Origin: Bacteriovorax sp. MedPE-SWde
GTDB lineage: Bacteria > Bdellovibrionota > Bacteriovoracia > Bacteriovoracales > Bacteriovoracaceae
Direction: 5' to 3'
Length of the DNA stretch: 64,000 nucleotides
Assembly: GCA_001874305.1 (NCBI GenBank)
Contig: MPCU01000010.1
Span: 124,001 to 188,000 of the forward strand
Part shown: piece after piece, positions 1 through 64,000 of the stretch
How the letters are laid out: every line of letters starts with the position of its first letter
Numbering within the stretch: position 1 is the stretch's first letter
The notes under the pieces: model-generated
The model's input: the letters and a program-made list of their open reading frames with translations, nothing else
What the model was told of the DNA's origin: nothing
The model's database searches: none
Made by a program: the position numbers and the translations under genes

Positions 1-860
1 GCAAAGTAAGTAAACCCTCCAGAGATAACAGCTACTTTATATCCGAGTTTTTTTACAGTTTTTAAAAAATCTTCAAGTCCTGGAGTAAGAGGAAGATTCT
101 CTAGAATATCTTGCATTTTACTAGAGTCAAGCCCCTTGAGCATGCCAACACGTTCGATGAGCGATTCATTAAAATCTAGTTCACCATTCATCGCGCGCTC
201 AGTGATCGCCTTAATTTTTTCACCTACGCCATGTGCTTCGGCCAGTTCATCGATGACTTCCGTTTGAATTAAAGTTGAGTCCATATCGAATACAATAAGT
301 CTCTTAGATCTTCTAAAAACATTGTCTTTTAAGAATGCAACATCAACTTTGTGAATATTTGATACCCCAAGAAGCTCTTCCTTAAGAAGATCTTGGTTAA
401 GGGATTTTGGAACTGTTGTTAGTATTTCAAGAGAGCTGAATTCTCTAGGCGAAACCTTATCGATTCTATTAATGTTAACATTGTGATTCGCTAGAGTAGA
501 AGAAATGTCATAGACAAAAGAGCTTGAAATTGATTCAGGAGCTACACAGTTGAGTATAAACTTATCGACCTCTAATGAGTCATCAAAGCTCTCATCATCA
601 ACGATTTTATAGTCAAGGCTCATTCCCATTTTATATGCTTCAAAGAGAAGATCTTTGATAACATGGGAGTTTACATTTTCATCATCGCCGATTTCTATTA
701 CAAAACTTAGAGAGAGCAACCCGTGAGTTACGGACTGTCCAATATCTTTGATTGTTGTTTTATCCTGACTAACTATCTTCATGAGACGGCTAGTAATACC
801 CGGGTGATCGGGACCTGAAATGGTAATTAAGACGTTCTTTCCTTGAAAATCGTCAGGCAT
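1..860 (-). CDS. serB: Phosphoserine phosphatase SerB with N-terminal ACT domains (3' end cut by window edge)
   Basis: Last step of serine synthesis: removes phosphate from O-phosphoserine in the cytoplasm. Reading the minus strand from ATG at 860 gives an open frame to base 1, so the C-terminus is missing. The first half has ACT-type sequence (near the start, ITISGPDHPGITSRLMKIV) and probably a second ACT unit. Then comes the HAD nucleophile motif VFDMDSTLI, with downstream GELDFNESLIERV and the motif-II region VISGGFTYFA as the frame leaves the window. This order is the ACT-SerB layout. The start has an AGGAAG ribosome site just upstream. It lies 13 bases after pgsA on the same strand, so the two are probably co-transcribed. 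Confidence 0.93.
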   Translation of the reverse strand, partial: MPDDFQGKNVLITISGPDHPGITSRLMKIVSQDKTTIKDIGQSVTHGLLSLSFVIEIGDDENVNSHVIKDLLFEAYKMGMSLDYKIVDDESFDDSLEVDKFILNCVAPESISSSFVYDISSTLANHNVNINRIDKVSPREFSSLEILTTVPKSLNQDLLKEELLGVSNIHKVDVAFLKDNVFRRSKRLIVFDMDSTLIQTEVIDELAEAHGVGEKIKAITERAMNGELDFNESLIERVGMLKGLDSSKMQDILENLPLTPGLEDFLKTVKKLGYKVAVISGGFTYF

Positions 861-873
861 TGGCTTCCTTTGG

Positions 874-1530
874 TTAGGCCTTTTTTTCGGCCGTCTTTGC
901 TAGTTTCTTTTCTTTGCGAACAGCTTTTACTTTTGAGTAGAGGCCATAAGTATAGAGGCCCGCAGAGTATACGCTGAAAAAGAAAGCAAGATATATAAAA
1001 ATTGATCCTAATAGTGGATATGGAATTCCCCAAGGTTTGTCCCAGGCCATAAGCATTGGGATAGCAATCATTTGAAATGCAGTCTTCCATTTTCCTAATT
1101 GATTTACAGGAACTTTTATTCCACGTTCTGAGGCCAAGAGTCTTAGCGCTGTCATATACATTTCTCTAAGCACAAGAGCTACAACAATGAGAACAGGGAT
1201 TCTTCCAAGCTCTTGAAGGAGTATAAGTGATGATACAACGAGGAATTTGTCAGCAATTGGGTCTAGGAATGAACCGAATACAGTTACTATCCCTCGTTTT
1301 CTTGCAATGTATCCATCAAAGAAGTCTGTTATTGAAGCAACAACGAATGTCCAGCCTGCAATATAGCCTAGAGTTTTAACAGGAAGTCCTACAAAGTCAT
1401 TTTGAAACTTAATGAAGAAGAGTGACATGAGAATGACTGGAATTAGAAGTACTCTGAAAAAAGTTAACCTATTTGGTAGGTTATCGATTTCCCATTCATC
1501 TTTTGTTGTATCAACTTGATCATTATTCAT
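874..1530 (-). CDS. pgsA: CDP-diacylglycerol-glycerol-3-phosphate 3-phosphatidyltransferase
   Basis: Commits CDP-diacylglycerol to phosphatidylglycerol synthesis in the inner membrane. The 218-residue protein carries the full CDP-alcohol phosphotransferase signature: D69-x2-D72-G73-x2-A76-R77-x8-G86-x3-D90-x3-D94, flanked by hydrophobic helices. Length is slightly above the usual 180-200 because of a charged N-terminal extension (about 15 residues) and a lysine-rich C-terminal tail. ATG at 1530 is preceded by AGGAAG at good spacing. serB follows 13 bases downstream. Other members of the superfamily (PssA, cardiolipin synthase type) are possible, but the segment LPNRLTFFRVLLIPV is typical of PgsA. 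Confidence 0.93.
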   Translation of the reverse strand: MNNDQVDTTKDEWEIDNLPNRLTFFRVLLIPVILMSLFFIKFQNDFVGLPVKTLGYIAGWTFVVASITDFFDGYIARKRGIVTVFGSFLDPIADKFLVVSSLILLQELGRIPVLIVVALVLREMYMTALRLLASERGIKVPVNQLGKWKTAFQMIAIPMLMAWDKPWGIPYPLLGSIFIYLAFFFSVYSAGLYTYGLYSKVKAVRKEKKLAKTAEKKA

Positions 1531-1678
1531 TATTTCTTCCTGTAAAAGGCATTTTTAATAAGCTTAACATAGTGTTTTTTTACAAGTCTAGTTAAGACTT
1601 GCATCAATTTCCCCGTACCAGAAAATAATGGGGTGGGTTAAAATATATAGGTATTATTTTTAAAAAAAAGGGCAAGAT

Positions 1679-2407
1679 ATGGAGAGACACCTCAATCTTA
1701 TTAAAACTGGTCACCAAGAAGTAGAGAAAAGAGTTTTTCCAAGGTTTCCATTTAGTTATCTCGTTTTCAGAGAAGACGGCGATGGTGGAAAGAGTTTTGA
1801 GGTAAAAGATATCTCATTTACTGGTATGCAAGTTTGTTTAAAAGATGGTGAATCCAATTATAAAGAAGGTGATACACTTACTGGAGAAATTCACTGGTAT
1901 GCACAGAAAGTTACTATTAAAGGTACAGTTAAGAGAGCAGCGAAGTCTAATCTTGGAATTGAGTTTGATGGTGGTGAAGTTATTGAGTCAAAAATTAAAG
2001 AATTTCTCTCTGTTGAAAATATTGCAAAGAGTATGAAGCCTATTCACCTTTATAAAGAACAGATGGATATTCCTGCAAACCTGGCCTACTGGTTAAGGTG
2101 TGATGGACCTTTTGAACTATTTCTTTGGAAACATAACGATGGTGAAATTAGTAAAATTCAAGTCATCATGATGCATAACTTTGTTGAATGGAATGATGGT
2201 GTTGGACTTGGTAGTGGGAAGATTCTCTCTGTTAAAAACTTTGACACACCTCTAACTAATGAAGAGGAATTTGAATTCTTAATTGATGATCAATTAGATG
2301 AAGAAAAGTTAGACTTTTGTAAGAGTATCATTACAAATATTGATCAAGAGCTCCTTCCAACTGAGGTGCTTGAGTTTATAAATAGAAAAATTGGAATATC
2401 TAAATAG
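1679..2407 (+). CDS. PilZ-domain protein (probable c-di-GMP receptor)
   Basis: Probable cytoplasmic effector that binds cyclic di-GMP. Residues 15-105 form a PilZ domain with both binding motifs intact: R18-x3-R22 and D44-x-S46-x2-G49, followed by the beta-barrel end NLGIEFDGG. The remaining part (110-242) is acidic and I do not recognise it; it may be the output region. The gene stands alone, with pgsA divergent and a rho-independent terminator directly downstream. No cyclase or phosphodiesterase is nearby, so the process it controls cannot be read from context. Confidence 0.85.
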   Translation: MERHLNLIKTGHQEVEKRVFPRFPFSYLVFREDGDGGKSFEVKDISFTGMQVCLKDGESNYKEGDTLTGEIHWYAQKVTIKGTVKRAAKSNLGIEFDGGEVIESKIKEFLSVENIAKSMKPIHLYKEQMDIPANLAYWLRCDGPFELFLWKHNDGEISKIQVIMMHNFVEWNDGVGLGSGKILSVKNFDTPLTNEEEFEFLIDDQLDEEKLDFCKSIITNIDQELLPTEVLEFINRKIGISK

Positions 2408-2415
2408 TAATACTT

Positions 2416-2445
2416 AAAGCGATCAGCTCTTGGTCGCTTTTCATT
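2416..2445 (+). terminator. Rho-independent terminator after the PilZ gene
   Basis: AAAGCGATC (2416-2424) pairs with GGTCGCTTT (2432-2440), with one G-T pair, and runs into a T-rich stretch. It starts nine bases after the PilZ stop codon. Confidence 0.8.
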
Positions 2446-2474
2446 TTCCTCGGGGTATTCGATATGCGTTATAC

Positions 2475-2503
2475 TTGTGAGTTTATCAAAACAATAATAT
2501 AAT
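2475..2503 (+). promoter_or_regulatory. Candidate sigma-70 promoter for the glpX operon
   Basis: TTGTGA at 2475-2480 and TATAAT at 2498-2503 are separated by exactly 17 bases, about 50 bases ahead of the glpX start. GCGTTAT at 2466-2472 and its complement ATAACGC at 2527-2533 flank the promoter as a widely spaced inverted repeat. Prediction from sequence only. Confidence 0.55.
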
Positions 2504-2553
2504 TATAACTATATAAAATTAGAAGCATAACGCTTTAAAGGGAATACTTTTTA

Positions 2554-3507
2554 ATGAACCGTAACCTTGCCTTAGAGTTTGTACGTGTAACTGAGATGGC
2601 CGCCATTGCTAGTGCCCGTTTAATGGGACGTGGAGATGAGAAAGCTGCAGATCAAGCAGCAATCGATGCGATGAGAACGATGCTTGATTCTGTCGAGTGT
2701 GATGCTTCTGTAATTATTGGAGAGGGCGATCTTGATAAAGCATCTATGCTCTATACCGGTGAAGAAGTGGGATCTGGTCGTGGACCGAAGCTTGAAATTG
2801 CACTGGACCCTCTTGAGGGTGCTACGGTATGTGCTACAGGTGGCCACAATTCAATTTCAGTAATGGCAATTGCCGAAAAAGGTAGATTGTTCAAATCTCC
2901 TGATACTTATATGCAAAAGATTGCAGTGGGCCCTGAAGGAAAAGGTCTTATTGATATCGACGAGAGTCCTAAGGAAAACCTTAGAAGATTAGCTGAGGCC
3001 AAGAAATGCCGAGTTCAAGATCTTACGGCAGTAGTACTTGATAGAGAGAGACATCAAGGGTTAATAGAAGATATAAGAAATGCTGGTGCACGTATTCAAC
3101 TAATAGGTGATGGTGACATAGCTGCTTCAATAGCTTGTTGCGAGCCAAACTCTGGTGTAGATATTTTATTTGGAATAGGAGGAGCGCCTGAGGGAGTCAT
3201 CTCTGCTGCGGCCTTAAGATGTATTGGTGGAGACTTTCAAGGAAGACTTAAGCCGAGAAATGAAGAAGAACTAAAAAAGATAATAGATATGGGTGTTGAA
3301 GATGTTGAAAAAGTATTTTCAATTGAAGAGTTGGCCTCAGGCCATGTCATGTTCTGTGCTACAGGCGTGACATCTGGAAACTTCCTCAAGGGGGTCCAGT
3401 TTAAACCATGGGGTGCAATAACTCACTCCGTAGTAATGAGAAGTCAGTCTGGTACACTTAGAAGAATCAGCGCTGAACATCACTTTGATACAAAACCGAG
3501 GTATTAA
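2554..3507 (+). CDS. glpX: Fructose-1,6-bisphosphatase class II (GlpX)
   Basis: Hydrolyses fructose-1,6-bisphosphate to fructose-6-phosphate in gluconeogenesis; possibly also acts on sedoheptulose bisphosphate as in some homologues. The 317-residue length is normal for GlpX. Metal and substrate motifs are intact: IIGEGDLDKASMLYTGEE (about 54-71) and ALDPLEGATVCATGG (about 83-97), with GGAPEGVISAAALR later. It heads a tight operon: the RatA-like gene starts two bases after its stop, then a small protein and yggS. A structurally unrelated class III enzyme for the same reaction lies at 4957-7023, so the cell has two fructose-bisphosphatases here. Confidence 0.95.
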   Translation: MNRNLALEFVRVTEMAAIASARLMGRGDEKAADQAAIDAMRTMLDSVECDASVIIGEGDLDKASMLYTGEEVGSGRGPKLEIALDPLEGATVCATGGHNSISVMAIAEKGRLFKSPDTYMQKIAVGPEGKGLIDIDESPKENLRRLAEAKKCRVQDLTAVVLDRERHQGLIEDIRNAGARIQLIGDGDIAASIACCEPNSGVDILFGIGGAPEGVISAAALRCIGGDFQGRLKPRNEEELKKIIDMGVEDVEKVFSIEELASGHVMFCATGVTSGNFLKGVQFKPWGAITHSVVMRSQSGTLRRISAEHHFDTKPRY

Positions 3508-3509
3508 TA

Positions 3510-3941
3510 ATGGCAAAAGCAAGTAGAACAGAAATTTTTGAAGCAGCAATCGAAAATATTTATAAAGTAATCGTTGATTATGAAAGCTATCCTGAATTCA
3601 TGACAGGAGTTAGTAGTGTTTCAGTAGATAACTTCTCTGATAAAGGGGCCAAAGTTACTTACAGTATCAATATGATTAAAAAGCTAACATATACACTCGA
3701 TTTAGTTCATGATGAGCCTCGTAAGGTATCGTGGTCTTTTGATAGTGGTGACCTTTTTAAAGTTAATAATGGTTCATGGGAATTAAAAGACCTTGGTGAT
3801 GGAACTACTGAAGTTACATATAATATTGAGTTAGATATTAAAGGATTCTTTCCTGGTGCTGGAACAGTAACTAAGAAGCTTACAGAAACACAACTTCCAT
3901 CAATGATGAAAAGTGTTTGTGAGAGAGCTAATAATCTATAA
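3510..3941 (+). CDS. SRPBCC/START-fold protein of the RatA-Coq10 type
   Basis: Small soluble lipid-binding-fold protein of 143 residues, close to the usual RatA/Coq10 length. The N-terminus (AAIENIYKVIVDYESYPEF, about 13-31) and the pattern of alternating strands match the polyketide cyclase/dehydrase and lipid transport family. In other bacteria RatA-like proteins associate with ribosomes or bind quinones; neither role can be chosen from sequence alone. The start is two bases after glpX, and a GAGG ribosome site sits inside the end of glpX, implying translational coupling. Confidence 0.8.
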   Translation: MAKASRTEIFEAAIENIYKVIVDYESYPEFMTGVSSVSVDNFSDKGAKVTYSINMIKKLTYTLDLVHDEPRKVSWSFDSGDLFKVNNGSWELKDLGDGTTEVTYNIELDIKGFFPGAGTVTKKLTETQLPSMMKSVCERANNL

Positions 3942-3955
3942 AAGAGGATTAAGCC

Positions 3956-4273
3956 ATGTCTGATGATAAGAAAGATTCTCCATTTGGTGATGTTATAAAG
4001 AAAGTCGTTTCAATTGGTGTTGGTGCCGCTTTCATGACGGAAGAGTCTGTGAAGAATGCCTTAGGTGATCTTCCGCTTCCTAAAGATATTGTTAATGGAC
4101 TTTTACAAAATGCTAAGAGCTCTAAAGAAGAGTTTCTGGCATCTATGAAAGAAGAAGTTTCTAATCACCTTTCAAAGGTAGACCCTAAGAAGCTTGTTCA
4201 AGAAGTTCTTGAAGACTATGACGTTAATATCGAAGCAAAACTTTCATTTACTAAGAAAGAAGACAAAGAGTAG
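3956..4273 (+). CDS. Small acidic/amphipathic protein of unknown function
   Basis: A 105-residue cytoplasmic protein, third in the glpX operon, with ribosome site AGAGGA upstream. It has no signal peptide. An N-terminal hydrophobic patch (IKKVVSIGVGAAFMTEESVK) is followed by a helical, Lys/Glu-rich region, resembling phasin-like or coiled-coil adaptor proteins, but I do not recognise a family with confidence. The stop codon is four bases before the yggS start. Its reading frame and codon use agree with its neighbours, so I regard it as real. Confidence 0.7.
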   Translation: MSDDKKDSPFGDVIKKVVSIGVGAAFMTEESVKNALGDLPLPKDIVNGLLQNAKSSKEEFLASMKEEVSNHLSKVDPKKLVQEVLEDYDVNIEAKLSFTKKEDKE

Positions 4274-4277
4274 TTTT

Positions 4278-4964
4278 GTGGATTTAAGTAGAGAAGATCA
4301 ATTAAAGAAGAGGTATGATCTTCTTTTAAGCGATATTAAAGAGCATAAAATCGTTGAAAGTGTATGCCCTGTAGCAGTTTCAAAGTATTCTCCTTTTTCA
4401 GATATTGAAATTCTGTATAATCTAGGACACCGTGATTTTGGTGAAAACAGAATCGAATCTCTAAAAGAAAAGTCTCTACAGGCGATAGATTGTGGACTAG
4501 ATGAAATACGTTGGCATTTTATTGGAAATATTCAAAGTGGTAAAATTAAAGATATCTCTGCGATAGATAATCTTGTCGCTATTCACTCTATAGAAAAGAT
4601 TAAGCATCTCAGATCATTCTATGCAAAAGTAGATAAACCTATCGATTTCTTTATTCAATTTAATACGTCAGGTGAAGAACAAAAAGGAGGACTCATCTCA
4701 TTAGAAGAACTTCAGTCATTTAATGACTTGATAGATTCTAATAAGGACTCTTTACTTTCTTTTAAAGGTCTTATGACGATGGGTAAAATTAGAAGCGAGA
4801 ATCAGCTTGTTGATGCCAGAAATTGTTTTTTTAAACTAGCTTCTCTTAGAGATCAGATTGATTCGTCTCTAGACCTTTCAATGGGAATGAGTAGTGATTA
4901 CAAAGTTGCTCTTGAACTTGGAGCAAGTCATATCCGTGTTGGTAGTAGTCTCTTTCTTAGCTAA
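4278..4964 (+). CDS. yggS: PLP homeostasis protein, YggS/PROSC family
   Basis: Binds pyridoxal phosphate and buffers its free pool; no known catalytic reaction. The frame is open from an ATG at 4194, but that start would overlap the preceding gene by 80 bases. GTG at 4278 follows the neighbour's stop by four bases, has AAAGAG ahead of it, and gives a 228-residue protein of normal YggS length. Seen: the PLP lysine in VAVSKYSPF (K36), GHRDFGENRIESL, WHFIGNIQSGK, and the C-terminal phosphate-binding part SMGMSSDYKVALELGASHIR. It ends by overlapping the convergent class III fructose-bisphosphatase gene by eight bases. Confidence 0.92.
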   Translation: MDLSREDQLKKRYDLLLSDIKEHKIVESVCPVAVSKYSPFSDIEILYNLGHRDFGENRIESLKEKSLQAIDCGLDEIRWHFIGNIQSGKIKDISAIDNLVAIHSIEKIKHLRSFYAKVDKPIDFFIQFNTSGEEQKGGLISLEELQSFNDLIDSNKDSLLSFKGLMTMGKIRSENQLVDARNCFFKLASLRDQIDSSLDLSMGMSSDYKVALELGASHIRVGSSLFLS

Positions 4965-7023
4965 AGTATGTATCATTAAACTCAGGTAGCTTTTCTGCTA
5001 AGAGTTCATTTAGGGCATTTAGCTCTTCATTGAGATAGTAACCTTTATCCATATGTCGAAGTTTAAGATCTTTTGTTTCCTCAATAGGACTAATCTCCAT
5101 AGGAGGTAGTTTGTCTTCGTGTTCGGCCTTTTTTAATTCATCAAGAGATGAATGCATCGTAACGTAAGTATACTCGGCAGTATTTATGAGTACTGCTCCT
5201 CTGTCTCCATATGCCGGAGCAGCTCCACCATCAATGACAAAGGCACCTAACTTATCACTGAGAATAGCTTGTTGCTTTGTTTTTACTGGAGTATGGCCCA
5301 CACATAATTTATCAGCGTGAAACTCGTCTAGTACATTTTGAAGGAACTCATCATTTCTTAGGTTTTTATAAAATGGGTTTGGAACTTCAAGCCAAGTTGT
5401 GAGATCATTTTGACTTGCAACTTGTTTATCAAAAATAGTTCTCTCCATTGTTGCCATCTTTGATTTACAAAAGAATGCTGAATCTTTTCCGCACCAATGA
5501 TACCAAAGTAACATTGATTCTCTTAGATTTACTTTCTCTCCTGTAGAATGCTTATGGCCAATACGCTTCATATCTCTTTGAATAAAGTCGAGAAGTCTCT
5601 TTCCTTTTAATCCTTTAAACTCTGCAAAACCAAGTTCTTTTGTTGCAGGAAGTGCTGCGTGAAAGTAGAGGGTATTATCTACAACGCGATAAGTTTCACC
5701 ACGCTCAAACATCCAGTTGATGTCGTCCTGTAATTTTGGAAGAGTTGTAAACTGTTGGACTAAGTCGTCAACTAGCTCTTGTTCTTCAGCTGTTAAAGTT
5801 TCTCTATTTTCAGGATCAATAGTAGGGAAGTACGTATCTAATAAAAGAGGGTTTTCTTTTTTTGCTTTTTCCCAGGCCGCTTCATTCTCTTGTGTATCCG
5901 TAGGTAGAAGCTTTAAGAGATTTTCATAGTGCTCAAGCTCTTTTGAGTAATCAATCTCTCCTCCTACTGCAATGGCCTCTTTTAGACTTGAAACAACGAG
6001 CTTACTTTCAAGGATGAATAAAACCTTGGTCATCTTGATCGCAAGATCATTTGGCTTCTTCGTGTAATTACCTTCGGGAGTAAGATTATATGTTTTTAAT
6101 GCATAGTCTTTTAACTTATCTAAGTTAAAACCATATCTCTTAAGAAATTCAACATTATTATATCTCATAGAAATTCTAAGAGCTGTCATTATTAGTACTG
6201 GGTTACCTATGGCGGCACCCATCCAGAGAATGTCATGGTTTCCCCAGATATAATGAAGCAGAGCACTCTTTTTTGAACCATCAAAGTAATTTCGATACAA
6301 AGTGACAAGTTTATCTGCATCTTCTCCTCGGTCGTATGTGTCTCCAATATTTATATGCTTATCAATCATATTACTTAAGATTAGTTTTACAATTACTGAA
6401 GCTACTATATGGAAAAGATCTTTATTTTCGATGATACCAATTATTAATGCCTTGTCACTTGGACCATCTTTGGCACTATAAAGTTTGAGAATAATTTCGA
6501 GATACCCTGGTGGGATTGTTTTTATGATTCTCCTTTCGTCTCCTCTTGTTACATTGTGAAGTAGTGAAAGTAGGTCTTTTAGAATTTGCTTATCAGTTAA
6601 CTCTTTACAATTTAACTCAATAAGAACTTGTTTAAACTTATTTGGAACACCTTCAGTAAAATAGTCCTCTAAAGGGTTGGGCTTTCCTTTTTCTATGTTT
6701 GCAAGGGCATTATCAATTCTCGTTCTGTTTACGAGAAGAAGTAGTTGTTCATACTTCTCACAAATACTTTGATTATACTTTTGGTTAAAGGCCTTCTGGA
6801 TTGAAAGTTTATAATAGCCTAGACCATTTTTTAGCCAGCATATGAACTTTTCATAAGAGCCGTGAAGATCACTATAGACGACATATGTTCTTGGTGGTTG
6901 CTCAAGTTGCTTATGAATTAAGAGTTTTCGGTTTAATAAATGGAGTACAGATTTATCTTTGTGTTTATTAAAGTAGTACTCTTTGTCGTTGAGAATCTCT
7001 TCTGCTTTGATAGTCTGCTCCAT
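4957..7023 (-). CDS. fbp: Fructose-1,6-bisphosphatase class III (Firmicutes-type Fbp)
   Basis: Second fructose-1,6-bisphosphatase of the window, belonging to the calcineurin-like metallophosphatase fold rather than the GlpX fold. The 688 residues are close to the 640-670 of Bacillus-type Fbp. Metal-binding motifs are all present: YSDLHGSYEK (50-59), NIGDTYDRGEDADK (about 225-238), WGNHDILWMGAA (260-271) and VGHTPVKTKQQA with VIDGGAAPAY near the C-terminus. The gene stands alone on the minus strand. Family members are mostly known from Firmicutes and Bacteroidetes, so occurrence next to glpX suggests either redundancy with different allosteric control or ancient transfer. Confidence 0.92.
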   Translation of the reverse strand: MEQTIKAEEILNDKEYYFNKHKDKSVLHLLNRKLLIHKQLEQPPRTYVVYSDLHGSYEKFICWLKNGLGYYKLSIQKAFNQKYNQSICEKYEQLLLLVNRTRIDNALANIEKGKPNPLEDYFTEGVPNKFKQVLIELNCKELTDKQILKDLLSLLHNVTRGDERRIIKTIPPGYLEIILKLYSAKDGPSDKALIIGIIENKDLFHIVASVIVKLILSNMIDKHINIGDTYDRGEDADKLVTLYRNYFDGSKKSALLHYIWGNHDILWMGAAIGNPVLIMTALRISMRYNNVEFLKRYGFNLDKLKDYALKTYNLTPEGNYTKKPNDLAIKMTKVLFILESKLVVSSLKEAIAVGGEIDYSKELEHYENLLKLLPTDTQENEAAWEKAKKENPLLLDTYFPTIDPENRETLTAEEQELVDDLVQQFTTLPKLQDDINWMFERGETYRVVDNTLYFHAALPATKELGFAEFKGLKGKRLLDFIQRDMKRIGHKHSTGEKVNLRESMLLWYHWCGKDSAFFCKSKMATMERTIFDKQVASQNDLTTWLEVPNPFYKNLRNDEFLQNVLDEFHADKLCVGHTPVKTKQQAILSDKLGAFVIDGGAAPAYGDRGAVLINTAEYTYVTMHSSLDELKKAEHEDKLPPMEISPIEETKDLKLRHMDKGYYLNEELNALNELLAEKLPEFNDTYFS

Positions 7024-7302
7024 TAATGAATAATATGTCTCTATTCTAAAGATAATTATATGTTTTTACTAGTTATACCAGCAAGCGAATCCAGTGAATG
7101 ATATCGCTATTATTGAGTATCAAACTAGCTCTTCTTATCTAAAAATTAGATTATAAGCATCTTAATTGTAAGGTCGTCTTATGTAAGATACTGTTATTAT
7201 AGGTGAGAAGTGGTCATAAGTCTAACTTAATAGATGAGATGAGTTTGACTTAATTCTTATATCTGATAGGGTAGATAAAATTTAATTAACAAGGGTAGCA
7301 CT

Positions 7303-8247
7303 ATGAATGACACATTAAGAAAAGTTCCAGAGATCAGTCTATTAAGTTATATCAATGGAGATTCTGCAGACCAGATCAAATTCGTTGATCAACTCATGTA
7401 CGGACTAAAGGAATATGGATTCATCATTCTTAATGAACATTCAGTAGATCAAGCAAAGGTTGATGAGGCCTATAAAATGGTTAAAGAGTTCTTTGCACTA
7501 CCGATAGATACAAAGAATAAGTACGCTGGAGTAATGGGTGGCCAAAGAGGTTATACTCCTTTTGGAATGGAGCATGCTAAAGGTAACCCTAATCCTGATT
7601 TAAAAGAGTTCTGGCATGTAGGGCGTGAACTTGCAGCGACATCACAATACAAGGGCGTTTACCCTGAGAATGTGTGGCCAAGTGAAGTTACAAAGTTTCA
7701 ACAGGCCTTCTCTGATCTCTATTCTTCAATGGATAATACAGCGAATATCCTATTAGAAGCGATTGGTAGAGGATTAGATCTTCCAAAATCGTTCTTTGCA
7801 GACATGATCAATGATGGAAATTCAATTCTTAGAACTATTCACTATCCACCTACAAAGGGACAGGATACAGCAAACTCAATCAGAGCAGCAGCTCACGAAG
7901 ATATCAACCTAATTACAATGCTTGTTGGTGCAACAGCATCTGGTCTACAGCTATTAGATAGAGATGGGACATGGCTTGATGTTGACAGTAAGCCAGGACA
8001 ACTTGTTGTTGATTCTGGAGACATGATGTCGCGTTTAACAAATGAAGTTCTACCAGCGACAACACATAGAGTGATTAATCCTGATAATGACGGTTCTGAA
8101 AGATATTCAATGCCGTTTTTCGTACATCCACATTCAAAAGCTGAGCTGAACTGCTTAGAGAGCTGTATTGGTGCAGGAAAGAAATATGAAGATATCACAG
8201 CAGGTGACTTCTTAAATCAAAGACTAAGAGAGATTGGACTTCTCTAA
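7303..8247 (+). CDS. 2-oxoglutarate/Fe(II)-dependent dioxygenase, isopenicillin N synthase-like
   Basis: Soluble non-haem iron oxygenase of 314 residues. The DIOX_N-like front part (IIDEH-type region around 40-70) precedes a complete jelly-roll site: H198-E-D200 and H255 as the iron triad and R267-Y-S269 as the 2-oxoglutarate clamp. RGYTPFGMEHAKG and DLKEFWHVGRE are typical of the bacterial YqjZ/IPNS-like group. The substrate cannot be deduced: the gene is monocistronic, with its own terminator and about 280 bases of upstream sequence. Ribosome site AAGGGT precedes ATG at 7303. Confidence 0.88.
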   Translation: MNDTLRKVPEISLLSYINGDSADQIKFVDQLMYGLKEYGFIILNEHSVDQAKVDEAYKMVKEFFALPIDTKNKYAGVMGGQRGYTPFGMEHAKGNPNPDLKEFWHVGRELAATSQYKGVYPENVWPSEVTKFQQAFSDLYSSMDNTANILLEAIGRGLDLPKSFFADMINDGNSILRTIHYPPTKGQDTANSIRAAAHEDINLITMLVGATASGLQLLDRDGTWLDVDSKPGQLVVDSGDMMSRLTNEVLPATTHRVINPDNDGSERYSMPFFVHPHSKAELNCLESCIGAGKKYEDITAGDFLNQRLREIGLL

Positions 8248-8316
8248 ATTGAGAATGAAAATCATATAAAGCTTCGATCACAACACGAAGAGTATTCATT
8301 TGGGTACGCAGAAATT

Positions 8317-8346
8317 AAGGGGGATATTTATCCTCCTTTTTTTATT
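8317..8346 (+). terminator. Rho-independent terminator after the 2OG-Fe(II) oxygenase
   Basis: AAGGGGGAT pairs with ATCCTCCTT (one mismatch) around a short loop and is followed by a long T run. The rest of the 306-base gap up to 8554 shows no gene; it is AT-rich and presumably holds the response-regulator promoter. Confidence 0.8.
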
Positions 8347-8553
8347 TAAACGCATCATTTCTTGGCATCAGTAGTCGTAGTGTTTTTATTTATTAAACTA
8401 AAAATACAGCTATTCTATTTTCTAAAGTTTTATCTTAACCTTTCTCTAATTTCAGTTGCTTATATATTAGATAGATAAAAGCTCTTTAACTATCTGATTT
8501 TTCTCCGATATAAAATGTGGGGAAATATTAATAATGGGAGTAGGATTAATTCT

Positions 8554-8964
8554 ATGAGAAACCTAACTAATAAAACTTATGTGCTTATCATTGAAGACGA
8601 AATAGAGATATCTAATATGATCAGTGAAGAATTTCAGGCCTTAGGTCATATTACAGTTCAAGCGGAGAGTTTAAATGAGGCCATGTCAAAGGCCAGTAAT
8701 CAGGAATTCTCTGTGATTGTCTTAGATATGAAACTAAAGAAAGGTAGTGGTGACGAATTTGTTAAGAATATTCGCTCAGACAAGAAGCATATAAACTTCT
8801 CCTCACCAATTGTTGTTGCAAGTGGTTGCTTAACAGGAAGTATTCTTAGTGAAATATCGGGTGATATCTCTCATGCTTTCGTAAAGCCATACGACATGGG
8901 GAATCTAGTGAAAAAGTGTGAGGAGTTGATGGCGGCTTCTGCTTCAGATTCCGCTGCAGCATAA
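8554..8964 (+). CDS. Stand-alone response regulator receiver (CheY-like)
   Basis: Single receiver domain of 136 residues without output domain. Acidic pocket in VLIIEDEIE, phosphoacceptor aspartate in VIVLDMKLKKG, the Ser of VVASG and the conserved lysine in FVKPYD are all present. An upstream in-frame ATG exists at 8515, but TAGGA ahead of 8554 and the domain boundary favour the later start. The C-terminus ends in an Ala/Ser-rich tail. No kinase is adjacent; it may be served by one of the orphan kinases in the window (15.2, 41.8, 49.7, 53.8, 57.8 kb), which is an inference. Confidence 0.87.
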   Translation: MRNLTNKTYVLIIEDEIEISNMISEEFQALGHITVQAESLNEAMSKASNQEFSVIVLDMKLKKGSGDEFVKNIRSDKKHINFSSPIVVASGCLTGSILSEISGDISHAFVKPYDMGNLVKKCEELMAASASDSAAA

Positions 8965-8989
8965 AAAAAGGGAGAACAAAAGTTCTCCC
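8963..8989 (-). terminator. Terminator between convergent genes
   Basis: A perfect eight-base stem, GGGAGAAC (8970-8977) with GTTCTCCC (8982-8989), has a seven-base A run on its left. On the minus strand that is a U tract, so it terminates the metalloprotease gene; it may also act on the plus strand. Confidence 0.88.
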
Positions 8990-9015
8990 CAATATTTACA
9001 AATTTAAGATAATTC

Positions 9016-9891
9016 TTAGATTGCTTTTGGCTTGTACCAACATAGTGGTCTGGCACCGTCAGTATAACCGTCAACTCTATTACAAGTTCCGATTTTTGCA
9101 TCTCTTTGATCTACATCTGTGTAAGCGTCTACATCACATAGAGCACCTTGGAAGTAAGTATCAAGTCTACATTGTGGTGCTGGGTGATTGTCATTTGTTT
9201 TACTAACAATTGAAGCATCAGGTGTAGTGAACTTAAGTTCTTCAGTCATATTTCTAAGTGATCTGAAAAGGTTTGCAAGTGAAAGACCTGCCATAGCACC
9301 TCTTTGACATACATTTACTTCAGATAAGTTTTGAAATTTTGCATTACACATTTTAGTTACGTGAGCTGGAACATCCATTTTTGCAAGAATAGCTGCGTTG
9401 TCGTCTGACTCCATAAACTTTCTTAAACACTTAGATGTACCAAAGTAATCTGCTTGACCTTCATTTGATGCCCATGAAGATGACCACCAAGATGCTTTCT
9501 TAGGTGCTCCACCAATGTGGTGACCAAGTTCGTGACAAACAACAGTTGCAAAACCGTCCGCTGTGATTGTCTCATGACGAGCTAATCCACCAAACATTGC
9601 TACTTTCCAGTTATTACCAGATTGACTTGCATATGCGTTAACTGTTCCATCGTCCCAGTTTCTTTCGATATTAAGGTTTTTTCCCATTCCTGAAATGATT
9701 GGGTTGTAGATCGTTTCAACTCTATCAATGATACTGTTGAATTGTTCTTCAGTTAGTCCACCTGCGCTCTTTGATCCAACTGGAATATACATAGAGTTTT
9801 CCTCTACAATACCTGTTACACCGTGAACATCACATGAAATTGCGTTATTTGTTAGCATTACTAATGCTAGCGCTAGAAATCCTTTTCTCAT
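9016..9891 (-). CDS. Secreted zinc metalloprotease, HExxH with ExxAD third-ligand motif
   Basis: Exported zincin. N-terminal signal peptide ends around ISCDV. Counting from the upstream ATG at 9894, the zinc site is H121-E-L-G-H125 in VVCHELGHHIGG, and NEGQADYFG (144-152) supplies a gluzincin-type E-x2-AD third ligand as in M48-like enzymes. Many cysteines in the C-terminal 100 residues suggest disulfides outside the cytoplasm. Two adjacent ATG codons exist; AGGAGG lies three bases from the first and six from the second, so I chose 9891. A periplasmic or prey-directed role is plausible but not shown. Confidence 0.85.
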   Translation of the reverse strand: MRKGFLALALVMLTNNAISCDVHGVTGIVEENSMYIPVGSKSAGGLTEEQFNSIIDRVETIYNPIISGMGKNLNIERNWDDGTVNAYASQSGNNWKVAMFGGLARHETITADGFATVVCHELGHHIGGAPKKASWWSSSWASNEGQADYFGTSKCLRKFMESDDNAAILAKMDVPAHVTKMCNAKFQNLSEVNVCQRGAMAGLSLANLFRSLRNMTEELKFTTPDASIVSKTNDNHPAPQCRLDTYFQGALCDVDAYTDVDQRDAKIGTCNRVDGYTDGARPLCWYKPKAI

Positions 9892-10046
9892 CATCGTCCT
9901 CCTTGAAGAGCTTGCGCAAAATATTTAAAATCCATTTAATATTTTATGTTTTTAATATTGTTTAAAAAAAATCACTTCGTGTCTAGTGTGATATCATAGA
10001 GTTAAGGAAATGTTAGAAAATTGAATGATATGTCAGAGGTCCAGTT

Positions 10047-10358
10047 ATGAAGAAGATAGTGTTCTATGTCCCTGTTGATGCCGCTATGGCCGTTAAGGAG
10101 TCCGTTTTTGACGCAGGTGCAGGTAAAATAGGTAATTATGATAAGTGTTGTTTTGAGACCGTTGGGACAGGGCAATTTAGACCTTTAGAGGGTTCAAATC
10201 CAACAATTGGTAATCAAAATGAAGTTGAACAGGTAGAAGAGTTGCGAATAGAGACGATTTGTAGTGATGACAAGCTCTCAAAAGTGATCGAGAGCTTGAG
10301 AATGTCTCACCCTTACGAAGAGCCGGCCATTGATGTCTTTGAGTTAGTTAGTTTTTAG
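10047..10358 (+). CDS. NIF3/YqfO C-terminal-like (CutA1-fold) protein
   Basis: A 103-residue stand-alone protein matching the small domain inserted in YqfO/NIF3 proteins and widely found alone in proteobacteria. Diagnostic pieces are FYVPVDAAMAVKESVFDAGAG at the start, IGNYDKCCFETVGTGQFRP, and the C-terminal SHPYEEPAIDVFEL. Function in the cell is unknown; homologues bind divalent metals. It stands alone and overlaps the last four bases of the convergent gene at 10355-11554. Confidence 0.88.
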   Translation: MKKIVFYVPVDAAMAVKESVFDAGAGKIGNYDKCCFETVGTGQFRPLEGSNPTIGNQNEVEQVEELRIETICSDDKLSKVIESLRMSHPYEEPAIDVFELVSF

Positions 10359-11554
10359 CGATCGACGGATCTAACTCGAGGAAGAGGAAGATAGTCGTTC
10401 TTGTTTTCAACGTTAAAGTGTCTTGAAACATTATTTATTAAGTTTCTTAAAGAGGCGGTCGTACTGAATAGCTTCTTATGACAAGTTTGGATTTTTTCAA
10501 CAGTCGTGCAAGTTTTATTAATATATTTTTCATATTTTTCAACGTCAGATTCACGTCTTGTAAGGGTCGTAAATAAGAGTTTTAAACAAGATAGGGATTT
10601 AATGTCTTTGATTCTTTGTCTGTCGTTTAGATACTGGTTATCAAGATTCATGTTAATCCAGCTGTTAATCTCACTTATTTCGTTCTGATCACCTTTTTCA
10701 ACTTTTGAAACTTGTAGGTAGTAGCTGATCTCACTCATTACTTTTTCATTCTTATTAATTACACTTGCGAGGTCTAGGTCGTAACCATATTCAGGGTCAT
10801 ATCTTTTAAAGAATTTAATATCTTTTCGTTGGTTGTCGAGTCTTCTATTGCAGTCTTTAAGGTCTTCTCTTACTTTCTTACCAAGATTAATGATATTATT
10901 TTCAACCATTACACGTGCTAACTTTGCACACCTTTCAGTCATACCATGTTCTTTTGCCATTTCTTTATCAGTACAAACAAAGTCATCCATATTGTCTGTA
11001 TCAAATAGCATTTTCTGTTGGTAATCATTTACTAAAGAGACTGCAAGATAGATATTAGCACTTGGAATTTCAGCATATGCATTTTTAATAAAGAGATTCA
11101 TAATACTAAAGTTTGAGTTTAATGTTTTTTTGAAGATACGATAGTTTTCTGAAAAAATCTTTTCTTTGTCATAATGATACTTTCTTCCATTAACTAAGTA
11201 GTTACCTTCAAGTAGATCTTTTGCAGTTGTCGTGACAGTGATACCTGGCACTTTGAAGGTAAGTGCGTTTCTTACCATTCTTACATCAGGTAGAGTCTTG
11301 ATATTATTTTCTTTGATAAATAGTTCTGCTCGTTCTAGATTTCTTGAACTAGTACCGAGTGAGATTTTCGTTAAAAGCTTTGGCTTATTTTTTGCCAAAT
11401 TTAATACCCTTGAAATATTTTTAAATCTTTTTTGGATAAGATGAGAATATGCATTATTAAGACTGGCCTGGCCCATTTCTGGAGAGTCAATCTCATGTAT
11501 GGCCTGTGCGCTTAATGATGAGATAAATATAAGCAGCGCTAGTATTTTTGACAT
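10355..11554 (-). CDS. Secreted protein of unknown function
   Basis: A 399-residue exported protein: signal peptide MSKILALLIFISSLSAQA followed by a polar, helix-rich chain with no family I recognise. A second hydrophobic stretch near residues 150-165 (SIMNLFIKNAYAEIPSANIY) contains an AYA site and could be an internal hydrophobic helix rather than a cleavage site. Several cysteines lie in the C-terminal half (for example around CTDKEMAKEHGMTERC). It sits between the convergent NIF3-like gene and the FIST gene without a clear operon partner. Confidence 0.75.
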   Translation of the reverse strand: MSKILALLIFISSLSAQAIHEIDSPEMGQASLNNAYSHLIQKRFKNISRVLNLAKNKPKLLTKISLGTSSRNLERAELFIKENNIKTLPDVRMVRNALTFKVPGITVTTTAKDLLEGNYLVNGRKYHYDKEKIFSENYRIFKKTLNSNFSIMNLFIKNAYAEIPSANIYLAVSLVNDYQQKMLFDTDNMDDFVCTDKEMAKEHGMTERCAKLARVMVENNIINLGKKVREDLKDCNRRLDNQRKDIKFFKRYDPEYGYDLDLASVINKNEKVMSEISYYLQVSKVEKGDQNEISEINSWINMNLDNQYLNDRQRIKDIKSLSCLKLLFTTLTRRESDVEKYEKYINKTCTTVEKIQTCHKKLFSTTASLRNLINNVSRHFNVENKNDYLPLPRVRSVDR

Positions 11555-11640
11555 AGTTTTCCTCTAAGCTGTGGTAGATGTTTTTTCACGTCTAATTATA
11601 CACTGTTTTACTTTACTATTAGCTGCGGCAGCAAATAATT

Positions 11641-12822
11641 CTATTTATATATGAAGGTTGCTGAAAACATTAAGTTTCCATGAAGGTTCTTCTTCGTAAG
11701 GTAGCTTCCTTGCTCGCCAAAAGTAAAAACTCCAATATAGGGAACGTTTTCAAGGACTGCATTAATTCTTTCAGTCATAGAATTTATACCTTCTTCTTCT
11801 ATTTCCAGCATACATCCGGCGCAATAAACAATTAGTACACTCGATATTGAATCCAGTGAGATCATATTTTCACGCATATATTCTTTTAGCATTGTAGCAA
11901 CACTATTTTTGAGCATACGTGATGTTCCGCTAAGTAGGTGGACTTTGTCGCCTACGTTAATATCTGTAAATATTGCCATTGAACCATCTTTTGAAGTCGA
12001 CTCTGGATGACTTAATACGAAGAAGGGATCATTTGAAGCATCAGTAAGCTCTCTTCCTAGAGGAAATAGGGTTGAGTTAGCAAGAATGTTTAGGTCATCA
12101 TCTTTTGTAGTCAGGTCTGTTTCTGCCCACTGATTGTAAACGGACATGGCCGGTTTATGATCAATTTCCTCTATTCTTCTTTTGGATGCCTTTGTAATTA
12201 TGCCAAATGTTCCCGTGGGGTTATATGCAGAGCTAAATGTAGATTTAGGAGATTGTGAGCTCTTGCTATAAAAACTAATTAGCAAGAGGCCATCACTGAT
12301 GACTTTGTCTTCTTTATATATCTTCCAATTTCCTGATATCGAATTGTCCGCGGCCGAACCTCCATATATAGGTATATGCTGCTCAAACGATTTCTCTATT
12401 TCAAAGATGGACTCTTCTTCTGGTCCAGGTGTTGATATAAACCAAATGAACTGTGGGTCCTCAGCCATTTTATTTCTTGATTCAGTTAGTGCTAGTTTTG
12501 CCGCTTCTGTATTCTGTCCATACTCTTGAATTCCTACTCCTAACTCTTCTCCTTCACTACATTCAAAAAGAATAACTGCACAACTATGGGCATTGTCACT
12601 AATACTTCCCTGATTGGTCATAACACCTAAGCATGTCGTCGAACCTGCAATTTGAGCGTGAGGAAACTTTTCTTTTAGTCTTGACTGAATGACTGATAGA
12701 TCATGTTGTTCTGTCGTGTAAGTGAGTATCAATTCAGGGGAATTAATATTGGCCTTAGATATACATTCGCTAATTGCGTCATCAGTCTTGTTATGTATTG
12801 AAGTAAGAATATTCGTTTTCAT
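11641..12822 (-). CDS. FIST-domain sensory protein
   Basis: Predicted cytoplasmic ligand-binding sensor with FIST_N (about 25-225) and FIST_C (about 240-375) domains. Supporting motifs are AGSTTCLGVM, PIYGGSAADNS, GVFTFGEQGSY and VYCAGC. FIST proteins are typically encoded beside chemotaxis or kinase genes and are thought to sense small molecules such as amino acids. Here it follows the hybrid histidine kinase (12889-15003) by 66 bases on the same strand, so the pair probably forms one signalling unit. Confidence 0.88.
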   Translation of the reverse strand: MKTNILTSIHNKTDDAISECISKANINSPELILTYTTEQHDLSVIQSRLKEKFPHAQIAGSTTCLGVMTNQGSISDNAHSCAVILFECSEGEELGVGIQEYGQNTEAAKLALTESRNKMAEDPQFIWFISTPGPEEESIFEIEKSFEQHIPIYGGSAADNSISGNWKIYKEDKVISDGLLLISFYSKSSQSPKSTFSSAYNPTGTFGIITKASKRRIEEIDHKPAMSVYNQWAETDLTTKDDDLNILANSTLFPLGRELTDASNDPFFVLSHPESTSKDGSMAIFTDINVGDKVHLLSGTSRMLKNSVATMLKEYMRENMISLDSISSVLIVYCAGCMLEIEEEGINSMTERINAVLENVPYIGVFTFGEQGSYLTKKNLHGNLMFSATFIYK

Positions 12823-12888
12823 CTTTAAATTATCTCACATATTCAAAGTTTAACGCAATAATTCTTATGTTTTCTTAGATTAAGAATA

Positions 12889-15003
12889 TTATCTAAAGCT
12901 CTCTAGATACTTAAATATAGTTTTCTTGATCTTGTTAAGGTGTACTGGTTTTGTGAGAAAGTCATTCATTCCGACTTTAAAACACTCTTCCTTTATTTTA
13001 GTAACATTGTTGGCCGTTAAAGCGTAGATTGGTAATGAATCCTTATCAAAACTCTTTCTAATTTCCTTTGTGGCCTCTATTCCATCCATATTAGGCATAT
13101 AGAGATCCATGAAAACCATGTTGTAGTTATTTTCTTCAACCATTTTTACAGCTTTTTTTCCATCTTCTGCTATATCAATTATGTATCCAAGCTTTTCGAG
13201 ATACCTTTTAAAGAGAAGTTGATTTGTTCTATTATCTTCTACAAGTAGGATATTTAATGGATGCTCCTTAGACATATAAATATCCTCAGAGATCAATCCT
13301 TTATTAGTATCGGCAAGGTCGTCATTCGATAACCTTTCAAGAGGTAGTTTGAAATAGAATATTGTGCCCGCTCCTTCAGAGCTTTCTAGCCAGATCCTTC
13401 CTCCAAAATTTTCGACAAGACCTTTTGAAACAGCAAGGCCTAGGCCTGTTCCACCATACTTTCTTGATATATTCTTATTTGCTTGAATGAATGGATTAAA
13501 AATATTGTCCTGGGCCTCTGTAGGAATTCCTATTCCATTGTCTTTGATTGAAAAAAGATAATGGGCATTAGAGTCTAGCTCACATGTGACAGTAATATTG
13601 TCTTGGGAAGAGAACTTAATAGCATTGCCAATAAGATTAAATAATATCTGTCCTAATCGTAGAGGGTCAACTTTTACGTGTGAAGCATTTTCTGAAATAT
13701 TGTTAAAAATGATATTACATTCATTTTCTTTTGCAAGAATATATGTGGAATCAATAACTTTTTGAATTTCAATATTTAAGTTCGTGGGAGTGTTGTCTAA
13801 TTGCACTTCTCCATTTCTAATTTTTGAGAACTCTAAGAAATCATTTATGAGTGTAAGGAGACTTTGTCCACTATTGGCAACACGCTCTATTATTTCTTTT
13901 TGGTCCTCTTCTAGTTCTGATTGACCGAGGAGATCGATAAAGCCAATTATGCAATTTAGCGGAGTTCTTAATTCATGTGAGAGCATCGCCATAAATTGAT
14001 CTTTTTCTTTGTCGAGATTACTGAGATCTTCATTTTTATCCTTTAATTGAATATTGCTATTTCTTAACTCTGTAATATCTCTCCAGGACAGGATAGAATA
14101 CTCTTGTCCATTCTCTTTAATAGGGTTGCTCCAGATTTCCCAGTGCTTTGTAACAGAACTTGTTTCAACAGATATGACTATTTGTGATTCATTAATTACC
14201 TTTGGAAAATTCTCAAAAAAGTCGGTTATCTTCTTACCAATGATGTCTTTCTTTGCTCTGGCATTACACAGTGATACAGCGCTATTGTTACATATTTGAA
14301 TCTCTTTATTATGATCTACGAGGAAAATAGGCTCAAGTGTGTACTCAAGCATATTTCTAATTAGGAGGTTTTCTTGGCTAGATTCAAGATTATGGTGTTT
14401 TGAGTTAAAACAGGCATCGTTACTTTCTCCCGTAAACATTCCAGTAGACAGAAATGACTCCAATGCAACCTTTGTTCCAAGGCCTAGGTACTTCTCTCCA
14501 GTGTTAGAAAGTGACATAGGTATTCTGTCATGTCCTAAGTCAAACCAAAGCTTAGTGTTTCTATCCACTGTCTTTTTGTGAGCATCAATTTTAGAAATAT
14601 CCACATTTGAATTCGCTGACAAGATTTCCTTTATGATATTACTGTCAGAGATATCCATTGAGCGTTGCCAGAGCGCCCTATATATCTCTCGTCGTACCTT
14701 AACTAAATTATTAGGATCATCACTTCTTGTTAGTTCTATTGCCATTAGTGAGAGTTTACTAGGGTAGCGTATGGCCGGAGGAATGACTTTTATCCCCTCA
14801 GATCTAGAAATAGCAGAGGCCAGCTCTGATTTATATATTTCTTTATAGTCATCTGTTTGAGCTAGCTGAATCGTAAGGTATGGCTCGTGCTCAACACCAA
14901 TCCATTCGACAGTATCTTCTAGTCCTTTTTCAATAAGCCATTCATTAAAAATAAAACAAAATGGACAGTTTATATCTGCATAAACTCTATTGATACGTGC
15001 CAT
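12889..15003 (-). CDS. Hybrid histidine kinase with N-terminal DsbA-like CxxC domain
   Basis: Soluble 704-residue kinase with no transmembrane segment. Order: residues 1-200 resemble the DsbA/2-hydroxychromene-2-carboxylate isomerase thioredoxin fold, with CPFC at 13-16 in the position of the redox motif; about 210-320 is a PAS-like domain ending ILSWRDITELR; a short coiled coil follows; HisKA with H343 (MLSHELRTPLN); HATPase with N460, DNGIGIP (488-494) and GGTGLGLAVS; receiver 583-704 with D633 in FMDLYMPNMDG and K685. The fused DsbA-like sensor is unusual. The FIST gene downstream is its likely partner. Possible inputs are thiol redox state or a small ligand bound in the thioredoxin fold. 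Confidence 0.9.
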   Translation of the reverse strand: MARINRVYADINCPFCFIFNEWLIEKGLEDTVEWIGVEHEPYLTIQLAQTDDYKEIYKSELASAISRSEGIKVIPPAIRYPSKLSLMAIELTRSDDPNNLVKVRREIYRALWQRSMDISDSNIIKEILSANSNVDISKIDAHKKTVDRNTKLWFDLGHDRIPMSLSNTGEKYLGLGTKVALESFLSTGMFTGESNDACFNSKHHNLESSQENLLIRNMLEYTLEPIFLVDHNKEIQICNNSAVSLCNARAKKDIIGKKITDFFENFPKVINESQIVISVETSSVTKHWEIWSNPIKENGQEYSILSWRDITELRNSNIQLKDKNEDLSNLDKEKDQFMAMLSHELRTPLNCIIGFIDLLGQSELEEDQKEIIERVANSGQSLLTLINDFLEFSKIRNGEVQLDNTPTNLNIEIQKVIDSTYILAKENECNIIFNNISENASHVKVDPLRLGQILFNLIGNAIKFSSQDNITVTCELDSNAHYLFSIKDNGIGIPTEAQDNIFNPFIQANKNISRKYGGTGLGLAVSKGLVENFGGRIWLESSEGAGTIFYFKLPLERLSNDDLADTNKGLISEDIYMSKEHPLNILLVEDNRTNQLLFKRYLEKLGYIIDIAEDGKKAVKMVEENNYNMVFMDLYMPNMDGIEATKEIRKSFDKDSLPIYALTANNVTKIKEECFKVGMNDFLTKPVHLNKIKKTIFKYLESFR

Positions 15004-15209
15004 TAATTCTCCTTACTATGGAGATTATATACGAGTTTGGCCGTGGTTTAAACTATTGATAAAGATAAAGTCTTATTTAAGGGGTTGTTATTACAAGGCT
15101 TTTCCCCTAAGTCTAATATATATACTTTCTGTGACTATATAAACTAATACAGTTGATTAAATAAATGTGAACATGATATAAGAAAATCTAACTTAGGTAT
15201 CAGGGTAAT

Positions 15210-16493
15210 ATGAAGTTAAAAGATCTATATGCTCCTCCACATTCACGCTATGTAGATACGGAAAATTATCACCGTAATCCAAATATGTTTTCATATATCA
15301 CTTTGATTACTCAGGTGATTAATACGATTTTTCTATTTGTGTCATTTGCACAAGGAAAAAATACCTCTGTTGGGATTAACCTCTTTGCCATAATTACAAT
15401 GGCCGTAAATGGAATCTATTTTAAAAGGACTGGTCACTTTCGCAATGCTTTTGCCATTTATAGTTTATTAGCACTTCTTGTAATTAGTTTTGATCATATG
15501 GTGGAGCCTTCTTACAATGGCTCAAACTTATTCTGGTATGCTCCTTGTCTTTTTAGCTGCTTTTATCTACTTGATAAAGCTAGGGCCATTTTTGTAGCAG
15601 GGTGTGGCTTTTCTATGTTTGCAGCGGCCTATGTATACAAATTCTATAACGTTTTTCCTGTAACTATAAATACAACAACTCCTGCTCAGGCGTTGGTAAT
15701 AAATGTTTTAACGATGTTTGTTTCTACAATTGCCATATACTTTGTATCTCGGTTTTTCTTCAAAGAAGAGCATCAGGTGAAGGCAAAGTTAAAAGAGCTC
15801 AGCGCTGCTAATGCTTCACTAATTAGTATTTTAACACATGACTTAAGTACTCCTGCAATGGTAGCCGGTTCATCTCTTAAAAGATCGAGAAGTTGTGATA
15901 AGTCTTATGAACGAATAAGAAGGTCTCTTCAAAAAATTTCTGATATTATTACTGATACAAGAGAGTTACACGCTCTTGGAACAGGAAAGAAAGATATTAC
16001 TCTTGCTCTAACTAACGTAGAAAGTATTATACAAAGCACTATCTGTGATTATAGCTATCTCGCAGAAGATAAGCAGATTGATCTTGTTTTTGAAAACTCA
16101 ATATCAAGAGGTAGATCAATTTTAGTTGATCCAAACTCTTTTCAAAACAATGTACTCTCAAATATTATTTCTAATGCTGTTAAGTTTTCAAGTCCGGATG
16201 GACAGATCAAGATCTCCACATTTCAAAGAGATAAGTCCATCGTAATATCTATTAAAGATAATGGAGTTGGTATACCAAAAGAAATTCAGGACAAGCTTTT
16301 TGATGTAGCAGCACCTACTTCTCGAAAGGGGACGATGGGAGAGGCCGGTACTGGCTTTGGTCTGCCAATCGTTAAGATGTTTATGGATCTATACAATGCT
16401 ACTATTCATGTCGATTCATATACTGTTGATGAAAGAGACGATCATGGAACAACTTTTGAGCTAATATTTCCTGAGGTTGAGTGTCCAGCTTAG
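15210..16493 (+). CDS. Membrane sensor histidine kinase (orphan)
   Basis: Inner-membrane kinase of 427 residues. About six hydrophobic helices fill residues 25-182, followed by a short coiled coil, the phosphoacceptor in ILTHDLSTPAM (H210), the N box SNIISNAVKFSS, G1 DNGVGIP and the lid/G2 region TSRKGTMGEAGTGFGLP. There is no receiver and no response regulator beside it. The lid sequence is shared with kinases at 41.8, 49.7 and 53.8 kb, marking a paralogous set. AGGG precedes ATG at 15210. The gene overlaps the convergent transglutaminase-like gene by four bases. Confidence 0.9.
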   Translation: MKLKDLYAPPHSRYVDTENYHRNPNMFSYITLITQVINTIFLFVSFAQGKNTSVGINLFAIITMAVNGIYFKRTGHFRNAFAIYSLLALLVISFDHMVEPSYNGSNLFWYAPCLFSCFYLLDKARAIFVAGCGFSMFAAAYVYKFYNVFPVTINTTTPAQALVINVLTMFVSTIAIYFVSRFFFKEEHQVKAKLKELSAANASLISILTHDLSTPAMVAGSSLKRSRSCDKSYERIRRSLQKISDIITDTRELHALGTGKKDITLALTNVESIIQSTICDYSYLAEDKQIDLVFENSISRGRSILVDPNSFQNNVLSNIISNAVKFSSPDGQIKISTFQRDKSIVISIKDNGVGIPKEIQDKLFDVAAPTSRKGTMGEAGTGFGLPIVKMFMDLYNATIHVDSYTVDERDDHGTTFELIFPEVECPA

Positions 16494-17149
16494 GTCGAAT
16501 TTCTAACTCTCTCTACATTACTTCTTATTAAAGGTAGAAATAATTTATACATTAATTTCTTTATAAAATTAACTTTATTAGGGTTATTACTACTTCTTAG
16601 AAATTCTAATGGTCGAGTAGTTAATCCTAGGTCACTTATTACTCCATCCATTTGTACAAATTTATCATTTTTTAAACTAAACTCGAGAGATGCTCCGCAA
16701 TCACCAATTGCTACAGAGTGACCTATTTTCCAACCTTTGCTTTTATTAAGGTTAAGGGCCGAATAAAATAGCTCTTTATCATTGATATAGCCATCCAACT
16801 TTATCCACATATCATCAACAAGAACTTCTATCCAGCTATGTCCTATCTCTTTTGGTGTTGCTAAATACATAACACTCGGAAATAGACCTCTATGAATTGA
16901 TTTCTTTATTGTTGAGAAGTTAACCTTCGCTTTTATATCTGATCTCGTAAGTAGTTCAAACAAAAGGACTGTTTTATTATTACATTGTCCTCTTCTTCTT
17001 TTAAAGACTTCTTCGGCGCCAATATCGTCTATTTCCGGAAGAAAATCAAAGAGAACCTGATCTCTTACAAATTCAAAATAATACTTAATGAGTTCTTTCT
17101 CATTATTAGTCATTTTTATTGCATTTTGTATAAATGTATTTAACTCCAT
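16490..17149 (-). CDS. Cytoplasmic transglutaminase-like cysteine protein
   Basis: Transglutaminase-core fold protein of 219 residues without signal peptide. The catalytic triad is visible: Cys in RRGQCNNKTVLLFELL (C56), His in IGHSWIEVLVDDMW (H104) and Asp in KLDGYI (D119). Such proteins may be proteases, amidases or crosslinking enzymes; no substrate is indicated. The frame is open from ATG at 17161, but GGAG lies six bases ahead of the in-frame ATG at 17149, so I prefer the shorter form. It shares strand with the AraC gene 75 bases upstream. Confidence 0.8.
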   Translation of the reverse strand: MELNTFIQNAIKMTNNEKELIKYYFEFVRDQVLFDFLPEIDDIGAEEVFKRRRGQCNNKTVLLFELLTRSDIKAKVNFSTIKKSIHRGLFPSVMYLATPKEIGHSWIEVLVDDMWIKLDGYINDKELFYSALNLNKSKGWKIGHSVAIGDCGASLEFSLKNDKFVQMDGVISDLGLTTRPLEFLRSSNNPNKVNFIKKLMYKLFLPLIRSNVERVRNST

Positions 17150-17223
17150 AACAATCTCCATATCTATATTTAATTAGTAAATAATAACTTGAAAATAGGA
17201 GAGTTAATTGTATTTAGCGGTGA

Positions 17224-17874
17224 TTATAGTTTCTTCGAAACTTCTTTTGGGGTATGGCCAAATGTTTGCTTAAAGACCTTTGACATATGTGCCTGATCTG
17301 AAAAACCACTTTCATATGCCAGGTCAGTAAGCCCGATATTTTGGTCCTTAGATTTTATAGAGATAGCACGTTTGATCTTCTGCCATTTGATATAGTTTTT
17401 AAAGGTGATACCGACCTGGTCTTTAAATACCCTTCTGAAATGCTCAGGAGAGATCCCAACTGAGTTTGAAATTTCATCAAGTTCACAATTGTGATGATGC
17501 TTCTTTATTGTATCTATTGCCTTCTTTATTTCAGGTCTTAGGCCAGATTCTTTGTGATTGAGAAGTTCTTCAATTTTTGTAGAATCAAACTCAAAACCAA
17601 GTAAGTACTTTTCCTTTTTGAGTTTTTCAGCAAGCTCATTTCCAAGTTTTGATTCTGCATCAACTAGAATATTTTCCCATTCTCCATTTTGAAGTCTGTG
17701 CTTTATATCAATGTTTATTAATACTCTTTGAAATGGTTGTAGGTCTAGCTTTTCTTCTTCAATGACAATACTTATCTTATTAGGTGAACTGCAAATCTGA
17801 TAACAAAGGTGCTTATGAGATTCATTGTCGTCTATTCTTGATTTTATATGAGCGCCATATGTGTAGAGTTTCAT
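17224..17874 (-). CDS. AraC-family transcriptional regulator
   Basis: 216 residues. The C-terminal hundred residues are a double helix-turn-helix AraC domain: ISNSVGISPEHFRRVFKDQV, then LAYESGFSDQAHMSKVFKQT and the closing GHTPKEV. The N-terminal half is a short, non-cupin-like region that may bind an effector. It is divergent from the binding protein-tldD-tldE operon across about 110 bases, so that operon is its most likely target, and autoregulation is possible. Confidence 0.88.
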   Translation of the reverse strand: MKLYTYGAHIKSRIDDNESHKHLCYQICSSPNKISIVIEEEKLDLQPFQRVLINIDIKHRLQNGEWENILVDAESKLGNELAEKLKKEKYLLGFEFDSTKIEELLNHKESGLRPEIKKAIDTIKKHHHNCELDEISNSVGISPEHFRRVFKDQVGITFKNYIKWQKIKRAISIKSKDQNIGLTDLAYESGFSDQAHMSKVFKQTFGHTPKEVSKKL

Positions 17875-17984
17875 AATCTCACTTTTTTTAAAAGACCAAG
17901 GTCTATACTCTGTTAATCTTAAATAAGTTATTACTTTAACGATGTATGTTACAATTTTAAAAAAAATTGTGGATAATATATAGT

Positions 17985-18683
17985 ATGAAACTTAAATTCC
18001 TTTATATCTTTCTTCTTCTTTGCCATTGTGTCAATGCAAGAGAGATTGTTGTTTCTCTTACTCACTTTCCTCCCTATGTCGATAAAACGATTGCCGGTCA
18101 TGGAATATATCCGAAATATATATCTAAATTCTTTAAAGAGCAGGGGCATACAGTAAAATTTAACTTTGTACCATATGCTCGTATTTTAAAGAATATTGAG
18201 GATACTAGTCATAGGGGATTTACGGTTCTTAGTAAGAGAACGATGTCGCAGATGTCTCATAACCAGTCTCTATATAAGTCTACTATATTTGATGAAGTTA
18301 ACTATTGTACTTTTTATAAGAAATCTAAGTTTCCATCTGGAGTTCCTTATGAGGGCGGAAATGGAATAAGAGGTCTACCGATGATTGTTTTCTTAAAAGG
18401 ACCAATCAATAAATATCTAAAGAAATTTAAGAATAAGACCTTTAAAGTAACATCATTTGAAGGCGCAATGAAAATGCTAGACAAAGAGCGTGCAAGTATT
18501 TTTGTAAGTGCTGAAGTTATTGGTCGCTACTATATAGATAAACTTGGCTTAACTGAAAAGATTGGATGCTCTCCATTTCCGTTGGAAGAGCATGTAATGA
18601 TAGTTACTCCAAATAAAAACTTAGCAAAGAAATTTTTAAAACCACTTAATCGTTATATAAAGAGGAAAAATGGAAAACAGTAA
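17985..18683 (+). CDS. Periplasmic solute-binding-protein-like (family 3 type)
   Basis: Exported protein of 232 residues starting at ATG 17985; the longer frame from 17967 would put six extra residues before the signal peptide MKLKFLYIFLLLCHCVNA. The mature start REIVVSLTHFPPYVDKTIAGHG and the later FEGAMKMLDKERASIFVSAE region resemble SBP_bac_3/amino-acid-binding folds that occur without transporter genes. It overlaps tldD by 14 bases, and tldD's ribosome site (AGAGGA) lies in its last codons, so expression is coupled. No permease or ATPase is present; it may be a receptor-like or enzyme-like relative rather than a transporter part. Confidence 0.75.
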   Translation: MKLKFLYIFLLLCHCVNAREIVVSLTHFPPYVDKTIAGHGIYPKYISKFFKEQGHTVKFNFVPYARILKNIEDTSHRGFTVLSKRTMSQMSHNQSLYKSTIFDEVNYCTFYKKSKFPSGVPYEGGNGIRGLPMIVFLKGPINKYLKKFKNKTFKVTSFEGAMKMLDKERASIFVSAEVIGRYYIDKLGLTEKIGCSPFPLEEHVMIVTPNKNLAKKFLKPLNRYIKRKNGKQ

Positions 18684-20037
18684 ATTACTAAAAGAGATTG
18701 ATTTCAATTCTCTTAATGTTGATTATGCCGATATTCGCGTAGAGAAAACTGATGAGACTAAGATAGTATATCAATCAGGAGACCTTCGTGAGGCCACAAC
18801 CTCTCCGTCTCTTGGAGCTTTTTTAAGAGTTCTTAAAGATGGAAATTGGGCCTTTAAGTCGACTACAGAACTGAATAGCTTACAAAGTGAGTTTGAGGCA
18901 CTTGAGGGACGAGTTAGCTTACTTCCTGCAAAGAATAAATTGTCATGGCCCAAACGAGACTCGCAACACTACGAAGTTATGCGATATCAAGATAAATCGT
19001 GTAATAAGGCATCTTTAAAAGAAAAGAAAGACTTTTGTGAAGCACTCTTACCAACACTTGAAAGTGAAAAACTGATCCAAGGGCCAATGGTTATATATAA
19101 GGATCAGTATAAAGAAAAGTGGTTCATGTCATCTGATGGTGTGAGTTATCACTATGACTATAATCATGCGGGAGCATATGCTATCTTTACTTTAAAAGAT
19201 GGTGACCAAATTTATGAAGACAGTGTTAAATATTTCTTTCAAAATGTACACGGTCAGAGCAAGTCAGCTATCTCTGAACTTGAAAAAGCAATTGAGAAAG
19301 CAAAACCATTCATACATGCTCCAACAGTTGAGCCTGGAAAGTATAAAGTAGTTCTAGACTCAGAGATAACAGGTATTTTTACCCATGAATCTTTTGGTCA
19401 TAAATCTGAAGCTGATTTTATGCTAGGTGACGAGGCCATGAAAGAAGAGTGGCAAATTGGTAAATCTGTAGGTTCTGAAAATCTTTCTATTGTTGATGAT
19501 GGTAACTGGCCGGAAACGTCTGGAGATCTCCCTGTGGACGATGAAGGAAACTTAAAAACCAAAACATACTTAATAAAGAACGGAAAGTTAGCTGGACGCC
19601 TTCATTCTACTCAGACTGCAGTTTTGCTTGATGAAGTTCCAACAGGTAATGCAAGAGCGATGAACTTTCAGTATGAGCCTATTGTTAGAATGACGAATAC
19701 ATATATTGAGAAGGGAGAGAAGTCTCTAGAAGAGTTAATTTCACAGATTGATGATGGACTTTATATTGTTGGTGCTAAACATGGCATGGGGATGAGTACT
19801 TTTACAATCGCGCCGAGTAAGGCCTATAAGATTTTAAATGGAAAACTCTGCGGGCCAGTTAAAGTATCTGTCATTTCTGGAAATGTTTTTGAGACTTTAA
19901 ATTTAATTGAAGAAGTAGGGAGCGATTTTCATATCGCTTCTAGTTCGCTTGGTGGTTGTGGGAAGATGGAGCAGTTTCCATTGCCTGTAGCTGATGGTGG
20001 ACCAAGTATTATAGTTAAAGAAATGACTGTTAGTTAA
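18670..20037 (+). CDS. tldD: TldD-family metalloprotease subunit
   Basis: Catalytic half of the TldD/TldE heterodimer, which in E. coli trims modified peptides such as microcin B17 precursor and degrades CcdA antitoxin. At 455 residues it is of family size. The zinc motif H239-E-S-F-G-H244 is intact, and the conserved tail SSSLGGCGKMEQFPLP with VADGGPSI, containing the third-ligand cysteine, is present. tldE follows after 12 bases with its own AAGGA ribosome site. Sequence is rather divergent from the enterobacterial protein. No modified-peptide precursor was recognised nearby, so the natural substrate is open. Confidence 0.88.
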   Translation: MENSKLLKEIDFNSLNVDYADIRVEKTDETKIVYQSGDLREATTSPSLGAFLRVLKDGNWAFKSTTELNSLQSEFEALEGRVSLLPAKNKLSWPKRDSQHYEVMRYQDKSCNKASLKEKKDFCEALLPTLESEKLIQGPMVIYKDQYKEKWFMSSDGVSYHYDYNHAGAYAIFTLKDGDQIYEDSVKYFFQNVHGQSKSAISELEKAIEKAKPFIHAPTVEPGKYKVVLDSEITGIFTHESFGHKSEADFMLGDEAMKEEWQIGKSVGSENLSIVDDGNWPETSGDLPVDDEGNLKTKTYLIKNGKLAGRLHSTQTAVLLDEVPTGNARAMNFQYEPIVRMTNTYIEKGEKSLEELISQIDDGLYIVGAKHGMGMSTFTIAPSKAYKILNGKLCGPVKVSVISGNVFETLNLIEEVGSDFHIASSSLGGCGKMEQFPLPVADGGPSIIVKEMTVS

Positions 20038-20049
20038 GAAGGAAAAAAA

Positions 20050-21273
20050 ATGATTGAAGAATATAAGAAAGAGAAATCTACTAATTTAACAATAAATGTT
20101 CAAGCAGATGAAATAAATGAAATAAGAGAAGTTACTTTAGAAAAGAATTCTACGAGAATTTTTAAAGATGGTAAGATATTTTCTGCAAACTACCTTGGGA
20201 AGGTAGAAAATGACGATCTTAAAAAAAATGCCTTGGAAAATACTTATGGAAGTTTAGAGTTTGACTATAGTTTAAATGACTCCGTTGTAAATCAATCTAG
20301 CTTTGGAAAAAAACTAAGAGACTTAGATGTCGTAGACTTAACTAAAGACTTACTAAGCCATTTTCAAAAGAATCTTCCTGATTTTATATATTCAGGCAAG
20401 GTCGATTATAATGAAGTCGATACAAACCTCGTCGTTTCTTCCGGGATAGATATCAAACAGACAGAATCGTCTGTTGAGGGTTTTCTTATTATGAAAAGAA
20501 AGGGGTCTCCAAATATTATGGACTCAGCTCTTGGCTTCTCTATTGGGGATGGAAATATTGATCTTTCAAATTTCGATAACTTTATAGATTTACATAAGAA
20601 ATTTGATAATGTTGTAGACGTTAAATCCGGTCGATCACCGGTTATATTTGTAAGTGAAAAAGATTTCTTACAGAAGTTTAGTCAATCTCTATCTCCTGAA
20701 TCTTATCATCAGGGATCTGCTTATTACTCTGATAAATTAGGAGAGAAGCTATTTAATGAAAAGGTTAACTTAGTTGATGTTAGAGTTGATGAGTCAGATG
20801 GTCTTTTCAATATTTATGATAGTGAAGGAGAAAAATTATCTCCAGAACTTCCATTAATTGAGAACGGTGTATTTAAAAATATTTTCTATGATAAGAATAT
20901 GGCAAAAAAGTATAAAGCGACATCTACTGGTAATGGGAAAAGAGAGTTTAACTCTTCTGTCTTTCCAAGGGCCTACCATTTAGACTTTGTGGCCGGTGAT
21001 AAAACATATAAAGAGCTTGTCGCTAGCTTTGAAAAAGTTATTGTCATTATCATGGCAGGTGGTGGTGATACAACAACTAATGGAGATTATTCAAGTCCTG
21101 TTCAGGTGGGCTTTGTTGTCGAAAATGGAAACGTTGTAGGTAGAACACCTGAAATAACAATAAGTGGAAATATTGATCAAATGATGGGTGAAGACTTTAT
21201 AGCTATTTCAAGTGATAAGTTTTATCCAACAAGATCTCATTCATTCATGTGCCATATGAATATAATCAAATAA
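20050..21273 (+). CDS. TldE/PmbA-family non-catalytic partner
   Basis: 407-residue partner of TldD. It has the U62 family fold markers such as the late GGGDTTTNGDYSSPVQVGFVVENG and ITISGN segments, but no HExxxH motif, as expected for the TldE half. Start ATG 20050 has AAGGA upstream. It ends the operon and a strong stem-loop follows. The first 50 residues are less conserved. The gene symbol is left empty because the sequence is quite far from classical TldE/PmbA, though the role is well supported by pairing with tldD. Confidence 0.85.
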   Translation: MIEEYKKEKSTNLTINVQADEINEIREVTLEKNSTRIFKDGKIFSANYLGKVENDDLKKNALENTYGSLEFDYSLNDSVVNQSSFGKKLRDLDVVDLTKDLLSHFQKNLPDFIYSGKVDYNEVDTNLVVSSGIDIKQTESSVEGFLIMKRKGSPNIMDSALGFSIGDGNIDLSNFDNFIDLHKKFDNVVDVKSGRSPVIFVSEKDFLQKFSQSLSPESYHQGSAYYSDKLGEKLFNEKVNLVDVRVDESDGLFNIYDSEGEKLSPELPLIENGVFKNIFYDKNMAKKYKATSTGNGKREFNSSVFPRAYHLDFVAGDKTYKELVASFEKVIVIIMAGGGDTTTNGDYSSPVQVGFVVENGNVVGRTPEITISGNIDQMMGEDFIAISSDKFYPTRSHSFMCHMNIIK

Positions 21274-21285
21274 TTAATTATATCA

Positions 21286-21330
21286 TTTACTCAGGACTTA
21301 CTTCTTTTATTAAGTTCTGAGTAAATTTTA
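21286..21330 (+). terminator. Terminator of the tldD-tldE operon
   Basis: A 15-pair stem (21286-21300 with 21311-21325, one G-T pair) around a ten-base loop, followed by TTTTA. It lies between the convergent tldE and outer-membrane protein genes. Confidence 0.8.
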
Positions 21331-21354
21331 ATTCATGCTATCTTCTTCTTATCT

Positions 21355-22302
21355 TTAATCCCATGCCTTTGAAAGAGAGAGAAAGACTCCCTCAACCTGC
21401 GCTTTATCCTCGTCTTCAGGTTTTAAAATGGCATTTCTAATAAGTGAAGAGATGTTGAAACCAACATTCCATGGACGATAATTGGCCTTAATACCAACGG
21501 AGATAAAACTTGGAGCTACGTCAATCTCACCTTTGCTTGATGAGCCTGAAGGCGTACACTCTGGAGAACTTCCATCAAGGCTGCCTGTATTAACTGAAAC
21601 TCTGTCGGCCTCCCATTCCATACATTTATCTACAAGTCTTATAACTCCTAATGCATAAGTCGCAACTTGCCATTTTTCAAAGTACTTATATTCGTATTGA
21701 AATCCACCCATAGCTGTCGGTATGAGTTTACTGAAGAAAAAATCTAGAGATGTTGTAATATTTCCAGATTGATCATAGTTTTCAACATCTGAATGAAAGT
21801 CTAGATACATTAAAGAAGGTCCACCAAAGACATTTAGTGTGTGTTTGTCATTATCACGCAAGAACTCGTATGAAAGACCTAGTGCAAAATTAATATTTAG
21901 TGCATCGAAGTCTATAGACTTGGCCGTAATATTACCATTTACTCGCTGCTCGTGGTTACCTTGGTTTACCACAGCGGCCTGAAGCCAAGTAAAGATTGCC
22001 CATCTGTCTTTAAATGATTTTGAATAACCATAACCAAGTCCAAATCCTTTTGCGTCACCTTTTTCTGTCGCCTTTACTCCGCCTGTTAAAGTTACGTCAT
22101 CATCATCACTCTTAAGTTTTAAAATACCAGCAGTTACCTCGTGCCTCTTATCTCCTTTATTATTCTTTAAGAGCATAAGAGGTGGGTCTGAAGCAATTTC
22201 AGTCATCGCCTGTTTTGCATATTCACTTGCTTGTGCCACAGCATCATTTGCTTGTGAAGTGTTAGAGATACATAGTGCGAGTAAGACCAGTTTGATTTTC
22301 AT
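21355..22302 (-). CDS. Outer-membrane beta-barrel protein, unknown role
   Basis: 315 residues with signal peptide MKIKLVLLALCISNTSQA. The body alternates amphipathic strands rich in Gly, Tyr and Phe (GFGLGYGYSKSFKDRWAIFT, INFALGLSYEFL) typical of a 10-14-stranded barrel. The C-terminus ends with a strand but not a terminal Phe. Two cysteines (in KCMEW and SPECTP) may form a loop disulfide. It stands alone, convergent with tldE. No specific family is recognised. Confidence 0.75.
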   Translation of the reverse strand: MKIKLVLLALCISNTSQANDAVAQASEYAKQAMTEIASDPPLMLLKNNKGDKRHEVTAGILKLKSDDDDVTLTGGVKATEKGDAKGFGLGYGYSKSFKDRWAIFTWLQAAVVNQGNHEQRVNGNITAKSIDFDALNINFALGLSYEFLRDNDKHTLNVFGGPSLMYLDFHSDVENYDQSGNITTSLDFFFSKLIPTAMGGFQYEYKYFEKWQVATYALGVIRLVDKCMEWEADRVSVNTGSLDGSSPECTPSGSSSKGEIDVAPSFISVGIKANYRPWNVGFNISSLIRNAILKPEDEDKAQVEGVFLSLSKAWD

Positions 22303-22400
22303 TTATTTTCCTTCTTTGTGATTGTAAATGTATTATATTTGGTCTTGAATGTATTTTAAAGAGTGTTAGATAATTCCTGATAAATATAGTTTTAAAATAT

Positions 22401-22425
22401 AAAAGGTCCCCATGAAGGGGACCTT
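22401..22425 (-). terminator. Terminator of the six-cysteine protein gene (copy 1)
   Basis: AAGGTCCCC (22403-22411) pairs perfectly with GGGGACCTT (22417-22425); the A-rich left flank provides a U tract on the minus strand. Confidence 0.82.
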
Positions 22426-22462
22426 AGTATTACTCTTATTTGATGAGGGATTTATCAAAATA

Positions 22463-22954
22463 TTAGTAACAAGCTGGTATTGTATATGTGCTTTTGTTAA
22501 GTACTCTTCCTGGCCATCCCCAGTTTCCTGTTTTTCTATTTCCTACCCACCACTGCTTTCTTACTGTCTTTGTGAAAGTTGTTGGGTAGCTGTAAGTTAC
22601 ATCTTCATATCTAGAACATCTTTTGTCCCCACCTGAACGGTTGTATTTTACACATTTTCTTCTTTTGTATTCGATGCTTGTATTCATTACTAATTTTTGA
22701 GAAACTTTACAGTTGAGACTTGTTCCAGTTCTTCTGTCGTTATTTCTTCTCGGCTTATATTCAACACAAAGGTTATGTGCTTCAGTTGTTTGAAGCTCAT
22801 CACCATTGATACATACTTGTGTTAATGGAATGAATTTAATTTGCTTGTTAAAGTAGAATTGTGCCGTTGGTGCTTCAGTTGTTACTCTTGATTTTCTTGC
22901 AGCTGATGCAGTAATTGAAGTAGTAATTAAAACTAGTGCGATTAAAAATTTCAT
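22463..22954 (-). CDS. Small secreted six-cysteine protein, copy 1 of a local paralogous family
   Basis: 163 residues: signal peptide MKFLIALVLITTSITASA, then a basic mature chain with six cysteines at 48, 63, 82, 101, 113 and 162 and the ending YTIPACY. The protein at 46348-46842 has cysteines at 46, 63, 83, 102, 115 and 163 and ends YTIPSCN, with similar length, so they are clear paralogues; three disulfides are likely. No known family is recognised. Both copies sit beside related helix-turn-helix genes (23186-24457 and 45557-46300). It has its own terminator, and a separate terminator lies before it, so it is expressed independently. Confidence 0.85.
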   Translation of the reverse strand: MKFLIALVLITTSITASAARKSRVTTEAPTAQFYFNKQIKFIPLTQVCINGDELQTTEAHNLCVEYKPRRNNDRRTGTSLNCKVSQKLVMNTSIEYKRRKCVKYNRSGGDKRCSRYEDVTYSYPTTFTKTVRKQWWVGNRKTGNWGWPGRVLNKSTYTIPACY

Positions 22955-23130
22955 AGTTATCTCCTTTTTGTTTTGGTTGAAGAGAATATAGGGAATTCTA
23001 AATAGTATTAGAATAAAATAAACACCTTGATTTTGTTTTTCATTAACTTCAATTTAAGTTGAGATATTAAAGACTTATTGTATTTGTTATACTTGTATAA
23101 AATTAGATGTTTAATTTTTTAACTTTGAGT

Positions 23131-23160
23131 AAAAAAAAAGCCTCGTTTTTCAACGAGGCC
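23131..23160 (-). terminator. Terminator of the HTH-fusion gene
   Basis: GCCTCGTT (23140-23147) pairs with AACGAGGC (23152-23159). A nine-base A run at 23131-23139 becomes the U tract on the minus strand. Confidence 0.87.
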
Positions 23161-23185
23161 TTATTTAAAAAATATTGTTTTATTA

Positions 23186-24457
23186 CTATTTATCTTTACA
23201 TAAGAAATCAATTTCGACTTTTGCATTAAATCGTTGTTTTCCATTGAGATCATAACTTTCTTCGATCTTAAATCCTTTAAATCTAAAAAAGTTTTTATTA
23301 ATAGCTTTCTTTGTCCCTGTTACATAGTGAGCACAAGTATGCTTGTATGGAGAGTTTGAAATAATTTTTTGATATGATTTATAGTCAGTCTGCTGTGCAA
23401 TTAAGAACTGCTTCTCGACACCATCTCTAACTGCATCTTCTTTGTTATCGTGAAACTCGGTTCTAAGAAAAGACTCTCTAAACTTAAAGGTCTTATTACC
23501 CAGCTTAGCTTTTGATCCTGATATGATAAGCTTATTGTAGTTTCCAAGTCTAACTTTTAGTTTTTCGCCAAATTTAATTGCTGTAGGTAATTGTCTGTCG
23601 TCACCGGCAGTCCCTGTTACGCCACCTCTAGCTTCTGTATTGTTATTGATACTAATAACTAGTGCAAGCATCATGGCCGTTGTTTTAAGTACGCTAATAA
23701 TTGATTGTGAAAACACTCTTACTCCACCTGTTCTTCTATGGGATTGATTCTTGTTTAAGACTTTTCTAATATTCGCTTGATATTCTTTTTGAATCTTTAG
23801 TATTTCTTTGTAACCATCTTCTGTTATATCTGTTACATCAAATTCTAGTTTTCCTTTGAATTCATCATTTAAGAAATTTAGTCTCTGTTCTCTAATTAAG
23901 TTATTAACTACCTCAAATGTACTTCTGCTATCATAAGAAAATATATTGTTAATATTATTGATGATGAATCGATTATTTTCGAAACGACATATCTTTGCAT
24001 TTATTAGAATTGATACTTCCTGTAGTCCTCTTTTTCCATAGTCTTTTAATAGAGCATTTCGAGGAAGACCTAACTCTTCTGACAAAGTTATGTCTAAGAA
24101 AATATCAAGTAGGATTTTACTTTGACCCAATTGCTCACAGATTGTACCCATTAGTTCAGTTGTTTTGTTTTCAACTTTTAAGTCATCTTCTACAATCTTA
24201 GATTCGTCACTGAGTGAGTATACCTTTTTCTCTAACCAGATTTTTCTTTTGCTAGGGTTAATGCCTGCTTCCCTAAGAATCTTTAACCCAAGATCTATTC
24301 CAGCGCTCTTTTTATTATTTCTGACAAGGGATAACATTGCACTAGAAACATCCCATTTTCTTGCAACTTGTTCCATGCTTAATCTTGTCTGACCTAGATA
24401 CTTATTTAGAGCATCAGATACATAGGTCTCATAGTTAATTTCTTGGTTTAGATTCAT
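23186..24457 (-). CDS. Helix-turn-helix protein fused to membrane segment and exported C-terminal domain
   Basis: 423 residues in three parts. Residues about 20-75 form an XRE-like helix-turn-helix (LSMEQVARKWDVSSAMLSLV). Residues 80-248 form a middle domain shared with the protein at 45557-46300: compare LLKDYGKRGLQEVSILINAK here with VLRLFGERGLNSVEQLMNAD there. Residues 249-271 are hydrophobic (SIISVLKTTAMMLALVISIN) and look like a membrane anchor or internal signal peptide, followed by about 150 exported residues with two cysteines. This is the layout of a one-component membrane regulator such as ToxR/CadC, but in a different family. The six-cysteine gene downstream may be its target or partner (inference). 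Confidence 0.82.
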   Translation of the reverse strand: MNLNQEINYETYVSDALNKYLGQTRLSMEQVARKWDVSSAMLSLVRNNKKSAGIDLGLKILREAGINPSKRKIWLEKKVYSLSDESKIVEDDLKVENKTTELMGTICEQLGQSKILLDIFLDITLSEELGLPRNALLKDYGKRGLQEVSILINAKICRFENNRFIINNINNIFSYDSRSTFEVVNNLIREQRLNFLNDEFKGKLEFDVTDITEDGYKEILKIQKEYQANIRKVLNKNQSHRRTGGVRVFSQSIISVLKTTAMMLALVISINNNTEARGGVTGTAGDDRQLPTAIKFGEKLKVRLGNYNKLIISGSKAKLGNKTFKFRESFLRTEFHDNKEDAVRDGVEKQFLIAQQTDYKSYQKIISNSPYKHTCAHYVTGTKKAINKNFFRFKGFKIEESYDLNGKQRFNAKVEIDFLCKDK

Positions 24458-24770
24458 AAATATTCACCGAACGTTTTAAATATATTATTTCTTCTTTTTA
24501 GCATTTTTCAGGATTCAAACGTTAAAATGTGTATAATTTATATATAGAATCCTTCTCCATCTCAATCGCTGATAATCAGTTTATAAGGATTTCGTTAACT
24601 TGGATTTAACCGTAATTATAGGTAGTTAAGCCCATTTTTATACTTTCATTAAAATTTTGATCTGATTTTTTACTTGAGGTTATGACAATCAATATACTGA
24701 GCACTTTGAACTATTGATGTTACCTCATTTCTTTATTAGTCTCGCGCTACTTTTTAAACGGAGATTACTA
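24458..24770. other. Intergenic region between HTH-fusion gene and subtilisin gene
   Basis: 313 bases of AT-rich sequence without a convincing gene. It must hold divergent promoters. A candidate -10 TATACT at 24695-24700 lies about 70 bases before the protease start, with a weak -35 only. No terminator-like hairpin was seen. Confidence 0.5.
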
Positions 24771-25730
24771 ATGAAGAAAATTTTTATTCTATGTCTATTT
24801 CTTTTATCAAACGCTTTTGCGAAACAATGGGTTTATTCAAAATTGAATGGCAAAAAAATTCCACAACTTTGGAATGGTGATGATATTTTAAATACTATTA
24901 TAGTAGCAGTTATTGATACTGGCGTTGATTACACTCATCCTGATCTTAGTAGTAATATTTGGCTAAATGAGGTAGAGGCAAATGGTATTGCTGGTGTTGA
25001 TGACGATGGTAATGGATATGTTGACGACATTAGAGGGTATGACTTTGCAACTTCAAGTCCTGACCCCATGGACTCTTTAGGCCATGGGACCCATGTCGCT
25101 GGTATAATTGCTGCAAAACGAGATGGGCAGGGGATAACTGGACTTAATCCTTATGCAAAAATAATGGCACTTAAATCTTTTACAGAAAAGAGTGGTGATA
25201 TAGCGCATTCTATTGAGGCCATATACTACGCGGTAGATAATGGTGCACATATAATTAACTGTTCTTGGATAGAGAGAAAAAAGTCTTATGAGCTAGAAAA
25301 GGCGGTGGAATATGCTATTTCCAAAGGTGTAATTATTGTTGCTGGCGCTGGTAATAGTGGTCAGAATCTTAATAGAAAACATCGGTATTTAGCAGAGTTC
25401 GATGATGTTATCAGTGTTGCAAATATTAATTCTGGCGGAGCAATTGTTTCAAGAAGTAATTTTGGGTCTAGAAAAATAGATATTGCTGCTCCTGGAAACT
25501 ATATATTATCGACAATTCCTAGGGGAGGTTATGGCCATAAGTCAGGAACATCAATGTCTTCTCCCTTTGTTGCTGGAGCAATATCTCTTTTACTTTCTTT
25601 GGAAAATGGACACGATCTCAATTCAATCAAGGAAAGACTATATAGAACCGGAAAGAAAAGTCGACATTATAGAAAGAAACTTATTTCAGAAAAAAGAATT
25701 GATGTATACGAATTTATAAAAGGAAAATAA
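24771..25730 (+). CDS. Secreted subtilisin-like serine protease (S8)
   Basis: Exported protease of 319 residues. The start at 24771 follows GGAG and puts a signal peptide (MKKIFILCLFLLSNAFA) at the N-terminus; the frame also opens from 24714. Catalytic triad: Asp in VAVIDTGVDYTHP (D49), His in LGHGTHVAG (H105), Ser in SGTSMSSPFVAG; the oxyanion Asn is in AGAGNSG. There is almost no propeptide, since the catalytic domain begins within 25 residues of the signal peptide, which is short for S8 enzymes. It ends 14 bases from a convergent gene. Confidence 0.92.
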   Translation: MKKIFILCLFLLSNAFAKQWVYSKLNGKKIPQLWNGDDILNTIIVAVIDTGVDYTHPDLSSNIWLNEVEANGIAGVDDDGNGYVDDIRGYDFATSSPDPMDSLGHGTHVAGIIAAKRDGQGITGLNPYAKIMALKSFTEKSGDIAHSIEAIYYAVDNGAHIINCSWIERKKSYELEKAVEYAISKGVIIVAGAGNSGQNLNRKHRYLAEFDDVISVANINSGGAIVSRSNFGSRKIDIAAPGNYILSTIPRGGYGHKSGTSMSSPFVAGAISLLLSLENGHDLNSIKERLYRTGKKSRHYRKKLISEKRIDVYEFIKGK

Positions 25731-25744
25731 GACTCTTCAACTTT

Positions 25745-26524
25745 TTATCTTTGAAGGGATTTAGTAAAGTCTAAATCCTTTTTGAGTTTTGCAATTTTTG
25801 AATTTCTAAAATCAAGTTGTCTCTTGTCATTATTTATAGACAGCTTTTGCGTTTTTGCTTCATTTATAGAGTGTTGCTCTAGAGAACTTTCAAAGAATGT
25901 ACACTCTTTAGTTTGAGGTTCAAAGTATACCCATTGTCCATCAATATAGAACTCATTATAAGCATGTCTCTGTCCTAAGTTGTAAGTACTTCTAACTTCG
26001 AGTCCCAGTGATTGAGATATATCTGTAGCGAGTTCTGCAAATTCTGTGCAAACTCCTTTTTGTGACAAATAATGGTCGATTGGTTGAGCAGTCTTTGTGT
26101 TAGATCGATCCATCTTATAAGTCATTATTGTACTAGTTATACATTTTACGAGACATGCTTTTTGACATTCATTGAACTTAGATTTCTTTGCTTTCTTCTT
26201 CATGATTGTAATAAGTTTTTCTTTTATGTCTTTTGCTTTTTCTCTATTCTTTGTCTTAGTCTGATTAAGTTTTATATTATCATTTATATATTTATTTACT
26301 ATAGAATCGACACTCTCAACTAATGTGATGACCACTGGAGAAATAGCATTTAAGGTATAACTATAGCCCTTAGAAAAAGTATCGATAGTATATTGTTCAT
26401 GATAAACGACTTTGCATGTCGGTTGTTGATTTGATTCTAAGCACTCTTTCTTGGCCTTGGAGAAATTACTAGCAAAGCAAAGTGATGTAGATAAATATGT
26501 AAAAATAATAAGAAATATTTTCAT
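25745..26524 (-). CDS. Secreted transglutaminase-like protein with Asp-to-Glu triad position
   Basis: 259 residues with signal peptide MKIFLIIFTYLSTSLCFA. The C-terminal half holds a transglutaminase-like core: C159 in KGVCTEFAELATDISQSL, H187 in RHAYNEFYIDGQWVYFEPQ, and E202 where aspartate is usual. The N-terminal half is Lys-rich and helical with extra cysteines (around NECQKACLVKC). Likely a periplasmic cysteine peptidase or amidase of the transglutaminase superfamily. It is the second such protein in the window (see 16490-17149), but the two are not close in sequence. Confidence 0.78.
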   Translation of the reverse strand: MKIFLIIFTYLSTSLCFASNFSKAKKECLESNQQPTCKVVYHEQYTIDTFSKGYSYTLNAISPVVITLVESVDSIVNKYINDNIKLNQTKTKNREKAKDIKEKLITIMKKKAKKSKFNECQKACLVKCITSTIMTYKMDRSNTKTAQPIDHYLSQKGVCTEFAELATDISQSLGLEVRSTYNLGQRHAYNEFYIDGQWVYFEPQTKECTFFESSLEQHSINEAKTQKLSINNDKRQLDFRNSKIAKLKKDLDFTKSLQR

Positions 26525-26592
26525 AAATCAATTCTATCTAATTACACGGTATGGTTAAAGCCGGAGAATTATACCATTCGAATAGAGTATTA

Positions 26593-27486
26593 TTACTGCC
26601 CTAGGGCCTTACTAATTTCTGTATATAGAAATTCTGTACATATCTTTACCTTGGGAACTTTACTCATGTCCTTATGTGTAAGTACCCATAAATCACTTCC
26701 TATGAACTCTTTAGGCTCATAGATGAGTTCTATATTCTTATAGGAGTTTGAGAAATAGTGGGGAAGGAGAGCAAGACCAACTCCATCATCGCACATCTTT
26801 GCCATAATTGTTAAATCATCTACTTTATAGACTTTTGTATTTTGATCTAGTTTACTGTCTAGCCACTTCTTTGATTTTAATCTATCTAATGTTTCATCTA
26901 ATACTATAAATGATTGTTCATCCATATGTTTCAAAATATTATTACGCCTCTTTGTATCTTTAAAATATGCCTTACTTCCATAAATTCCAAAATTCAGTTT
27001 TCCAAGGTTTCTTCCTATAAGATGAAGGGGGACATCACTTGATGGACGTATTGCTATATCTGCTTCCCTTTTTGATAAGTTATAAAATTGATTTGAAACT
27101 TTTAAATCAACATTAAGGTCTGGCCATTTCTTTTGAAATTTTTTGATTATCTTTGGGAGAAAAGTCGAAGCTATAGAGGGGGTTGTCGTGATTAAAATAC
27201 TTCCTTTAATCTTTGTATCAAGTCCTTGAATCGAATTAAAGATATCGTCCATTTTGTCTTCGACTCCTTGGAGTTTCTTATATAGCTCTTCTCCTGCTGG
27301 GGTTAATAAATATCCAGAAGGTGTGCTCTCAAATAGTCTCGTATTATACTTTTCTTCAAAGCTCGTAATACGTCTATAGACCGTGGTGTGGTTACTATTT
27401 ATGAGCTTGGCGGCTTTTTGAAGACGTTTTTCTTTGGCCAGTGCTATAAAAAACTTTAAATCTTCCCAATTTTCATCTGTGTTCAT
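26593..27486 (-). CDS. LysR-family transcriptional regulator
   Basis: 297 residues, normal LysR size. Residues 8-66 are the winged helix (FFIALAKEKRLQKAAKLINS, then TVYRRITSFEEKY and TRLFESTPSGYLLTPAGEEL); the rest is a periplasmic-binding-fold effector domain (IKGSILITTTPSIASTFLP; EADIAIRPSSDV). It is divergent from the NTF2-like/DoxX pair, and the 80-base gap has GTTCAT-type inverted repeats that overlap its own start codon, so it probably controls those genes and itself. Confidence 0.9.
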   Translation of the reverse strand: MNTDENWEDLKFFIALAKEKRLQKAAKLINSNHTTVYRRITSFEEKYNTRLFESTPSGYLLTPAGEELYKKLQGVEDKMDDIFNSIQGLDTKIKGSILITTTPSIASTFLPKIIKKFQKKWPDLNVDLKVSNQFYNLSKREADIAIRPSSDVPLHLIGRNLGKLNFGIYGSKAYFKDTKRRNNILKHMDEQSFIVLDETLDRLKSKKWLDSKLDQNTKVYKVDDLTIMAKMCDDGVGLALLPHYFSNSYKNIELIYEPKEFIGSDLWVLTHKDMSKVPKVKICTEFLYTEISKALGQ

Positions 27487-27533
27487 TAATGAACTTCCCT
27501 TTTTGAAATTGGTCCATTTTAGTTCATATCTAA
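27481..27533. promoter_or_regulatory. Candidate LysR operator sites in the divergent gap
   Basis: A perfect 14-base palindrome GTTCATTAATGAAC (27481-27494) overlaps the LysR start codon. A third half-site AGTTCAT lies at 27521-27527 inside TTAGTTCATATCTAA (27519-27533), which also fits the T-N11-A form of LysR boxes. Assignment to this LysR is inference from position. Confidence 0.5.
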
Positions 27534-27566
27534 ATTAAGTACAATTAAAAAAACAAAGGAGACAGA

Positions 27567-27965
27567 ATGGATGAACCATTAAATTTAGAAAATCTTGTTA
27601 TTCAAATGTATGAAGCTTTTAGTAAACGCGACTATGAAACTTTAAACGAGGTTTGTGCCAAAGACATAGTATGGAAGCAGAACCCAGGGTTTCCAGGGGG
27701 AGGAACCCATTATGGAGTTAAGGATATAGTTAAGAATGTTTATGAATCAAATAATAGTCGTTGGAATTACTTTAATTTTGAAAGGTTAAAGATCAGTACT
27801 ACTAAAGACAGTGTCATTGTTGAAGGAAACTATATTGTGGAAAGTTATGGAACTAAGAGAAGAATTAAGGTCGAAACTGCTCATATCTTTTTAGTGCATA
27901 ACCAAAAAATTATATCATTTCAACAGTACACAGACACTTTTACCCTATGGGAACAACTAAAATAA
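27567..27965 (+). CDS. SnoaL/NTF2-like protein
   Basis: 132-residue soluble protein of the NTF2-like superfamily. The family start is seen in IQMYEAFSKRDYETLNEVCA with DIVWKQNP, and the end in VETAHIFLVHNQKIISFQQY with DTFTLW. Members include ketosteroid isomerase-like enzymes and limonene epoxide hydrolase relatives, but many have no known reaction. AGGAG precedes the ATG. It is the first gene of a LysR-controlled pair with the DoxX gene 11 bases downstream. Together they suggest handling of a small organic or redox-active compound, which is only an inference. Confidence 0.8.
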   Translation: MDEPLNLENLVIQMYEAFSKRDYETLNEVCAKDIVWKQNPGFPGGGTHYGVKDIVKNVYESNNSRWNYFNFERLKISTTKDSVIVEGNYIVESYGTKRRIKVETAHIFLVHNQKIISFQQYTDTFTLWEQLK

Positions 27966-27976
27966 GGAGAATTTTT

Positions 27977-28387
27977 ATGAAAACAAAAATAACAGAAGAA
28001 AACCTATCTTTAATATCACTAGTCTTAAGACTGTCTATTGGTACCCTTTTTCTAGGTGCGGGTATTATTAAAGTTCAAGGTGGGATAGATGGAAATATTA
28101 CTTACTATATGTCTATTTTTGAAAAGAGTATCTTTCCTCATGCCCTGGTTAAGGCCCATGCTAGTGTGATCATGATCGTCGAATTTATTCTAGCTGTTTG
28201 GTTGTTTTCAGGTGTCCAACTTAAGAAGGCCTGGTTTGCGAGTATTACGATTCTTATTAGTTTAGCGTTTGGCATGATTTTCGTATATAAGTTTGATGTT
28301 GTATCAGATAATTATATATATGTTCTGATATCATGCTTAGGTGTCGCCTTAACACCTTATGACTCTTACAAGATTTATAGTAAGTAG
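27977..28387 (+). CDS. DoxX-family membrane protein
   Basis: 136 residues with four hydrophobic helices. LVLRLSIGTLFLGAGIIKVQ at the start is the DoxX helix 1 signature, and a later helix (VEFILAVWLFSGV) fits the family. ATG at 27977 has AAGGAG seven bases ahead; an earlier in-frame ATG at 27947 would overlap the preceding gene and lacks a ribosome site. DoxX proteins are linked to thiol or redox stress and quinone-related chemistry, with no settled activity. Confidence 0.83.
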   Translation: MKTKITEENLSLISLVLRLSIGTLFLGAGIIKVQGGIDGNITYYMSIFEKSIFPHALVKAHASVIMIVEFILAVWLFSGVQLKKAWFASITILISLAFGMIFVYKFDVVSDNYIYVLISCLGVALTPYDSYKIYSK

Positions 28388-28502
28388 ATTGATAGAGCTA
28401 CTCTTAATCTATCTTTGACTCTGAATAGTAATTCTATAACAATTTTCTCCCATAGATTTTCATGTTAAAGTATAATAAATATGAAGCTATATGGGAGCTA
28501 TT

Positions 28503-28850
28503 ATGTCCTCTTTACTAACTAAGAACTGCATTCCTTGTTCGGGGTCTATTCCACCTCTTGAAGACGACCAAAAGTTGATATTACTCAAAGAATTATCAAG
28601 TATATGGGAGTTAGTGGATGGTGGGAAGAAGTTAAGAGCAATAGTAAAGTGTAGTGAATTTTCAGGACCTATGAAGATAGCTAATGATATTGCTGTAATA
28701 GCTGATAAGCAATGGCACCACCCAGATCTTCATATTAGCTTTGGACAATTAGGAATTGATTTATGGACTCACAAGATTGATGACCTTGTGGAGAGTGACT
28801 TTATTTTTGCCGCAAAAATTGATGAGGTATTAAAATCATATGAAATTTAA
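28503..28850 (+). CDS. phhB: Pterin-4a-carbinolamine dehydratase
   Basis: Recycles 4a-hydroxytetrahydrobiopterin; moonlights in other roles in some bacteria. 115 residues from ATG 28503, chosen because GGGAG lies just ahead; the frame opens at 28491. The family motif is intact in ADKQWHHPDLHISFGQ with LGIDLWTHKIDDLVESDFIF after it. No aromatic amino acid hydroxylase is visible nearby. The next gene, for an exported Hsp20-like protein, overlaps its last 11 bases, implying one transcript. Confidence 0.9.
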   Translation: MSSLLTKNCIPCSGSIPPLEDDQKLILLKELSSIWELVDGGKKLRAIVKCSEFSGPMKIANDIAVIADKQWHHPDLHISFGQLGIDLWTHKIDDLVESDFIFAAKIDEVLKSYEI

Positions 28851-29406
28851 AATTCTCTTCTTAACCATATTCTTCTCTACTCAAGTACTAGCTCAAACTA
28901 GTGTTGATATTGATCAACAGGTTAAGGATATGATTGAAAGACAAAGGAAGCTTGTTGATACAATGATGAAGGATCAGCAAGACTTTGATAAACACATAAA
29001 GAAACTATTTGAGCGTCTACAAAAGCAAGGCGCCTTTAAGAGCTTTAACCAGAGAATATTTGATTTTTCAAACTCTGCAGTGAAAACCGCGTGGCATGAA
29101 ACAAAGAATGAAAAGAAGTTGGTCATAGACTTGGATGCTAAGAATGATAAAGTTAGTATAAAAATTGATTCTGGGGTAGTGAATATAAAGGGAAAGCGCA
29201 AAGTCATGTCAAAATTTGGTCATGACAAAAGCTCTTATGGTGAAAGAATTATTAATATTGAGCAGACGATGACTATTCCAAGTGATGTTGTTGTGTCGTC
29301 GGCTAAATTTACTAATGAGAAAGGTAAGGTTGTTATAGTCTTTTCGAAAAAGCCCTTGGTGAAAAAACCTGTAACTAAGTTGAAAACCAAGGCCAAGTCT
29401 ATATAG
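28840..29406 (+). CDS. Exported Hsp20/alpha-crystallin-like protein
   Basis: 188 residues with signal peptide MKFKILFLTIFFSTQVLA, a helical charged segment (residues 20-70), and a C-terminal alpha-crystallin-like domain: LVIDLDAKNDKVSIKIDSG and VVNIKGKRKVMSK, then IPSDVVVSSAKFTNEKGKVV. The end is rich in Lys and Pro. Small heat-shock proteins are normally cytoplasmic, so export would give a periplasmic holdase. No I-x-I tail motif is seen. It overlaps the pterin dehydratase gene by 11 bases. Confidence 0.75.
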   Translation: MKFKILFLTIFFSTQVLAQTSVDIDQQVKDMIERQRKLVDTMMKDQQDFDKHIKKLFERLQKQGAFKSFNQRIFDFSNSAVKTAWHETKNEKKLVIDLDAKNDKVSIKIDSGVVNIKGKRKVMSKFGHDKSSYGERIINIEQTMTIPSDVVVSSAKFTNEKGKVVIVFSKKPLVKKPVTKLKTKAKSI

Positions 29407-29408
29407 AC

Positions 29409-29810
29409 TTAAGCTGCGAAGTTTTGAGACTTCTTCATTTCTTTTAAAATCTCTGTTAGTTTATTTACAAACTTCTTAGCATTGAATGGTTTGGCCAATA
29501 CATATTTAATATCAAAGTCAGAGGCGATCTGGACATTTTCGTGATTGAAACCACCTGATATCAGAAGTATTTCCGCTTTGCTATTTACCTCTTTTTCTTT
29601 TATGTGCTTAATAACTCCAAGTCCATCCAGTTTTGGCATATTAATATCAACAACAATAAGAGAAAATGTTTGGTTATCTATTTTTCTACAAGCATCAACT
29701 CCATCACTGGCCTGAACGATGGATTTAAATAGACCTGACTCGGCCAAGATCATGTGAAGCGAGTCAACTATCATCTTTTCATCATCAATTATCAGTGCAT
29801 TTAATTCCAT
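29409..29810 (-). CDS. Stand-alone response regulator receiver
   Basis: 133 residues, receiver domain only. Acidic pair in ALIIDDEKM, phosphoacceptor Asp in LIVVDINMPKLDG, Ser in LLISGG and Lys in VLAKPFN are all present. It ends two bases from the convergent Hsp20-like gene. No kinase is adjacent; it is a candidate shared target for the orphan kinases of the window. Confidence 0.9.
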   Translation of the reverse strand: MELNALIIDDEKMIVDSLHMILAESGLFKSIVQASDGVDACRKIDNQTFSLIVVDINMPKLDGLGVIKHIKEKEVNSKAEILLISGGFNHENVQIASDFDIKYVLAKPFNAKKFVNKLTEILKEMKKSQNFAA

Positions 29811-29917
29811 ATTGTTCGTCCTCTATATCGAAAAGTACTATGATATATATCGGCAAACAGTATCTATTTTTAAAGGTTAATTTGTTTAAATATACCTTAG
29901 TAATAGGTTACAGTTTC

Positions 29918-30334
29918 TTAGTCATCTCTGAGATGATTTGTAAAAAATAACATAACATCAGACATATTAATAACTCCTGTTGCTTTGCCTTCCATATCAA
30001 TCACCGGTAAGTTTCTAAATTTTCCACGGCTCATTAAAGAAAGAGCAATGATAACTGAGTCGTTTGCCTTTACAGTTTGAGGGTCTTTAGTCATATGCTT
30101 TTCAATAGGGTCATTTAATAATTCATCATGGCCTGTGATATTTTGTATTATGTCCCTTTCTGTAATTATTCCGGCGAGACTTGCGTCTTCATTTACTACA
30201 AGACAGCTAGTTGCACCATTTTCTCGCATCAAGTTTAGGGCCTTACTTACTTTATCAGTTTGAAGAACAAGCTTTGGTTTATTTGCGCCAAGTTCGGATA
30301 TTGTGTATTCCAATAATTCAACAAGTTCAGTCAT
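29918..30334 (-). CDS. Two-CBS-domain protein
   Basis: 138 residues consisting of a pair of CBS domains (VSKALNLMRENGATSCLVVN, GIITERDIIQ; then MTKDPQTVKANDSVIIALSL, LPVIDMEGKATGVINMSDVM). Such modules bind adenine nucleotides and regulate partners. The frame is open from a TTG at 30346, but ATG 30334 has a G-rich ribosome site seven bases upstream. It is near the receiver gene on the same strand (107-base gap), so co-transcription is possible. Confidence 0.9.
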   Translation of the reverse strand: MTELVELLEYTISELGANKPKLVLQTDKVSKALNLMRENGATSCLVVNEDASLAGIITERDIIQNITGHDELLNDPIEKHMTKDPQTVKANDSVIIALSLMSRGKFRNLPVIDMEGKATGVINMSDVMLFFTNHLRDD

Positions 30335-30581
30335 CGTTGCCCCCAAGATTTTTATGAACGTTACCTTGGTATTTTAATAAGTATCTACACTTAGAAGTAA
30401 GACTAATTCACATGCCGAAATCAACCTCTTCTAAATCAATTAGTTAGGGTAACTAGCTTTATTAAGTTTTAAACAGAAGGGTTCGTAGTCTTTCAAAGTT
30501 AGCTGAGAAGTAGGCAACTTTATAGGTCAATTAAAGTAATCAACTAAGTTAACCGAGTAGATTAGTCAGAAAGGTGAATTT

Positions 30582-31031
30582 ATGAAAACTAAAGAACTAT
30601 TCCTAATACTTACGTTACTCACATCAATTGGTGTGTTTGGCCTTGAAACTAACTACTTCAATGAAAAGACTTATTCGCATCCAAAAAGAGAAATCTCTAT
30701 TATTTCTTCTAGTACTGGTTACTATCCTAAGAGGCCCACTGTGTTTGTGGGTGAAAAGGTAAAAGTATTTGTGACCTCGCTAACAGATAGACCTGGTTGC
30801 ATGATCGTAAAGAATCAGGACTTCTACCTTGAGGCAAAAAAAGGTGAGATGTCTGAAGGTGAGCTATTCTTTACTAAGTCTGGAGTTCACGAGTTTTATT
30901 GCCCGGCAAACGGTCATAAGGGCAAAATTGTCGTTTTAGAGAACCCAGACAAGAAAAAGGCCCGTTTAAGAAGAGAAATGGCCTCAGAAAAGAAGAAAAG
31001 AGTAAAGATTTGGCGTCCAAGAGACGAATAG
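30582..31031 (+). CDS. Exported cupredoxin-like protein
   Basis: 149 residues with signal peptide MKTKELFLILTLLTSIGVFG. The mature part looks like a cupredoxin/COX2-like beta-sandwich; the end FTKSGVHEFYCPANGHKGKI carries Cys and His in the positions of a type-1 copper loop, although the methionine ligand and first histidine are not obvious. A basic Lys/Arg-rich tail of about 30 residues follows and is atypical. It precedes the CpaF gene by 31 bases. Copper binding is uncertain. Confidence 0.65.
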   Translation: MKTKELFLILTLLTSIGVFGLETNYFNEKTYSHPKREISIISSSTGYYPKRPTVFVGEKVKVFVTSLTDRPGCMIVKNQDFYLEAKKGEMSEGELFFTKSGVHEFYCPANGHKGKIVVLENPDKKKARLRREMASEKKKRVKIWRPRDE

Positions 31032-31062
31032 TAGATAGTATTAATAGGTTGAATGAGGTTTC

Positions 31063-32199
31063 ATGTCTTCAGTATTTACAGATGCTATATCCAGTTTACT
31101 CGCTCCCATAGGAGATCTTCTCGAAGACGAGGGAGTATCTGAAGTTATGATCAATGGGCCACATGAAATCTTCGTAGAAAAGAAAGGCCTAGTTTTTAAA
31201 GTTGAAAATCAATTTGCAGATGAGGGTGCCCTTGTTTCAGCAATGAGAGCAATTGCTCAATCTGTCCATAGAACTATAGATGAAGATAATCCACGGCTTG
31301 ATGCTAGACTCCCTGATGGGTCTCGTATCCATGTTGTTCTGCCTCCTATGGCAAAGAACGGAACAACTGTTGCTATCCGTAAATTTTCAAAAGAAAAATT
31401 AACTCTAAAAGATATGATAAGTTTTGGATCTGTTTCTGAGATGGGAGCGAGATTCCTTGATATCTGTATGTTTCTTGGAAAGAATATTCTTGTTTCTGGT
31501 GGTACAGGTTCTGGTAAGACAACTATGCTTAATGTTCTTGGTGGAAGAATGCCAAAGACGCAAAGACTTATCATAATTGAAGATGCTGCAGAACTTCAAG
31601 TTACAGCAGATCACGTTGTTAACTTTGAAACAAGAAAGGCCGACCCATTAAAAGGTCTTGATGAAGTTACAATTAGAGACCTTGTAATCTCTGCAATGAG
31701 ACTTCGTCCAGATAGAATTATTGTTGGTGAGGTAAGGGGTGAAGAAGCACTAGACCTTGTTCAGGTAATGAATACGGGTCATGATGGTTCAATGGGAACT
31801 GTCCATGCTAATAATCCTGTTGATGCTTGTACAAGACTTGAGACTCTCTGCTTGATGGGAGAGACAAGAATTCCACCTGATGCAATTAGAAAGATGGTAG
31901 GTTCTGCTCTTCAAGTAATTGTTCAATGTAATAGATATCACGACGGTGGAAGAAGAACTTCACATATCTCTGAAGTCTTAGGCGTTGATGCTGATGGAAA
32001 CTATATTGTAAAAGACATTTTTAAATGGGTTCAAACTGGCCGTGATCCTGAGACTGGAAAGTATATTGGGGAGATGGTTCCATGTAATTATGTTCCAACC
32101 TTCTTTGAAGATATCATTGTAAATAAGCTGCCATTTCCTAAATCTAATTTCATAGCTCCAGATTGGTTAAGAGATATGAATAAGAAAAAAGCAGCATAA
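31063..32199 (+). CDS. cpaF: CpaF/TadA-type secretion ATPase
   Basis: Hexameric ATPase of type IV/Tad pilus and type II-like systems, 378 residues. N-terminal domain to about 115 (VSEVMINGPHEIFVEKKG; DARLPDGSRIH), Walker A GGTGSGKTT at 146-154, Asp box LIIIEDAAELQ, Walker B region RLRPDRIIVGEVRGEEALDL and the His box GTVHANNP. Length is shorter than many CpaF proteins that carry an N-terminal extension. No other tad or pilus gene is present within the window, so its machine lies elsewhere or it is an orphan copy. Confidence 0.93.
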   Translation: MSSVFTDAISSLLAPIGDLLEDEGVSEVMINGPHEIFVEKKGLVFKVENQFADEGALVSAMRAIAQSVHRTIDEDNPRLDARLPDGSRIHVVLPPMAKNGTTVAIRKFSKEKLTLKDMISFGSVSEMGARFLDICMFLGKNILVSGGTGSGKTTMLNVLGGRMPKTQRLIIIEDAAELQVTADHVVNFETRKADPLKGLDEVTIRDLVISAMRLRPDRIIVGEVRGEEALDLVQVMNTGHDGSMGTVHANNPVDACTRLETLCLMGETRIPPDAIRKMVGSALQVIVQCNRYHDGGRRTSHISEVLGVDADGNYIVKDIFKWVQTGRDPETGKYIGEMVPCNYVPTFFEDIIVNKLPFPKSNFIAPDWLRDMNKKKAA

Positions 32200-32208
32200 G
32201 AGTCTCGC

Positions 32209-32235
32209 GGTACTGTTTACAATTTAAGCAGTACC
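32209..32235. repeat. Inverted repeat after cpaF
   Basis: GGTACTG (32209-32215) and CAGTACC (32229-32235) form a perfect seven-base stem ten bases after the cpaF stop. No U tract follows, so it is not a typical intrinsic terminator. Confidence 0.45.
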
Positions 32236-32467
32236 CACAAATCAATCAATCCTTCATTATAATTTAAATGAGTTAGCTCATCACTTCTGGCAATATTCTT
32301 GCATTTCTATTTATAAAAAATCATTGTTTTTTAAGGAGTTTGACGAAATATCGCTATTTTCGTCAAGCATAAAGGCCGTAAATACATGGAATAATTACAT
32401 GCTTTCGTCGTATATTCCATTGAACATGATACCTTAATAAAAAAAATTGAGAATATAGAGAGGAAGT

Positions 32468-34417
32468 ATGAATTTTTCGAAACTAAAATTTGCCCTATTA
32501 ATTCTAGTTACATCAATTAGTGTTCAGGCAGGAATCAAAGATATTCTGAAGCCTGGAAAAATAATTGAAAGGGTAAAAGAAGAAGTTGCTGAAATGGACA
32601 TTAGTGCCAGTGTTCGTCTTCTTGATCTTGATATTGCTCAAGGTGTAGGTATTTCTTCTAAATATAAGTATGAAGTTGAACCATCGTACTTGGCCAAACA
32701 TCACACTCGTGTAGATCGCTGGAAGCTTAAAACTGATTTAAGACCAGGTGATATCGTTAAAGATATTATTGATCTTCCAATATATTTAAATATAGATAAG
32801 GGTGCTGAAATTAACTTTGTAAGACAGTTCTCTTCAAAGAAAGAAGCCCTTAAGGCCATTCCATACTCATTTAACAAGCTACCTATAAATGCAAAAAGAG
32901 CACTAAAACTAAATGTTGGAGACTTTGTCTCTATTCCTACTACGATGTCTGTTGCTGTAGGGGCCTCAATTGGAAATGTTCAAGATATTCTAAGTGTTAA
33001 TGCCGGAGGATATATTGTCTTTAGTGGTAAATTTCTTGTTCATGTATTTAGAATGAAAAATAAGAAGGTGAGAGTAAGACTTATCGCTGAAAGAAATCAT
33101 ACTACAGGTGTAAATACCGGTGCTAAAATTGACTTTGATATTTTTGGAGTAAGTGTAGTTGATAAGCAAGTAAAGAGATGGCTTGATCTAGATATCGCAA
33201 AGTTTGGTCTCTCTAAAGGGAAAGGTCACCAGTTAATTATTGATTATATTTTTGATCTAAAAGATGAAAAGGCGAGGCATGCTTATAATGGTATTTTAGG
33301 GTCCACTTTTAAATTTAAAGATGTAGCTATGTTCTCTGAGTTTATTAAAGAACGTGGTCTAGAAAATAGACTCATTACTGTTTATGAAGAAGCAGAGTAT
33401 ATTTACAATGCTGATAAAGAAAAAGAGAAGAAAAGAGTAGATAGAATATTTAAAGGATTCAATGATTATAAGAAGGAGAGTTCTAACTTTAAACTAGGAT
33501 TACTTTTAGCTTCTTATACTAAGAATAAAACCTTCATCGAAAATAAAATTTCTTATGATGATAAAGATGGTGAAAGAAAGAGATTCTACTATCCAACAAT
33601 GACAAGAACTAAGAAGAATGAGTTTGATATATTTATCATGAAAGCTAAAGAAAGAGTTGTTAAGACTTCATTTGGTCTCGTACCTCTTGATGACGAAGAC
33701 TTTGGAGCAGCACACTCTGACTTTGGATTTATCTATGATAGAAAGGATAAGATCTTTAGAATCGACGAGCAAAGAAAGTATCAACAAATGCTATCAGATA
33801 CACTACCAAATTTTATCTATGATGAAATTGACTGGAAGGGCTGGGATGAATATGAAAGCCGTCCATCAACTGTTGCTTACATGCAAGTTATATTCAAGAA
33901 AGAGGCCTTCGCATCTCTTAAAGGTATGACAGAAATTGATATTAGAAAGAAACTATTTAAATTCTATAAAGAAAGAAAGCTCGTCGACATTACTCTTATT
34001 GATGGTTTCTTCAAAAGGCTATGGAGAAAGATAAGACTTATAAAGGGTGAGGAAAGATCTGATATCAGAAGAATTTCTTCTAAGTTACATGAGGTTTTTA
34101 ATAGTGATAGTTTTGACGGTAAAGATAGAATTAAGGCGCTATTAAAACTAAGAGAAAGGTATATCTTTAAGAGACTTGGATTAAAGTTTCTTATGTCACT
34201 AGTTCCTGAAAATGAACTTGATAAGTATGTCTATATTAAGCTAGGGATGCACTCAAAGAAATCTGAAGAGGTGAAATTTGAGTATGGAACTCAAGGTTAC
34301 TCTGAAATTTACCATGAACTAATGTATGTAAACTCTGTTTTAAATGATAGGTCTTTTGATCTACGCTTAACTGAGAGAGAACTTCAGTTTAAAGAAGATG
34401 GAACTATTACTGAGTAG
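32468..34417 (+). CDS. Large secreted protein of unknown function
   Basis: 649 residues with signal peptide MNFSKLKFALLILVTSISVQA. The first 250 residues look beta-rich (LNVGDFVSIPTTMSVAVGAS; DILSVNAGGYIVFSGKFLVH); from about 290 on the chain is highly charged and helical. There are no cysteines of note and no transmembrane helix after the signal peptide. I recognise no family. It stands alone with AGAGAGGAAG ahead of the ATG. A surface or periplasmic structural role is possible but unsupported. Confidence 0.75.
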   Translation: MNFSKLKFALLILVTSISVQAGIKDILKPGKIIERVKEEVAEMDISASVRLLDLDIAQGVGISSKYKYEVEPSYLAKHHTRVDRWKLKTDLRPGDIVKDIIDLPIYLNIDKGAEINFVRQFSSKKEALKAIPYSFNKLPINAKRALKLNVGDFVSIPTTMSVAVGASIGNVQDILSVNAGGYIVFSGKFLVHVFRMKNKKVRVRLIAERNHTTGVNTGAKIDFDIFGVSVVDKQVKRWLDLDIAKFGLSKGKGHQLIIDYIFDLKDEKARHAYNGILGSTFKFKDVAMFSEFIKERGLENRLITVYEEAEYIYNADKEKEKKRVDRIFKGFNDYKKESSNFKLGLLLASYTKNKTFIENKISYDDKDGERKRFYYPTMTRTKKNEFDIFIMKAKERVVKTSFGLVPLDDEDFGAAHSDFGFIYDRKDKIFRIDEQRKYQQMLSDTLPNFIYDEIDWKGWDEYESRPSTVAYMQVIFKKEAFASLKGMTEIDIRKKLFKFYKERKLVDITLIDGFFKRLWRKIRLIKGEERSDIRRISSKLHEVFNSDSFDGKDRIKALLKLRERYIFKRLGLKFLMSLVPENELDKYVYIKLGMHSKKSEEVKFEYGTQGYSEIYHELMYVNSVLNDRSFDLRLTERELQFKEDGTITE

Positions 34418-34452
34418 TAGTTCCCCTAAGTCGGTATAGGGTTGTAGCTAAC

Positions 34453-34701
34453 CTAGATATCGACTTCAATTCCTTCTTCTGAAATTTCCACAGTGAAGCG
34501 ATCCTTCATTAACTCTTTTGTTTTATCGACTATTTCTTTCATATCATCAGGCTCTAGTTCTGGATCTAGTTCCATCTCGTGTGCAAAAGTACCAATGAGA
34601 AGGATGGCCATCTTTAGGTCTATCTCTTCATTGAATTGGTTTAGTGGAAAAGCAACTCGAAAGCCACCTGAGAATTTATCTATATCAACATCTATAATCA
34701 T
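34453..34701 (-). CDS. Small acidic protein of unknown function
   Basis: 82 residues, strongly acidic (DPELEPDDMKEIVDKTKELM). An opposing frame at 34493-34714 is Ser-rich and looks like its shadow. No good ribosome site lies upstream of ATG 34701, which lowers confidence; the amino-acid composition is what supports the coding call. No family is recognised. Confidence 0.55.
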   Translation of the reverse strand: MIIDVDIDKFSGGFRVAFPLNQFNEEIDLKMAILLIGTFAHEMELDPELEPDDMKEIVDKTKELMKDRFTVEISEEGIEVDI

Positions 34702-34848
34702 AAATATATTCTAAGTAATCTTCGTGATTTTGGGAAGATACAATTTATTCTACGCAGATTCCTGTGTGTCCTGACCCAGTGCATTTGCCAAATTGGGTCA
34801 AAATCGCTTTAATGCCTCACCCCATAAACATAACACCCTGGAGCATTA

Positions 34849-35850
34849 GTGAGATTTTTCATCTTTATCTTTCTTTTTTCATTTAAGGCCATGTCCTTTG
34901 AAAAAAGTGTGATTGGTGAAGACACTAGAGTTCGCGCGAATAGTCACAAGGCCTATGTTGGCCATGTTGGTGCTTATTGCACAGGTACATTAATAGCAGA
35001 TGACATCGTTATAACTGCTGCACACTGTGTATATAGTCAGAAATATCAAGAACACTTAAAATCTCCATACTTTAGGCCTTCACGTAAAGGTGATCTTACG
35101 CCATTTGGTACTTTTAATTGGAAAAGTATCTATCTCTATAAGGCGTATGCAAAAGATTCTGATAAGGCATCTGATGTGGCATTTATAAAGCTAAATAGGA
35201 GAGTTAAGGGCATAAAGTATTATCCTCGCTTAAAGCAGGGCCGTACTAATGATCGTGTTTCTATCACTGGTTATCCAAAAGATCGTCAATTTGGTACTGC
35301 ATGGACTAGTAAGTGTAAGGCAAAAAAGAGTGGTAAATTCTATGAACACAAGTGTGACACTGCCGGTGGAATGAGTGGCAGTGCTCTTATTAGAAATAAT
35401 AACTTAGTAGGAATTCATGCCCTAGGTAACGATGATTTCAACAGAGCTATTCGAGTTGATGGCCAGATTATTTCTGCATTTTACAGAATTAAAAGTTCAA
35501 AGAAACTAGATTCAAGCAAGTGGCTAACTTTTAGAAATGATAGCAAAGAGCTTGGAGAAGAGTTTGATCGTGTGATCTTAGAGAACTCAAACCCTTTCCC
35601 AGTTACAGTTGAATATCTTTATTATGACCTCAACCGAAATGAAGTACTAGATACTCAATACCTTGAGGCCAAAGAGAAAAAAGAGCTGTTTAAGACAAGA
35701 CGCTCAAAGTTCTATCTAAGGTATAGTTATGGCGACAAAAGCTTTCCTAAGCAATATGAGGGCTGCCAGCTAATTGATGAGAGTTGTGCAAAGAAGATCG
35801 TTTTAAAAGGCGCAAACTGGAAGCATCAACTTATTTCTCTTCCTCTTTAA
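34849..35850 (+). CDS. Secreted trypsin-like serine protease (S1, glutamyl-endopeptidase type)
   Basis: 333 residues beginning with GTG at 34849, supported by GGAG six bases upstream and by a signal peptide (MRFFIFIFLFSFKAMS). S1 triad: H59 in VITAAHCVY, D109 in SDVAFIKL and S176 in TAGGMSGSAL, where the usual GDSGGP is replaced by GMSGSA as in V8-like/S1B enzymes. The protease domain ends near 215; the last 110 residues form an extra beta-rich domain (NSNPFPVTVEYLYYDLN) with two cysteines. Likely degrades external or prey protein; substrate unknown. Confidence 0.9.
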   Translation: MRFFIFIFLFSFKAMSFEKSVIGEDTRVRANSHKAYVGHVGAYCTGTLIADDIVITAAHCVYSQKYQEHLKSPYFRPSRKGDLTPFGTFNWKSIYLYKAYAKDSDKASDVAFIKLNRRVKGIKYYPRLKQGRTNDRVSITGYPKDRQFGTAWTSKCKAKKSGKFYEHKCDTAGGMSGSALIRNNNLVGIHALGNDDFNRAIRVDGQIISAFYRIKSSKKLDSSKWLTFRNDSKELGEEFDRVILENSNPFPVTVEYLYYDLNRNEVLDTQYLEAKEKKELFKTRRSKFYLRYSYGDKSFPKQYEGCQLIDESCAKKIVLKGANWKHQLISLPL

Positions 35851-36140
35851 ATCGTTAAGATTAACATAGAGTCCACCAACTAAAATAATTACTCATTCCA
35901 TTCTAGATAATTTTATTTCTTGTGATAAATTTTCTCTACGAAGTTTGTATCCGTTTCCTATCGGACAATAGATACCTAATTTTTAGATAAGATTTCTTGA
36001 CTCTCTAATGTTCTTTGTTAACTGGTATTAGTCCTTTAATTTTTCTACGAACAAGTTTTCTTGATCGATAAGGACTAAACTTAATATTGTAAATAATAAC
36101 AATTCTTTTTCTTTAAGGTATTTAGTTTGAATCCGAAGCG

Positions 36141-39008
36141 ATGTACATGAATATAGAAAAGACATTAGAAGTGAGTTCTAAGAGAGTTCGAAAGGAAGTT
36201 CAAGCTTCAATATTTGCAAGGTTGTTTGCGTTTGCTGTTGATTTTTTTATTGTTGTTATTCCGCTTCATATTCTTTTTTTGGAGTTTGGAAGTCACCTTC
36301 TTGATGTTCAATATTACGAGTTAGTAAAAGTTATTGTTGGCTATTTAGCCTATTTAATATACTGCCAATTGTTCTATCATTATTTCGGTGCTACTCCAGG
36401 GAAACTACTCGTACAGATTCAGGTTATCTCAGAGAAAGAAAGAACTTATCCTGGTTTTGTAAGAACTTTTGTTAGAGAAGTATTAGGAAGGGTTTTATCT
36501 GATATTTTTTTAGTCGGTTATTTCCTTGCTATCGCAAGACCCGATAATCGAGCACTACATGATATTATTTCCGGAACTAGAGTTGTGATAAAAAGAAAGC
36601 GCGTTAGAAAAGAAGATTGCTTTCCTAATATTATTAAAAGTATTGTTGCAGGTGTTTGCGCTATTTCTTATATATATTTTGAAAATACATATCAAGATAA
36701 GGTTGTTGAGTGGGCTAATACTCGATATTTTAGGCCATTAATAGATAAACAGCTTAACTCCAAAATGTTAATACCTAATTTAGCTCTGAACCCGTCAGGT
36801 TTGTCTAGGGCCAAGGATAAAGATCTTATAAATCAGGATTTCTTAAAAAAAGCTATAATTAAAAATTACAAATCTATTAAGTTTTTACCTAAGAAGTATG
36901 GGGTTTCTCTAGAGAACAGTAAATTATTTTTAAAACAAAGTGGTGGTAAGATAGAATATGCATCACCTTCCATGATGGCCGATGAAAATTTTTTGAGTTT
37001 AGTGAAAAATAAAGTTGTGGGAATAGAAAAAGATCTCTTAAAGGGGCAAAGAGTTAAACAAAGGATTAATCGTCTATATGACATAAAGGAAGCTACTCGT
37101 AAACCATTTGCTTTGCTTAGAATCGCCATGTCTGAGCCCCAGAAGCTTCTTGATTTTCCTCCAGAAGTTTATAATGATGGCCTGTTAAGGAAACTTGTGA
37201 TTAAGGCACCAAAGGCAATGTTATATCTTCCTGATGAAGTTCATTACTCCGATAAATTTATTACTTATTTTGTTAAGCGTCTCTCTGTTCCTGATTTATA
37301 TGCAAATAAGAAAATTAAATCGAAGTCCTTGTATACTCAACTTTTGAATGAAAAGAAAAAAGCATCTTTAGATAGAGTAAAACAGTTTAAAGCAAACATG
37401 GATGACTTTCTAAAAAATATTTCTGAGAAAGGTCATTCTATTCGTGAGAACGATTTGTCTGGAATTCCTGTTGAATTATATCAAGATGAAGGTTTTATAA
37501 ATAAACTGTGCTTATCCAACCCTCGGGTAGGGGAGTATTTACCTAGAGATACCAATATTAGCGAAAAGTCTGGTTTAATAATAGTTAATCATATCCACTC
37601 CAGTAAAAAACTACCCACCAAGCTGGTTAACAATATTAAGGTGAATAAAGTTATAGTGTCTAATTCATTTTATGCATATAATAGATTATCTCCAAAACTC
37701 AAAGGTAACAAAGAAATTACTATTGCAGCTGTAAGGAAATATCCGGCAATAATTCAATATTTACCTAAAGAATTAATTAATGATCGTGATGTATTAAATA
37801 CCGCTATAAAGATGTGGGACCCAATGCACCCTTATATTAATCAGGCCAGGTTTAAGCCTAAGAAAGCTCTCGTTCAATATATTAGTAATGACTTATTAGT
37901 TAATGATATAAATATTATTAAAGATATTTTAAAGGTTGATGCTGAGTCTGCAAGTTTTATCCCCAAAAAATTCCTGAATAATAAAGGCCTAAAGAAAGTG
38001 ATTCGTAAATCAGCGACTAATCATAGAAATAGTATTATACAAAATTTAAAAGATAGGAGTTTCTTTGAGTTGAGCGCTAATAATTTGATAATGTATAAAA
38101 ATGATAAAGAAGTAGCTTTCCTAGTTGCTTCAGGTCGTACACATTGTAAATCATTTAAATCATTTGCTGAAAGTATTAGGAACGATAAGAAGTTTGTTAT
38201 TAAGGCCCTTGGAAGTCGCGGATGTATGGATAAATTACTGACAGATTTACAAATGCAAGATAAAGAAATTATGTCCGCTGCAATTAAAGCTAGTTTTTCA
38301 AATATAGCCAAAGTCAAAGGGTCACTTATATCTGATAAGGATCTAAGTATTCTTGCTCTTAAAGAGTATATAGGGGCAATGGATAGTCGCTATTCTAATT
38401 ATGAATTTCATAAAAAATATATTGCCTCTACTTTACATACTGATAGAGATATTATGGCTCTTGCAATCTTAGCGAACCCTGAGTTTATTTCCTTAGTTCC
38501 ATCTGACATGTTAAAGACGGAACCATTTGCAAGTAAAAGATTATCTCTCTTAGAGAAGATTAAAGATAGTTTTTTATACAAAATAAGAAATCTAAAGAGG
38601 AGTGATATTACTTTCGGCAAAGTACCTATGGTACCGAAAGAATGTAATAAAAATAAGAAAGTATTACTAGAGGTGTTAAGATTAGCGCCTTACTTGATGG
38701 CAGGGGTCGATAAAAGCTTAATTGATGACAAAGATATAGTGGAGGCAGTTTTCTCTGGTTGGGAAGTCGATAAGGACATGCCAAGATTAATTGAGCAAAT
38801 GTTGTTCTTTACGAGAAGACAGAATATTAAACTATCGACGAATCCTCTTCAGAACCTAGGTGAAAAGTTTAGAAGTGATAAGAAGCTAGTTTTACGTGCA
38901 CTAAATATATCAGCCTTAAGCTATGGTGATGTTCATTATACTTTAAAAGAAGACCCTGACATAAAAAAGTATAAAGATGAATACTCTAGAATACGAAGAA
39001 GGTTCTAG
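36141..39008 (+). CDS. RDD-family membrane protein fused to DUF4116-like repeat region
   Basis: 955 residues. Residues 20-155 are an RDD domain with three hydrophobic helices (IFARLFAFAVDFFIVVIPLH; FGATPGKLLVQIQVISEKE; DNRALHDIISGTRVV), and a further hydrophobic helix follows near 170-185. The remaining 750 residues contain about ten degenerate units of roughly 40-60 residues with a pattern like IIQYLPKELINDRDVLNTAI or AGVDKSLIDDKDIVEAVFSG, which resembles DUF4116 repeats. I do not know this combination from any described protein. The repeats would sit on one side of the inner membrane. The gene is alone, with about 290 bases of gap on each side. Confidence 0.78.
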   Translation: MYMNIEKTLEVSSKRVRKEVQASIFARLFAFAVDFFIVVIPLHILFLEFGSHLLDVQYYELVKVIVGYLAYLIYCQLFYHYFGATPGKLLVQIQVISEKERTYPGFVRTFVREVLGRVLSDIFLVGYFLAIARPDNRALHDIISGTRVVIKRKRVRKEDCFPNIIKSIVAGVCAISYIYFENTYQDKVVEWANTRYFRPLIDKQLNSKMLIPNLALNPSGLSRAKDKDLINQDFLKKAIIKNYKSIKFLPKKYGVSLENSKLFLKQSGGKIEYASPSMMADENFLSLVKNKVVGIEKDLLKGQRVKQRINRLYDIKEATRKPFALLRIAMSEPQKLLDFPPEVYNDGLLRKLVIKAPKAMLYLPDEVHYSDKFITYFVKRLSVPDLYANKKIKSKSLYTQLLNEKKKASLDRVKQFKANMDDFLKNISEKGHSIRENDLSGIPVELYQDEGFINKLCLSNPRVGEYLPRDTNISEKSGLIIVNHIHSSKKLPTKLVNNIKVNKVIVSNSFYAYNRLSPKLKGNKEITIAAVRKYPAIIQYLPKELINDRDVLNTAIKMWDPMHPYINQARFKPKKALVQYISNDLLVNDINIIKDILKVDAESASFIPKKFLNNKGLKKVIRKSATNHRNSIIQNLKDRSFFELSANNLIMYKNDKEVAFLVASGRTHCKSFKSFAESIRNDKKFVIKALGSRGCMDKLLTDLQMQDKEIMSAAIKASFSNIAKVKGSLISDKDLSILALKEYIGAMDSRYSNYEFHKKYIASTLHTDRDIMALAILANPEFISLVPSDMLKTEPFASKRLSLLEKIKDSFLYKIRNLKRSDITFGKVPMVPKECNKNKKVLLEVLRLAPYLMAGVDKSLIDDKDIVEAVFSGWEVDKDMPRLIEQMLFFTRRQNIKLSTNPLQNLGEKFRSDKKLVLRALNISALSYGDVHYTLKEDPDIKKYKDEYSRIRRRF

Positions 39009-39036
39009 ATCGCATTGCTTTTTGATGACTCCCTTT

Positions 39037-39064
39037 CTTTCCTACGAAACGGATTGGAACGCTT
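39037..39064. repeat. Short intergenic repeat, copy 1 (GATTGGAACGCTT type)
   Basis: The core AAACGGATTGGAACGCTT recurs with one change at 41123-41150, with shared flanks. In this copy the surrounding CCCTTTCTTTCCTAC (39031-39045) and GTAGAAAGAAGGG (39065-39077) can pair, with two bulges, into a hairpin just downstream of the RDD gene. Confidence 0.6.
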
Positions 39065-39089
39065 GTAGAAAGAAGGGGGGCTGGCTAAG

Positions 39090-39224
39090 AAAATCCACCA
39101 TTCAAAACAGCAATCTCTTCCATCTAAAGAATTTACCTTAAGTTCATCTATAATTGTATCATAAAGTTTTTTTATAATTAATAGTGGTTGGTTTTGAAAA
39201 GAGAGTCTAATTCGTCCTATCCTT
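39090..39224. repeat. Dispersed intergenic repeat of about 135 bp, copy A
   Basis: Aligns end to end with 39783-39915. Shared ends are CAAAACAGCAATCTCTTCC on the left and TCCTATCCTT on the right, with a less conserved AT-rich middle. It fills the gap between the RDD-fusion gene and the small secreted gene at 39288. Confidence 0.8.
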
Positions 39225-39287
39225 TAAAGACCTTAATTGCATGTGTTGTTGTGATATAATCTTTGTTTAATAAAATAGGAGCGTAGA

Positions 39288-39761
39288 ATGAATACAAATA
39301 TAGTGATATGGCTACTTTTAAGTCTTTCGATCTCCATAAGCACTGAGGCAAACCGTGGAGGTAGAAGCCCGAGAAAAGGATCAATATTAAAGGATGGGTC
39401 TTTTAGTCATCCGTTAAGCGCCCTTCATAGCTTTATTTCTGATCATCAGCTTGATTGTAATACCTTTCCCAAGAAGAATGAAAAAGGAAAGTACGTAAAG
39501 AGTTGTTCAGAGTTCAGGGGCGAGAAAAGACTTCATCAAGCTATATCTCAGTTGTCTTACTTTGAACTAGAAGATGATAAATATATAGTAGCTTTTACTG
39601 AAAAACCTTTTACAAAACTCTTGGTGTTGAAAAAAGCTAAGCTTGGCTTATCCTTGGTTATTAGAAGTAGTAGACCACTGGAAATAATAAAGTTTTGTAC
39701 TAATGAAAAATTTAATTTCTGTAAATCTAGTTTTATTGATAATCTAAAGAAGGGAAAATAG
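39288..39761 (+). CDS. Small secreted protein of unknown function
   Basis: 157 residues. Signal peptide MNTNIVIWLLLSLSISISTEA, then a Gly/Arg-rich segment (NRGGRSPRKGS) and a mixed alpha/beta chain with four cysteines (in LDCNTF, KSCSEF, KFCTNE and NFCKSS). No family is recognised. It is flanked on both sides by copies of the 135-bp intergenic repeat, like a small gene inserted between two repeats. TAGGAG precedes ATG 39288. Confidence 0.72.
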   Translation: MNTNIVIWLLLSLSISISTEANRGGRSPRKGSILKDGSFSHPLSALHSFISDHQLDCNTFPKKNEKGKYVKSCSEFRGEKRLHQAISQLSYFELEDDKYIVAFTEKPFTKLLVLKKAKLGLSLVIRSSRPLEIIKFCTNEKFNFCKSSFIDNLKKGK

Positions 39762-39782
39762 TGTAATTATTTGTTAACTAAT

Positions 39783-39915
39783 AAAATCCAACATCCAAAA
39801 CAGCAATCTCTTCCTTCTAAGATAAAAACCTCAAAATCATTTACAATTTTAACATATATTTTTTAATAATTAATAGAGGATGGTTTAAAAAGAGTGTCTA
39901 ATCCGTCCTATCCTT
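39783..39915. repeat. Dispersed intergenic repeat of about 135 bp, copy B
   Basis: 133 bases aligning with copy A (39090-39224), same orientation. Together they flank the gene at 39288-39761. Confidence 0.8.
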
Positions 39916-39936
39916 AGATGTATCATTGAAACTAAG

Positions 39937-40038
39937 GTGAAGAAGTATAAAGAAGAATTACTAGGCAATATCAAAGACATGGAGAGAGTTAGCGGTGTTA
40001 CTAAGCAACTTAATTTTCTATTGAGAATTACCGATTAG
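39937..40038 (+). pseudogene. Possible gene remnant, 33 codons
   Basis: After repeat B a frame reads KKYKEELLGNIKDMERVSGV and continues about 12 residues to a TAG at 40036. It starts only with GTG at 39937 or further upstream without a ribosome site. Composition is protein-like, so it may be the 3' end of a lost gene. Low confidence. Confidence 0.3.
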
Positions 40039-40045
40039 TAAGAAT

Positions 40046-40918
40046 ATGAGAATACAGTTTTTGGCCCTTTTATTTCTAATCCTCTTTAATAGTTGCTCCT
40101 CATCTCCAATACGAGAACCTTCTTCTCTTAATTTGAGAGAAAATTGCTTTGAAGCACTGTCATACTTTCAAGATAGATACATTAAAGGACTTAAAGAGTC
40201 CCAGATCCTAGATGGAGAATTGACTCCAATAAATAATAGAGAAAGAAGTGAAGTAGAGCTCTCAATGAAGTTTAGTGAAGTTGAGGGAGAGTTAACTGGT
40301 ATTCATCGCGGAGCTGGCTCAACTGATCCAACCTTTTATGCTTTAGATGATGGGATTAAGGTTGTTTGGAAAGAGCATAAGAAAATAAAGCTATCAAACT
40401 ATAGGGCCGAAGTATTGGCCTTTGAGTTAGATCGTTTATGGGGATTCAATCTTGTTCCAGAGACTGTTGAGAGAAGTATTGATGGGGGAGTAGGTTCTGT
40501 ACAGCTATTTAAAGAGTCGATAACTGGACCGTTACTAAAGTATAATATTAAAAATAATATGTCTGAAGAAGCAATAGCTAGAGTTCAACATAACTTATCT
40601 AAGCAATCAATGTTTGATTATTTAATAGAGAATAATGACAGAAATGTTAATAATTATCTTTTTACGTTAGAGGGAGAACTCTATTCGATTGATAATGCTG
40701 CCAGTTTTACAGGGATAGGCTTTTATCAGAAGAGCTTTGCTGCGAGAGAAGAAGATATTAAGGCCTTTCTAAGTACTGATGAAGGTGAAGCGGTATTTAA
40801 GAATATTGTTTCAAGCTATGATGAATCATTTAAAAAGCAAATCATCGAGTATATTGGAAAAAAAGATGCGCGAAGATTCTTTGGGCGTATTGAAAGAATA
40901 ATTCAAGTAAACGATTAG
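40046..40918 (+). CDS. Lipoprotein with atypical kinase features (PI3/4K- or Fam20-like)
   Basis: 290 residues. Hydrophobic leader ending LFNSC (C17) suggests a lipoprotein. The body shows a kinase-like order: glycine-rich stretch GIHRGAGSTDPT (85-96), Lys in GIKVVWKEH (K109), acidic helix YRAEVLAFELDRLWGF (E122), catalytic-loop-like MFDYLIENNDRNVNNYLF (D198, N203) and metal-site-like YSIDNAASF (D216). This resembles the DR-x3-N and IDN/IDH pattern of bacterial PI3/4K-like and Fam20C-like kinases. Substrate and activity are unknown; the fold call is an inference from motifs. An extracytoplasmic kinase would be unusual. Confidence 0.65.
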   Translation: MRIQFLALLFLILFNSCSSSPIREPSSLNLRENCFEALSYFQDRYIKGLKESQILDGELTPINNRERSEVELSMKFSEVEGELTGIHRGAGSTDPTFYALDDGIKVVWKEHKKIKLSNYRAEVLAFELDRLWGFNLVPETVERSIDGGVGSVQLFKESITGPLLKYNIKNNMSEEAIARVQHNLSKQSMFDYLIENNDRNVNNYLFTLEGELYSIDNAASFTGIGFYQKSFAAREEDIKAFLSTDEGEAVFKNIVSSYDESFKKQIIEYIGKKDARRFFGRIERIIQVND

Positions 40919-40989
40919 AATAAATTTATACATGCTTTCTTTACTTTGTAGGTATGAAGAAAGTATAAGTAGCTTTCTAAGCAAAACAA

Positions 40990-41017
40990 TCGATCAAAAT
41001 AGCACTCTCTTCCAATC
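40990..41017. repeat. Partial copy C of the 135-bp repeat (left end)
   Basis: ATCAAAATAGCACTCTCTTCC corresponds with several changes to the left end of copies A and B. The rest is not recognisable. Confidence 0.4.
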
Positions 41018-41122
41018 CCATTAATAGAACATAGTTAAGAAATCAATAATCGAACACTATCTAAAAAATCCAGAGTTTTATCTCATGAAGGTCTTACTGA
41101 CGTGAGGTGGTTGTTTGTCTTT

Positions 41123-41150
41123 ACTTTCTACAAAACTGATTGGAACGCTT
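41123..41150. repeat. Short intergenic repeat, copy 2 (GATTGGAACGCTT type)
   Basis: AAACTGATTGGAACGCTT matches AAACGGATTGGAACGCTT at 39047-39064 at all but one base, with TTTCTAC versus TTTCCTAC just upstream. Confidence 0.6.
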
Positions 41151-41288
41151 AACGAAAATAGCGTATCTACTTGATAATATAGCTAACTGTTTAATTGTTT
41201 AACACATCTGTAAGTTATTCTCCTCTCGAATGAAATCTTCTTTCTACCTGTATATTAGTATAAACAACTAATTTAAGAGGAGAATTTA

Positions 41289-41606
41289 ATGAAACAACTT
41301 ATTATTGGAATTGCTTTAATGGCATCGTTTTCTACATTTGCTCTAACTAATAATGAGGCCGAGAAGTGTGCTTCACCTTCACAAGAGCAGCAACAATCTC
41401 TCGCAATCGCGATGAGTAAACTATCGATCCTTTCTTCTGATTACAAAAATAATATTCACAGGGATGGAGTGTTAACTATAATGAAGACTTCTTCCAGTTG
41501 TGAAGAGTTTACCAATTCAATGTTGAACTACGTACAAAGAATTGGAGATGCATTAGTTCATCTCGAAAATACGGTAGAAACACTTTATGAGACTGAAAAA
41601 GAATAA
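41289..41606 (+). CDS. Small secreted helical protein, unknown
   Basis: 105 residues with signal peptide MKQLIIGIALMASFSTFA. The mature chain of about 87 residues is Gln/Ser/Glu-rich and probably helical, with two cysteines (in EKCASP and SSCEEF) that could form one disulfide. AGAGGAG precedes the start, and a strong terminator follows, so it is an independently expressed unit. No family is recognised. Confidence 0.78.
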   Translation: MKQLIIGIALMASFSTFALTNNEAEKCASPSQEQQQSLAIAMSKLSILSSDYKNNIHRDGVLTIMKTSSSCEEFTNSMLNYVQRIGDALVHLENTVETLYETEKE

Positions 41607-41620
41607 TTAAAAAGATAATG

Positions 41621-41646
41621 AGTGGCCTAAGTCGGCCACTTTTTTC
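41621..41646 (+). terminator. Terminator after the small secreted gene
   Basis: AGTGGCC pairs with GGCCACT across a six-base loop, followed by six T residues. Confidence 0.88.
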
Positions 41647-41660
41647 CTAAGTCAAAATCG

Positions 41661-41688
41661 CCATTCAAAAAGCATTCTCTTTCTCTAA
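41661..41688. repeat. Partial copy E of the 135-bp repeat (left end)
   Basis: CCATTCAAAAAGCATTCTCT resembles the left end of copy A (CCATTCAAAACAGCAATCTC). The match fades after about 28 bases. Confidence 0.4.
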
Positions 41689-41828
41689 ATATAACTGGTT
41701 ATCTGGTACCAGGTGTTGATATAGAAAATATCATCTTTAACATCGCATATTCAGGATTTATAAAGATATTAGTTAGAATTATGAATATTTCACCTTATTT
41801 GTAGCTTGGCCAAGACATATAATAACCT

Positions 41829-43634
41829 ATGAGTTTTTATTTACGGTATTTTACAATTCTACTCTTTTTACTAAGTGGACTTTACTCCTATGGGGTAAGT
41901 AATATACTTGTTCTTAACTCTTACCACCCTCAATATAAATGGACCGAAAGATTAAATGACGGCATTCGTGATACCTTTAAAGGGGTAGTACCTCCAGAGA
42001 AAATACACGTAGAGTACATGGATGGTAGAGTCTTTTCAGAAGACGTTGCTTACCTAGAAAAGCTAAGAAATCTGTTAGCGTATAAATACAAAAATGTGGA
42101 GTTAGACTTAATTATTAGTACAGATGATTATGCTTTTAATTTTCTTTTAGATGTACATTCTGAGATCTTTCCTAATACCCCTGTCGTGTTTGGAGGCGTA
42201 AATTTTTTTAAGAAAGATATGCTGAAAGGAAGGCCGTTCTTTACTGGGGTTCTTGAAGGGACAAGTATTGAAGAAAATATTAGGCTTATTCAAAAGCTTC
42301 ACCCTAACACGAACGAAATTGTCTTGTTGTCCGATGATACGAAGCTTGGAAGAGCATTAACAGAGGATGCTCGAAAGTTTATAAAGAGTCATAAACTCGA
42401 TAGTTTAGTGAAAGTATATGACAAATTTACTTTCGAGTCTCTAAATCAAAAAGTAGCTGAGAAGAATAAAGATGCGGTCTTTTTACTACTTGCTATACAT
42501 GCTGATAGAGATGGTGTTTACTTTTCTTATGATGAACATTTTATAAAATTAGCTAAGACTGCAGTTGCTCCTATTTATTCTATGTGGGGTGTTCTTATGG
42601 GGTCAGGAACGATTGGCGGTTATATGAATAACCCGTACGCTCATGGGAAGGAGATAACAGAAATAGGAATCTCAATTTTAAATGGCATTAATGCAAATAT
42701 GATTCCTGTAAAAAATCGAACAAGTTATACACCACATTTTGATTACAATGTGCTCAAAAAATTTAATATATCTTCTGATGTTCTTCCTGATAATGCTAAA
42801 GTACACAATAGGCCAATAAGTTATTACCAAGAGAATAAGAGGTTGATAAATATTGCTTCTTTCGTTTTTGTTGTTCTTGTTACTTTTATAATTTTCTTAA
42901 AGGTTCTCGTCGATCAGAGAACAAGAGAGGCCAACTTGAATGCAAGTAATCTCGAAAAGTCGAAGAATCGAATGAGGGATTTTGTTGGGATTGTTGCTCA
43001 TGACTTAAGAGCTCCTGTAGGCAATATCCTTTCTTTTTCGCAGGCGCTAGAAGAAAACTCTGAAGATCATAAAGAGATTGTTCCATATATTTTAAAATCG
43101 GCAGAAAAGTCTATTCATCTAATAAATAATATTCTGGATATCTCGGCCATTGAAGCTGGAAAAGTCAAAATGAATAAAGAAGAAGCAGACTTACATGAAA
43201 TTATTCTGGATATTATTCATGAAGTTACTTTTTTAACAAAGGGTAAGAACTTGAGTTTATCGACAAACTTAAACTCTAAGCTAATGGTACTCATTGATAA
43301 ACAGAGGATAACTCAGATATTACAAAATCTCTTAACTAATTCGATAAAGTTTACGGGACAAAATGGAAGGGTAGAGATAGTTGTAAAAGTAGATGGTGAC
43401 ACTGTAAATGTATCAGTGAAAGATACTGGAGTGGGAATACCAAAAGATATTATTGGTAATATATTTGATACCTCCAAGCATACCTCAAGAGTTGGTACTG
43501 AAGGAGAGTCAGGAACAGGATATGGGTTACCATTAGTCTACAATCTTGTAAGAGAGCATGGTGGTGCTCTGACGGTTGAGAGTGATGAGAATATAGGTAG
43601 TAATTTTACTTTTACTCTTAATAAAGTAAATTAG
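41829..43634 (+). CDS. Histidine kinase with periplasmic ABC-substrate-binding-like sensor
   Basis: 601 residues. A signal-anchor is followed by a periplasmic domain (25-330) of the ABC_sub_bind/TrpX-like type: NILVLNSYHPQYKWTERLND, DLIISTDDYAFNFLLD, GGVNFFKKDML. One transmembrane helix near 338-360 leads to HisKA (IVAHDLRAPVGN), N box QNLLTNSIKFTG, DTGVGIP and lid/G2 TSRVGTEGESGTGYGLP. Related sensors are fused to kinases or GGDEF domains in other bacteria. No response regulator is adjacent. The ligand is unknown. No clear ribosome site precedes ATG 41829. Confidence 0.9.
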   Translation: MSFYLRYFTILLFLLSGLYSYGVSNILVLNSYHPQYKWTERLNDGIRDTFKGVVPPEKIHVEYMDGRVFSEDVAYLEKLRNLLAYKYKNVELDLIISTDDYAFNFLLDVHSEIFPNTPVVFGGVNFFKKDMLKGRPFFTGVLEGTSIEENIRLIQKLHPNTNEIVLLSDDTKLGRALTEDARKFIKSHKLDSLVKVYDKFTFESLNQKVAEKNKDAVFLLLAIHADRDGVYFSYDEHFIKLAKTAVAPIYSMWGVLMGSGTIGGYMNNPYAHGKEITEIGISILNGINANMIPVKNRTSYTPHFDYNVLKKFNISSDVLPDNAKVHNRPISYYQENKRLINIASFVFVVLVTFIIFLKVLVDQRTREANLNASNLEKSKNRMRDFVGIVAHDLRAPVGNILSFSQALEENSEDHKEIVPYILKSAEKSIHLINNILDISAIEAGKVKMNKEEADLHEIILDIIHEVTFLTKGKNLSLSTNLNSKLMVLIDKQRITQILQNLLTNSIKFTGQNGRVEIVVKVDGDTVNVSVKDTGVGIPKDIIGNIFDTSKHTSRVGTEGESGTGYGLPLVYNLVREHGGALTVESDENIGSNFTFTLNKVN

Positions 43635-43771
43635 ATATTGTGAACACCCATTATCAAATTTTTAAACAGCTCTATGATTACATTAATACTTCCTATTAAC
43701 CTACCTATTATGTTTAGCAAATCTGTAATTAGTTGGTAATGTTGACCAGCATATGTACCGATAGGGTATTT

Positions 43772-44617
43772 ATGATTAAGACCTACTCAGTAAGCCTTGT
43801 TATATTATTTTTACTAAGTTGTTCACTAACACCTCAAGATCAAAATAGTAATAAAACTAAATATGTCGGTTCAAGATATGTTGCAGAAGTACACGCAAAG
43901 AAGTCATGCTTTAATAATATCAAACAGCTGCTCTATAAAAGCACTGATCCTGATCTTATTATCAGTGAAATTGAAGAGGCCAAAAATGTATACTTTGATT
44001 TACATCTCGATCTAAACAATCTTCAAAGTCTTCACCCTTTTAATAGTAGAGTCACTCAAAAAAGAGATGCAATAAGATCAATTAGAAAGAAAATCCAAAG
44101 CCTACAGTCTAAACTCTATAGGTCAGGTAAAGGGTATAAAACAATACAAATGGAGTACTCTTATATTGGGGAAACTAACTATTTAGCCCTAGATCCATTC
44201 TTTAAAGATAAAAGAATATACTATCTTAATGAAGCAGAAAGAGAACAATTCAAAGTCAACATATCAAAAGACGGTACTTTGAGATGGTCAAATGGTTCAA
44301 GAATAAGTACAAGATCTCGCAATTATGGCCATTCTGGGATGGGTATATTCGTAATGGATAACGAGGGAAATATATATTTACATGTTGATTATAAAAATCA
44401 ATACAATGGTGAAGGATATATAAGACATTCTAGCTTTTTATCCGGACTTCCAATCTCAGCAGCAGGTGAACTATTAATAGATAATGGTATTCTTAAAACT
44501 GTTACGAGAAAAAGTGGTCACTATACACCTAGTAAAAGTATAAATAATCAACTCTTACATCATCTTGAAAACGAAGGTGTTGATCTAAGTGAAGTTGATT
44601 CTATTAAAGGGTACTAG
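43772..44617 (+). CDS. Lipoprotein with an HSSFL...SGHY effector-like C-terminal domain
   Basis: 281 residues from ATG 43772; the longer frame from 43733 would bury the lipoprotein signal (VILFLLSCS). The middle is helical and charged. The C-terminal 130 residues carry an ordered set of motifs: GHSGMGIFVMDNEGNIYLHV, then YIRHSSFLSGLPISAAGEL, then KSGHYTPSKS and LENEGVDLSEV. I recall similar HSSFL/AAGE/SGHY.P blocks at the ends of assorted bacterial effector-like and hypothetical proteins, but cannot name the family or activity. No operon partner is evident. Confidence 0.7.
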   Translation: MIKTYSVSLVILFLLSCSLTPQDQNSNKTKYVGSRYVAEVHAKKSCFNNIKQLLYKSTDPDLIISEIEEAKNVYFDLHLDLNNLQSLHPFNSRVTQKRDAIRSIRKKIQSLQSKLYRSGKGYKTIQMEYSYIGETNYLALDPFFKDKRIYYLNEAEREQFKVNISKDGTLRWSNGSRISTRSRNYGHSGMGIFVMDNEGNIYLHVDYKNQYNGEGYIRHSSFLSGLPISAAGELLIDNGILKTVTRKSGHYTPSKSINNQLLHHLENEGVDLSEVDSIKGY

Positions 44618-44794
44618 AGAAAAACTCAAGAACATCTTATCTACTCTAAATTAAACATACCCCATAATATCAAATACTTACTTCAGTTGAAAGTTATCGC
44701 TTACAGTTGTAAACGCATGAAATTCTTACAAAGAAAATAAATCTAAGCTCATTTGATGTATAAGATAGAACCTTAATTTAAAATAGGAATGTCT

Positions 44795-45550
44795 ATGCAA
44801 ATCAAGCTACTCATGGCCCTAGCAGTATATCACTTAACTTTTGCTCAGCCTGCTAAGATAAATTTCAACGGATCAAAGATAGAGATCAACAAGGTTTGCT
44901 ACGATAATGGTTTCGTTAGAGAATCAAATGACTCCCTCGCCTTATCTGCTGTGCCTGTTTTAAAGAAGGTTAAGTTAGACCTTGGACACAAAGAGTCTTT
45001 TGAGAAAAACCTTTTTATCCAATCTAAACATCGATTTTATAATCGAGATACAAAGAAGTATGAGATAGCAAAAATTAATAAATGCAATATTTCGATAATG
45101 TCTAATGCGGAACCAATTGTAGTCATTAATAAAAAAGCAAGTGCTGGTGAAGCTATCCTATATGGGAATCTCAAGAACCACGGAATAAATGACATCTTCA
45201 ATGAAAAATGGAGAAAGTTTAACAACTTTGAGACGTACTTAAGAAGGAATGGTGAAAAAGCACGTTTTTCATTAGAAGAAAATTTAACAGACAAGATAGA
45301 AGACGTAGATCTAAGCTCTTTCGAAGAGTGGAATGACTTCTCTAAAAAGTATATAGGCGGAGAACAAACAGGAGGAGGAACTGGAAAGGTTCGAGTCACA
45401 CTAAAGTTCTCAACGAAGGAACTTCTGAGAGCTAGAAGAGAAAAAAGCTCATTAAACAGACTCTTTAACATAAATACGACTTATGAAAATGTAATATTAA
45501 AGAAAGAGGCCCTTCCTCGCTCAAAAATGTTTGTTAAAAAACGTAAATAG
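44795..45550 (+). CDS. Secreted protein preceding HTH gene (module 2)
   Basis: 251 residues from ATG 44795, preferred over 44789 because AGGA lies at proper distance. Signal peptide MQIKLLMALAVYHLTFA. The mature start INFNGSKIEINKVCYDNG loosely resembles the region around the first cysteine of the six-cysteine proteins (FIPLTQVCINGDE; VKVTNICQLEDG), but there are only two cysteines (C37 and C99, counted from 44789). A Gly-rich linker (GGEQTGGGTGK) lies near residue 190. The HTH gene starts six bases after its stop, so they form an operon. Function unknown. Confidence 0.75.
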   Translation: MQIKLLMALAVYHLTFAQPAKINFNGSKIEINKVCYDNGFVRESNDSLALSAVPVLKKVKLDLGHKESFEKNLFIQSKHRFYNRDTKKYEIAKINKCNISIMSNAEPIVVINKKASAGEAILYGNLKNHGINDIFNEKWRKFNNFETYLRRNGEKARFSLEENLTDKIEDVDLSSFEEWNDFSKKYIGGEQTGGGTGKVRVTLKFSTKELLRARREKSSLNRLFNINTTYENVILKKEALPRSKMFVKKRK

Positions 45551-45556
45551 GACAAT

Positions 45557-46300
45557 ATGCATACACGTAAGATAGAGGAGCTTTCTAACCTTATAGAAAG
45601 CTTCTTGGAGAGAAATTCAAACGTCAGTATTAATGCGCTTGCTATGCGTATGGGCGTTGCTGAAACAACTTTACGACGTATTCGTGGTGGACAGATAAAA
45701 AGACTCCCAAACAGTGAAAACCTATTAAAAATAGTATTCTATATATTTAAAACAAAAGATCTTTATGACATAAAAGAACTTTTACCTCCTCATTTAAAGG
45801 AACATTTTACATCTTTATTTCTTCTTACAGAAAGCTCTATGAATAACCCCGTTGTAGAAATTGATAATAGTATCATTGATAATCAAACGACATACTTGGT
45901 GTTAAAGCTTGCTTCTAATTATTCAGGAGTAAAGAAAGATGAAGTCTTACGATTATTTGGAGAGCGAGGACTTAACTCAGTTGAACAGTTAATGAACGCA
46001 GATATACTAACAGAAGAAAGTGAGTTGTTTAAAACTAAAATTAATGCGTTTCGACTTCCACATAACTCATTCATTAAGAACTTTAAGTCAGTATCTGACT
46101 TTATCAAGATTGATCCCGCGAAAACAAAAGGTCCAAACTTATATTACAACCTTTCTGAATCGATAAACTTAGAAGGGTTAACGAGAGTACAGTCGATTCA
46201 AATGAAGGCAGTAAAAGAGATCTCTGAAATTCTTAATAATGATAAATTTAAAGGAAATCTTCCGGTCTTCTCATTAACAGCTATTGATACTCTTGATTAA
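45557..46300 (+). CDS. Helix-turn-helix protein, paralogue of the 24-kb fusion protein
   Basis: 247 residues, cytoplasmic. N-terminal helix-turn-helix (NVSINALAMRMGVAETTLRR, about 23-42). The middle and end match residues 115-254 of the protein at 23186-24457: EVLRLFGERGLNSVEQLMNA against NALLKDYGKRGLQEVSILINA, and LPVFSLTAI against VRVFSQSII. Unlike that protein it ends there, without a membrane segment or exported domain. The exported partner may instead be the gene just upstream. Convergent to a six-cysteine protein gene 47 bases away, as part of a duplicated module. Confidence 0.83.
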   Translation: MHTRKIEELSNLIESFLERNSNVSINALAMRMGVAETTLRRIRGGQIKRLPNSENLLKIVFYIFKTKDLYDIKELLPPHLKEHFTSLFLLTESSMNNPVVEIDNSIIDNQTTYLVLKLASNYSGVKKDEVLRLFGERGLNSVEQLMNADILTEESELFKTKINAFRLPHNSFIKNFKSVSDFIKIDPAKTKGPNLYYNLSESINLEGLTRVQSIQMKAVKEISEILNNDKFKGNLPVFSLTAIDTLD

Positions 46301-46339
46301 AAAAAATAAGTATAACCTGGTGAGGACCAGATTATACTT
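46301..46339. terminator. Bidirectional terminator hairpin
   Basis: AAGTATAA (46308-46315) pairs with TTATACTT (46332-46339), and inner CTGGT with ACCAG, around loop GAGG. The A run at 46301-46306 gives a U tract for the minus-strand gene. Confidence 0.85.
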
Positions 46340-46347
46340 ATATAAGA

Positions 46348-46842
46348 TTAGTTACAAGAAGGGATAGTGTAGAATGAAGTTGAAAGTACTTCTTCAATTA
46401 CTCTGTCGTCTCTATTAGACCCACCTTTTGTATTTATTTTCACTTTTTGAATTTTGTAAGTAAGTGGCTTAACAACAGTATCATAAGCTATTCTTATACA
46501 TCCACGATCACCATCATTGTCACGACCGTATTCTGCACAGTAACCCGATTGCTTTGTTTCAGCAGAAAATAAGTGTAGAGAACCTTTTTTGAAGCAACCA
46601 TTCTTTGCATCTCTATATTCCATAGCACTTCTAAAGTTTCTGCGATACTTAACACATTTATTCTTTGCCTTATTAACAGTTTTAAAACTTCCGTCTTCTA
46701 ACTGACAAATGTTGGTAACTTTAACACTTTCAAATTCAAAACCGTTTTCCATAAGCATAGTCGGAACAAGAGTCTTAGTGATAATTGCAGCAGAAGCGTT
46801 TACTGTTAAAAATGTTAGTGCTAGTAGTGCTAGTTTTTTCAT
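46348..46842 (-). CDS. Small secreted six-cysteine protein, copy 2
   Basis: 164 residues with signal peptide MKKLALLALTFLTVNASA. Six cysteines at 46, 63, 83, 102, 115 and 163 match within two residues those of the 22463-22954 protein, and the ends YTIPSCN/YTIPACY agree. Shared pieces include KCVKYRR against LCVEYKPRR. AGGAG lies ahead of ATG 46842. It is convergent with the HTH gene at 45557-46300. It probably folds outside the cytoplasm with three disulfides. No known family is recognised. Confidence 0.85.
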   Translation of the reverse strand: MKKLALLALTFLTVNASAAIITKTLVPTMLMENGFEFESVKVTNICQLEDGSFKTVNKAKNKCVKYRRNFRSAMEYRDAKNGCFKKGSLHLFSAETKQSGYCAEYGRDNDGDRGCIRIAYDTVVKPLTYKIQKVKINTKGGSNRDDRVIEEVLSTSFYTIPSCN

Positions 46843-47052
46843 TTCAATCTCCTTTGATTGTTAGTTATGTAAATCATTTATTATGATGGAACATATATAT
46901 TGAAGGAGATTTAATTATTCAATTCAAATACTGGGAAACAATTATAAATGGCACCATTTAGTCTTTATGGCGATAAAATATAAGTCATTGTTCGCCATAA
47001 AATAAAATGGCGAAGAAAAAAGAGTAAGTAGACTTGTTCTTAATATGGAAAC

Positions 47053-47078
47053 AAAAAAGGCCGAAAGAAATCGGCCTT
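47053..47078 (-). terminator. Terminator of the lipoprotein gene at 47103-47576
   Basis: AAGGCCGA (47057-47064) pairs with TCGGCCTT (47071-47078); the A run on the left is the U tract of the minus strand. Confidence 0.87.
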
Positions 47079-47102
47079 TTACTTAAAGAAATGAATTAAT
47101 AT

Positions 47103-47576
47103 TTACTTTCTAAAATTAATCTCAAGATCTGAAAGCTCTTCTATTTTACTATCAATTTTTGATCGATCTTTTTTAGAACAAGGAATTTTTACAAACTCTT
47201 CTAAAGTATTTCCTCTGCTATCTTCGAAATTTGGTGCTCGAACTACTAAATAACATGAAAACTTTTTTCCCTCTAGTGTGAATTCCTTAAGTTCTGGAAG
47301 AATATAACTTCCCTCATCACTTAATTCAATATTTAACTCAATGGAATCGTCATCACAATTTGTTAATGCGAAACCATCATCCCAGCCAGTAAGGTTAAAA
47401 CTCCTATGGCCTGTACAACTAATTGAATATGTTAATTCTAGGTCTGAGTATTCCATACCTTCGTGTTCAGATGTAACAGTAAGGTTTCCGTGAAGTTCCG
47501 GAAATGTTGCCTTTTTCATCAGTCCAAATGTATGAGAACAACTTAAAATTATTAACGCCATAAATAGCTTTTTCAT
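47103..47576 (-). CDS. Probable lipoprotein of unknown function
   Basis: 157 residues. N-terminus MKKLFMALIILSCSHTFG fits a lipoprotein signal with C13 after I-L-S, although signal-peptidase-I cleavage is also possible. The mature part is acidic with four further cysteines (in SISCTGH, LTNCDDD, KFSCYLV and KIPCSKK). No family is recognised. It has its own terminator, and its 5' side faces a 577-base gap with repeat and decayed genes. Confidence 0.7.
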   Translation of the reverse strand: MKKLFMALIILSCSHTFGLMKKATFPELHGNLTVTSEHEGMEYSDLELTYSISCTGHRSFNLTGWDDGFALTNCDDDSIELNIELSDEGSYILPELKEFTLEGKKFSCYLVVRAPNFEDSRGNTLEEFVKIPCSKKDRSKIDSKIEELSDLEINFRK

Positions 47577-47689
47577 ATTTAATTACTCCGATAAGTTAGT
47601 AGTTAATTAATTATATAGAATTTTCATAGGAATTAGGTTGTTATTGGAATAAGTACATATGGAGTATAAATTTTAGACAGTTTCTGAAG

Positions 47690-47760
47690 AATTGTATCAT
47701 TAAGGATTTTGTAATTAGTAGGTGATAGTTTTTAAAGAGTGCCTAATACCTTCTATCTTT
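47690..47760. repeat. Partial copy F of the 135-bp repeat (right half)
   Basis: AATTGTATCAT at 47690-47700 and the following 60 bases align with 39152-39224 of copy A in the same orientation. The left half of the repeat is absent here. Confidence 0.6.
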
Positions 47761-47892
47761 TTCACACTTTAATTTAAAGGCATGAAGTAAATCAGGCTCA
47801 ATCTTAATAGATATAAGCTTTAGCTTTTCAACTCTCTTAGCTTTGTTTAACTCTCTCACGGAATTTTTCTGATTTATAATCTCCAATATCAT
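47743..47892 (-). pseudogene. Short ribbon-helix-helix antitoxin-like frame, probably truncated
   Basis: ATG at 47892 opens 49 codons. Residues 27-45, ISIKIEPDLLHAFKLKCEK, look like the strand-helix start of a CopG/RHH antitoxin, which normally continues with a YQTLI-type turn. Here the frame reads RRY, then TAG, then ALF, so the stop replaces the expected Gln. Decay from CAG to TAG would explain it. The stop falls inside repeat copy F. GGAG occurs only within the coding part, so translation is doubtful. Confidence 0.5.
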
Positions 47893-48013
47893 GATTTATT
47901 AAGATATCGACTTGCTCCGTGAAAAGCCATGAGTGTTAACCACATGGCCACCTACGATCATGTAACCTATCTTCTTGTTTCACTAATTTGTTAATTAATG
48001 TTTTTATTTTCAT
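47837..48013 (-). pseudogene. Small frame with internal stop, upstream partner of the RHH-like frame
   Basis: ATG at 48013 reads MKIKTLINKLVKQEDRLHD and on to a TAA at 47936, then continues in the same frame as WLFTEQVDILINHDIGDYKS to a stop at 47837. A single nonsense change would have split a 58-residue protein. It overlaps the start of the RHH-like frame by 56 bases, the toxin-before-antitoxin overlap seen in some type II systems. The family is not recognised. Confidence 0.4.
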
Positions 48014-48153
48014 TTCTCTAGTATGTTCCAGTATATACCCAGAGCAAACCCCTTTATCAATTTATGACAAAAGGGTTATATAATTAGTATCTAAGTTCAT
48101 CAAAAAACACACCAAATTAATATTGGATGCGCGAGATCTGATGCCAGTAGAGT

Positions 48154-48780
48154 TTAGGCGGCAATTTTATTCTTAATAGAAGCGCCAGACTTTTCACAAT
48201 CTATTAGGATTTGATTATACCTCTTTATTGAGTCCTTCATATTAGTAATTAGATTGTCCTTATTTTGAATCAAGCTAACTTGTTCTACTGCCTTTTCAAA
48301 ATGATCCGGGTCCTCTTCAGCATGCACTCTAACAAATCTTGTACATTTTGCTCCGTAGATCTCATTGGCCCTTTGGTAGAGTCCTGTACATGATCTTATC
48401 GCATACCCTTCGAGTGCAAGAATCCAGCCCATTAGGGCCTCTGCTCCATATTCTTCTATTTGAAAATACTGAGTTTGGTACATTGCTTTAGTACTTTCAA
48501 GCTCAGGGAAATCATCTATGGAAAAGCCGAGTCCCTCGAGGTCCCTTAAAGCGAGTAATTCGTGGTTTGTTTCTTCTTTGACATGGGAGAAAAACCTATT
48601 TGTTAGTCTACTATCTTTTGTCCGCACACCTGCGAGAGCTAGTAATTTTGTTGAATATTTTGCATAGTAGAAAACTTGTGCAACCAAATTTGCGTAAATA
48701 TGCTTGTTATCTATGCTTAAGTTATCAGTAGTAGTTAAGAGAATTTCTAGTTCATTATTGAGAATATTTTGTAGATTCAT
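48154..48780 (-). CDS. Haem-oxygenase-like diiron protein (HDO/TenA-PqqC fold)
   Basis: 208 residues of helical, soluble type. Candidate metal ligands follow the haem-oxygenase-like diiron oxidase pattern: E70 and H73 with D80 in KEETNHELLALRDLEGLG, E124 in GWILALEGY, and H153, D157 and H160 in VHAEEDPDHFEKA. Such enzymes cleave or oxygenate amino-acid, fatty-acid or nitrogen-containing substrates and often make signalling or natural-product molecules. It follows the GNAT-like gene by 12 bases on the same strand, so the two act together. Plain PqqC or TenA activity is unlikely, since no pathway genes are present. Confidence 0.75.
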   Translation of the reverse strand: MNLQNILNNELEILLTTTDNLSIDNKHIYANLVAQVFYYAKYSTKLLALAGVRTKDSRLTNRFFSHVKEETNHELLALRDLEGLGFSIDDFPELESTKAMYQTQYFQIEEYGAEALMGWILALEGYAIRSCTGLYQRANEIYGAKCTRFVRVHAEEDPDHFEKAVEQVSLIQNKDNLITNMKDSIKRYNQILIDCEKSGASIKNKIAA

Positions 48781-48792
48781 TTTTGCCTCCAG

Positions 48793-49485
48793 TTAAGCAA
48801 CTTTTTTCGTGATACTTTTGGTAACTATTTCTTTATTAAAGTCCTGCCTCTGATCCCAGACTTTGTTAATCAGGTTTAAAAGACCATCTTTAGGGATATC
48901 TAGAGAACCGTTTGTTATAAAGATATTGTCTAAGGTTAGATTTCCTGATTTATAGTTCGAAATAATTCTCTCGTATCCACATTGCTTTGCAAACTTTTCG
49001 AAGATCTGTATATCAGAGCGTACGGAAATCATTGTTCCATTATTAGATAAGGTCTCTGAATATTTACTGGCGAGCATACCTATAATATAAGCAAGAGGGA
49101 TTCCTGTTTTCTCATATTGAAACTCCTCACTTACCGTAAACGACTCAAGAGAAGTAATATGATAATTTTTGCGTTTAATCATTTCATCCAAGAATTGATC
49201 ATCATAGAAATTAAGATATGAATGATTTGAACAGGCCTTATAATTTAAATTAAAGTCTGATCCAAGAATAAGAGCAATTGCGCTTTCCTCATAGAACAAG
49301 GTAGTCACAAAAGAACACCTGTAAAAAGTATTCTTATTAAAGCTATCTTCTTGGCCTATTTCCTTGTAGAAGTTTTTCCATGTTTCACACCATAGCTGAA
49401 AACTCTCATTGTGTTCTGATATATAGGTGTCGCAATAACTTGGGGCCCCTGGCATAATTTTTAACTTTAACTTTGAAAGATCCAT
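48793..49485 (-). CDS. GNAT-fold-like protein partnered with the diiron protein
   Basis: 230 residues, cytoplasmic. The second half looks like a GNAT or N-acyl amino acid synthase-type fold: strand ITSLESFTVSEEFQ, then helix IPLAYIIGMLASKYSETL, then TMISVRSDIQIFEKFAKQCG and YERI, the order of acetyltransferase core elements, though the pyrophosphate loop is not canonical. First gene of a two-gene operon with the diiron protein; divergent from a sensor kinase across 185 bases with inverted repeats. It may acylate the diiron enzyme's substrate or product. Moderate confidence in fold only. Confidence 0.55.
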   Translation of the reverse strand: MDLSKLKLKIMPGAPSYCDTYISEHNESFQLWCETWKNFYKEIGQEDSFNKNTFYRCSFVTTLFYEESAIALILGSDFNLNYKACSNHSYLNFYDDQFLDEMIKRKNYHITSLESFTVSEEFQYEKTGIPLAYIIGMLASKYSETLSNNGTMISVRSDIQIFEKFAKQCGYERIISNYKSGNLTLDNIFITNGSLDIPKDGLLNLINKVWDQRQDFNKEIVTKSITKKVA

Positions 49486-49570
49486 TTCTACCTCGATTCG
49501 TGTAAGGATTATTTATTTTGTCAGTAATCTGGAGCTAGACAAAGTTTTTCTTTGTTGTATTTTAAATACA

Positions 49571-49608
49571 CTGTGATTACAGTTGTTTAGGGCGGTCAGT
49601 CTAAACAA
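49571..49608. promoter_or_regulatory. Inverted repeats in the divergent gap, candidate operator
   Basis: CTGTGATTACAG (49571-49582) is a near-palindrome. Immediately after it, TTGTTTAG (49583-49590) and CTAAACAA (49601-49608) form a perfect eight-base inverted repeat around ten bases. They lie between the diiron/GNAT operon and the kinase gene. Confidence 0.5.
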
Positions 49609-49670
49609 ATACCATGCATAAATGACACGGCGAATTGGCATACCTTATTATGGAGTGGTAGTACTTCTTT

Positions 49671-51140
49671 ATGGATATAAAATATAAAGTTGGACGAGCA
49701 GCAGTAAAAACCTTAATTGAAGCCGCACTCACAAGTGGTGTCGAAAATAAGAAAGTTGATCAGTACTTATCTCTTCACGGAAGGGGTGACTTTCTTTTAA
49801 ACTCTAAGAATAAGTATGCAAGCTGGGCGCTCTTCAATGATATCTTTCAAGAGTTTATCAAAACTATTGAAAAACAAGGATTCAATGCTTTCGAGCTTGC
49901 TGCTTACTATGGAATTAATGGTGAAAATATTTCGACCTATAAGAACTATGTAAGAAGCTCATGGGGAACGCACTACCTCTATAAGCTTCAAGAGAAAATT
50001 ATTTTCAAGCTTTTATTTCCATTTGTAACAATGAAAATCCTTCATCTATCGAAGGATAAAGTTATAATTCGCAAATCTGTTGATCAAGAAGTGGATGGGA
50101 TAGAGAATCTTTGGAAATTCTATAAGGAAGTTTATAAATTCTTTCCGAATATTTTAGGAAGTAAGGCCGCAACTGTTGACATGGTTGCAGGGCCAACCGA
50201 GTGCTACCTTCTTGTATCTTTATCTAAAGGTAAATCGAGTTTTTCTAAAATACCATTTAGTTCAAATAACATATGGAATAAGATTATTAATATAAAAAAG
50301 ATATTCAAGTCAGAGAAAGATATCATTAGAGACTTAGTCGAGTTTAAGTCTGAATTAGAAGAGGTGAATGAAGAGCTCCATAAGAAAAATTCAATCTTAG
50401 ATGACCAGCTCATTTTAAAATCAGAGCTCCTCGATATCTTCTCACATGATACCAATAATTCTCTTCATATTATTAATTTTTATTCTAATTCGATTTTAAA
50501 ATATGAAGATGAAAAAATAAGAGATAAGGCTCAAAAGTTATTGAATCATACAAAGAAATTAGAAGAGGTCTTATCTTACATTAGAGATTTTAATAAAGGC
50601 CTAGGAACAATAACCGCATCTCATGGAGTTCTTGCATCTACTTTAATTGAACAAACCCTTGATAAGTTTACTGAAACTACGACGAAGAAGAATATTCTAT
50701 TTGATATTAAGGTCGAAGAAGATTTTGAAATCTTTATTAACGACAGAGCATTCACACACTCTGTATTAGGAAACCTTGTCTCCAATTCGATTAAATTTTC
50801 TCCTGAAGGAAGCATGATTCTTATCGAGGCCTTGAAGGGTACTTCTGATTTCATTTTTAATGTGAGAGATTATGGAATAGGGATGTCTCAAGCTGAGGTT
50901 AAGTTGTATTGCGAGAACAATTCGCGCTGGTCAACAAAGGGGACAATGGGAGAAGTTGGAACTGGGATTGGCTCAAGGATATGCCGATCATTAGTAAAGA
51001 GAATGAATGGCCGAATTGAAGTTAATTCGTCTGATGTCGATACTGAAGACTTTTTAAAAGGAACTGAAGTTAGTGTCTTTCTTCCTCTTTCTTTAGGTGG
51101 TGCTACGAAAGAGTATAGAGAGCTTGAAGTCCAAAGATAG
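49671..51140 (+). CDS. Soluble histidine kinase with unrecognised N-terminal sensor domain
   Basis: 489 residues without clear membrane helix. Residues 1-205 are an unrecognised globular domain (YGINGENISTYKNYVRSSWG; DMVAGPTECYLLVSLSKGKS). A coiled coil around 220-250 leads to the phosphoacceptor in DIFSHDTNNSLHI, an unusual H box with D-T-N after the His. Then come N box GNLVSNSIKFSP, DYGIGMS and the lid/G2 WSTKGTMGEVGTGIGSR, where the final glycine-leucine is altered to GSR. Divergent from the GNAT-like/diiron operon and so perhaps its sensor. No receiver is adjacent. Confidence 0.85.
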   Translation: MDIKYKVGRAAVKTLIEAALTSGVENKKVDQYLSLHGRGDFLLNSKNKYASWALFNDIFQEFIKTIEKQGFNAFELAAYYGINGENISTYKNYVRSSWGTHYLYKLQEKIIFKLLFPFVTMKILHLSKDKVIIRKSVDQEVDGIENLWKFYKEVYKFFPNILGSKAATVDMVAGPTECYLLVSLSKGKSSFSKIPFSSNNIWNKIINIKKIFKSEKDIIRDLVEFKSELEEVNEELHKKNSILDDQLILKSELLDIFSHDTNNSLHIINFYSNSILKYEDEKIRDKAQKLLNHTKKLEEVLSYIRDFNKGLGTITASHGVLASTLIEQTLDKFTETTTKKNILFDIKVEEDFEIFINDRAFTHSVLGNLVSNSIKFSPEGSMILIEALKGTSDFIFNVRDYGIGMSQAEVKLYCENNSRWSTKGTMGEVGTGIGSRICRSLVKRMNGRIEVNSSDVDTEDFLKGTEVSVFLPLSLGGATKEYRELEVQR

Positions 51141-51309
51141 CTTAAGTAGCGCGATCCTACAGCAATATTAGTTACTTAGACAGGGTTTTTCTAGGGCGTA
51201 ATCGTCCAAACTTTATACACCCAGTATACCTTTTTCAAAATATCAGTAAAAATCACCATATCACCATACAATATTTGAGGAGCACATACTTAAATATTAT
51301 GGAGAGATA

Positions 51310-52152
51310 ATGTCATTTAAGAAACTACTATTAAGTTCATTTATAACTGTTGGCGCTTTAGCTACAGGGCTTAATATTAACTATACTTCTAAGGATATTA
51401 TCACCTTAAAAAAGCAGAAAAACTCGCATTTCTTAGAGATTGCTAACAGTCGTGTTGAAAGAACAAAGATGAAGGTCAGAATTACTCACCAAGATGGTAA
51501 GACTGAATCATATGCTGTTAAAGTTGATAGAGATGACAAGAGAAGAAGATCTGAGCTTTTAGAATTAAAACTTAATAAGAAGCAAGCTTCAATCGGATTA
51601 AAGAGATTGGGAAAGTTTAATATCCCGTTAAAGAATGGTCGAGTCCTAGTCCCAAGAAAAGTTGCTCAAAAAATTATGACCTCTTCACTAGAAAGAGATA
51701 TGAATCATCTCGTAAAAAATCTTGATAAGAATATTGTTTTATCAAATGTTGTTACAAAAGTAAGATCGGTAGACATGAGTTGTAAGAATAGATCTAAAGG
51801 ATATATTGTTTGTACGACAAAATCAAAAGTAGAATCAAAAATAAAATCAAATAATAAGTCTAATGTCTCTGCTCTAGTAGGTCACTTGATGGACCTTAAA
51901 AAGGAAATGAAAGAGAATATTGCTGTAAAGTATGACATGGATGGATATAGAGAGTTTCTTGATAAGAGTGAACTCCTGTTGAAGAAGACATTAAATACTG
52001 TAAAGTCTAAGAGGATTACTCGTAAGTTAATAGAAACGAAACAACTTATTATTGATGAAAGAATTGAATCTTATGAATATACTGCAATCCGTGCAAAGAG
52101 TATTATCACCTTTGTAGATAAAGTATTAAAAGGCCTTGGACAGTTAAGCTAA
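51310..52152 (+). CDS. Exported basic protein of unknown function
   Basis: 280 residues. The N-terminus MSFKKLLLSSFITVGALATG is a signal peptide or anchor. The chain is very Lys/Arg-rich and mostly helical, with two cysteines close together (DMSCKNRSKGYIVCTTKSK). No family is recognised. GGAGAGATA precedes the ATG. It ends five bases from the convergent gene at 52158. Confidence 0.72.
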   Translation: MSFKKLLLSSFITVGALATGLNINYTSKDIITLKKQKNSHFLEIANSRVERTKMKVRITHQDGKTESYAVKVDRDDKRRRSELLELKLNKKQASIGLKRLGKFNIPLKNGRVLVPRKVAQKIMTSSLERDMNHLVKNLDKNIVLSNVVTKVRSVDMSCKNRSKGYIVCTTKSKVESKIKSNNKSNVSALVGHLMDLKKEMKENIAVKYDMDGYREFLDKSELLLKKTLNTVKSKRITRKLIETKQLIIDERIESYEYTAIRAKSIITFVDKVLKGLGQLS

Positions 52153-52157
52153 GTAAG

Positions 52158-52880
52158 CTAGTTTAAGATTTTATCTTCGGCCTTTCTTATGGCCTTTAAA
52201 ACTTCGATATATTTATTAAAAATGTCATTATAAACACCTTTTATAAGAACTTTTTGATCTGGAGTTTTTCCTTGTGTGGACTTATCACTAGAGTCTTTAA
52301 AGTTATATACTGTAAATAGAAGTCCTTGTTCAAGAATATTGATCTCAATATCTAGGTTGTAGATAATAAGTCTTGAAGTCATTACAGTGTCTCTCAGACC
52401 CCAAAATAATTTGTACTGTAATATTGTATCTATATTATCTATCTTTGATATCGCATTGATAAGGACATCCATAGAAACTCTAAACCATTCCCACGCCTTT
52501 TCTTCTTGCGCAACAGTTTCAGGTGTAAGTGCAGCAAGTGAAGCGATCGTTTCTTCAATTTGCTTCTTTATCAACTCTTGCTTTGTTACTTCAATTCTTT
52601 GAAGGTTTTGTATGACATCTTCTTTTTCAAATTGGTAATTTTTAACGATTTTATTTTTGCTAAGAGTCATAAGCATCGATTCTGACTTGTAGTTTTCAAG
52701 AATTCCATAGCTTGTAGAGTTATGAGTGTATGAAATCTTTTGCTCAATTTCCCCATATTTCGGGTTTTCGTTAAAGCTTAGTGCTAACCAAATAGGGGAG
52801 TCTTTTAGCTTTTCCCTGTTAAATACTTCATTGTTTAATGTTTTTTTTGAATAAAGCATTGATAGCATAGTCATTTCCAT
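52158..52880 (-). CDS. Cytoplasmic protein of unknown function
   Basis: 240 residues with no signal peptide or membrane helix. Mixed alpha/beta start followed by a long helical region (residues 90-240, with IEVTKQELIKKQIEETIASL). No family is recognised. It is divergent from murI across only 46 bases, so their promoters must overlap. The frame is clean over its whole length. Confidence 0.7.
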   Translation of the reverse strand: MEMTMLSMLYSKKTLNNEVFNREKLKDSPIWLALSFNENPKYGEIEQKISYTHNSTSYGILENYKSESMLMTLSKNKIVKNYQFEKEDVIQNLQRIEVTKQELIKKQIEETIASLAALTPETVAQEEKAWEWFRVSMDVLINAISKIDNIDTILQYKLFWGLRDTVMTSRLIIYNLDIEINILEQGLLFTVYNFKDSSDKSTQGKTPDQKVLIKGVYNDIFNKYIEVLKAIRKAEDKILN

Positions 52881-52926
52881 AATTAATTTGATAATCTTAG
52901 TTAACTATTAATAGCAGATAAATACC

Positions 52927-53691
52927 ATGACGAAAATAGGGATATTTGACTCTGGCATTGGTGGACTCAGTATTTTAAGAGAAATCCACCAATTAGACAG
53001 GGCCCTCGACATTTATTATATAGCAGACACAAAAAATAACCCTTATGGAAATAAGGATCGTGATTTTATAATTTCTCGCTCTATTGAAATTGTATCCCTA
53101 CTAAAGCAGAGTGGCTGTTCTCTAATTGTTGTGGCCTGTAACACCGCGACCGCATGGGCGATAGAGAGCTTAAGGGAGAAGTTTCCTGAACTTGCCTTTG
53201 TTGGAGTTGAGCCATATATCAATGTCATTAATCATAGAGAGGATCTTAAGGATAAAAGGGGCGTAGTTTTTGCGACTCCGCTCACTGGTGATTCTGCAAG
53301 GTTTAAGAAATTAAAGTCAAGGCTTGATCCGGATTCTCGTTTAGATGTTTATCTACCTAAAGGCCTTGCTGCTACAATTGAAGAAAACTTCTTCTTGTCC
53401 CATGAGGTACTTGAGAAGAAAGTTTTAAATGAAATTAAGTCTTATCCCCATGAATATGATTTCTATATTTTAGGATGTACTCATTATCCTCTTGTTTCCA
53501 AGACTCTTGAAAAAAGCTTTATGGCGCTGATGATATCTCCATGTTCAATGGTTGCCCAAAGAGTTAATAAGCTTGTTGATCACTCGAGCGATAATTCTAT
53601 TGAAAGCTTCTCTAAGCAAAACACTTTCCAATACCTGCAAACGGATAAAGAAAGTCAGTGGAAAGCACTCGAGTATAATCAAATATTTTAA
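52927..53691 (+). CDS. murI: Glutamate racemase
   Basis: Makes D-glutamate for peptidoglycan. 254 residues. The family signatures are intact: IGIFDSGIGGLSILREI with the first-site Asp, VVACNTATAWAIE with the catalytic Cys, and ILGCTHYPLVSK with the second Cys. DTKNNPYGNK is a conserved loop. The ATG at 52927 lies 46 bases from the divergent gene start, without an obvious strong ribosome site. Confidence 0.94.
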   Translation: MTKIGIFDSGIGGLSILREIHQLDRALDIYYIADTKNNPYGNKDRDFIISRSIEIVSLLKQSGCSLIVVACNTATAWAIESLREKFPELAFVGVEPYINVINHREDLKDKRGVVFATPLTGDSARFKKLKSRLDPDSRLDVYLPKGLAATIEENFFLSHEVLEKKVLNEIKSYPHEYDFYILGCTHYPLVSKTLEKSFMALMISPCSMVAQRVNKLVDHSSDNSIESFSKQNTFQYLQTDKESQWKALEYNQIF

Positions 53692-53715
53692 ATATTTATC
53701 TTTAAATTTATAGGG

Positions 53716-53746
53716 ATTCGTCGATACGAATAAAGAATAATTCTTT
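53716..53746. promoter_or_regulatory. Two adjacent perfect inverted repeats before a kinase gene
   Basis: ATTCGT/ACGAAT (53716-53731, loop CGAT) is followed directly by AAAGAAT-A-ATTCTTT (53732-53746). They fill the gap between murI and the kinase ATG at 53756. They could be operators or a weak terminator of murI; no long U tract follows. Confidence 0.45.
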
Positions 53747-53755
53747 AGGTGTCAG

Positions 53756-55057
53756 ATGAACTTTTTTGAAGAGAAATTTATATCCCCGTTTATACCAAAG
53801 AGTATTCTTCTGAGCTCTAAGTTTAAGCTTTCAGATTATAAGCTATTAGTTCACTTTCATATAATAAGCTTATTTTCTACAGGGTTTTTCTATGTGTATT
53901 GCAGAGTCATGGGGCTTTATAATACCTCCATTGGTGTTCTTGTAAGTTTCATTGTTAGCATTTTGGGCCTAGTCCTATTAAAGAAAAATTTTAGCTATCT
54001 CTACATTGCTCATTTATTTACTTTTTCATTCTTCATAACATTCTTATCTGCAAATATTTATGCTGGTCTAGGAATTAACCCCGCAATGGTTTGGTTTATT
54101 CTCTTTCCGCTGATACCTGTTTCATTATTGGGGCTTAAGAGTGGAGTCTTTTGGACACTTTTAAGTTCATCAACATTTATAATACTGTCCATTGTATTTA
54201 GAATGAACAACATTGATTTAAACGAAATAAGTAATGAGCTAGCTTTTCATTCTGCTATGACAAATATGTTAATTGGACCATTAATAGTTCTGATACTTTC
54301 ATCATTCGCATATAAGAATAAAGATGCTGCTATAATTGAGTTAGAAAAGACAAACAAAGAAAAGCAGTATCTCTTATCCGTTTTATTTCATGATCTTTCA
54401 AACTCCCTTCACGTTGCTCTAAACTTAACAGATCCAGAATTAACAGAGTTGATGAAAATTGAAAATATGAAGAAGTCGGTTTCAAAAGTTCATCTTGCAT
54501 CAAAGAATATGGACCGATTAATTAACCATGTAAAAGAGCTGCAAGCGATAGAGAGTGGAAAAAAGAAATTGTCTTTAAACAATGTATCTCTATCTGATGT
54601 ATTTAAGAATCTACTTATAATCTTTGAGCAAAAACTTGAAGAGAAAAGTATCAATATAGACTTACATATGGAGAGTGATTTACTTACTGTTTACGCGGAA
54701 GAAGTTAGTTTTTCAAATAGTGTCATTAACAATATCGTTTCTAATGCTATTAAGTTTTCCCCTGAAAACTCTACGATTGATATTTGGGTAAGGGAGTTTG
54801 ATGAAGAGGTCGAAATTAGAATTCAAGATTATGGATTTGGTATTCCTGCAGAATTAAGGCCTCTGCTGTTTAGCTTAGATAAGCCAACAACTAGGGTCGG
54901 AACTAAAGGTGAAGAGGGAACGGGATTTGGACTTCCGACTGCAAAGAGGTATATGGATATGTTCTCTGGATCTATTAGTTATGAGTATAGTGATAAAGAA
55001 AAAATGACGGGCTCACTCTTTAAGATAGTGTTGCCCGTTGGTCATAAGTCTTCTTAG
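53756..55057 (+). CDS. Membrane sensor histidine kinase (orphan), paralogue of the 15.2-kb kinase
   Basis: 433 residues. Six to seven hydrophobic helices occupy about 35-195. A coiled coil then leads to the H box LLSVLFHDLSNSLHVAL, N box NNIVSNAIKFSP, G1 DYGFGIP and lid/G2 TTRVGTKGEEGTGFGLP, close to the 15210-16493 kinase. No receiver domain or adjacent regulator. GGTGTCAG before ATG is a weak ribosome site. The gene ends with a four-base overlap with the convergent murein endopeptidase gene. Confidence 0.9.
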   Translation: MNFFEEKFISPFIPKSILLSSKFKLSDYKLLVHFHIISLFSTGFFYVYCRVMGLYNTSIGVLVSFIVSILGLVLLKKNFSYLYIAHLFTFSFFITFLSANIYAGLGINPAMVWFILFPLIPVSLLGLKSGVFWTLLSSSTFIILSIVFRMNNIDLNEISNELAFHSAMTNMLIGPLIVLILSSFAYKNKDAAIIELEKTNKEKQYLLSVLFHDLSNSLHVALNLTDPELTELMKIENMKKSVSKVHLASKNMDRLINHVKELQAIESGKKKLSLNNVSLSDVFKNLLIIFEQKLEEKSINIDLHMESDLLTVYAEEVSFSNSVINNIVSNAIKFSPENSTIDIWVREFDEEVEIRIQDYGFGIPAELRPLLFSLDKPTTRVGTKGEEGTGFGLPTAKRYMDMFSGSISYEYSDKEKMTGSLFKIVLPVGHKSS

Positions 55058-55773
55058 TTAACTTCCGTATTTATTACATCGAGGGAATTGCAACCTGATC
55101 CTCCAGGAACTGCTGCCTGGTTTTTACATTTTGTATCTCCTTTTGGACATTTTAGTCTTAAGTGAAGATGTGTCTTATGGTACTTTGCTGGTCTTAATAA
55201 TCTTAGCGTCGCAATATTTCTCTTTAACTCTTTTTGCGTGTACTTCTTAGAGTTTAGTTTTTCTTTACAGTAATACGCTTTAATAGCACGATCGACAAAA
55301 ATTCTATTAGCATCGGTATTGTGAGCTAAGTAATCTAACATATACCAGTTTCTGACCTTGTGGAAGTTCTTAGATACTTGTGAGCTTTTGACAAAGTACT
55401 CCGCCCATTCCGGATTTGTTGGTGCTTGTTCAAAGCCATTATGTCTCAGGTAGACAATGTCTGCATCAAGACCATTTTGGTGACTCTTGTGTCTTGTCGC
55501 TTTCCCTCCAAACTGGGCCGATAAATCTCCAACTTGTATTTTCTCTGCACTTGGATACATTCTATTTATTAGATTGGAGAGTTTATTTAATTCAATGTGC
55601 ATTTCTTGCGTAGTAAAATTCTTCTCACGTTTGTGAAAGAGCTTTATAAACTGTGAATCAGTATTAACATTAGATGAGTCTTTGAGTTTGCCGTTGGAGT
55701 AGAAGCCAATCGCTTGTGACGCTTGAGCTGATCCAGTTAAAAGTGACAATAACACTAGGGTATATTTAAACAT
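55054..55773 (-). CDS. mepA: Penicillin-insensitive murein endopeptidase-like (MepA, M74)
   Basis: Periplasmic DD-endopeptidase type that cuts peptidoglycan crosslinks. 239 residues with signal peptide MFKYTLVLLSLLTGSAQA. MepA motifs: IQVGDLSAQFGGKATRHKSH followed by QNGLDADIVY, with zinc-type His and Asp, and THLHLRLKCPKGDTKC near the end, where the last zinc His is found. Length is a little under the E. coli protein. In a predator it could act on its own wall or on prey wall; context does not decide. Confidence 0.88.
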   Translation of the reverse strand: MFKYTLVLLSLLTGSAQASQAIGFYSNGKLKDSSNVNTDSQFIKLFHKREKNFTTQEMHIELNKLSNLINRMYPSAEKIQVGDLSAQFGGKATRHKSHQNGLDADIVYLRHNGFEQAPTNPEWAEYFVKSSQVSKNFHKVRNWYMLDYLAHNTDANRIFVDRAIKAYYCKEKLNSKKYTQKELKRNIATLRLLRPAKYHKTHLHLRLKCPKGDTKCKNQAAVPGGSGCNSLDVINTEVN

Positions 55774-55873
55774 TACGAGTCCATTTGTTTTGTTTTTATT
55801 TAGTAAATTCTATCAATGAATTTACGAAAGTGACAAGTTTATGAGTATAATTATGCAATCTCATGGAGGGGTA

Positions 55874-56416
55874 ATGAAACTTTCAGTATTTTTATTAGTT
55901 ATATTTTTAAGTTCTTGCAGTAATTTGACTAAGAAAGATTGCTCTACTTTGAATTGGCACAAGCAAGGGATTAATGATGGAAAACTCGGGATGAGAAAAT
56001 CACTCTTTGTTCAACATGCAGCCAAGTGTCTTGAGAGGCCAAATAGAGAAGAGTATCTTAAAGGTAGAAAAAAGGGTTTAAAAACCTTTTGTAGCGAGCC
56101 AGGTCTTTATGAACGTGGATACTCTGGAGGAATCTATCTTGGGGAATGCGGGAGCTTGAACTCTCGACTCAAAGATGCATATGACTTGGGGCGAGAAACA
56201 TATAGAGAGGCCGAAGAAATTAAAGAGTTTCAGTTTCGTATATCTGAGTTAGAGGAAAAATTAAAATTTGTAGTCGCGTCAACTGAGTATGATGAGCGCA
56301 GTGTTATTATGGATGATATCAGTATACTGAGAAGTCAAATAGCTGAAGATTTTGAAAGAATTAAGGCGCTTCGCATGAAAGCTTTAAGTAGAAAGTACAT
56401 TGTCAAAAGTAAGTAA
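55874..56416 (+). CDS. DUF2799-like lipoprotein
   Basis: 180 residues from ATG 55874, supported by GGAGG five bases upstream; the longer frame from 55841 would precede the lipoprotein signal. MKLSVFLLVIFLSSCS is a classical lipobox. The body has the DUF2799-type spacing of WHKQGINDGKLG, EYLKGRKKGLKTFC and YERGYSGGIYLGEC, then a C-terminal coiled coil (residues 120-165). Probably an envelope lipoprotein of unknown role. Eno follows 47 bases later and may be read from the same transcript or its own promoter. Confidence 0.8.
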   Translation: MKLSVFLLVIFLSSCSNLTKKDCSTLNWHKQGINDGKLGMRKSLFVQHAAKCLERPNREEYLKGRKKGLKTFCSEPGLYERGYSGGIYLGECGSLNSRLKDAYDLGRETYREAEEIKEFQFRISELEEKLKFVVASTEYDERSVIMDDISILRSQIAEDFERIKALRMKALSRKYIVKSK

Positions 56417-56463
56417 GAAAATTATAGTATTAATGAAATGGATTAAATAACAAGGATGATACC

Positions 56464-57744
56464 ATGTCGAAAATTACAGAGATAAAAGCAAGACAAATTT
56501 TAGATTCTCGTGGAAACCCAACGGTTGAAGTTGATGTTTTCACTGAACAAGGAAATATGGGAAGAGCTGCTGTTCCTTCTGGAGCATCAACTGGTACAAA
56601 AGAGGCACTCGAACTTAGAGATGGTGATAAGAGTTACTATGTTGGAAAGTCTGTAAGAAAGGCCGTATCAAATATAAATGATATCATTCGTGGTGCTGTA
56701 ATTGGTATGGAGACTACGGATCAAAGAGCTATCGACAGTTTAATGCTTGAAATGGACGGTACTGAAAACAAAGAAAAGCTTGGGGCCAATTCTATGCTTG
56801 CTGTTTCTATGGCGGTTGCTAGAGCTGGTGCGAATGACAACGGTAAAGATCTCTATGACTACCTAAATACAAATCTGAAAGTTCCTAATGCTGTAGGTGC
56901 GATGAGACTTCCAACTCCATTGATGAATATTATTAATGGTGGAGAACATGCTTCTAACAATCTCAATATACAAGAATTTATGATTGTTCCTCATATTAAG
57001 AACTCTTTCTCTGAGAACTTTAGAGCGGGTGTTGAAGTATTTCATGCTTTAAAGAAAGTTCTTACTGATGCTGGACACTCTACAAATGTAGGTGATGAAG
57101 GTGGATTTGCTCCTAATCTAGGATCACACGAAGAAGCAATTGAGTGCATACTTACAGCAATTAAAAATGCAGGATACAAAGTAGGTGAGGAAATAAGTCT
57201 GGCATTAGACGCTGCAGCGAGTGAGTTCTATAGAGATGGAAAGTACCACATGCAAGGAAAAGAGCTTTCTAGCGAAGAAATGGTTGAATATTACTCAGAT
57301 CTTAGTGAGAAATACCCGATATATTCCATAGAAGATGGTCTTGATGAAGCTGATTATGATGGTTGGCAAGCGCTTACTGCAAAAATCGGTGATAAGGTCG
57401 TAATCGTTGGTGACGATCTCTTCGTAACGAATAAGAAAATTCTTGCTGAAGGAATTGAAAAGAAACAAGCAAATTCAATACTCGTTAAAGTAAACCAGAT
57501 TGGAACTTTAACTGAGACATTTGAAACTCTTGATCTTGCTTTCAAAAATAACTTTAAAGCAATTATTTCTCATCGTTCGGGAGAAACTAGTGATGCATTT
57601 ATTGCAGACTTAGCTGTTGCAACAGGAGCGGGACATATCAAGACTGGATCTGCTAGTCGTTCAGATAGAATGGCAAAGTATAATCAGTTACTGAGAATTG
57701 AAGAGGCCCTCGGTAATAATGCGAGATATGATATCGTAAAATAA
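56464..57744 (+). CDS. eno: Enolase
   Basis: Converts 2-phosphoglycerate to phosphoenolpyruvate in glycolysis and gluconeogenesis. 426 residues, the usual length. Signatures present: [88 protein letters not shown] and [26 protein letters not shown] precedes the ATG. A strong intrinsic terminator begins six bases after the stop codon. Confidence 0.98.
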
Positions 57745-57749
57745 ATATT

Positions 57750-57778
57750 AAGGCCTCTGTAAATAGAGGCCTTTTTTT
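57750..57778 (+). terminator. Enolase terminator, ending at the next start codon
   Basis: AAGGCCTCT (57750-57758) pairs perfectly with AGAGGCCTT (57765-57773), followed by T residues to 57778. ATG of the next gene is at 57779, so the hairpin occupies its ribosome-binding zone. Confidence 0.9.
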
Positions 57779-59089
57779 ATGGCGAATGATTTAACTAAGA
57801 AGTACTTTGATAAGCTTTGGCCAATTGACCTATATAAGCTTTCGTCATTTATTTGCTCGGCCATACTCTGGCCAGCATTCTATTATTATGAAGATAATTT
57901 CTTTTCACATGCACATTTTATAACAGCATTTCTTTTAGGAAATGGTTACTTTTACTTTGCAACAAATAACCTTACTCAACTTATAAAGAGTACGGGACAG
58001 CTTCCTTGGTATTTTGTTTTTCAAATTGTTTCTATTATTGGAATTAGCTACGCACACCAAATAAATGATTTCATCTACATGGCCTTTATTCCTATTCTCA
58101 TGGCAATGTATTACTTTACAGTTGTTCAGGAGACTAGTGAGAGCTTTAAACAGAAAAAAAGTATCTTTGCTTATACCACTATTTTTTGTGGCCTATTGAT
58201 TTTTGAAAGTTTTAAAAAAGGTGATATCTTTTCATATGGTGAGATGGTTGCCCTTATTGGCTTTGGTGTTTGGTCATTTTGTACGGCCTACTGGGGTTTT
58301 GAATTATACTTTAGAGATAAGAAAAAGTTGATATCTCGTTTATTTTCTTCTCGCAATAATAATCAAAATCAAACATCACGTTTTGACAGAATGTTCTTTC
58401 ATGATGTTATAAATCATACACATGCTCTTTTACTTTATCTAAGGTCTAAGAAAAGTGATGACTATATTTCCAAAGATGATGTTCAAAATGTGATTAATGA
58501 AGTTAAGTTATTACAAGATAACCTTCAACATCATTTTGGGTTCTTGCATAAGGACCTTGGAAAGAAACACATGCAGGTTCCTTTTCAGTTAGCGATGGCG
58601 CGAGTTTATAATCTCATTGATGCATACTTTCCAAAGCCAGAACAAGTGCAAGTAATACTTGAAGGTCATCTAGGGTCAAATCAAAGCTTTGAGAATATTA
58701 GAAAATGTACAGTTGAAATGGTGTACTTTCATAGAATCATGACTAATATTTTAAAGAATGCCTATGAGGCAGGAAGTGATAAAGTTGAATGTCTCTTCGA
58801 TTACCGAGATGATGGACTCTATGTGAAAATTACTAATAATATGAATAAATTAAAACGAGAAAAAATGAATCTCGAAAAAGACCTAGGTCAGGTTATTCTT
58901 GCATATAATGACAAGTCTTCAGATCATATTGGTCTTGAATCTATAAACCAAATTTGTCAGGAAATTGGTGGTAAATTTGAATTTTCAATCAATAATTCTC
59001 ACTGGGTAAGTGAGTTCTACTTACCAAGCGAAGTTCAAAGGGATGAGTTATCTGACTCAATTGAGCGGGCATATAAGCGTGCTTCATAA
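57779..59089 (+). CDS. Membrane histidine kinase of NtrB/degenerate type
   Basis: 436 residues. About six hydrophobic helices fill 20-180. The H box FHDVINHTHALLLYL and helix NEVKLLQDNLQHHFGF lead to N box MTNILKNAYEAGS. The ATP lid is short and the G1 box is weak (ITNNMNKL), with GLESINQICQEIGGKF as the G2 part, so catalysis may be atypical. The first ATG is 57779, directly after the eno terminator, with no ribosome site; a leaderless transcript or a later start are alternatives. No partner gene. Confidence 0.82.
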   Translation: MANDLTKKYFDKLWPIDLYKLSSFICSAILWPAFYYYEDNFFSHAHFITAFLLGNGYFYFATNNLTQLIKSTGQLPWYFVFQIVSIIGISYAHQINDFIYMAFIPILMAMYYFTVVQETSESFKQKKSIFAYTTIFCGLLIFESFKKGDIFSYGEMVALIGFGVWSFCTAYWGFELYFRDKKKLISRLFSSRNNNQNQTSRFDRMFFHDVINHTHALLLYLRSKKSDDYISKDDVQNVINEVKLLQDNLQHHFGFLHKDLGKKHMQVPFQLAMARVYNLIDAYFPKPEQVQVILEGHLGSNQSFENIRKCTVEMVYFHRIMTNILKNAYEAGSDKVECLFDYRDDGLYVKITNNMNKLKREKMNLEKDLGQVILAYNDKSSDHIGLESINQICQEIGGKFEFSINNSHWVSEFYLPSEVQRDELSDSIERAYKRAS

Positions 59090-59144
59090 TTATAGGAAAA
59101 TCTTTCAACAATTCTAATCATTTGTAATACATGGCATTTTTAGT

Positions 59145-59176
59145 AACCTATTAGTATAGAAATTTACTAATAGGTT
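59145..59176 (+). promoter_or_regulatory. Perfect 12-base inverted repeat at the ribosome-binding zone
   Basis: AACCTATTAGTA (59145-59156) and TACTAATAGGTT (59165-59176) with loop TAGAAATT end six bases before ATG 59182. The right arm covers where the ribosome would bind. In mRNA this can block translation; in DNA it could be an operator. Confidence 0.6.
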
Positions 59177-59181
59177 AAGAA

Positions 59182-60357
59182 ATGAAATCTCTTATTTACA
59201 TACTACTTTTACTTTCAAGTTCATCTTTTGCAACGCCTCGTAAGGTATACCCCTTAAAGGCCGAGGTCCTATCACAAGGTGCATATAACTTTGATCTAAA
59301 TGCAAATTACTCTCAAACACTTTCATTCTATGATGTTGAAGGAACCGAAGTTGAGCTTGAGGAGTCTCAGGCATATACAATGACTGATACTGATATAAAA
59401 CTTTCCTATGGCTATAGTCGAAAGCTTGAATTATCTTTTGGTGGTAAGTATAGACAAATTACCTCTGAAGACTCAGTAGAAAGCACAACAACTTCTGGAA
59501 TAGAGAATATAAATATTGGCTTCAAATACGCCTTAAAGAAAAAGTCTAATTACCGCTATGCTATTTCTGGTGCATATATTTATAAGTTATATGAAAATAC
59601 GATCTATACGAATTCAAGTCAGATACCTGAAGGTGAGCTTGTTTTAGGTGACTCAGGACAAGAGTTTAACTTAAAGTTTCATCTCAGTTATATACATTCA
59701 AAGTGGACCACGATGGAGGCGATGGGTGGATATACAACACCTGCTAATGAAACATCGCCGGAGCTACCTTATAATTTTAGATATATTAAAAACTTCAATT
59801 CATGGGCAATATGGGCCGGAATAAGAGGTGTTTATACTTTAGGGACTGATGAATATAAAGACAGTCCAGCTTCTAAACCTATAAATGCAAATGGTAGTAC
59901 TAATAGATGGAACTCTATAAATAGATCTTTCATGCAACCGTATGCGGGGCTTAGAGTCTTATTCGCTAAAAAGTATAGGACTTCTATTGAAGTGGCCCAA
60001 ACAATGTCAGGGACTTCAACAGATAAAGCAATGGACGCTTCTTTAAATATATCTTGGACAACAGGTGGAAAATCAAACGAAGAGATCTTTGAAGAGAGCT
60101 TTAAGGAATACACTACAGAAGCAACAGTTATTAAAGTTTCCCCTAGAGGAAAGTTTCTAAAAATCGATAAGGGACTTGCACAGGACGTAGGAAAAGGTTC
60201 AAAAGTTGATATTTATAAGTCTGACTACTTTGGTGGGAATATACTGATAGCAACTGGTGTAGTTTATGAAAGTGGTTCTAGTTGGGCAATTGTAAAACTT
60301 GTAAAGAAATATCGTTCAGTGCCAATAGAAAAAGGCTTAACGGCTAGAGTTAAATAG
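59182..60357 (+). CDS. Outer-membrane barrel protein with C-terminal FlgT-like beta domain
   Basis: 391 residues with signal peptide MKSLIYILLLLSSSSFA. Residues 30-290 alternate in short amphipathic strands with many Tyr/Ser (TDIKLSYGYSRKLELSFGGK, ENINIGFKYALKK), as in a transporter-like barrel. Residues 305-391 are a small beta domain (ATVIKVSPRGKFLKIDKGLA, GSKVDIYKSDYFGG) that resembles SH3-like FlgT C-terminal domains and would lie in the periplasm. Role unknown. Expression may be controlled by the hairpin just before the start. Confidence 0.78.
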   Translation: MKSLIYILLLLSSSSFATPRKVYPLKAEVLSQGAYNFDLNANYSQTLSFYDVEGTEVELEESQAYTMTDTDIKLSYGYSRKLELSFGGKYRQITSEDSVESTTTSGIENINIGFKYALKKKSNYRYAISGAYIYKLYENTIYTNSSQIPEGELVLGDSGQEFNLKFHLSYIHSKWTTMEAMGGYTTPANETSPELPYNFRYIKNFNSWAIWAGIRGVYTLGTDEYKDSPASKPINANGSTNRWNSINRSFMQPYAGLRVLFAKKYRTSIEVAQTMSGTSTDKAMDASLNISWTTGGKSNEEIFEESFKEYTTEATVIKVSPRGKFLKIDKGLAQDVGKGSKVDIYKSDYFGGNILIATGVVYESGSSWAIVKLVKKYRSVPIEKGLTARVK

Positions 60358-60444
60358 TGAGAATAACAAGACAAAATTTCCTGTTTTTGTATTTTTATAA
60401 AGAGCAAGTACAATAAATTAAATGAATAAATAAAGAGGAACTAA

Positions 60445-61212
60445 ATGAAAAAAATGATCGCTGCAATTTTCTTGATGACTCAAATGGTGTCAGGGAAAAC
60501 TTTTACAAGTAACTTTAGTGAGTTTGAACTTCCTCGAGGTTGGGATTGCCAACTTGAAGGTTCAGAGTGGGTTTGTCAGTCTGAAAATAAGAAACGCAAA
60601 AAAGAAGCTATAATTATTCTTGCTGCAAAGAAACGTGGTAAGCAAGATGAGCTTGCTAATTATCAAGCATATTTACAACAATCAAAAACATTCAGGCTAC
60701 CAGGTGGAAAAACTCAGGTGTCGGAGCCAAAGTATACAAAGACTAAGAAGGTAAAGGGTCAAAACCATCCTTGGATTGACTCTCTTCATATGGCTTCGGA
60801 AGTTCCAGGCTTCTTTACGAGATACCTTGCAACAGTTAAGGGTGAGCTTGGTGTTGCGGTAACATTCTCTGTTGCTAAAGATCATTATAATGAATATAAC
60901 CCAATCTTTGATAAAATCGTTGAAACACTAAAAGTTTTCTCTAGTAAAAAAGCAACTCCTGGTTCATTTAAACTTGCCAATTCTGGGACATCTTCTGTGC
61001 CTGGTTCAGGTGACTTTATAGATGATGAAAGAGGCTTAAATGATATTGGTGTTGGATCACAAAGGTCAGCTAAGAGTGGCGCAGGTGGATCATCAGACAT
61101 GATGCTTATCTTAATAGGCGCTGCCGTTGTTGGTGGACTAATCTACTTAAAGAAGAAAAAGGGTGGAGCTAAAGGTAAGAAGAAAAAGAAAAAGAAGAAA
61201 AAGAAAGCATAA
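60445..61212 (+). CDS. Exported protein with C-terminal membrane helix and poly-lysine tail
   Basis: 255 residues. Signal peptide MKKMIAAIFLMTQMVSG; a globular domain (20-170) with two cysteines (GWDCQLEGSEWVCQSE); a Ser/Gly-rich linker; one membrane helix near 218-234 (MMLILIGAAVVGGLIYL); and a tail of Lys with a few Gly/Ala, including ten consecutive lysines just before the last residue. The layout anchors the domain in the inner membrane with the tail in the cytoplasm, like sortase-type anchors but in a Gram-negative setting. No family is recognised. The lysine codons form an A/G-rich tract prone to slippage. Confidence 0.78.
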   Translation: MKKMIAAIFLMTQMVSGKTFTSNFSEFELPRGWDCQLEGSEWVCQSENKKRKKEAIIILAAKKRGKQDELANYQAYLQQSKTFRLPGGKTQVSEPKYTKTKKVKGQNHPWIDSLHMASEVPGFFTRYLATVKGELGVAVTFSVAKDHYNEYNPIFDKIVETLKVFSSKKATPGSFKLANSGTSSVPGSGDFIDDERGLNDIGVGSQRSAKSGAGGSSDMMLILIGAAVVGGLIYLKKKKGGAKGKKKKKKKKKKA

Positions 61213-61225
61213 TACTCTCTTATAG

Positions 61226-61251
61226 AAGGCCACTTTTGTGGCCTTTTTTTT
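61226..61251 (+). terminator. Terminator after the poly-lysine-tail protein
   Basis: AAGGCCAC pairs with GTGGCCTT across loop TTTT, followed by a run of T. Confidence 0.9.
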
Positions 61252-61284
61252 AAATGATCCTTTGGTTATTTCCGATAAATAATC

Positions 61285-62754
61285 ATGCTCTATAAGAAAA
61301 AAAATACACGCCCAGGATTTGTTCCATTAACAATCGTTTGCTTTTTAATCGTTATGGTTGGAGGGCGATTTCTATGGGAGTCAGCACTTGTGTCAGACCT
61401 GAGTTCAAATGGGTTAAGTGCATCAAGTCGTATGATTAACTCAATATTTGCAGCAGTTATTACGGCGATGTCGCTTATTATAACTCTGGCAAGTAATCTC
61501 TACACTCCTGGTCTTGTTAAGATATTTGTTAGGCACCCCGTTGTGATTGTTGGCTTAAGCTATATTGTGGGAACAAATTTTGTTCTTATTTTAGCGAGTC
61601 TATTTTCACAAGATAATGAATATTACATGCTTGTTACACACGTTGCAGTTGTTCTCGCTTGTATTGCTGTAGCTGGAGTCATCCCGTTTCTTTACTATGT
61701 CTCGCAATTTTTAAGGCCTAGTTATTTTCTTCCTATTCTCTTTCAATCTGTTTCTAATAGCCATCAAGATCTTGTTAATGGATATGATTCGCAAAAAAAC
61801 TACAGAAGAACATTCGATACTATTGATACGATCGCCAACATCTCATTAACCGCATCTAAGCGAGATGACAGGCAGTTAATGAGCCTAGTCTCAGATGTTT
61901 TGCATAAGTGTTTTATGACAATTTTAGAGAGCCCTAGAGATATCAAGTGGCGTAAGGATTTTTTTAGATCTAAGCCAGGCTACAGTGAAGAGGTGAAGAA
62001 GTTTTTCTCTGCTAACTCCGCGTGGCCTGAGGCCTATGTCTTTACGGTATTTTCTAATATTTTAAAATCTGTATCTTCACATCAAAATGAAGTTATAAAT
62101 GAGACTTGTGAAAATCTGCTTATCTCATTAGAGAAATCTGTTAAAGACAATTTAAAACTAGTCGCTGAAATGCATATTATGTTCTTTAATAGAATGAATG
62201 AAGTTGCAATTGAAAATAGAGACTATGAAAGAATTCAGAGTCTTTCACAGTTTTTTATTGCAGCTACTAAAATTGTAAAAGATGATAAGGACTTATTAGA
62301 GCTATCTTTTGTATCTTGGTTTCATTATGCAAGAGATACCTATGAAAAAGATATTCATTTTGGTTATGAGACTTATTTATATGATAGCGGAAATCTTATT
62401 TTAGATTTCGCTCAACAAAGTGAAGAAAGCTCATGTCGAATCTTTAATAGCTATGTGAAAAGTTTTTGGCATGATTCAATAGCTGATACAGGTAAGCATG
62501 AAATGGTGGCCTACAAAGTCGCTGTGAAAACATATTGGGAAACAAAGTCTTTAGGACTAGACACTATTTCAAAACTAATTCAAGAAGAGTTCTTAACAAA
62601 TGATTCCCATCATCGATTAATATTAAAAGAGATATTGAAATATAAGAGTCCTCTGCACTGGTCATTTTCTGATAGGGTACTGCGCTTTAATTATCTCCCA
62701 ACTTCTGCGAGAAAGAGTGCCAAAAAGTATGTTGAAGTAGTTGATAATGCATAG
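61285..62754 (+). CDS. DUF2254-like inner-membrane protein
   Basis: 489 residues. Four hydrophobic helices occupy about 15-160 (VPLTIVCFLIVMVGGRFLW; VITAMSLIITLASNLYTPGL), and the rest is a long cytoplasmic helical domain. SLIITLASNLYTPGLVKIFV resembles the start of DUF2254 proteins. No activity is known for the family. The gene stands alone between two terminators. The ATG at 61285 has no obvious ribosome site; translation may rely on an AT-rich leader. Confidence 0.7.
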   Translation: MLYKKKNTRPGFVPLTIVCFLIVMVGGRFLWESALVSDLSSNGLSASSRMINSIFAAVITAMSLIITLASNLYTPGLVKIFVRHPVVIVGLSYIVGTNFVLILASLFSQDNEYYMLVTHVAVVLACIAVAGVIPFLYYVSQFLRPSYFLPILFQSVSNSHQDLVNGYDSQKNYRRTFDTIDTIANISLTASKRDDRQLMSLVSDVLHKCFMTILESPRDIKWRKDFFRSKPGYSEEVKKFFSANSAWPEAYVFTVFSNILKSVSSHQNEVINETCENLLISLEKSVKDNLKLVAEMHIMFFNRMNEVAIENRDYERIQSLSQFFIAATKIVKDDKDLLELSFVSWFHYARDTYEKDIHFGYETYLYDSGNLILDFAQQSEESSCRIFNSYVKSFWHDSIADTGKHEMVAYKVAVKTYWETKSLGLDTISKLIQEEFLTNDSHHRLILKEILKYKSPLHWSFSDRVLRFNYLPTSARKSAKKYVEVVDNA

Positions 62755-62842
62755 TGCATATTAATGAAGACTATAAACTGTTGAAGATATGCTTTTCATA
62801 GTGTAAACATCTAGAAAATTAATAATTTCAGGGAGTTTGACA

Positions 62843-63136
62843 ATGAAAGCAGTATTACTTTCTTTAGTATTATCAGTTTCAGCACATTCATATTCACCAT
62901 TTTGTAACTCTTATGAGGCCCAGGTTCAAGGTGTTATAGAAGAAGTTAAAGTTGTAGGTTCTACTTGCGAATATTTAGTAACCGTTACTGACTCTCAACA
63001 ACATGCCCTCTGCCCATTAATCACAGAAGAAGTTGAAAGAAGCACAGTTCTAGGTGCCTGTACATTTGCTAAGGGTGACTCATTTTATAGAATTCTCGTT
63101 AGAGAGAATAACTCAGATTATATTCACTTTGATTAA
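62843..63136 (+). CDS. Small secreted protein, unknown
   Basis: 97 residues from ATG 62843, with GGGAG eight bases upstream; the frame also opens with TTG at 62837. Signal peptide MKAVLLSLVLSVSAHS. The mature part has four cysteines (PFCNSY, STCEYL, ALCPLI and GACTFA), suggesting two disulfides, and is mostly beta. No family is recognised. A strong terminator follows. Confidence 0.78.
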   Translation: MKAVLLSLVLSVSAHSYSPFCNSYEAQVQGVIEEVKVVGSTCEYLVTVTDSQQHALCPLITEEVERSTVLGACTFAKGDSFYRILVRENNSDYIHFD

Positions 63137-63145
63137 TGATATATA

Positions 63146-63175
63146 AAAGGGAGATTACGATCTCCCTTTTTTTTT
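63146..63175 (+). terminator. Terminator between convergent genes at the right edge
   Basis: AAAGGGAGAT pairs with ATCTCCCTTT across loop TACG, followed by several T residues that run into the stop codon of the convergent cti gene (63174-63176). Confidence 0.9.
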
Positions 63176-64000
63176 ACTCATTAACGTATCTATTAAGATC
63201 CAAAAGTGCAGACATCTTCTTTTCTTGGTTATTAAATATCGTCTGAACCTTGTCATGAACATCCCAAAAATTATTCGACATTCTATGTATTGCGTACTTT
63301 CTTTTAAACTCTCTCCATTCAGTCTTAGTTTCAATATCACTTAAATCATTTTTGAACTTATTTAAATCTTCTTCATTAACTTTAAAGTAAATATTGGGGT
63401 AACTTGTTGCCACTCCATTTATAAATGAAAGGGTATCCTTATTTACATCATATCGTTTCTCTTCTTTAAACATATATGAAACATTCTTATGGTACTTATT
63501 TCTAAATATCGTATGAACACTTGAAGATTCACCTTCTATAAGTAACATTGAGACTTCAGGTAAGTACCTAACAAACTTCTTCTTTTTATGGCCAAGAGTT
63601 TGAAAGACTGTGTTGTTATGTTTTCTTGATCCATACTGACTATATAAAGAATTTAATATGAGATCCTTTTCCTTAAGAGCTAGGTTACTTCTTATTCCTG
63701 TGTTGGATTGAAGTTTATTGTTATAGTATGGATTTCTTTTCTTAAGTGTTTTTGAAGCGCCTGAATTAATAATTGAGCGATAACTCGATCTATTTCTAAG
63801 ACTCATAAGAGACATAAAGTTATCTTCTGATTCTACACGGAGATTATCCATATATAGTCTTGTACTAACTTGATGTCTTATATTTCCATAGACATTAAAG
63901 CCTGCTACTAAATTATAATAAATTCGCTCGAAAATAGGGTAGTCTAATAACCATGTTGTTTTTGGCAGGCCTCCAACAGGTCCTCTAAGTACTGTAGAGC
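63174..64000 (-). CDS. cti: Fatty acid cis/trans isomerase, C-terminal part (start beyond window)
   Basis: Haem-containing periplasmic enzyme that converts cis- to trans-unsaturated fatty acids in membrane lipids under stress. A Met at 63851 could be mistaken for the start, but the minus-strand frame stays open from 63851 to base 64000 and reads RGPVGGLPKTTWLLDYPIFE, RIYYNLVAGFNVYGNIRHQV and STRLYMDNLRVESEDNF, the conserved C-terminal core of Cti. About 275 residues are present of an enzyme of roughly 760. The last 70 residues are less conserved. Confidence 0.88.
   Translation of the reverse strand, partial: STVLRGPVGGLPKTTWLLDYPIFERIYYNLVAGFNVYGNIRHQVSTRLYMDNLRVESEDNFMSLMSLRNRSSYRSIINSGASKTLKKRNPYYNNKLQSNTGIRSNLALKEKDLILNSLYSQYGSRKHNNTVFQTLGHKKKKFVRYLPEVSMLLIEGESSSVHTIFRNKYHKNVSYMFKEEKRYDVNKDTLSFINGVATSYPNIYFKVNEEDLNKFKNDLSDIETKTEWREFKRKYAIHRMSNNFWDVHDKVQTIFNNQEKKMSALLDLNRYVNE

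Follow-up and report, generated by a model that had tools for sequence, protein, structure and literature searches.

A predicted exported kinase-like protein with a PI4K type II/Fam20-like fold in a bacterium of the Halobacteriovorax group

The gene and its neighbours

The window analysed here, by which we mean the whole 64,000-nucleotide stretch of a Bacteriovorax sp. MedPE-SWde contig, comes from a genome of the Halobacteriovorax group, the cultured members of which are predators of Gram-negative bacteria. On its forward strand, positions 40046–40918 form a 290-codon open reading frame (ORF) that runs from an ATG and encodes a 290 amino acid kinase-like protein, predicted to be exported and to be of the PI4KII/Fam20 type; the opposite strand of the same stretch has stop codons throughout. 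The protein’s closest counterpart is L026 (labelled Halobacteriovorax marinus isolate 36_234_T64), with which it shares 68% identity in a gap-free alignment of all 290 residues. That the two genes differ at 67 first, 48 second and 143 third codon positions, with a dN/dS of ~0.13 (Nei–Gojobori; a rough value, dS being near saturation), indicates a real gene under purifying selection and rules out a spurious ORF or a pseudogene.

The genes nearby encode small secreted proteins. No neighbour is common to the window locus, L026, L107 or the other loci compared, so the gene stands alone and its context offers neither a conserved operon partner nor a substrate. A flanking histidine kinase is not evidently a linked partner: of 11 related genomes tested, only three show a match to it at E ≤ 1e-40. 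The histidine kinase at 41829–43634 has an ABC-substrate-binding-like extracytoplasmic sensor, and its counterpart in G004, a genome of the same genus, contains internal stops. Either side of the kinase-like gene lies an intergenic repeat (39080–39224, 39773–39915 and, in part, 40972–41014), ~140 bp long and diverged, with blocks that are 78–91% identical and a core of AAAACAGCAATCTCTTCC; a second repeat, CTTTCTTTCCTACGAAACGGATTGGAACGCTTG, is found at 39033 and 41119. Positions 36141–39008 encode a 955 amino acid protein in which an RDD membrane domain precedes repeated DUF4116 units.

Active site, fold and relation to known kinases

The original prediction had picked out a series of residues in the arrangement of PI3/4K-like and Fam20C-like atypical kinases, and translation of the ORF places every one of them as described: G89 and G91 in a Gly-rich segment, V106-V107-W108-K109, E122, D198-R199-N200-x2-N203 and I215-D216-N217. 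The predicted Gly-rich ATP loop (residues 89–95, GAGSTDP; 40310–40330, forward strand as for all features of the gene), in which G91 is invariant among close relatives, is followed by K109 (40370–40372), the putative β3 ATP-binding lysine of a VVWK motif for which Fam20 and most relatives have FKP, and by E122 (40409–40411), the glutamate of helix αC (NYRAEVLAFELDR), which aligns with NAEIAAFHLDR of Fam20. The segment after the hinge (residues 158–176; 40517–40573), delimited from the alignment and the model, is longer than in most relatives, a property common to P0001, L026 and L052, and residues 161–170 are modelled with low confidence (pLDDT ~51). Beyond this lie the catalytic loop D198-R199-N-V-N-N203 (40637–40654), containing the presumptive catalytic Asp and metal-binding Asn, the metal-binding ‘DFG-like’ motif I215-D216-N217 (40688–40696; compare IDNG in PI4KII and LDN in Fam20) and the C-terminal helical part of the C-lobe (residues 231–289; 40736–40912), which is seen in the model and where the alignments with PI4KII and Fam20 extend as far as residue 290.

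Conservation follows the same residues. K109, E122, D198, R199, N203 and D216 are all invariant in seven close relatives in a Bdellovibrionota alignment; among 15 relatives, down to ~20% identity, there is no variation at E122, D191, D198, R199, N203 or D216, and K109 is >90% conserved; no other columns in the family are conserved as well as these seven kinase catalytic residues. A loose regular expression for the whole ordered motif matched 62 of 200,000 shuffles of the protein and one of the 71 ORFs of at least 100 codons in the window, the kinase-like ORF alone. Conservation in the 7 and the 15 relatives, which is by far the stronger evidence, together with the shuffle test, rules out a chance motif.

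The AlphaFold2 model of the protein (pLDDT 86.1, pTM 0.82) has the two-lobed fold and the full motif set of the PI3/4K-like branch of the protein-kinase-like fold. Its best structural match is to PI4K type II (PI4KII-beta; Z 17.7 over 214 residues, 3.1 Å), with further matches to hydra Fam20 (Z 16.2), to CtkA of Helicobacter pylori (Z 15.0, 12% identity) and to VPS34 (Z ~11), and Foldseek aligns the model to PI4KII-alpha with an E value of 2.2e-8. In a search of the PDB with a profile built from Bdellovibrionota sequences only, Fam20B (1.3e-8), Fam20A, Fam20C and PI4K type II (1.5e-6) rank first. With a wider family profile, Fam20B and Fam20C are reached at 1.5e-22 and PI4KII at 1.2e-12, but this profile contains Myxococcota sequences that are themselves Fam20, making the Bdellovibrionota-only profile the fairer test. 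The structure prediction that had been proposed as a check was run and yields a kinase fold, not one unrelated to kinases, and the PI3/4K-like and Fam20C-like arrangement first read from the motifs is supported by both the PI4KII/Fam20/CtkA-type model and the Bdellovibrionota-only profiles. Of the three folds suggested for comparison, PI4K type II (for the PI3/4K-like folds) and Fam20 are the closest and HipA-like folds lie further away; HipA-type entries do not feature prominently in the list of fold matches, an absence that excludes nothing, and the HipA Pfam domain has no match in the protein. Sequence and model together leave us confident that the protein has a kinase fold and that its active site is intact.

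Taken alone, the protein matches no curated family above cut-off. Pfam PF00454 (PI3_PI4_kinase) scores 23.5 bits (E 5.9e-5), under its gathering cut-off of 27.1, and the best curated bacterial model by sequence, the SCO1664 family (NCBIfam TIGR03843; E 3.8e-10, residues 120–222), scores 39.5 bits, far under its curated equivalog cut-off of 172.4. Although PI4K type II is the nearest fold, and its DRxxxN and IDN motifs have the same arrangement as D198RNVNN203 and I215DN when aligned with PI4KII-beta, the protein cannot be filed there: besides falling under the PF00454 cut-off, it is bacterial, carries an export signal and lacks the palmitoylated CCPCC motif, its only cysteines being Cys17 and Cys34.

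Fam20A, Fam20B and Fam20C are extracytoplasmic kinases; the window protein, to judge from its sequence, has an export signal that may place it outside the cytoplasm as well. Its αC block NYRAEVLAFELDRLWGFNLVPETVER matches NAEIAAFHLDRLLGF..PPVVGR of Fam20. Despite this and the nearness of the fold, Fam20 is also rejected as a family assignment. PF06702 (Fam20; gathering cut-off 26.8) has no match in the protein at E ≤ 1, and none over cut-off in its own genome or in any of 291 Bdellovibrionota genomes. The catalytic loop of Fam20 is DRxxxE (DRHHYE) whereas that of the window protein is DRxxxN, with N203 replacing the Glu, and both the Fam20 insertions and the conserved disulfide cysteines are absent, one of the two cysteines present being at the presumed lipid position. 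In a tree, the protein falls outside the Fam20 clade. As a control, the Myxococcota protein L034 was modelled with the same sequence set and gave a Z of 24.6 to hydra Fam20 and of 17.2 to PI4KII; the method thus separates a Fam20 from the window protein, the modelled fold of which is between PI4KII and Fam20. By the features tested, the protein would appear to work like an exported atypical kinase that is neither Fam20 nor PI4KII.

Fam20 proteins do occur in Myxococcota. Proteins over the PF06702 cut-off were found in 57 of 240 sampled Polyangia genomes, about a quarter, and in none of 14 control genomes (loci L033:5548–6801, L034:930–2141 and L070–L100). One of these, used alone, finds human FAM20A by phmmer at 6e-18, and several or many of them have lipoprotein-type signals. 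In a tree, hydra Fam20, the one eukaryote included and on a long branch, sits among the Myxococcota proteins, the enclosing groups having support of 100/97 and 98/93. Judged by Pfam, phmmer and model-based fold tests, these nearby Myxococcota proteins are Fam20. A survey of Legionella kinases found FAM20 to be eukaryote- or Metazoa-specific within its set (PMC9758233). Our literature search, with most subscription papers beyond its reach, found no paper describing either the kinase-like family or Myxococcota Fam20, and novelty is not thereby proven.

Two bacterial kinases invite comparison. CtkA, which is secreted and shares the fold, is reported to use a type IV secretion system (PMC5536186); the window protein has a Sec/lipoprotein signal instead. 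CotH, said to resemble Fam20C, is needed for the spore coat (PMC12189002), but it works in Bacillus and the window protein has no Pfam CotH match at E ≤ 1. The structural match to CtkA, together with the polymorphic-toxin layout that the long relatives described below resemble in having a C-terminal kinase domain, could be taken to indicate a HipA/CtkA-type toxin kinase without cognate antitoxin, injected or released as an effector. We consider this improbable: among the matches listed, no HipA-type fold fits as well as PI4KII and Fam20, and no HipB-like or immunity-like partner is recognised beside the gene.

The predicted export signal

The N-terminus of the protein, MRIQFLALLFLILFNSC, comprises a hydrophobic segment and then Cys17. 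Residues 1–16 form the putative signal peptide (MRIQFLALLFLILFNS; 40046–40093; hydrophobicity 2.9), which is kept in orthologues, and are followed by Cys17 (40094–40096), presumed to be lipidated, by Ser18 and by a linker and helices that precede the kinase core (residues 18–77; 40097–40276), as delimited by DSSP of the model. The original prediction had this protein as a lipoprotein, and an export signal that is conserved in the family and the presence of Cys17 agree with that. The lipobox itself, L-F-N-S-C, does not, being non-canonical with N at −2, although the two closest orthologues have canonical lipoboxes (VLVGC in L026 and LLSSC in L052). We infer that Cys17 is lipidated, in which case the Ser at +2 suggests, by the E. 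coli rule, sorting to the outer membrane.

An export-type N-terminus is present in 18 of the 19 Bdellovibrionota relatives with an intact start (one of the 18 being at threshold), compared with 22 of 51 long ORFs in the window and none of five relatives on viral contigs under the same rule. The rule is one of simple hydrophobicity, and the starts of the relatives were picked to favour a signal peptide, the window control having been given a similar choice; we read the 18 of 19 as supportive of export, not as exact. Residues 30–58, after the signal, are identical to L026 at 17 of 29 positions (59%), and this conservation argues against an internal cytoplasmic start.

The N-terminus could instead be a membrane anchor for a kinase domain that stays in the cytoplasm, making the protein an ordinary PI3/4K-like kinase of the SCO1664 kind. 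The TIGR03843/SCO1664 relatives are cytoplasmic as far as is known, and the imperfect lipobox of the window copy is in keeping with such an arrangement. However, the canonical lipoboxes of the orthologues, the type-I-like signals found elsewhere in the family and the export signals of 18 of 19 relatives all speak against it, as does the N-in/C-out topology expected from Arg2 before the hydrophobic segment and the lack of net positive charge after it. A cytoplasmic kinase domain is accordingly very unlikely in our view, while the sequence makes export of the protein from the cytoplasm highly probable.

Family and possible function

The window protein belongs to an uncharacterised Bdellovibrionota clade, nearly all members of which have export signals. 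Of 129 genomes in the taxonomic family, 19 carry a relative at E ≤ 1e-5, and the close subclade of the window protein, L026 and L052 (support 100/96) was found in only three genomes; with so patchy a distribution, the gene cannot be a core predation gene. The window genome encodes a second, 535 amino acid paralogue (G000:C9:370839, L018) that has its own signal peptide and passes the PI3_PI4_kinase cut-off with 33.8 bits. Other relatives are longer. L028 (3214–6681) encodes a secreted-looking protein of 1156 amino acids that matches no Pfam family and has its kinase domain at the C-terminus, and L108 (5461–9810, reverse strand) one of 1449 amino acids in which a signal peptide is followed by a series of ~75-residue repeats (motif LYLLSEKQFNALPDRTVLYSIDG), with the kinase domain last. 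Long exported proteins with a C-terminal enzyme domain would, by analogy, have the layout of released effectors. A further Bdellovibrionota protein, of 1612 amino acids (L020, 4529–9364, reverse strand), contains two PI3/4K-like domains and an HExxH-like motif.

A mobile or phage origin for the gene was rejected: tblastn with the window protein against 50,697 phage and 72,556 plasmid records gave no match, and its distant relatives on viral contigs lack signal peptides. These viral contigs (L036:3476–4600, L037:3653–4552, L041:2813–4525 and L042:3404–4603) encode the same PI3/4K-like domain, and among the BFVD matches with a PI3/4K-like fold are phage proteins annotated as ADP-ribosyltransferase and as HK97 portal protein; PHROG matches were to families of unknown function. 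A role in anti-phage defence was likewise set aside, PADLOC matches being weak only (best 0.0021).

We think it likely that the protein, with its PI4K-type-II/Fam20-like kinase fold, acts as an ATP-dependent phosphotransferase that is exported and probably anchored in the outer membrane. Going by the anatomy of the family, Mg/Mn-ATP would be held by the Gly loop and by K109 in its pairing with E122, N203 and D216 would hold the metal and D198 would activate the acceptor hydroxyl, the γ-phosphate passing to a hydroxyl of an extracytoplasmic target that may be a protein Ser/Thr, a glycan or a lipid head group. From sequence and model, real phosphotransfer activity seems quite likely, though it is not guaranteed because pseudokinases and non-kinase transferases can have folds of this sort too. 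A pseudokinase has usually lost part of its catalytic or metal-binding residues, and the window protein has kept all of them under strong selection, which weighs against a kinase fold that is inactive or that transfers a group other than phosphate, such as AMP or glutamate. The scarcity of ATP outside the cytoplasm would suit such a protein, and SidJ and SelO are cited as kinase-fold proteins with other chemistry (PMC7948968); on balance we judge this explanation unlikely.

As an active phosphotransferase, the enzyme would be tethered outside the cytoplasm. Little ATP is available in the periplasm of a free cell, and it is because of this scarcity that the kinase would most likely work where ATP is to be had beyond the predator’s cytoplasm, either within or against prey or at the surface of the predator while prey is being lysed. 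The invaded prey cell or its lysate would be the most economical setting, with the predator’s own surface about as likely; that the target is a prey molecule is something we propose only tentatively. The exported kinase may equally well be thought of as modifying the predator’s own envelope (surface proteins, LPS or glycans) and not prey, using ATP from prey lysis or growth. The predicted lipoprotein form and the one small domain point to a fixed location in the predator’s own envelope, the patchy distribution fits variable surface chemistry, and Fam20 relatives act on secreted proteins and glycans, Fam20B on glycans (PMC5865150). However, no adjoining envelope gene is common to the three orthologous loci, and the long secreted-looking relatives, with the kinase domain at their C-terminus, resemble released effectors more closely, so that we hold an own-envelope role to be possible but short of probable.

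To our knowledge, nearly all known bacterial kinases are either cytoplasmic or delivered to host cells by injection. A kinase that has a full active site but is Sec-exported and membrane-anchored would raise the question of where its ATP comes from and where its target lies. In a predator living within other bacteria, this question becomes testable. Animal Fam20 and PI4KII are also connected, through this family, to exported proteins of bacteria. It is conceivable, though we consider it rather doubtful at present, that this clade of exported PI4KII/Fam20-type kinases provides predatory Bdellovibrionota with surface or released effectors, which would draw on prey ATP within the invaded cell to phosphorylate molecules of the prey. 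If true, this would be a bacterial system of extracellular phosphorylation parallel to the secretory-pathway kinases of animals.
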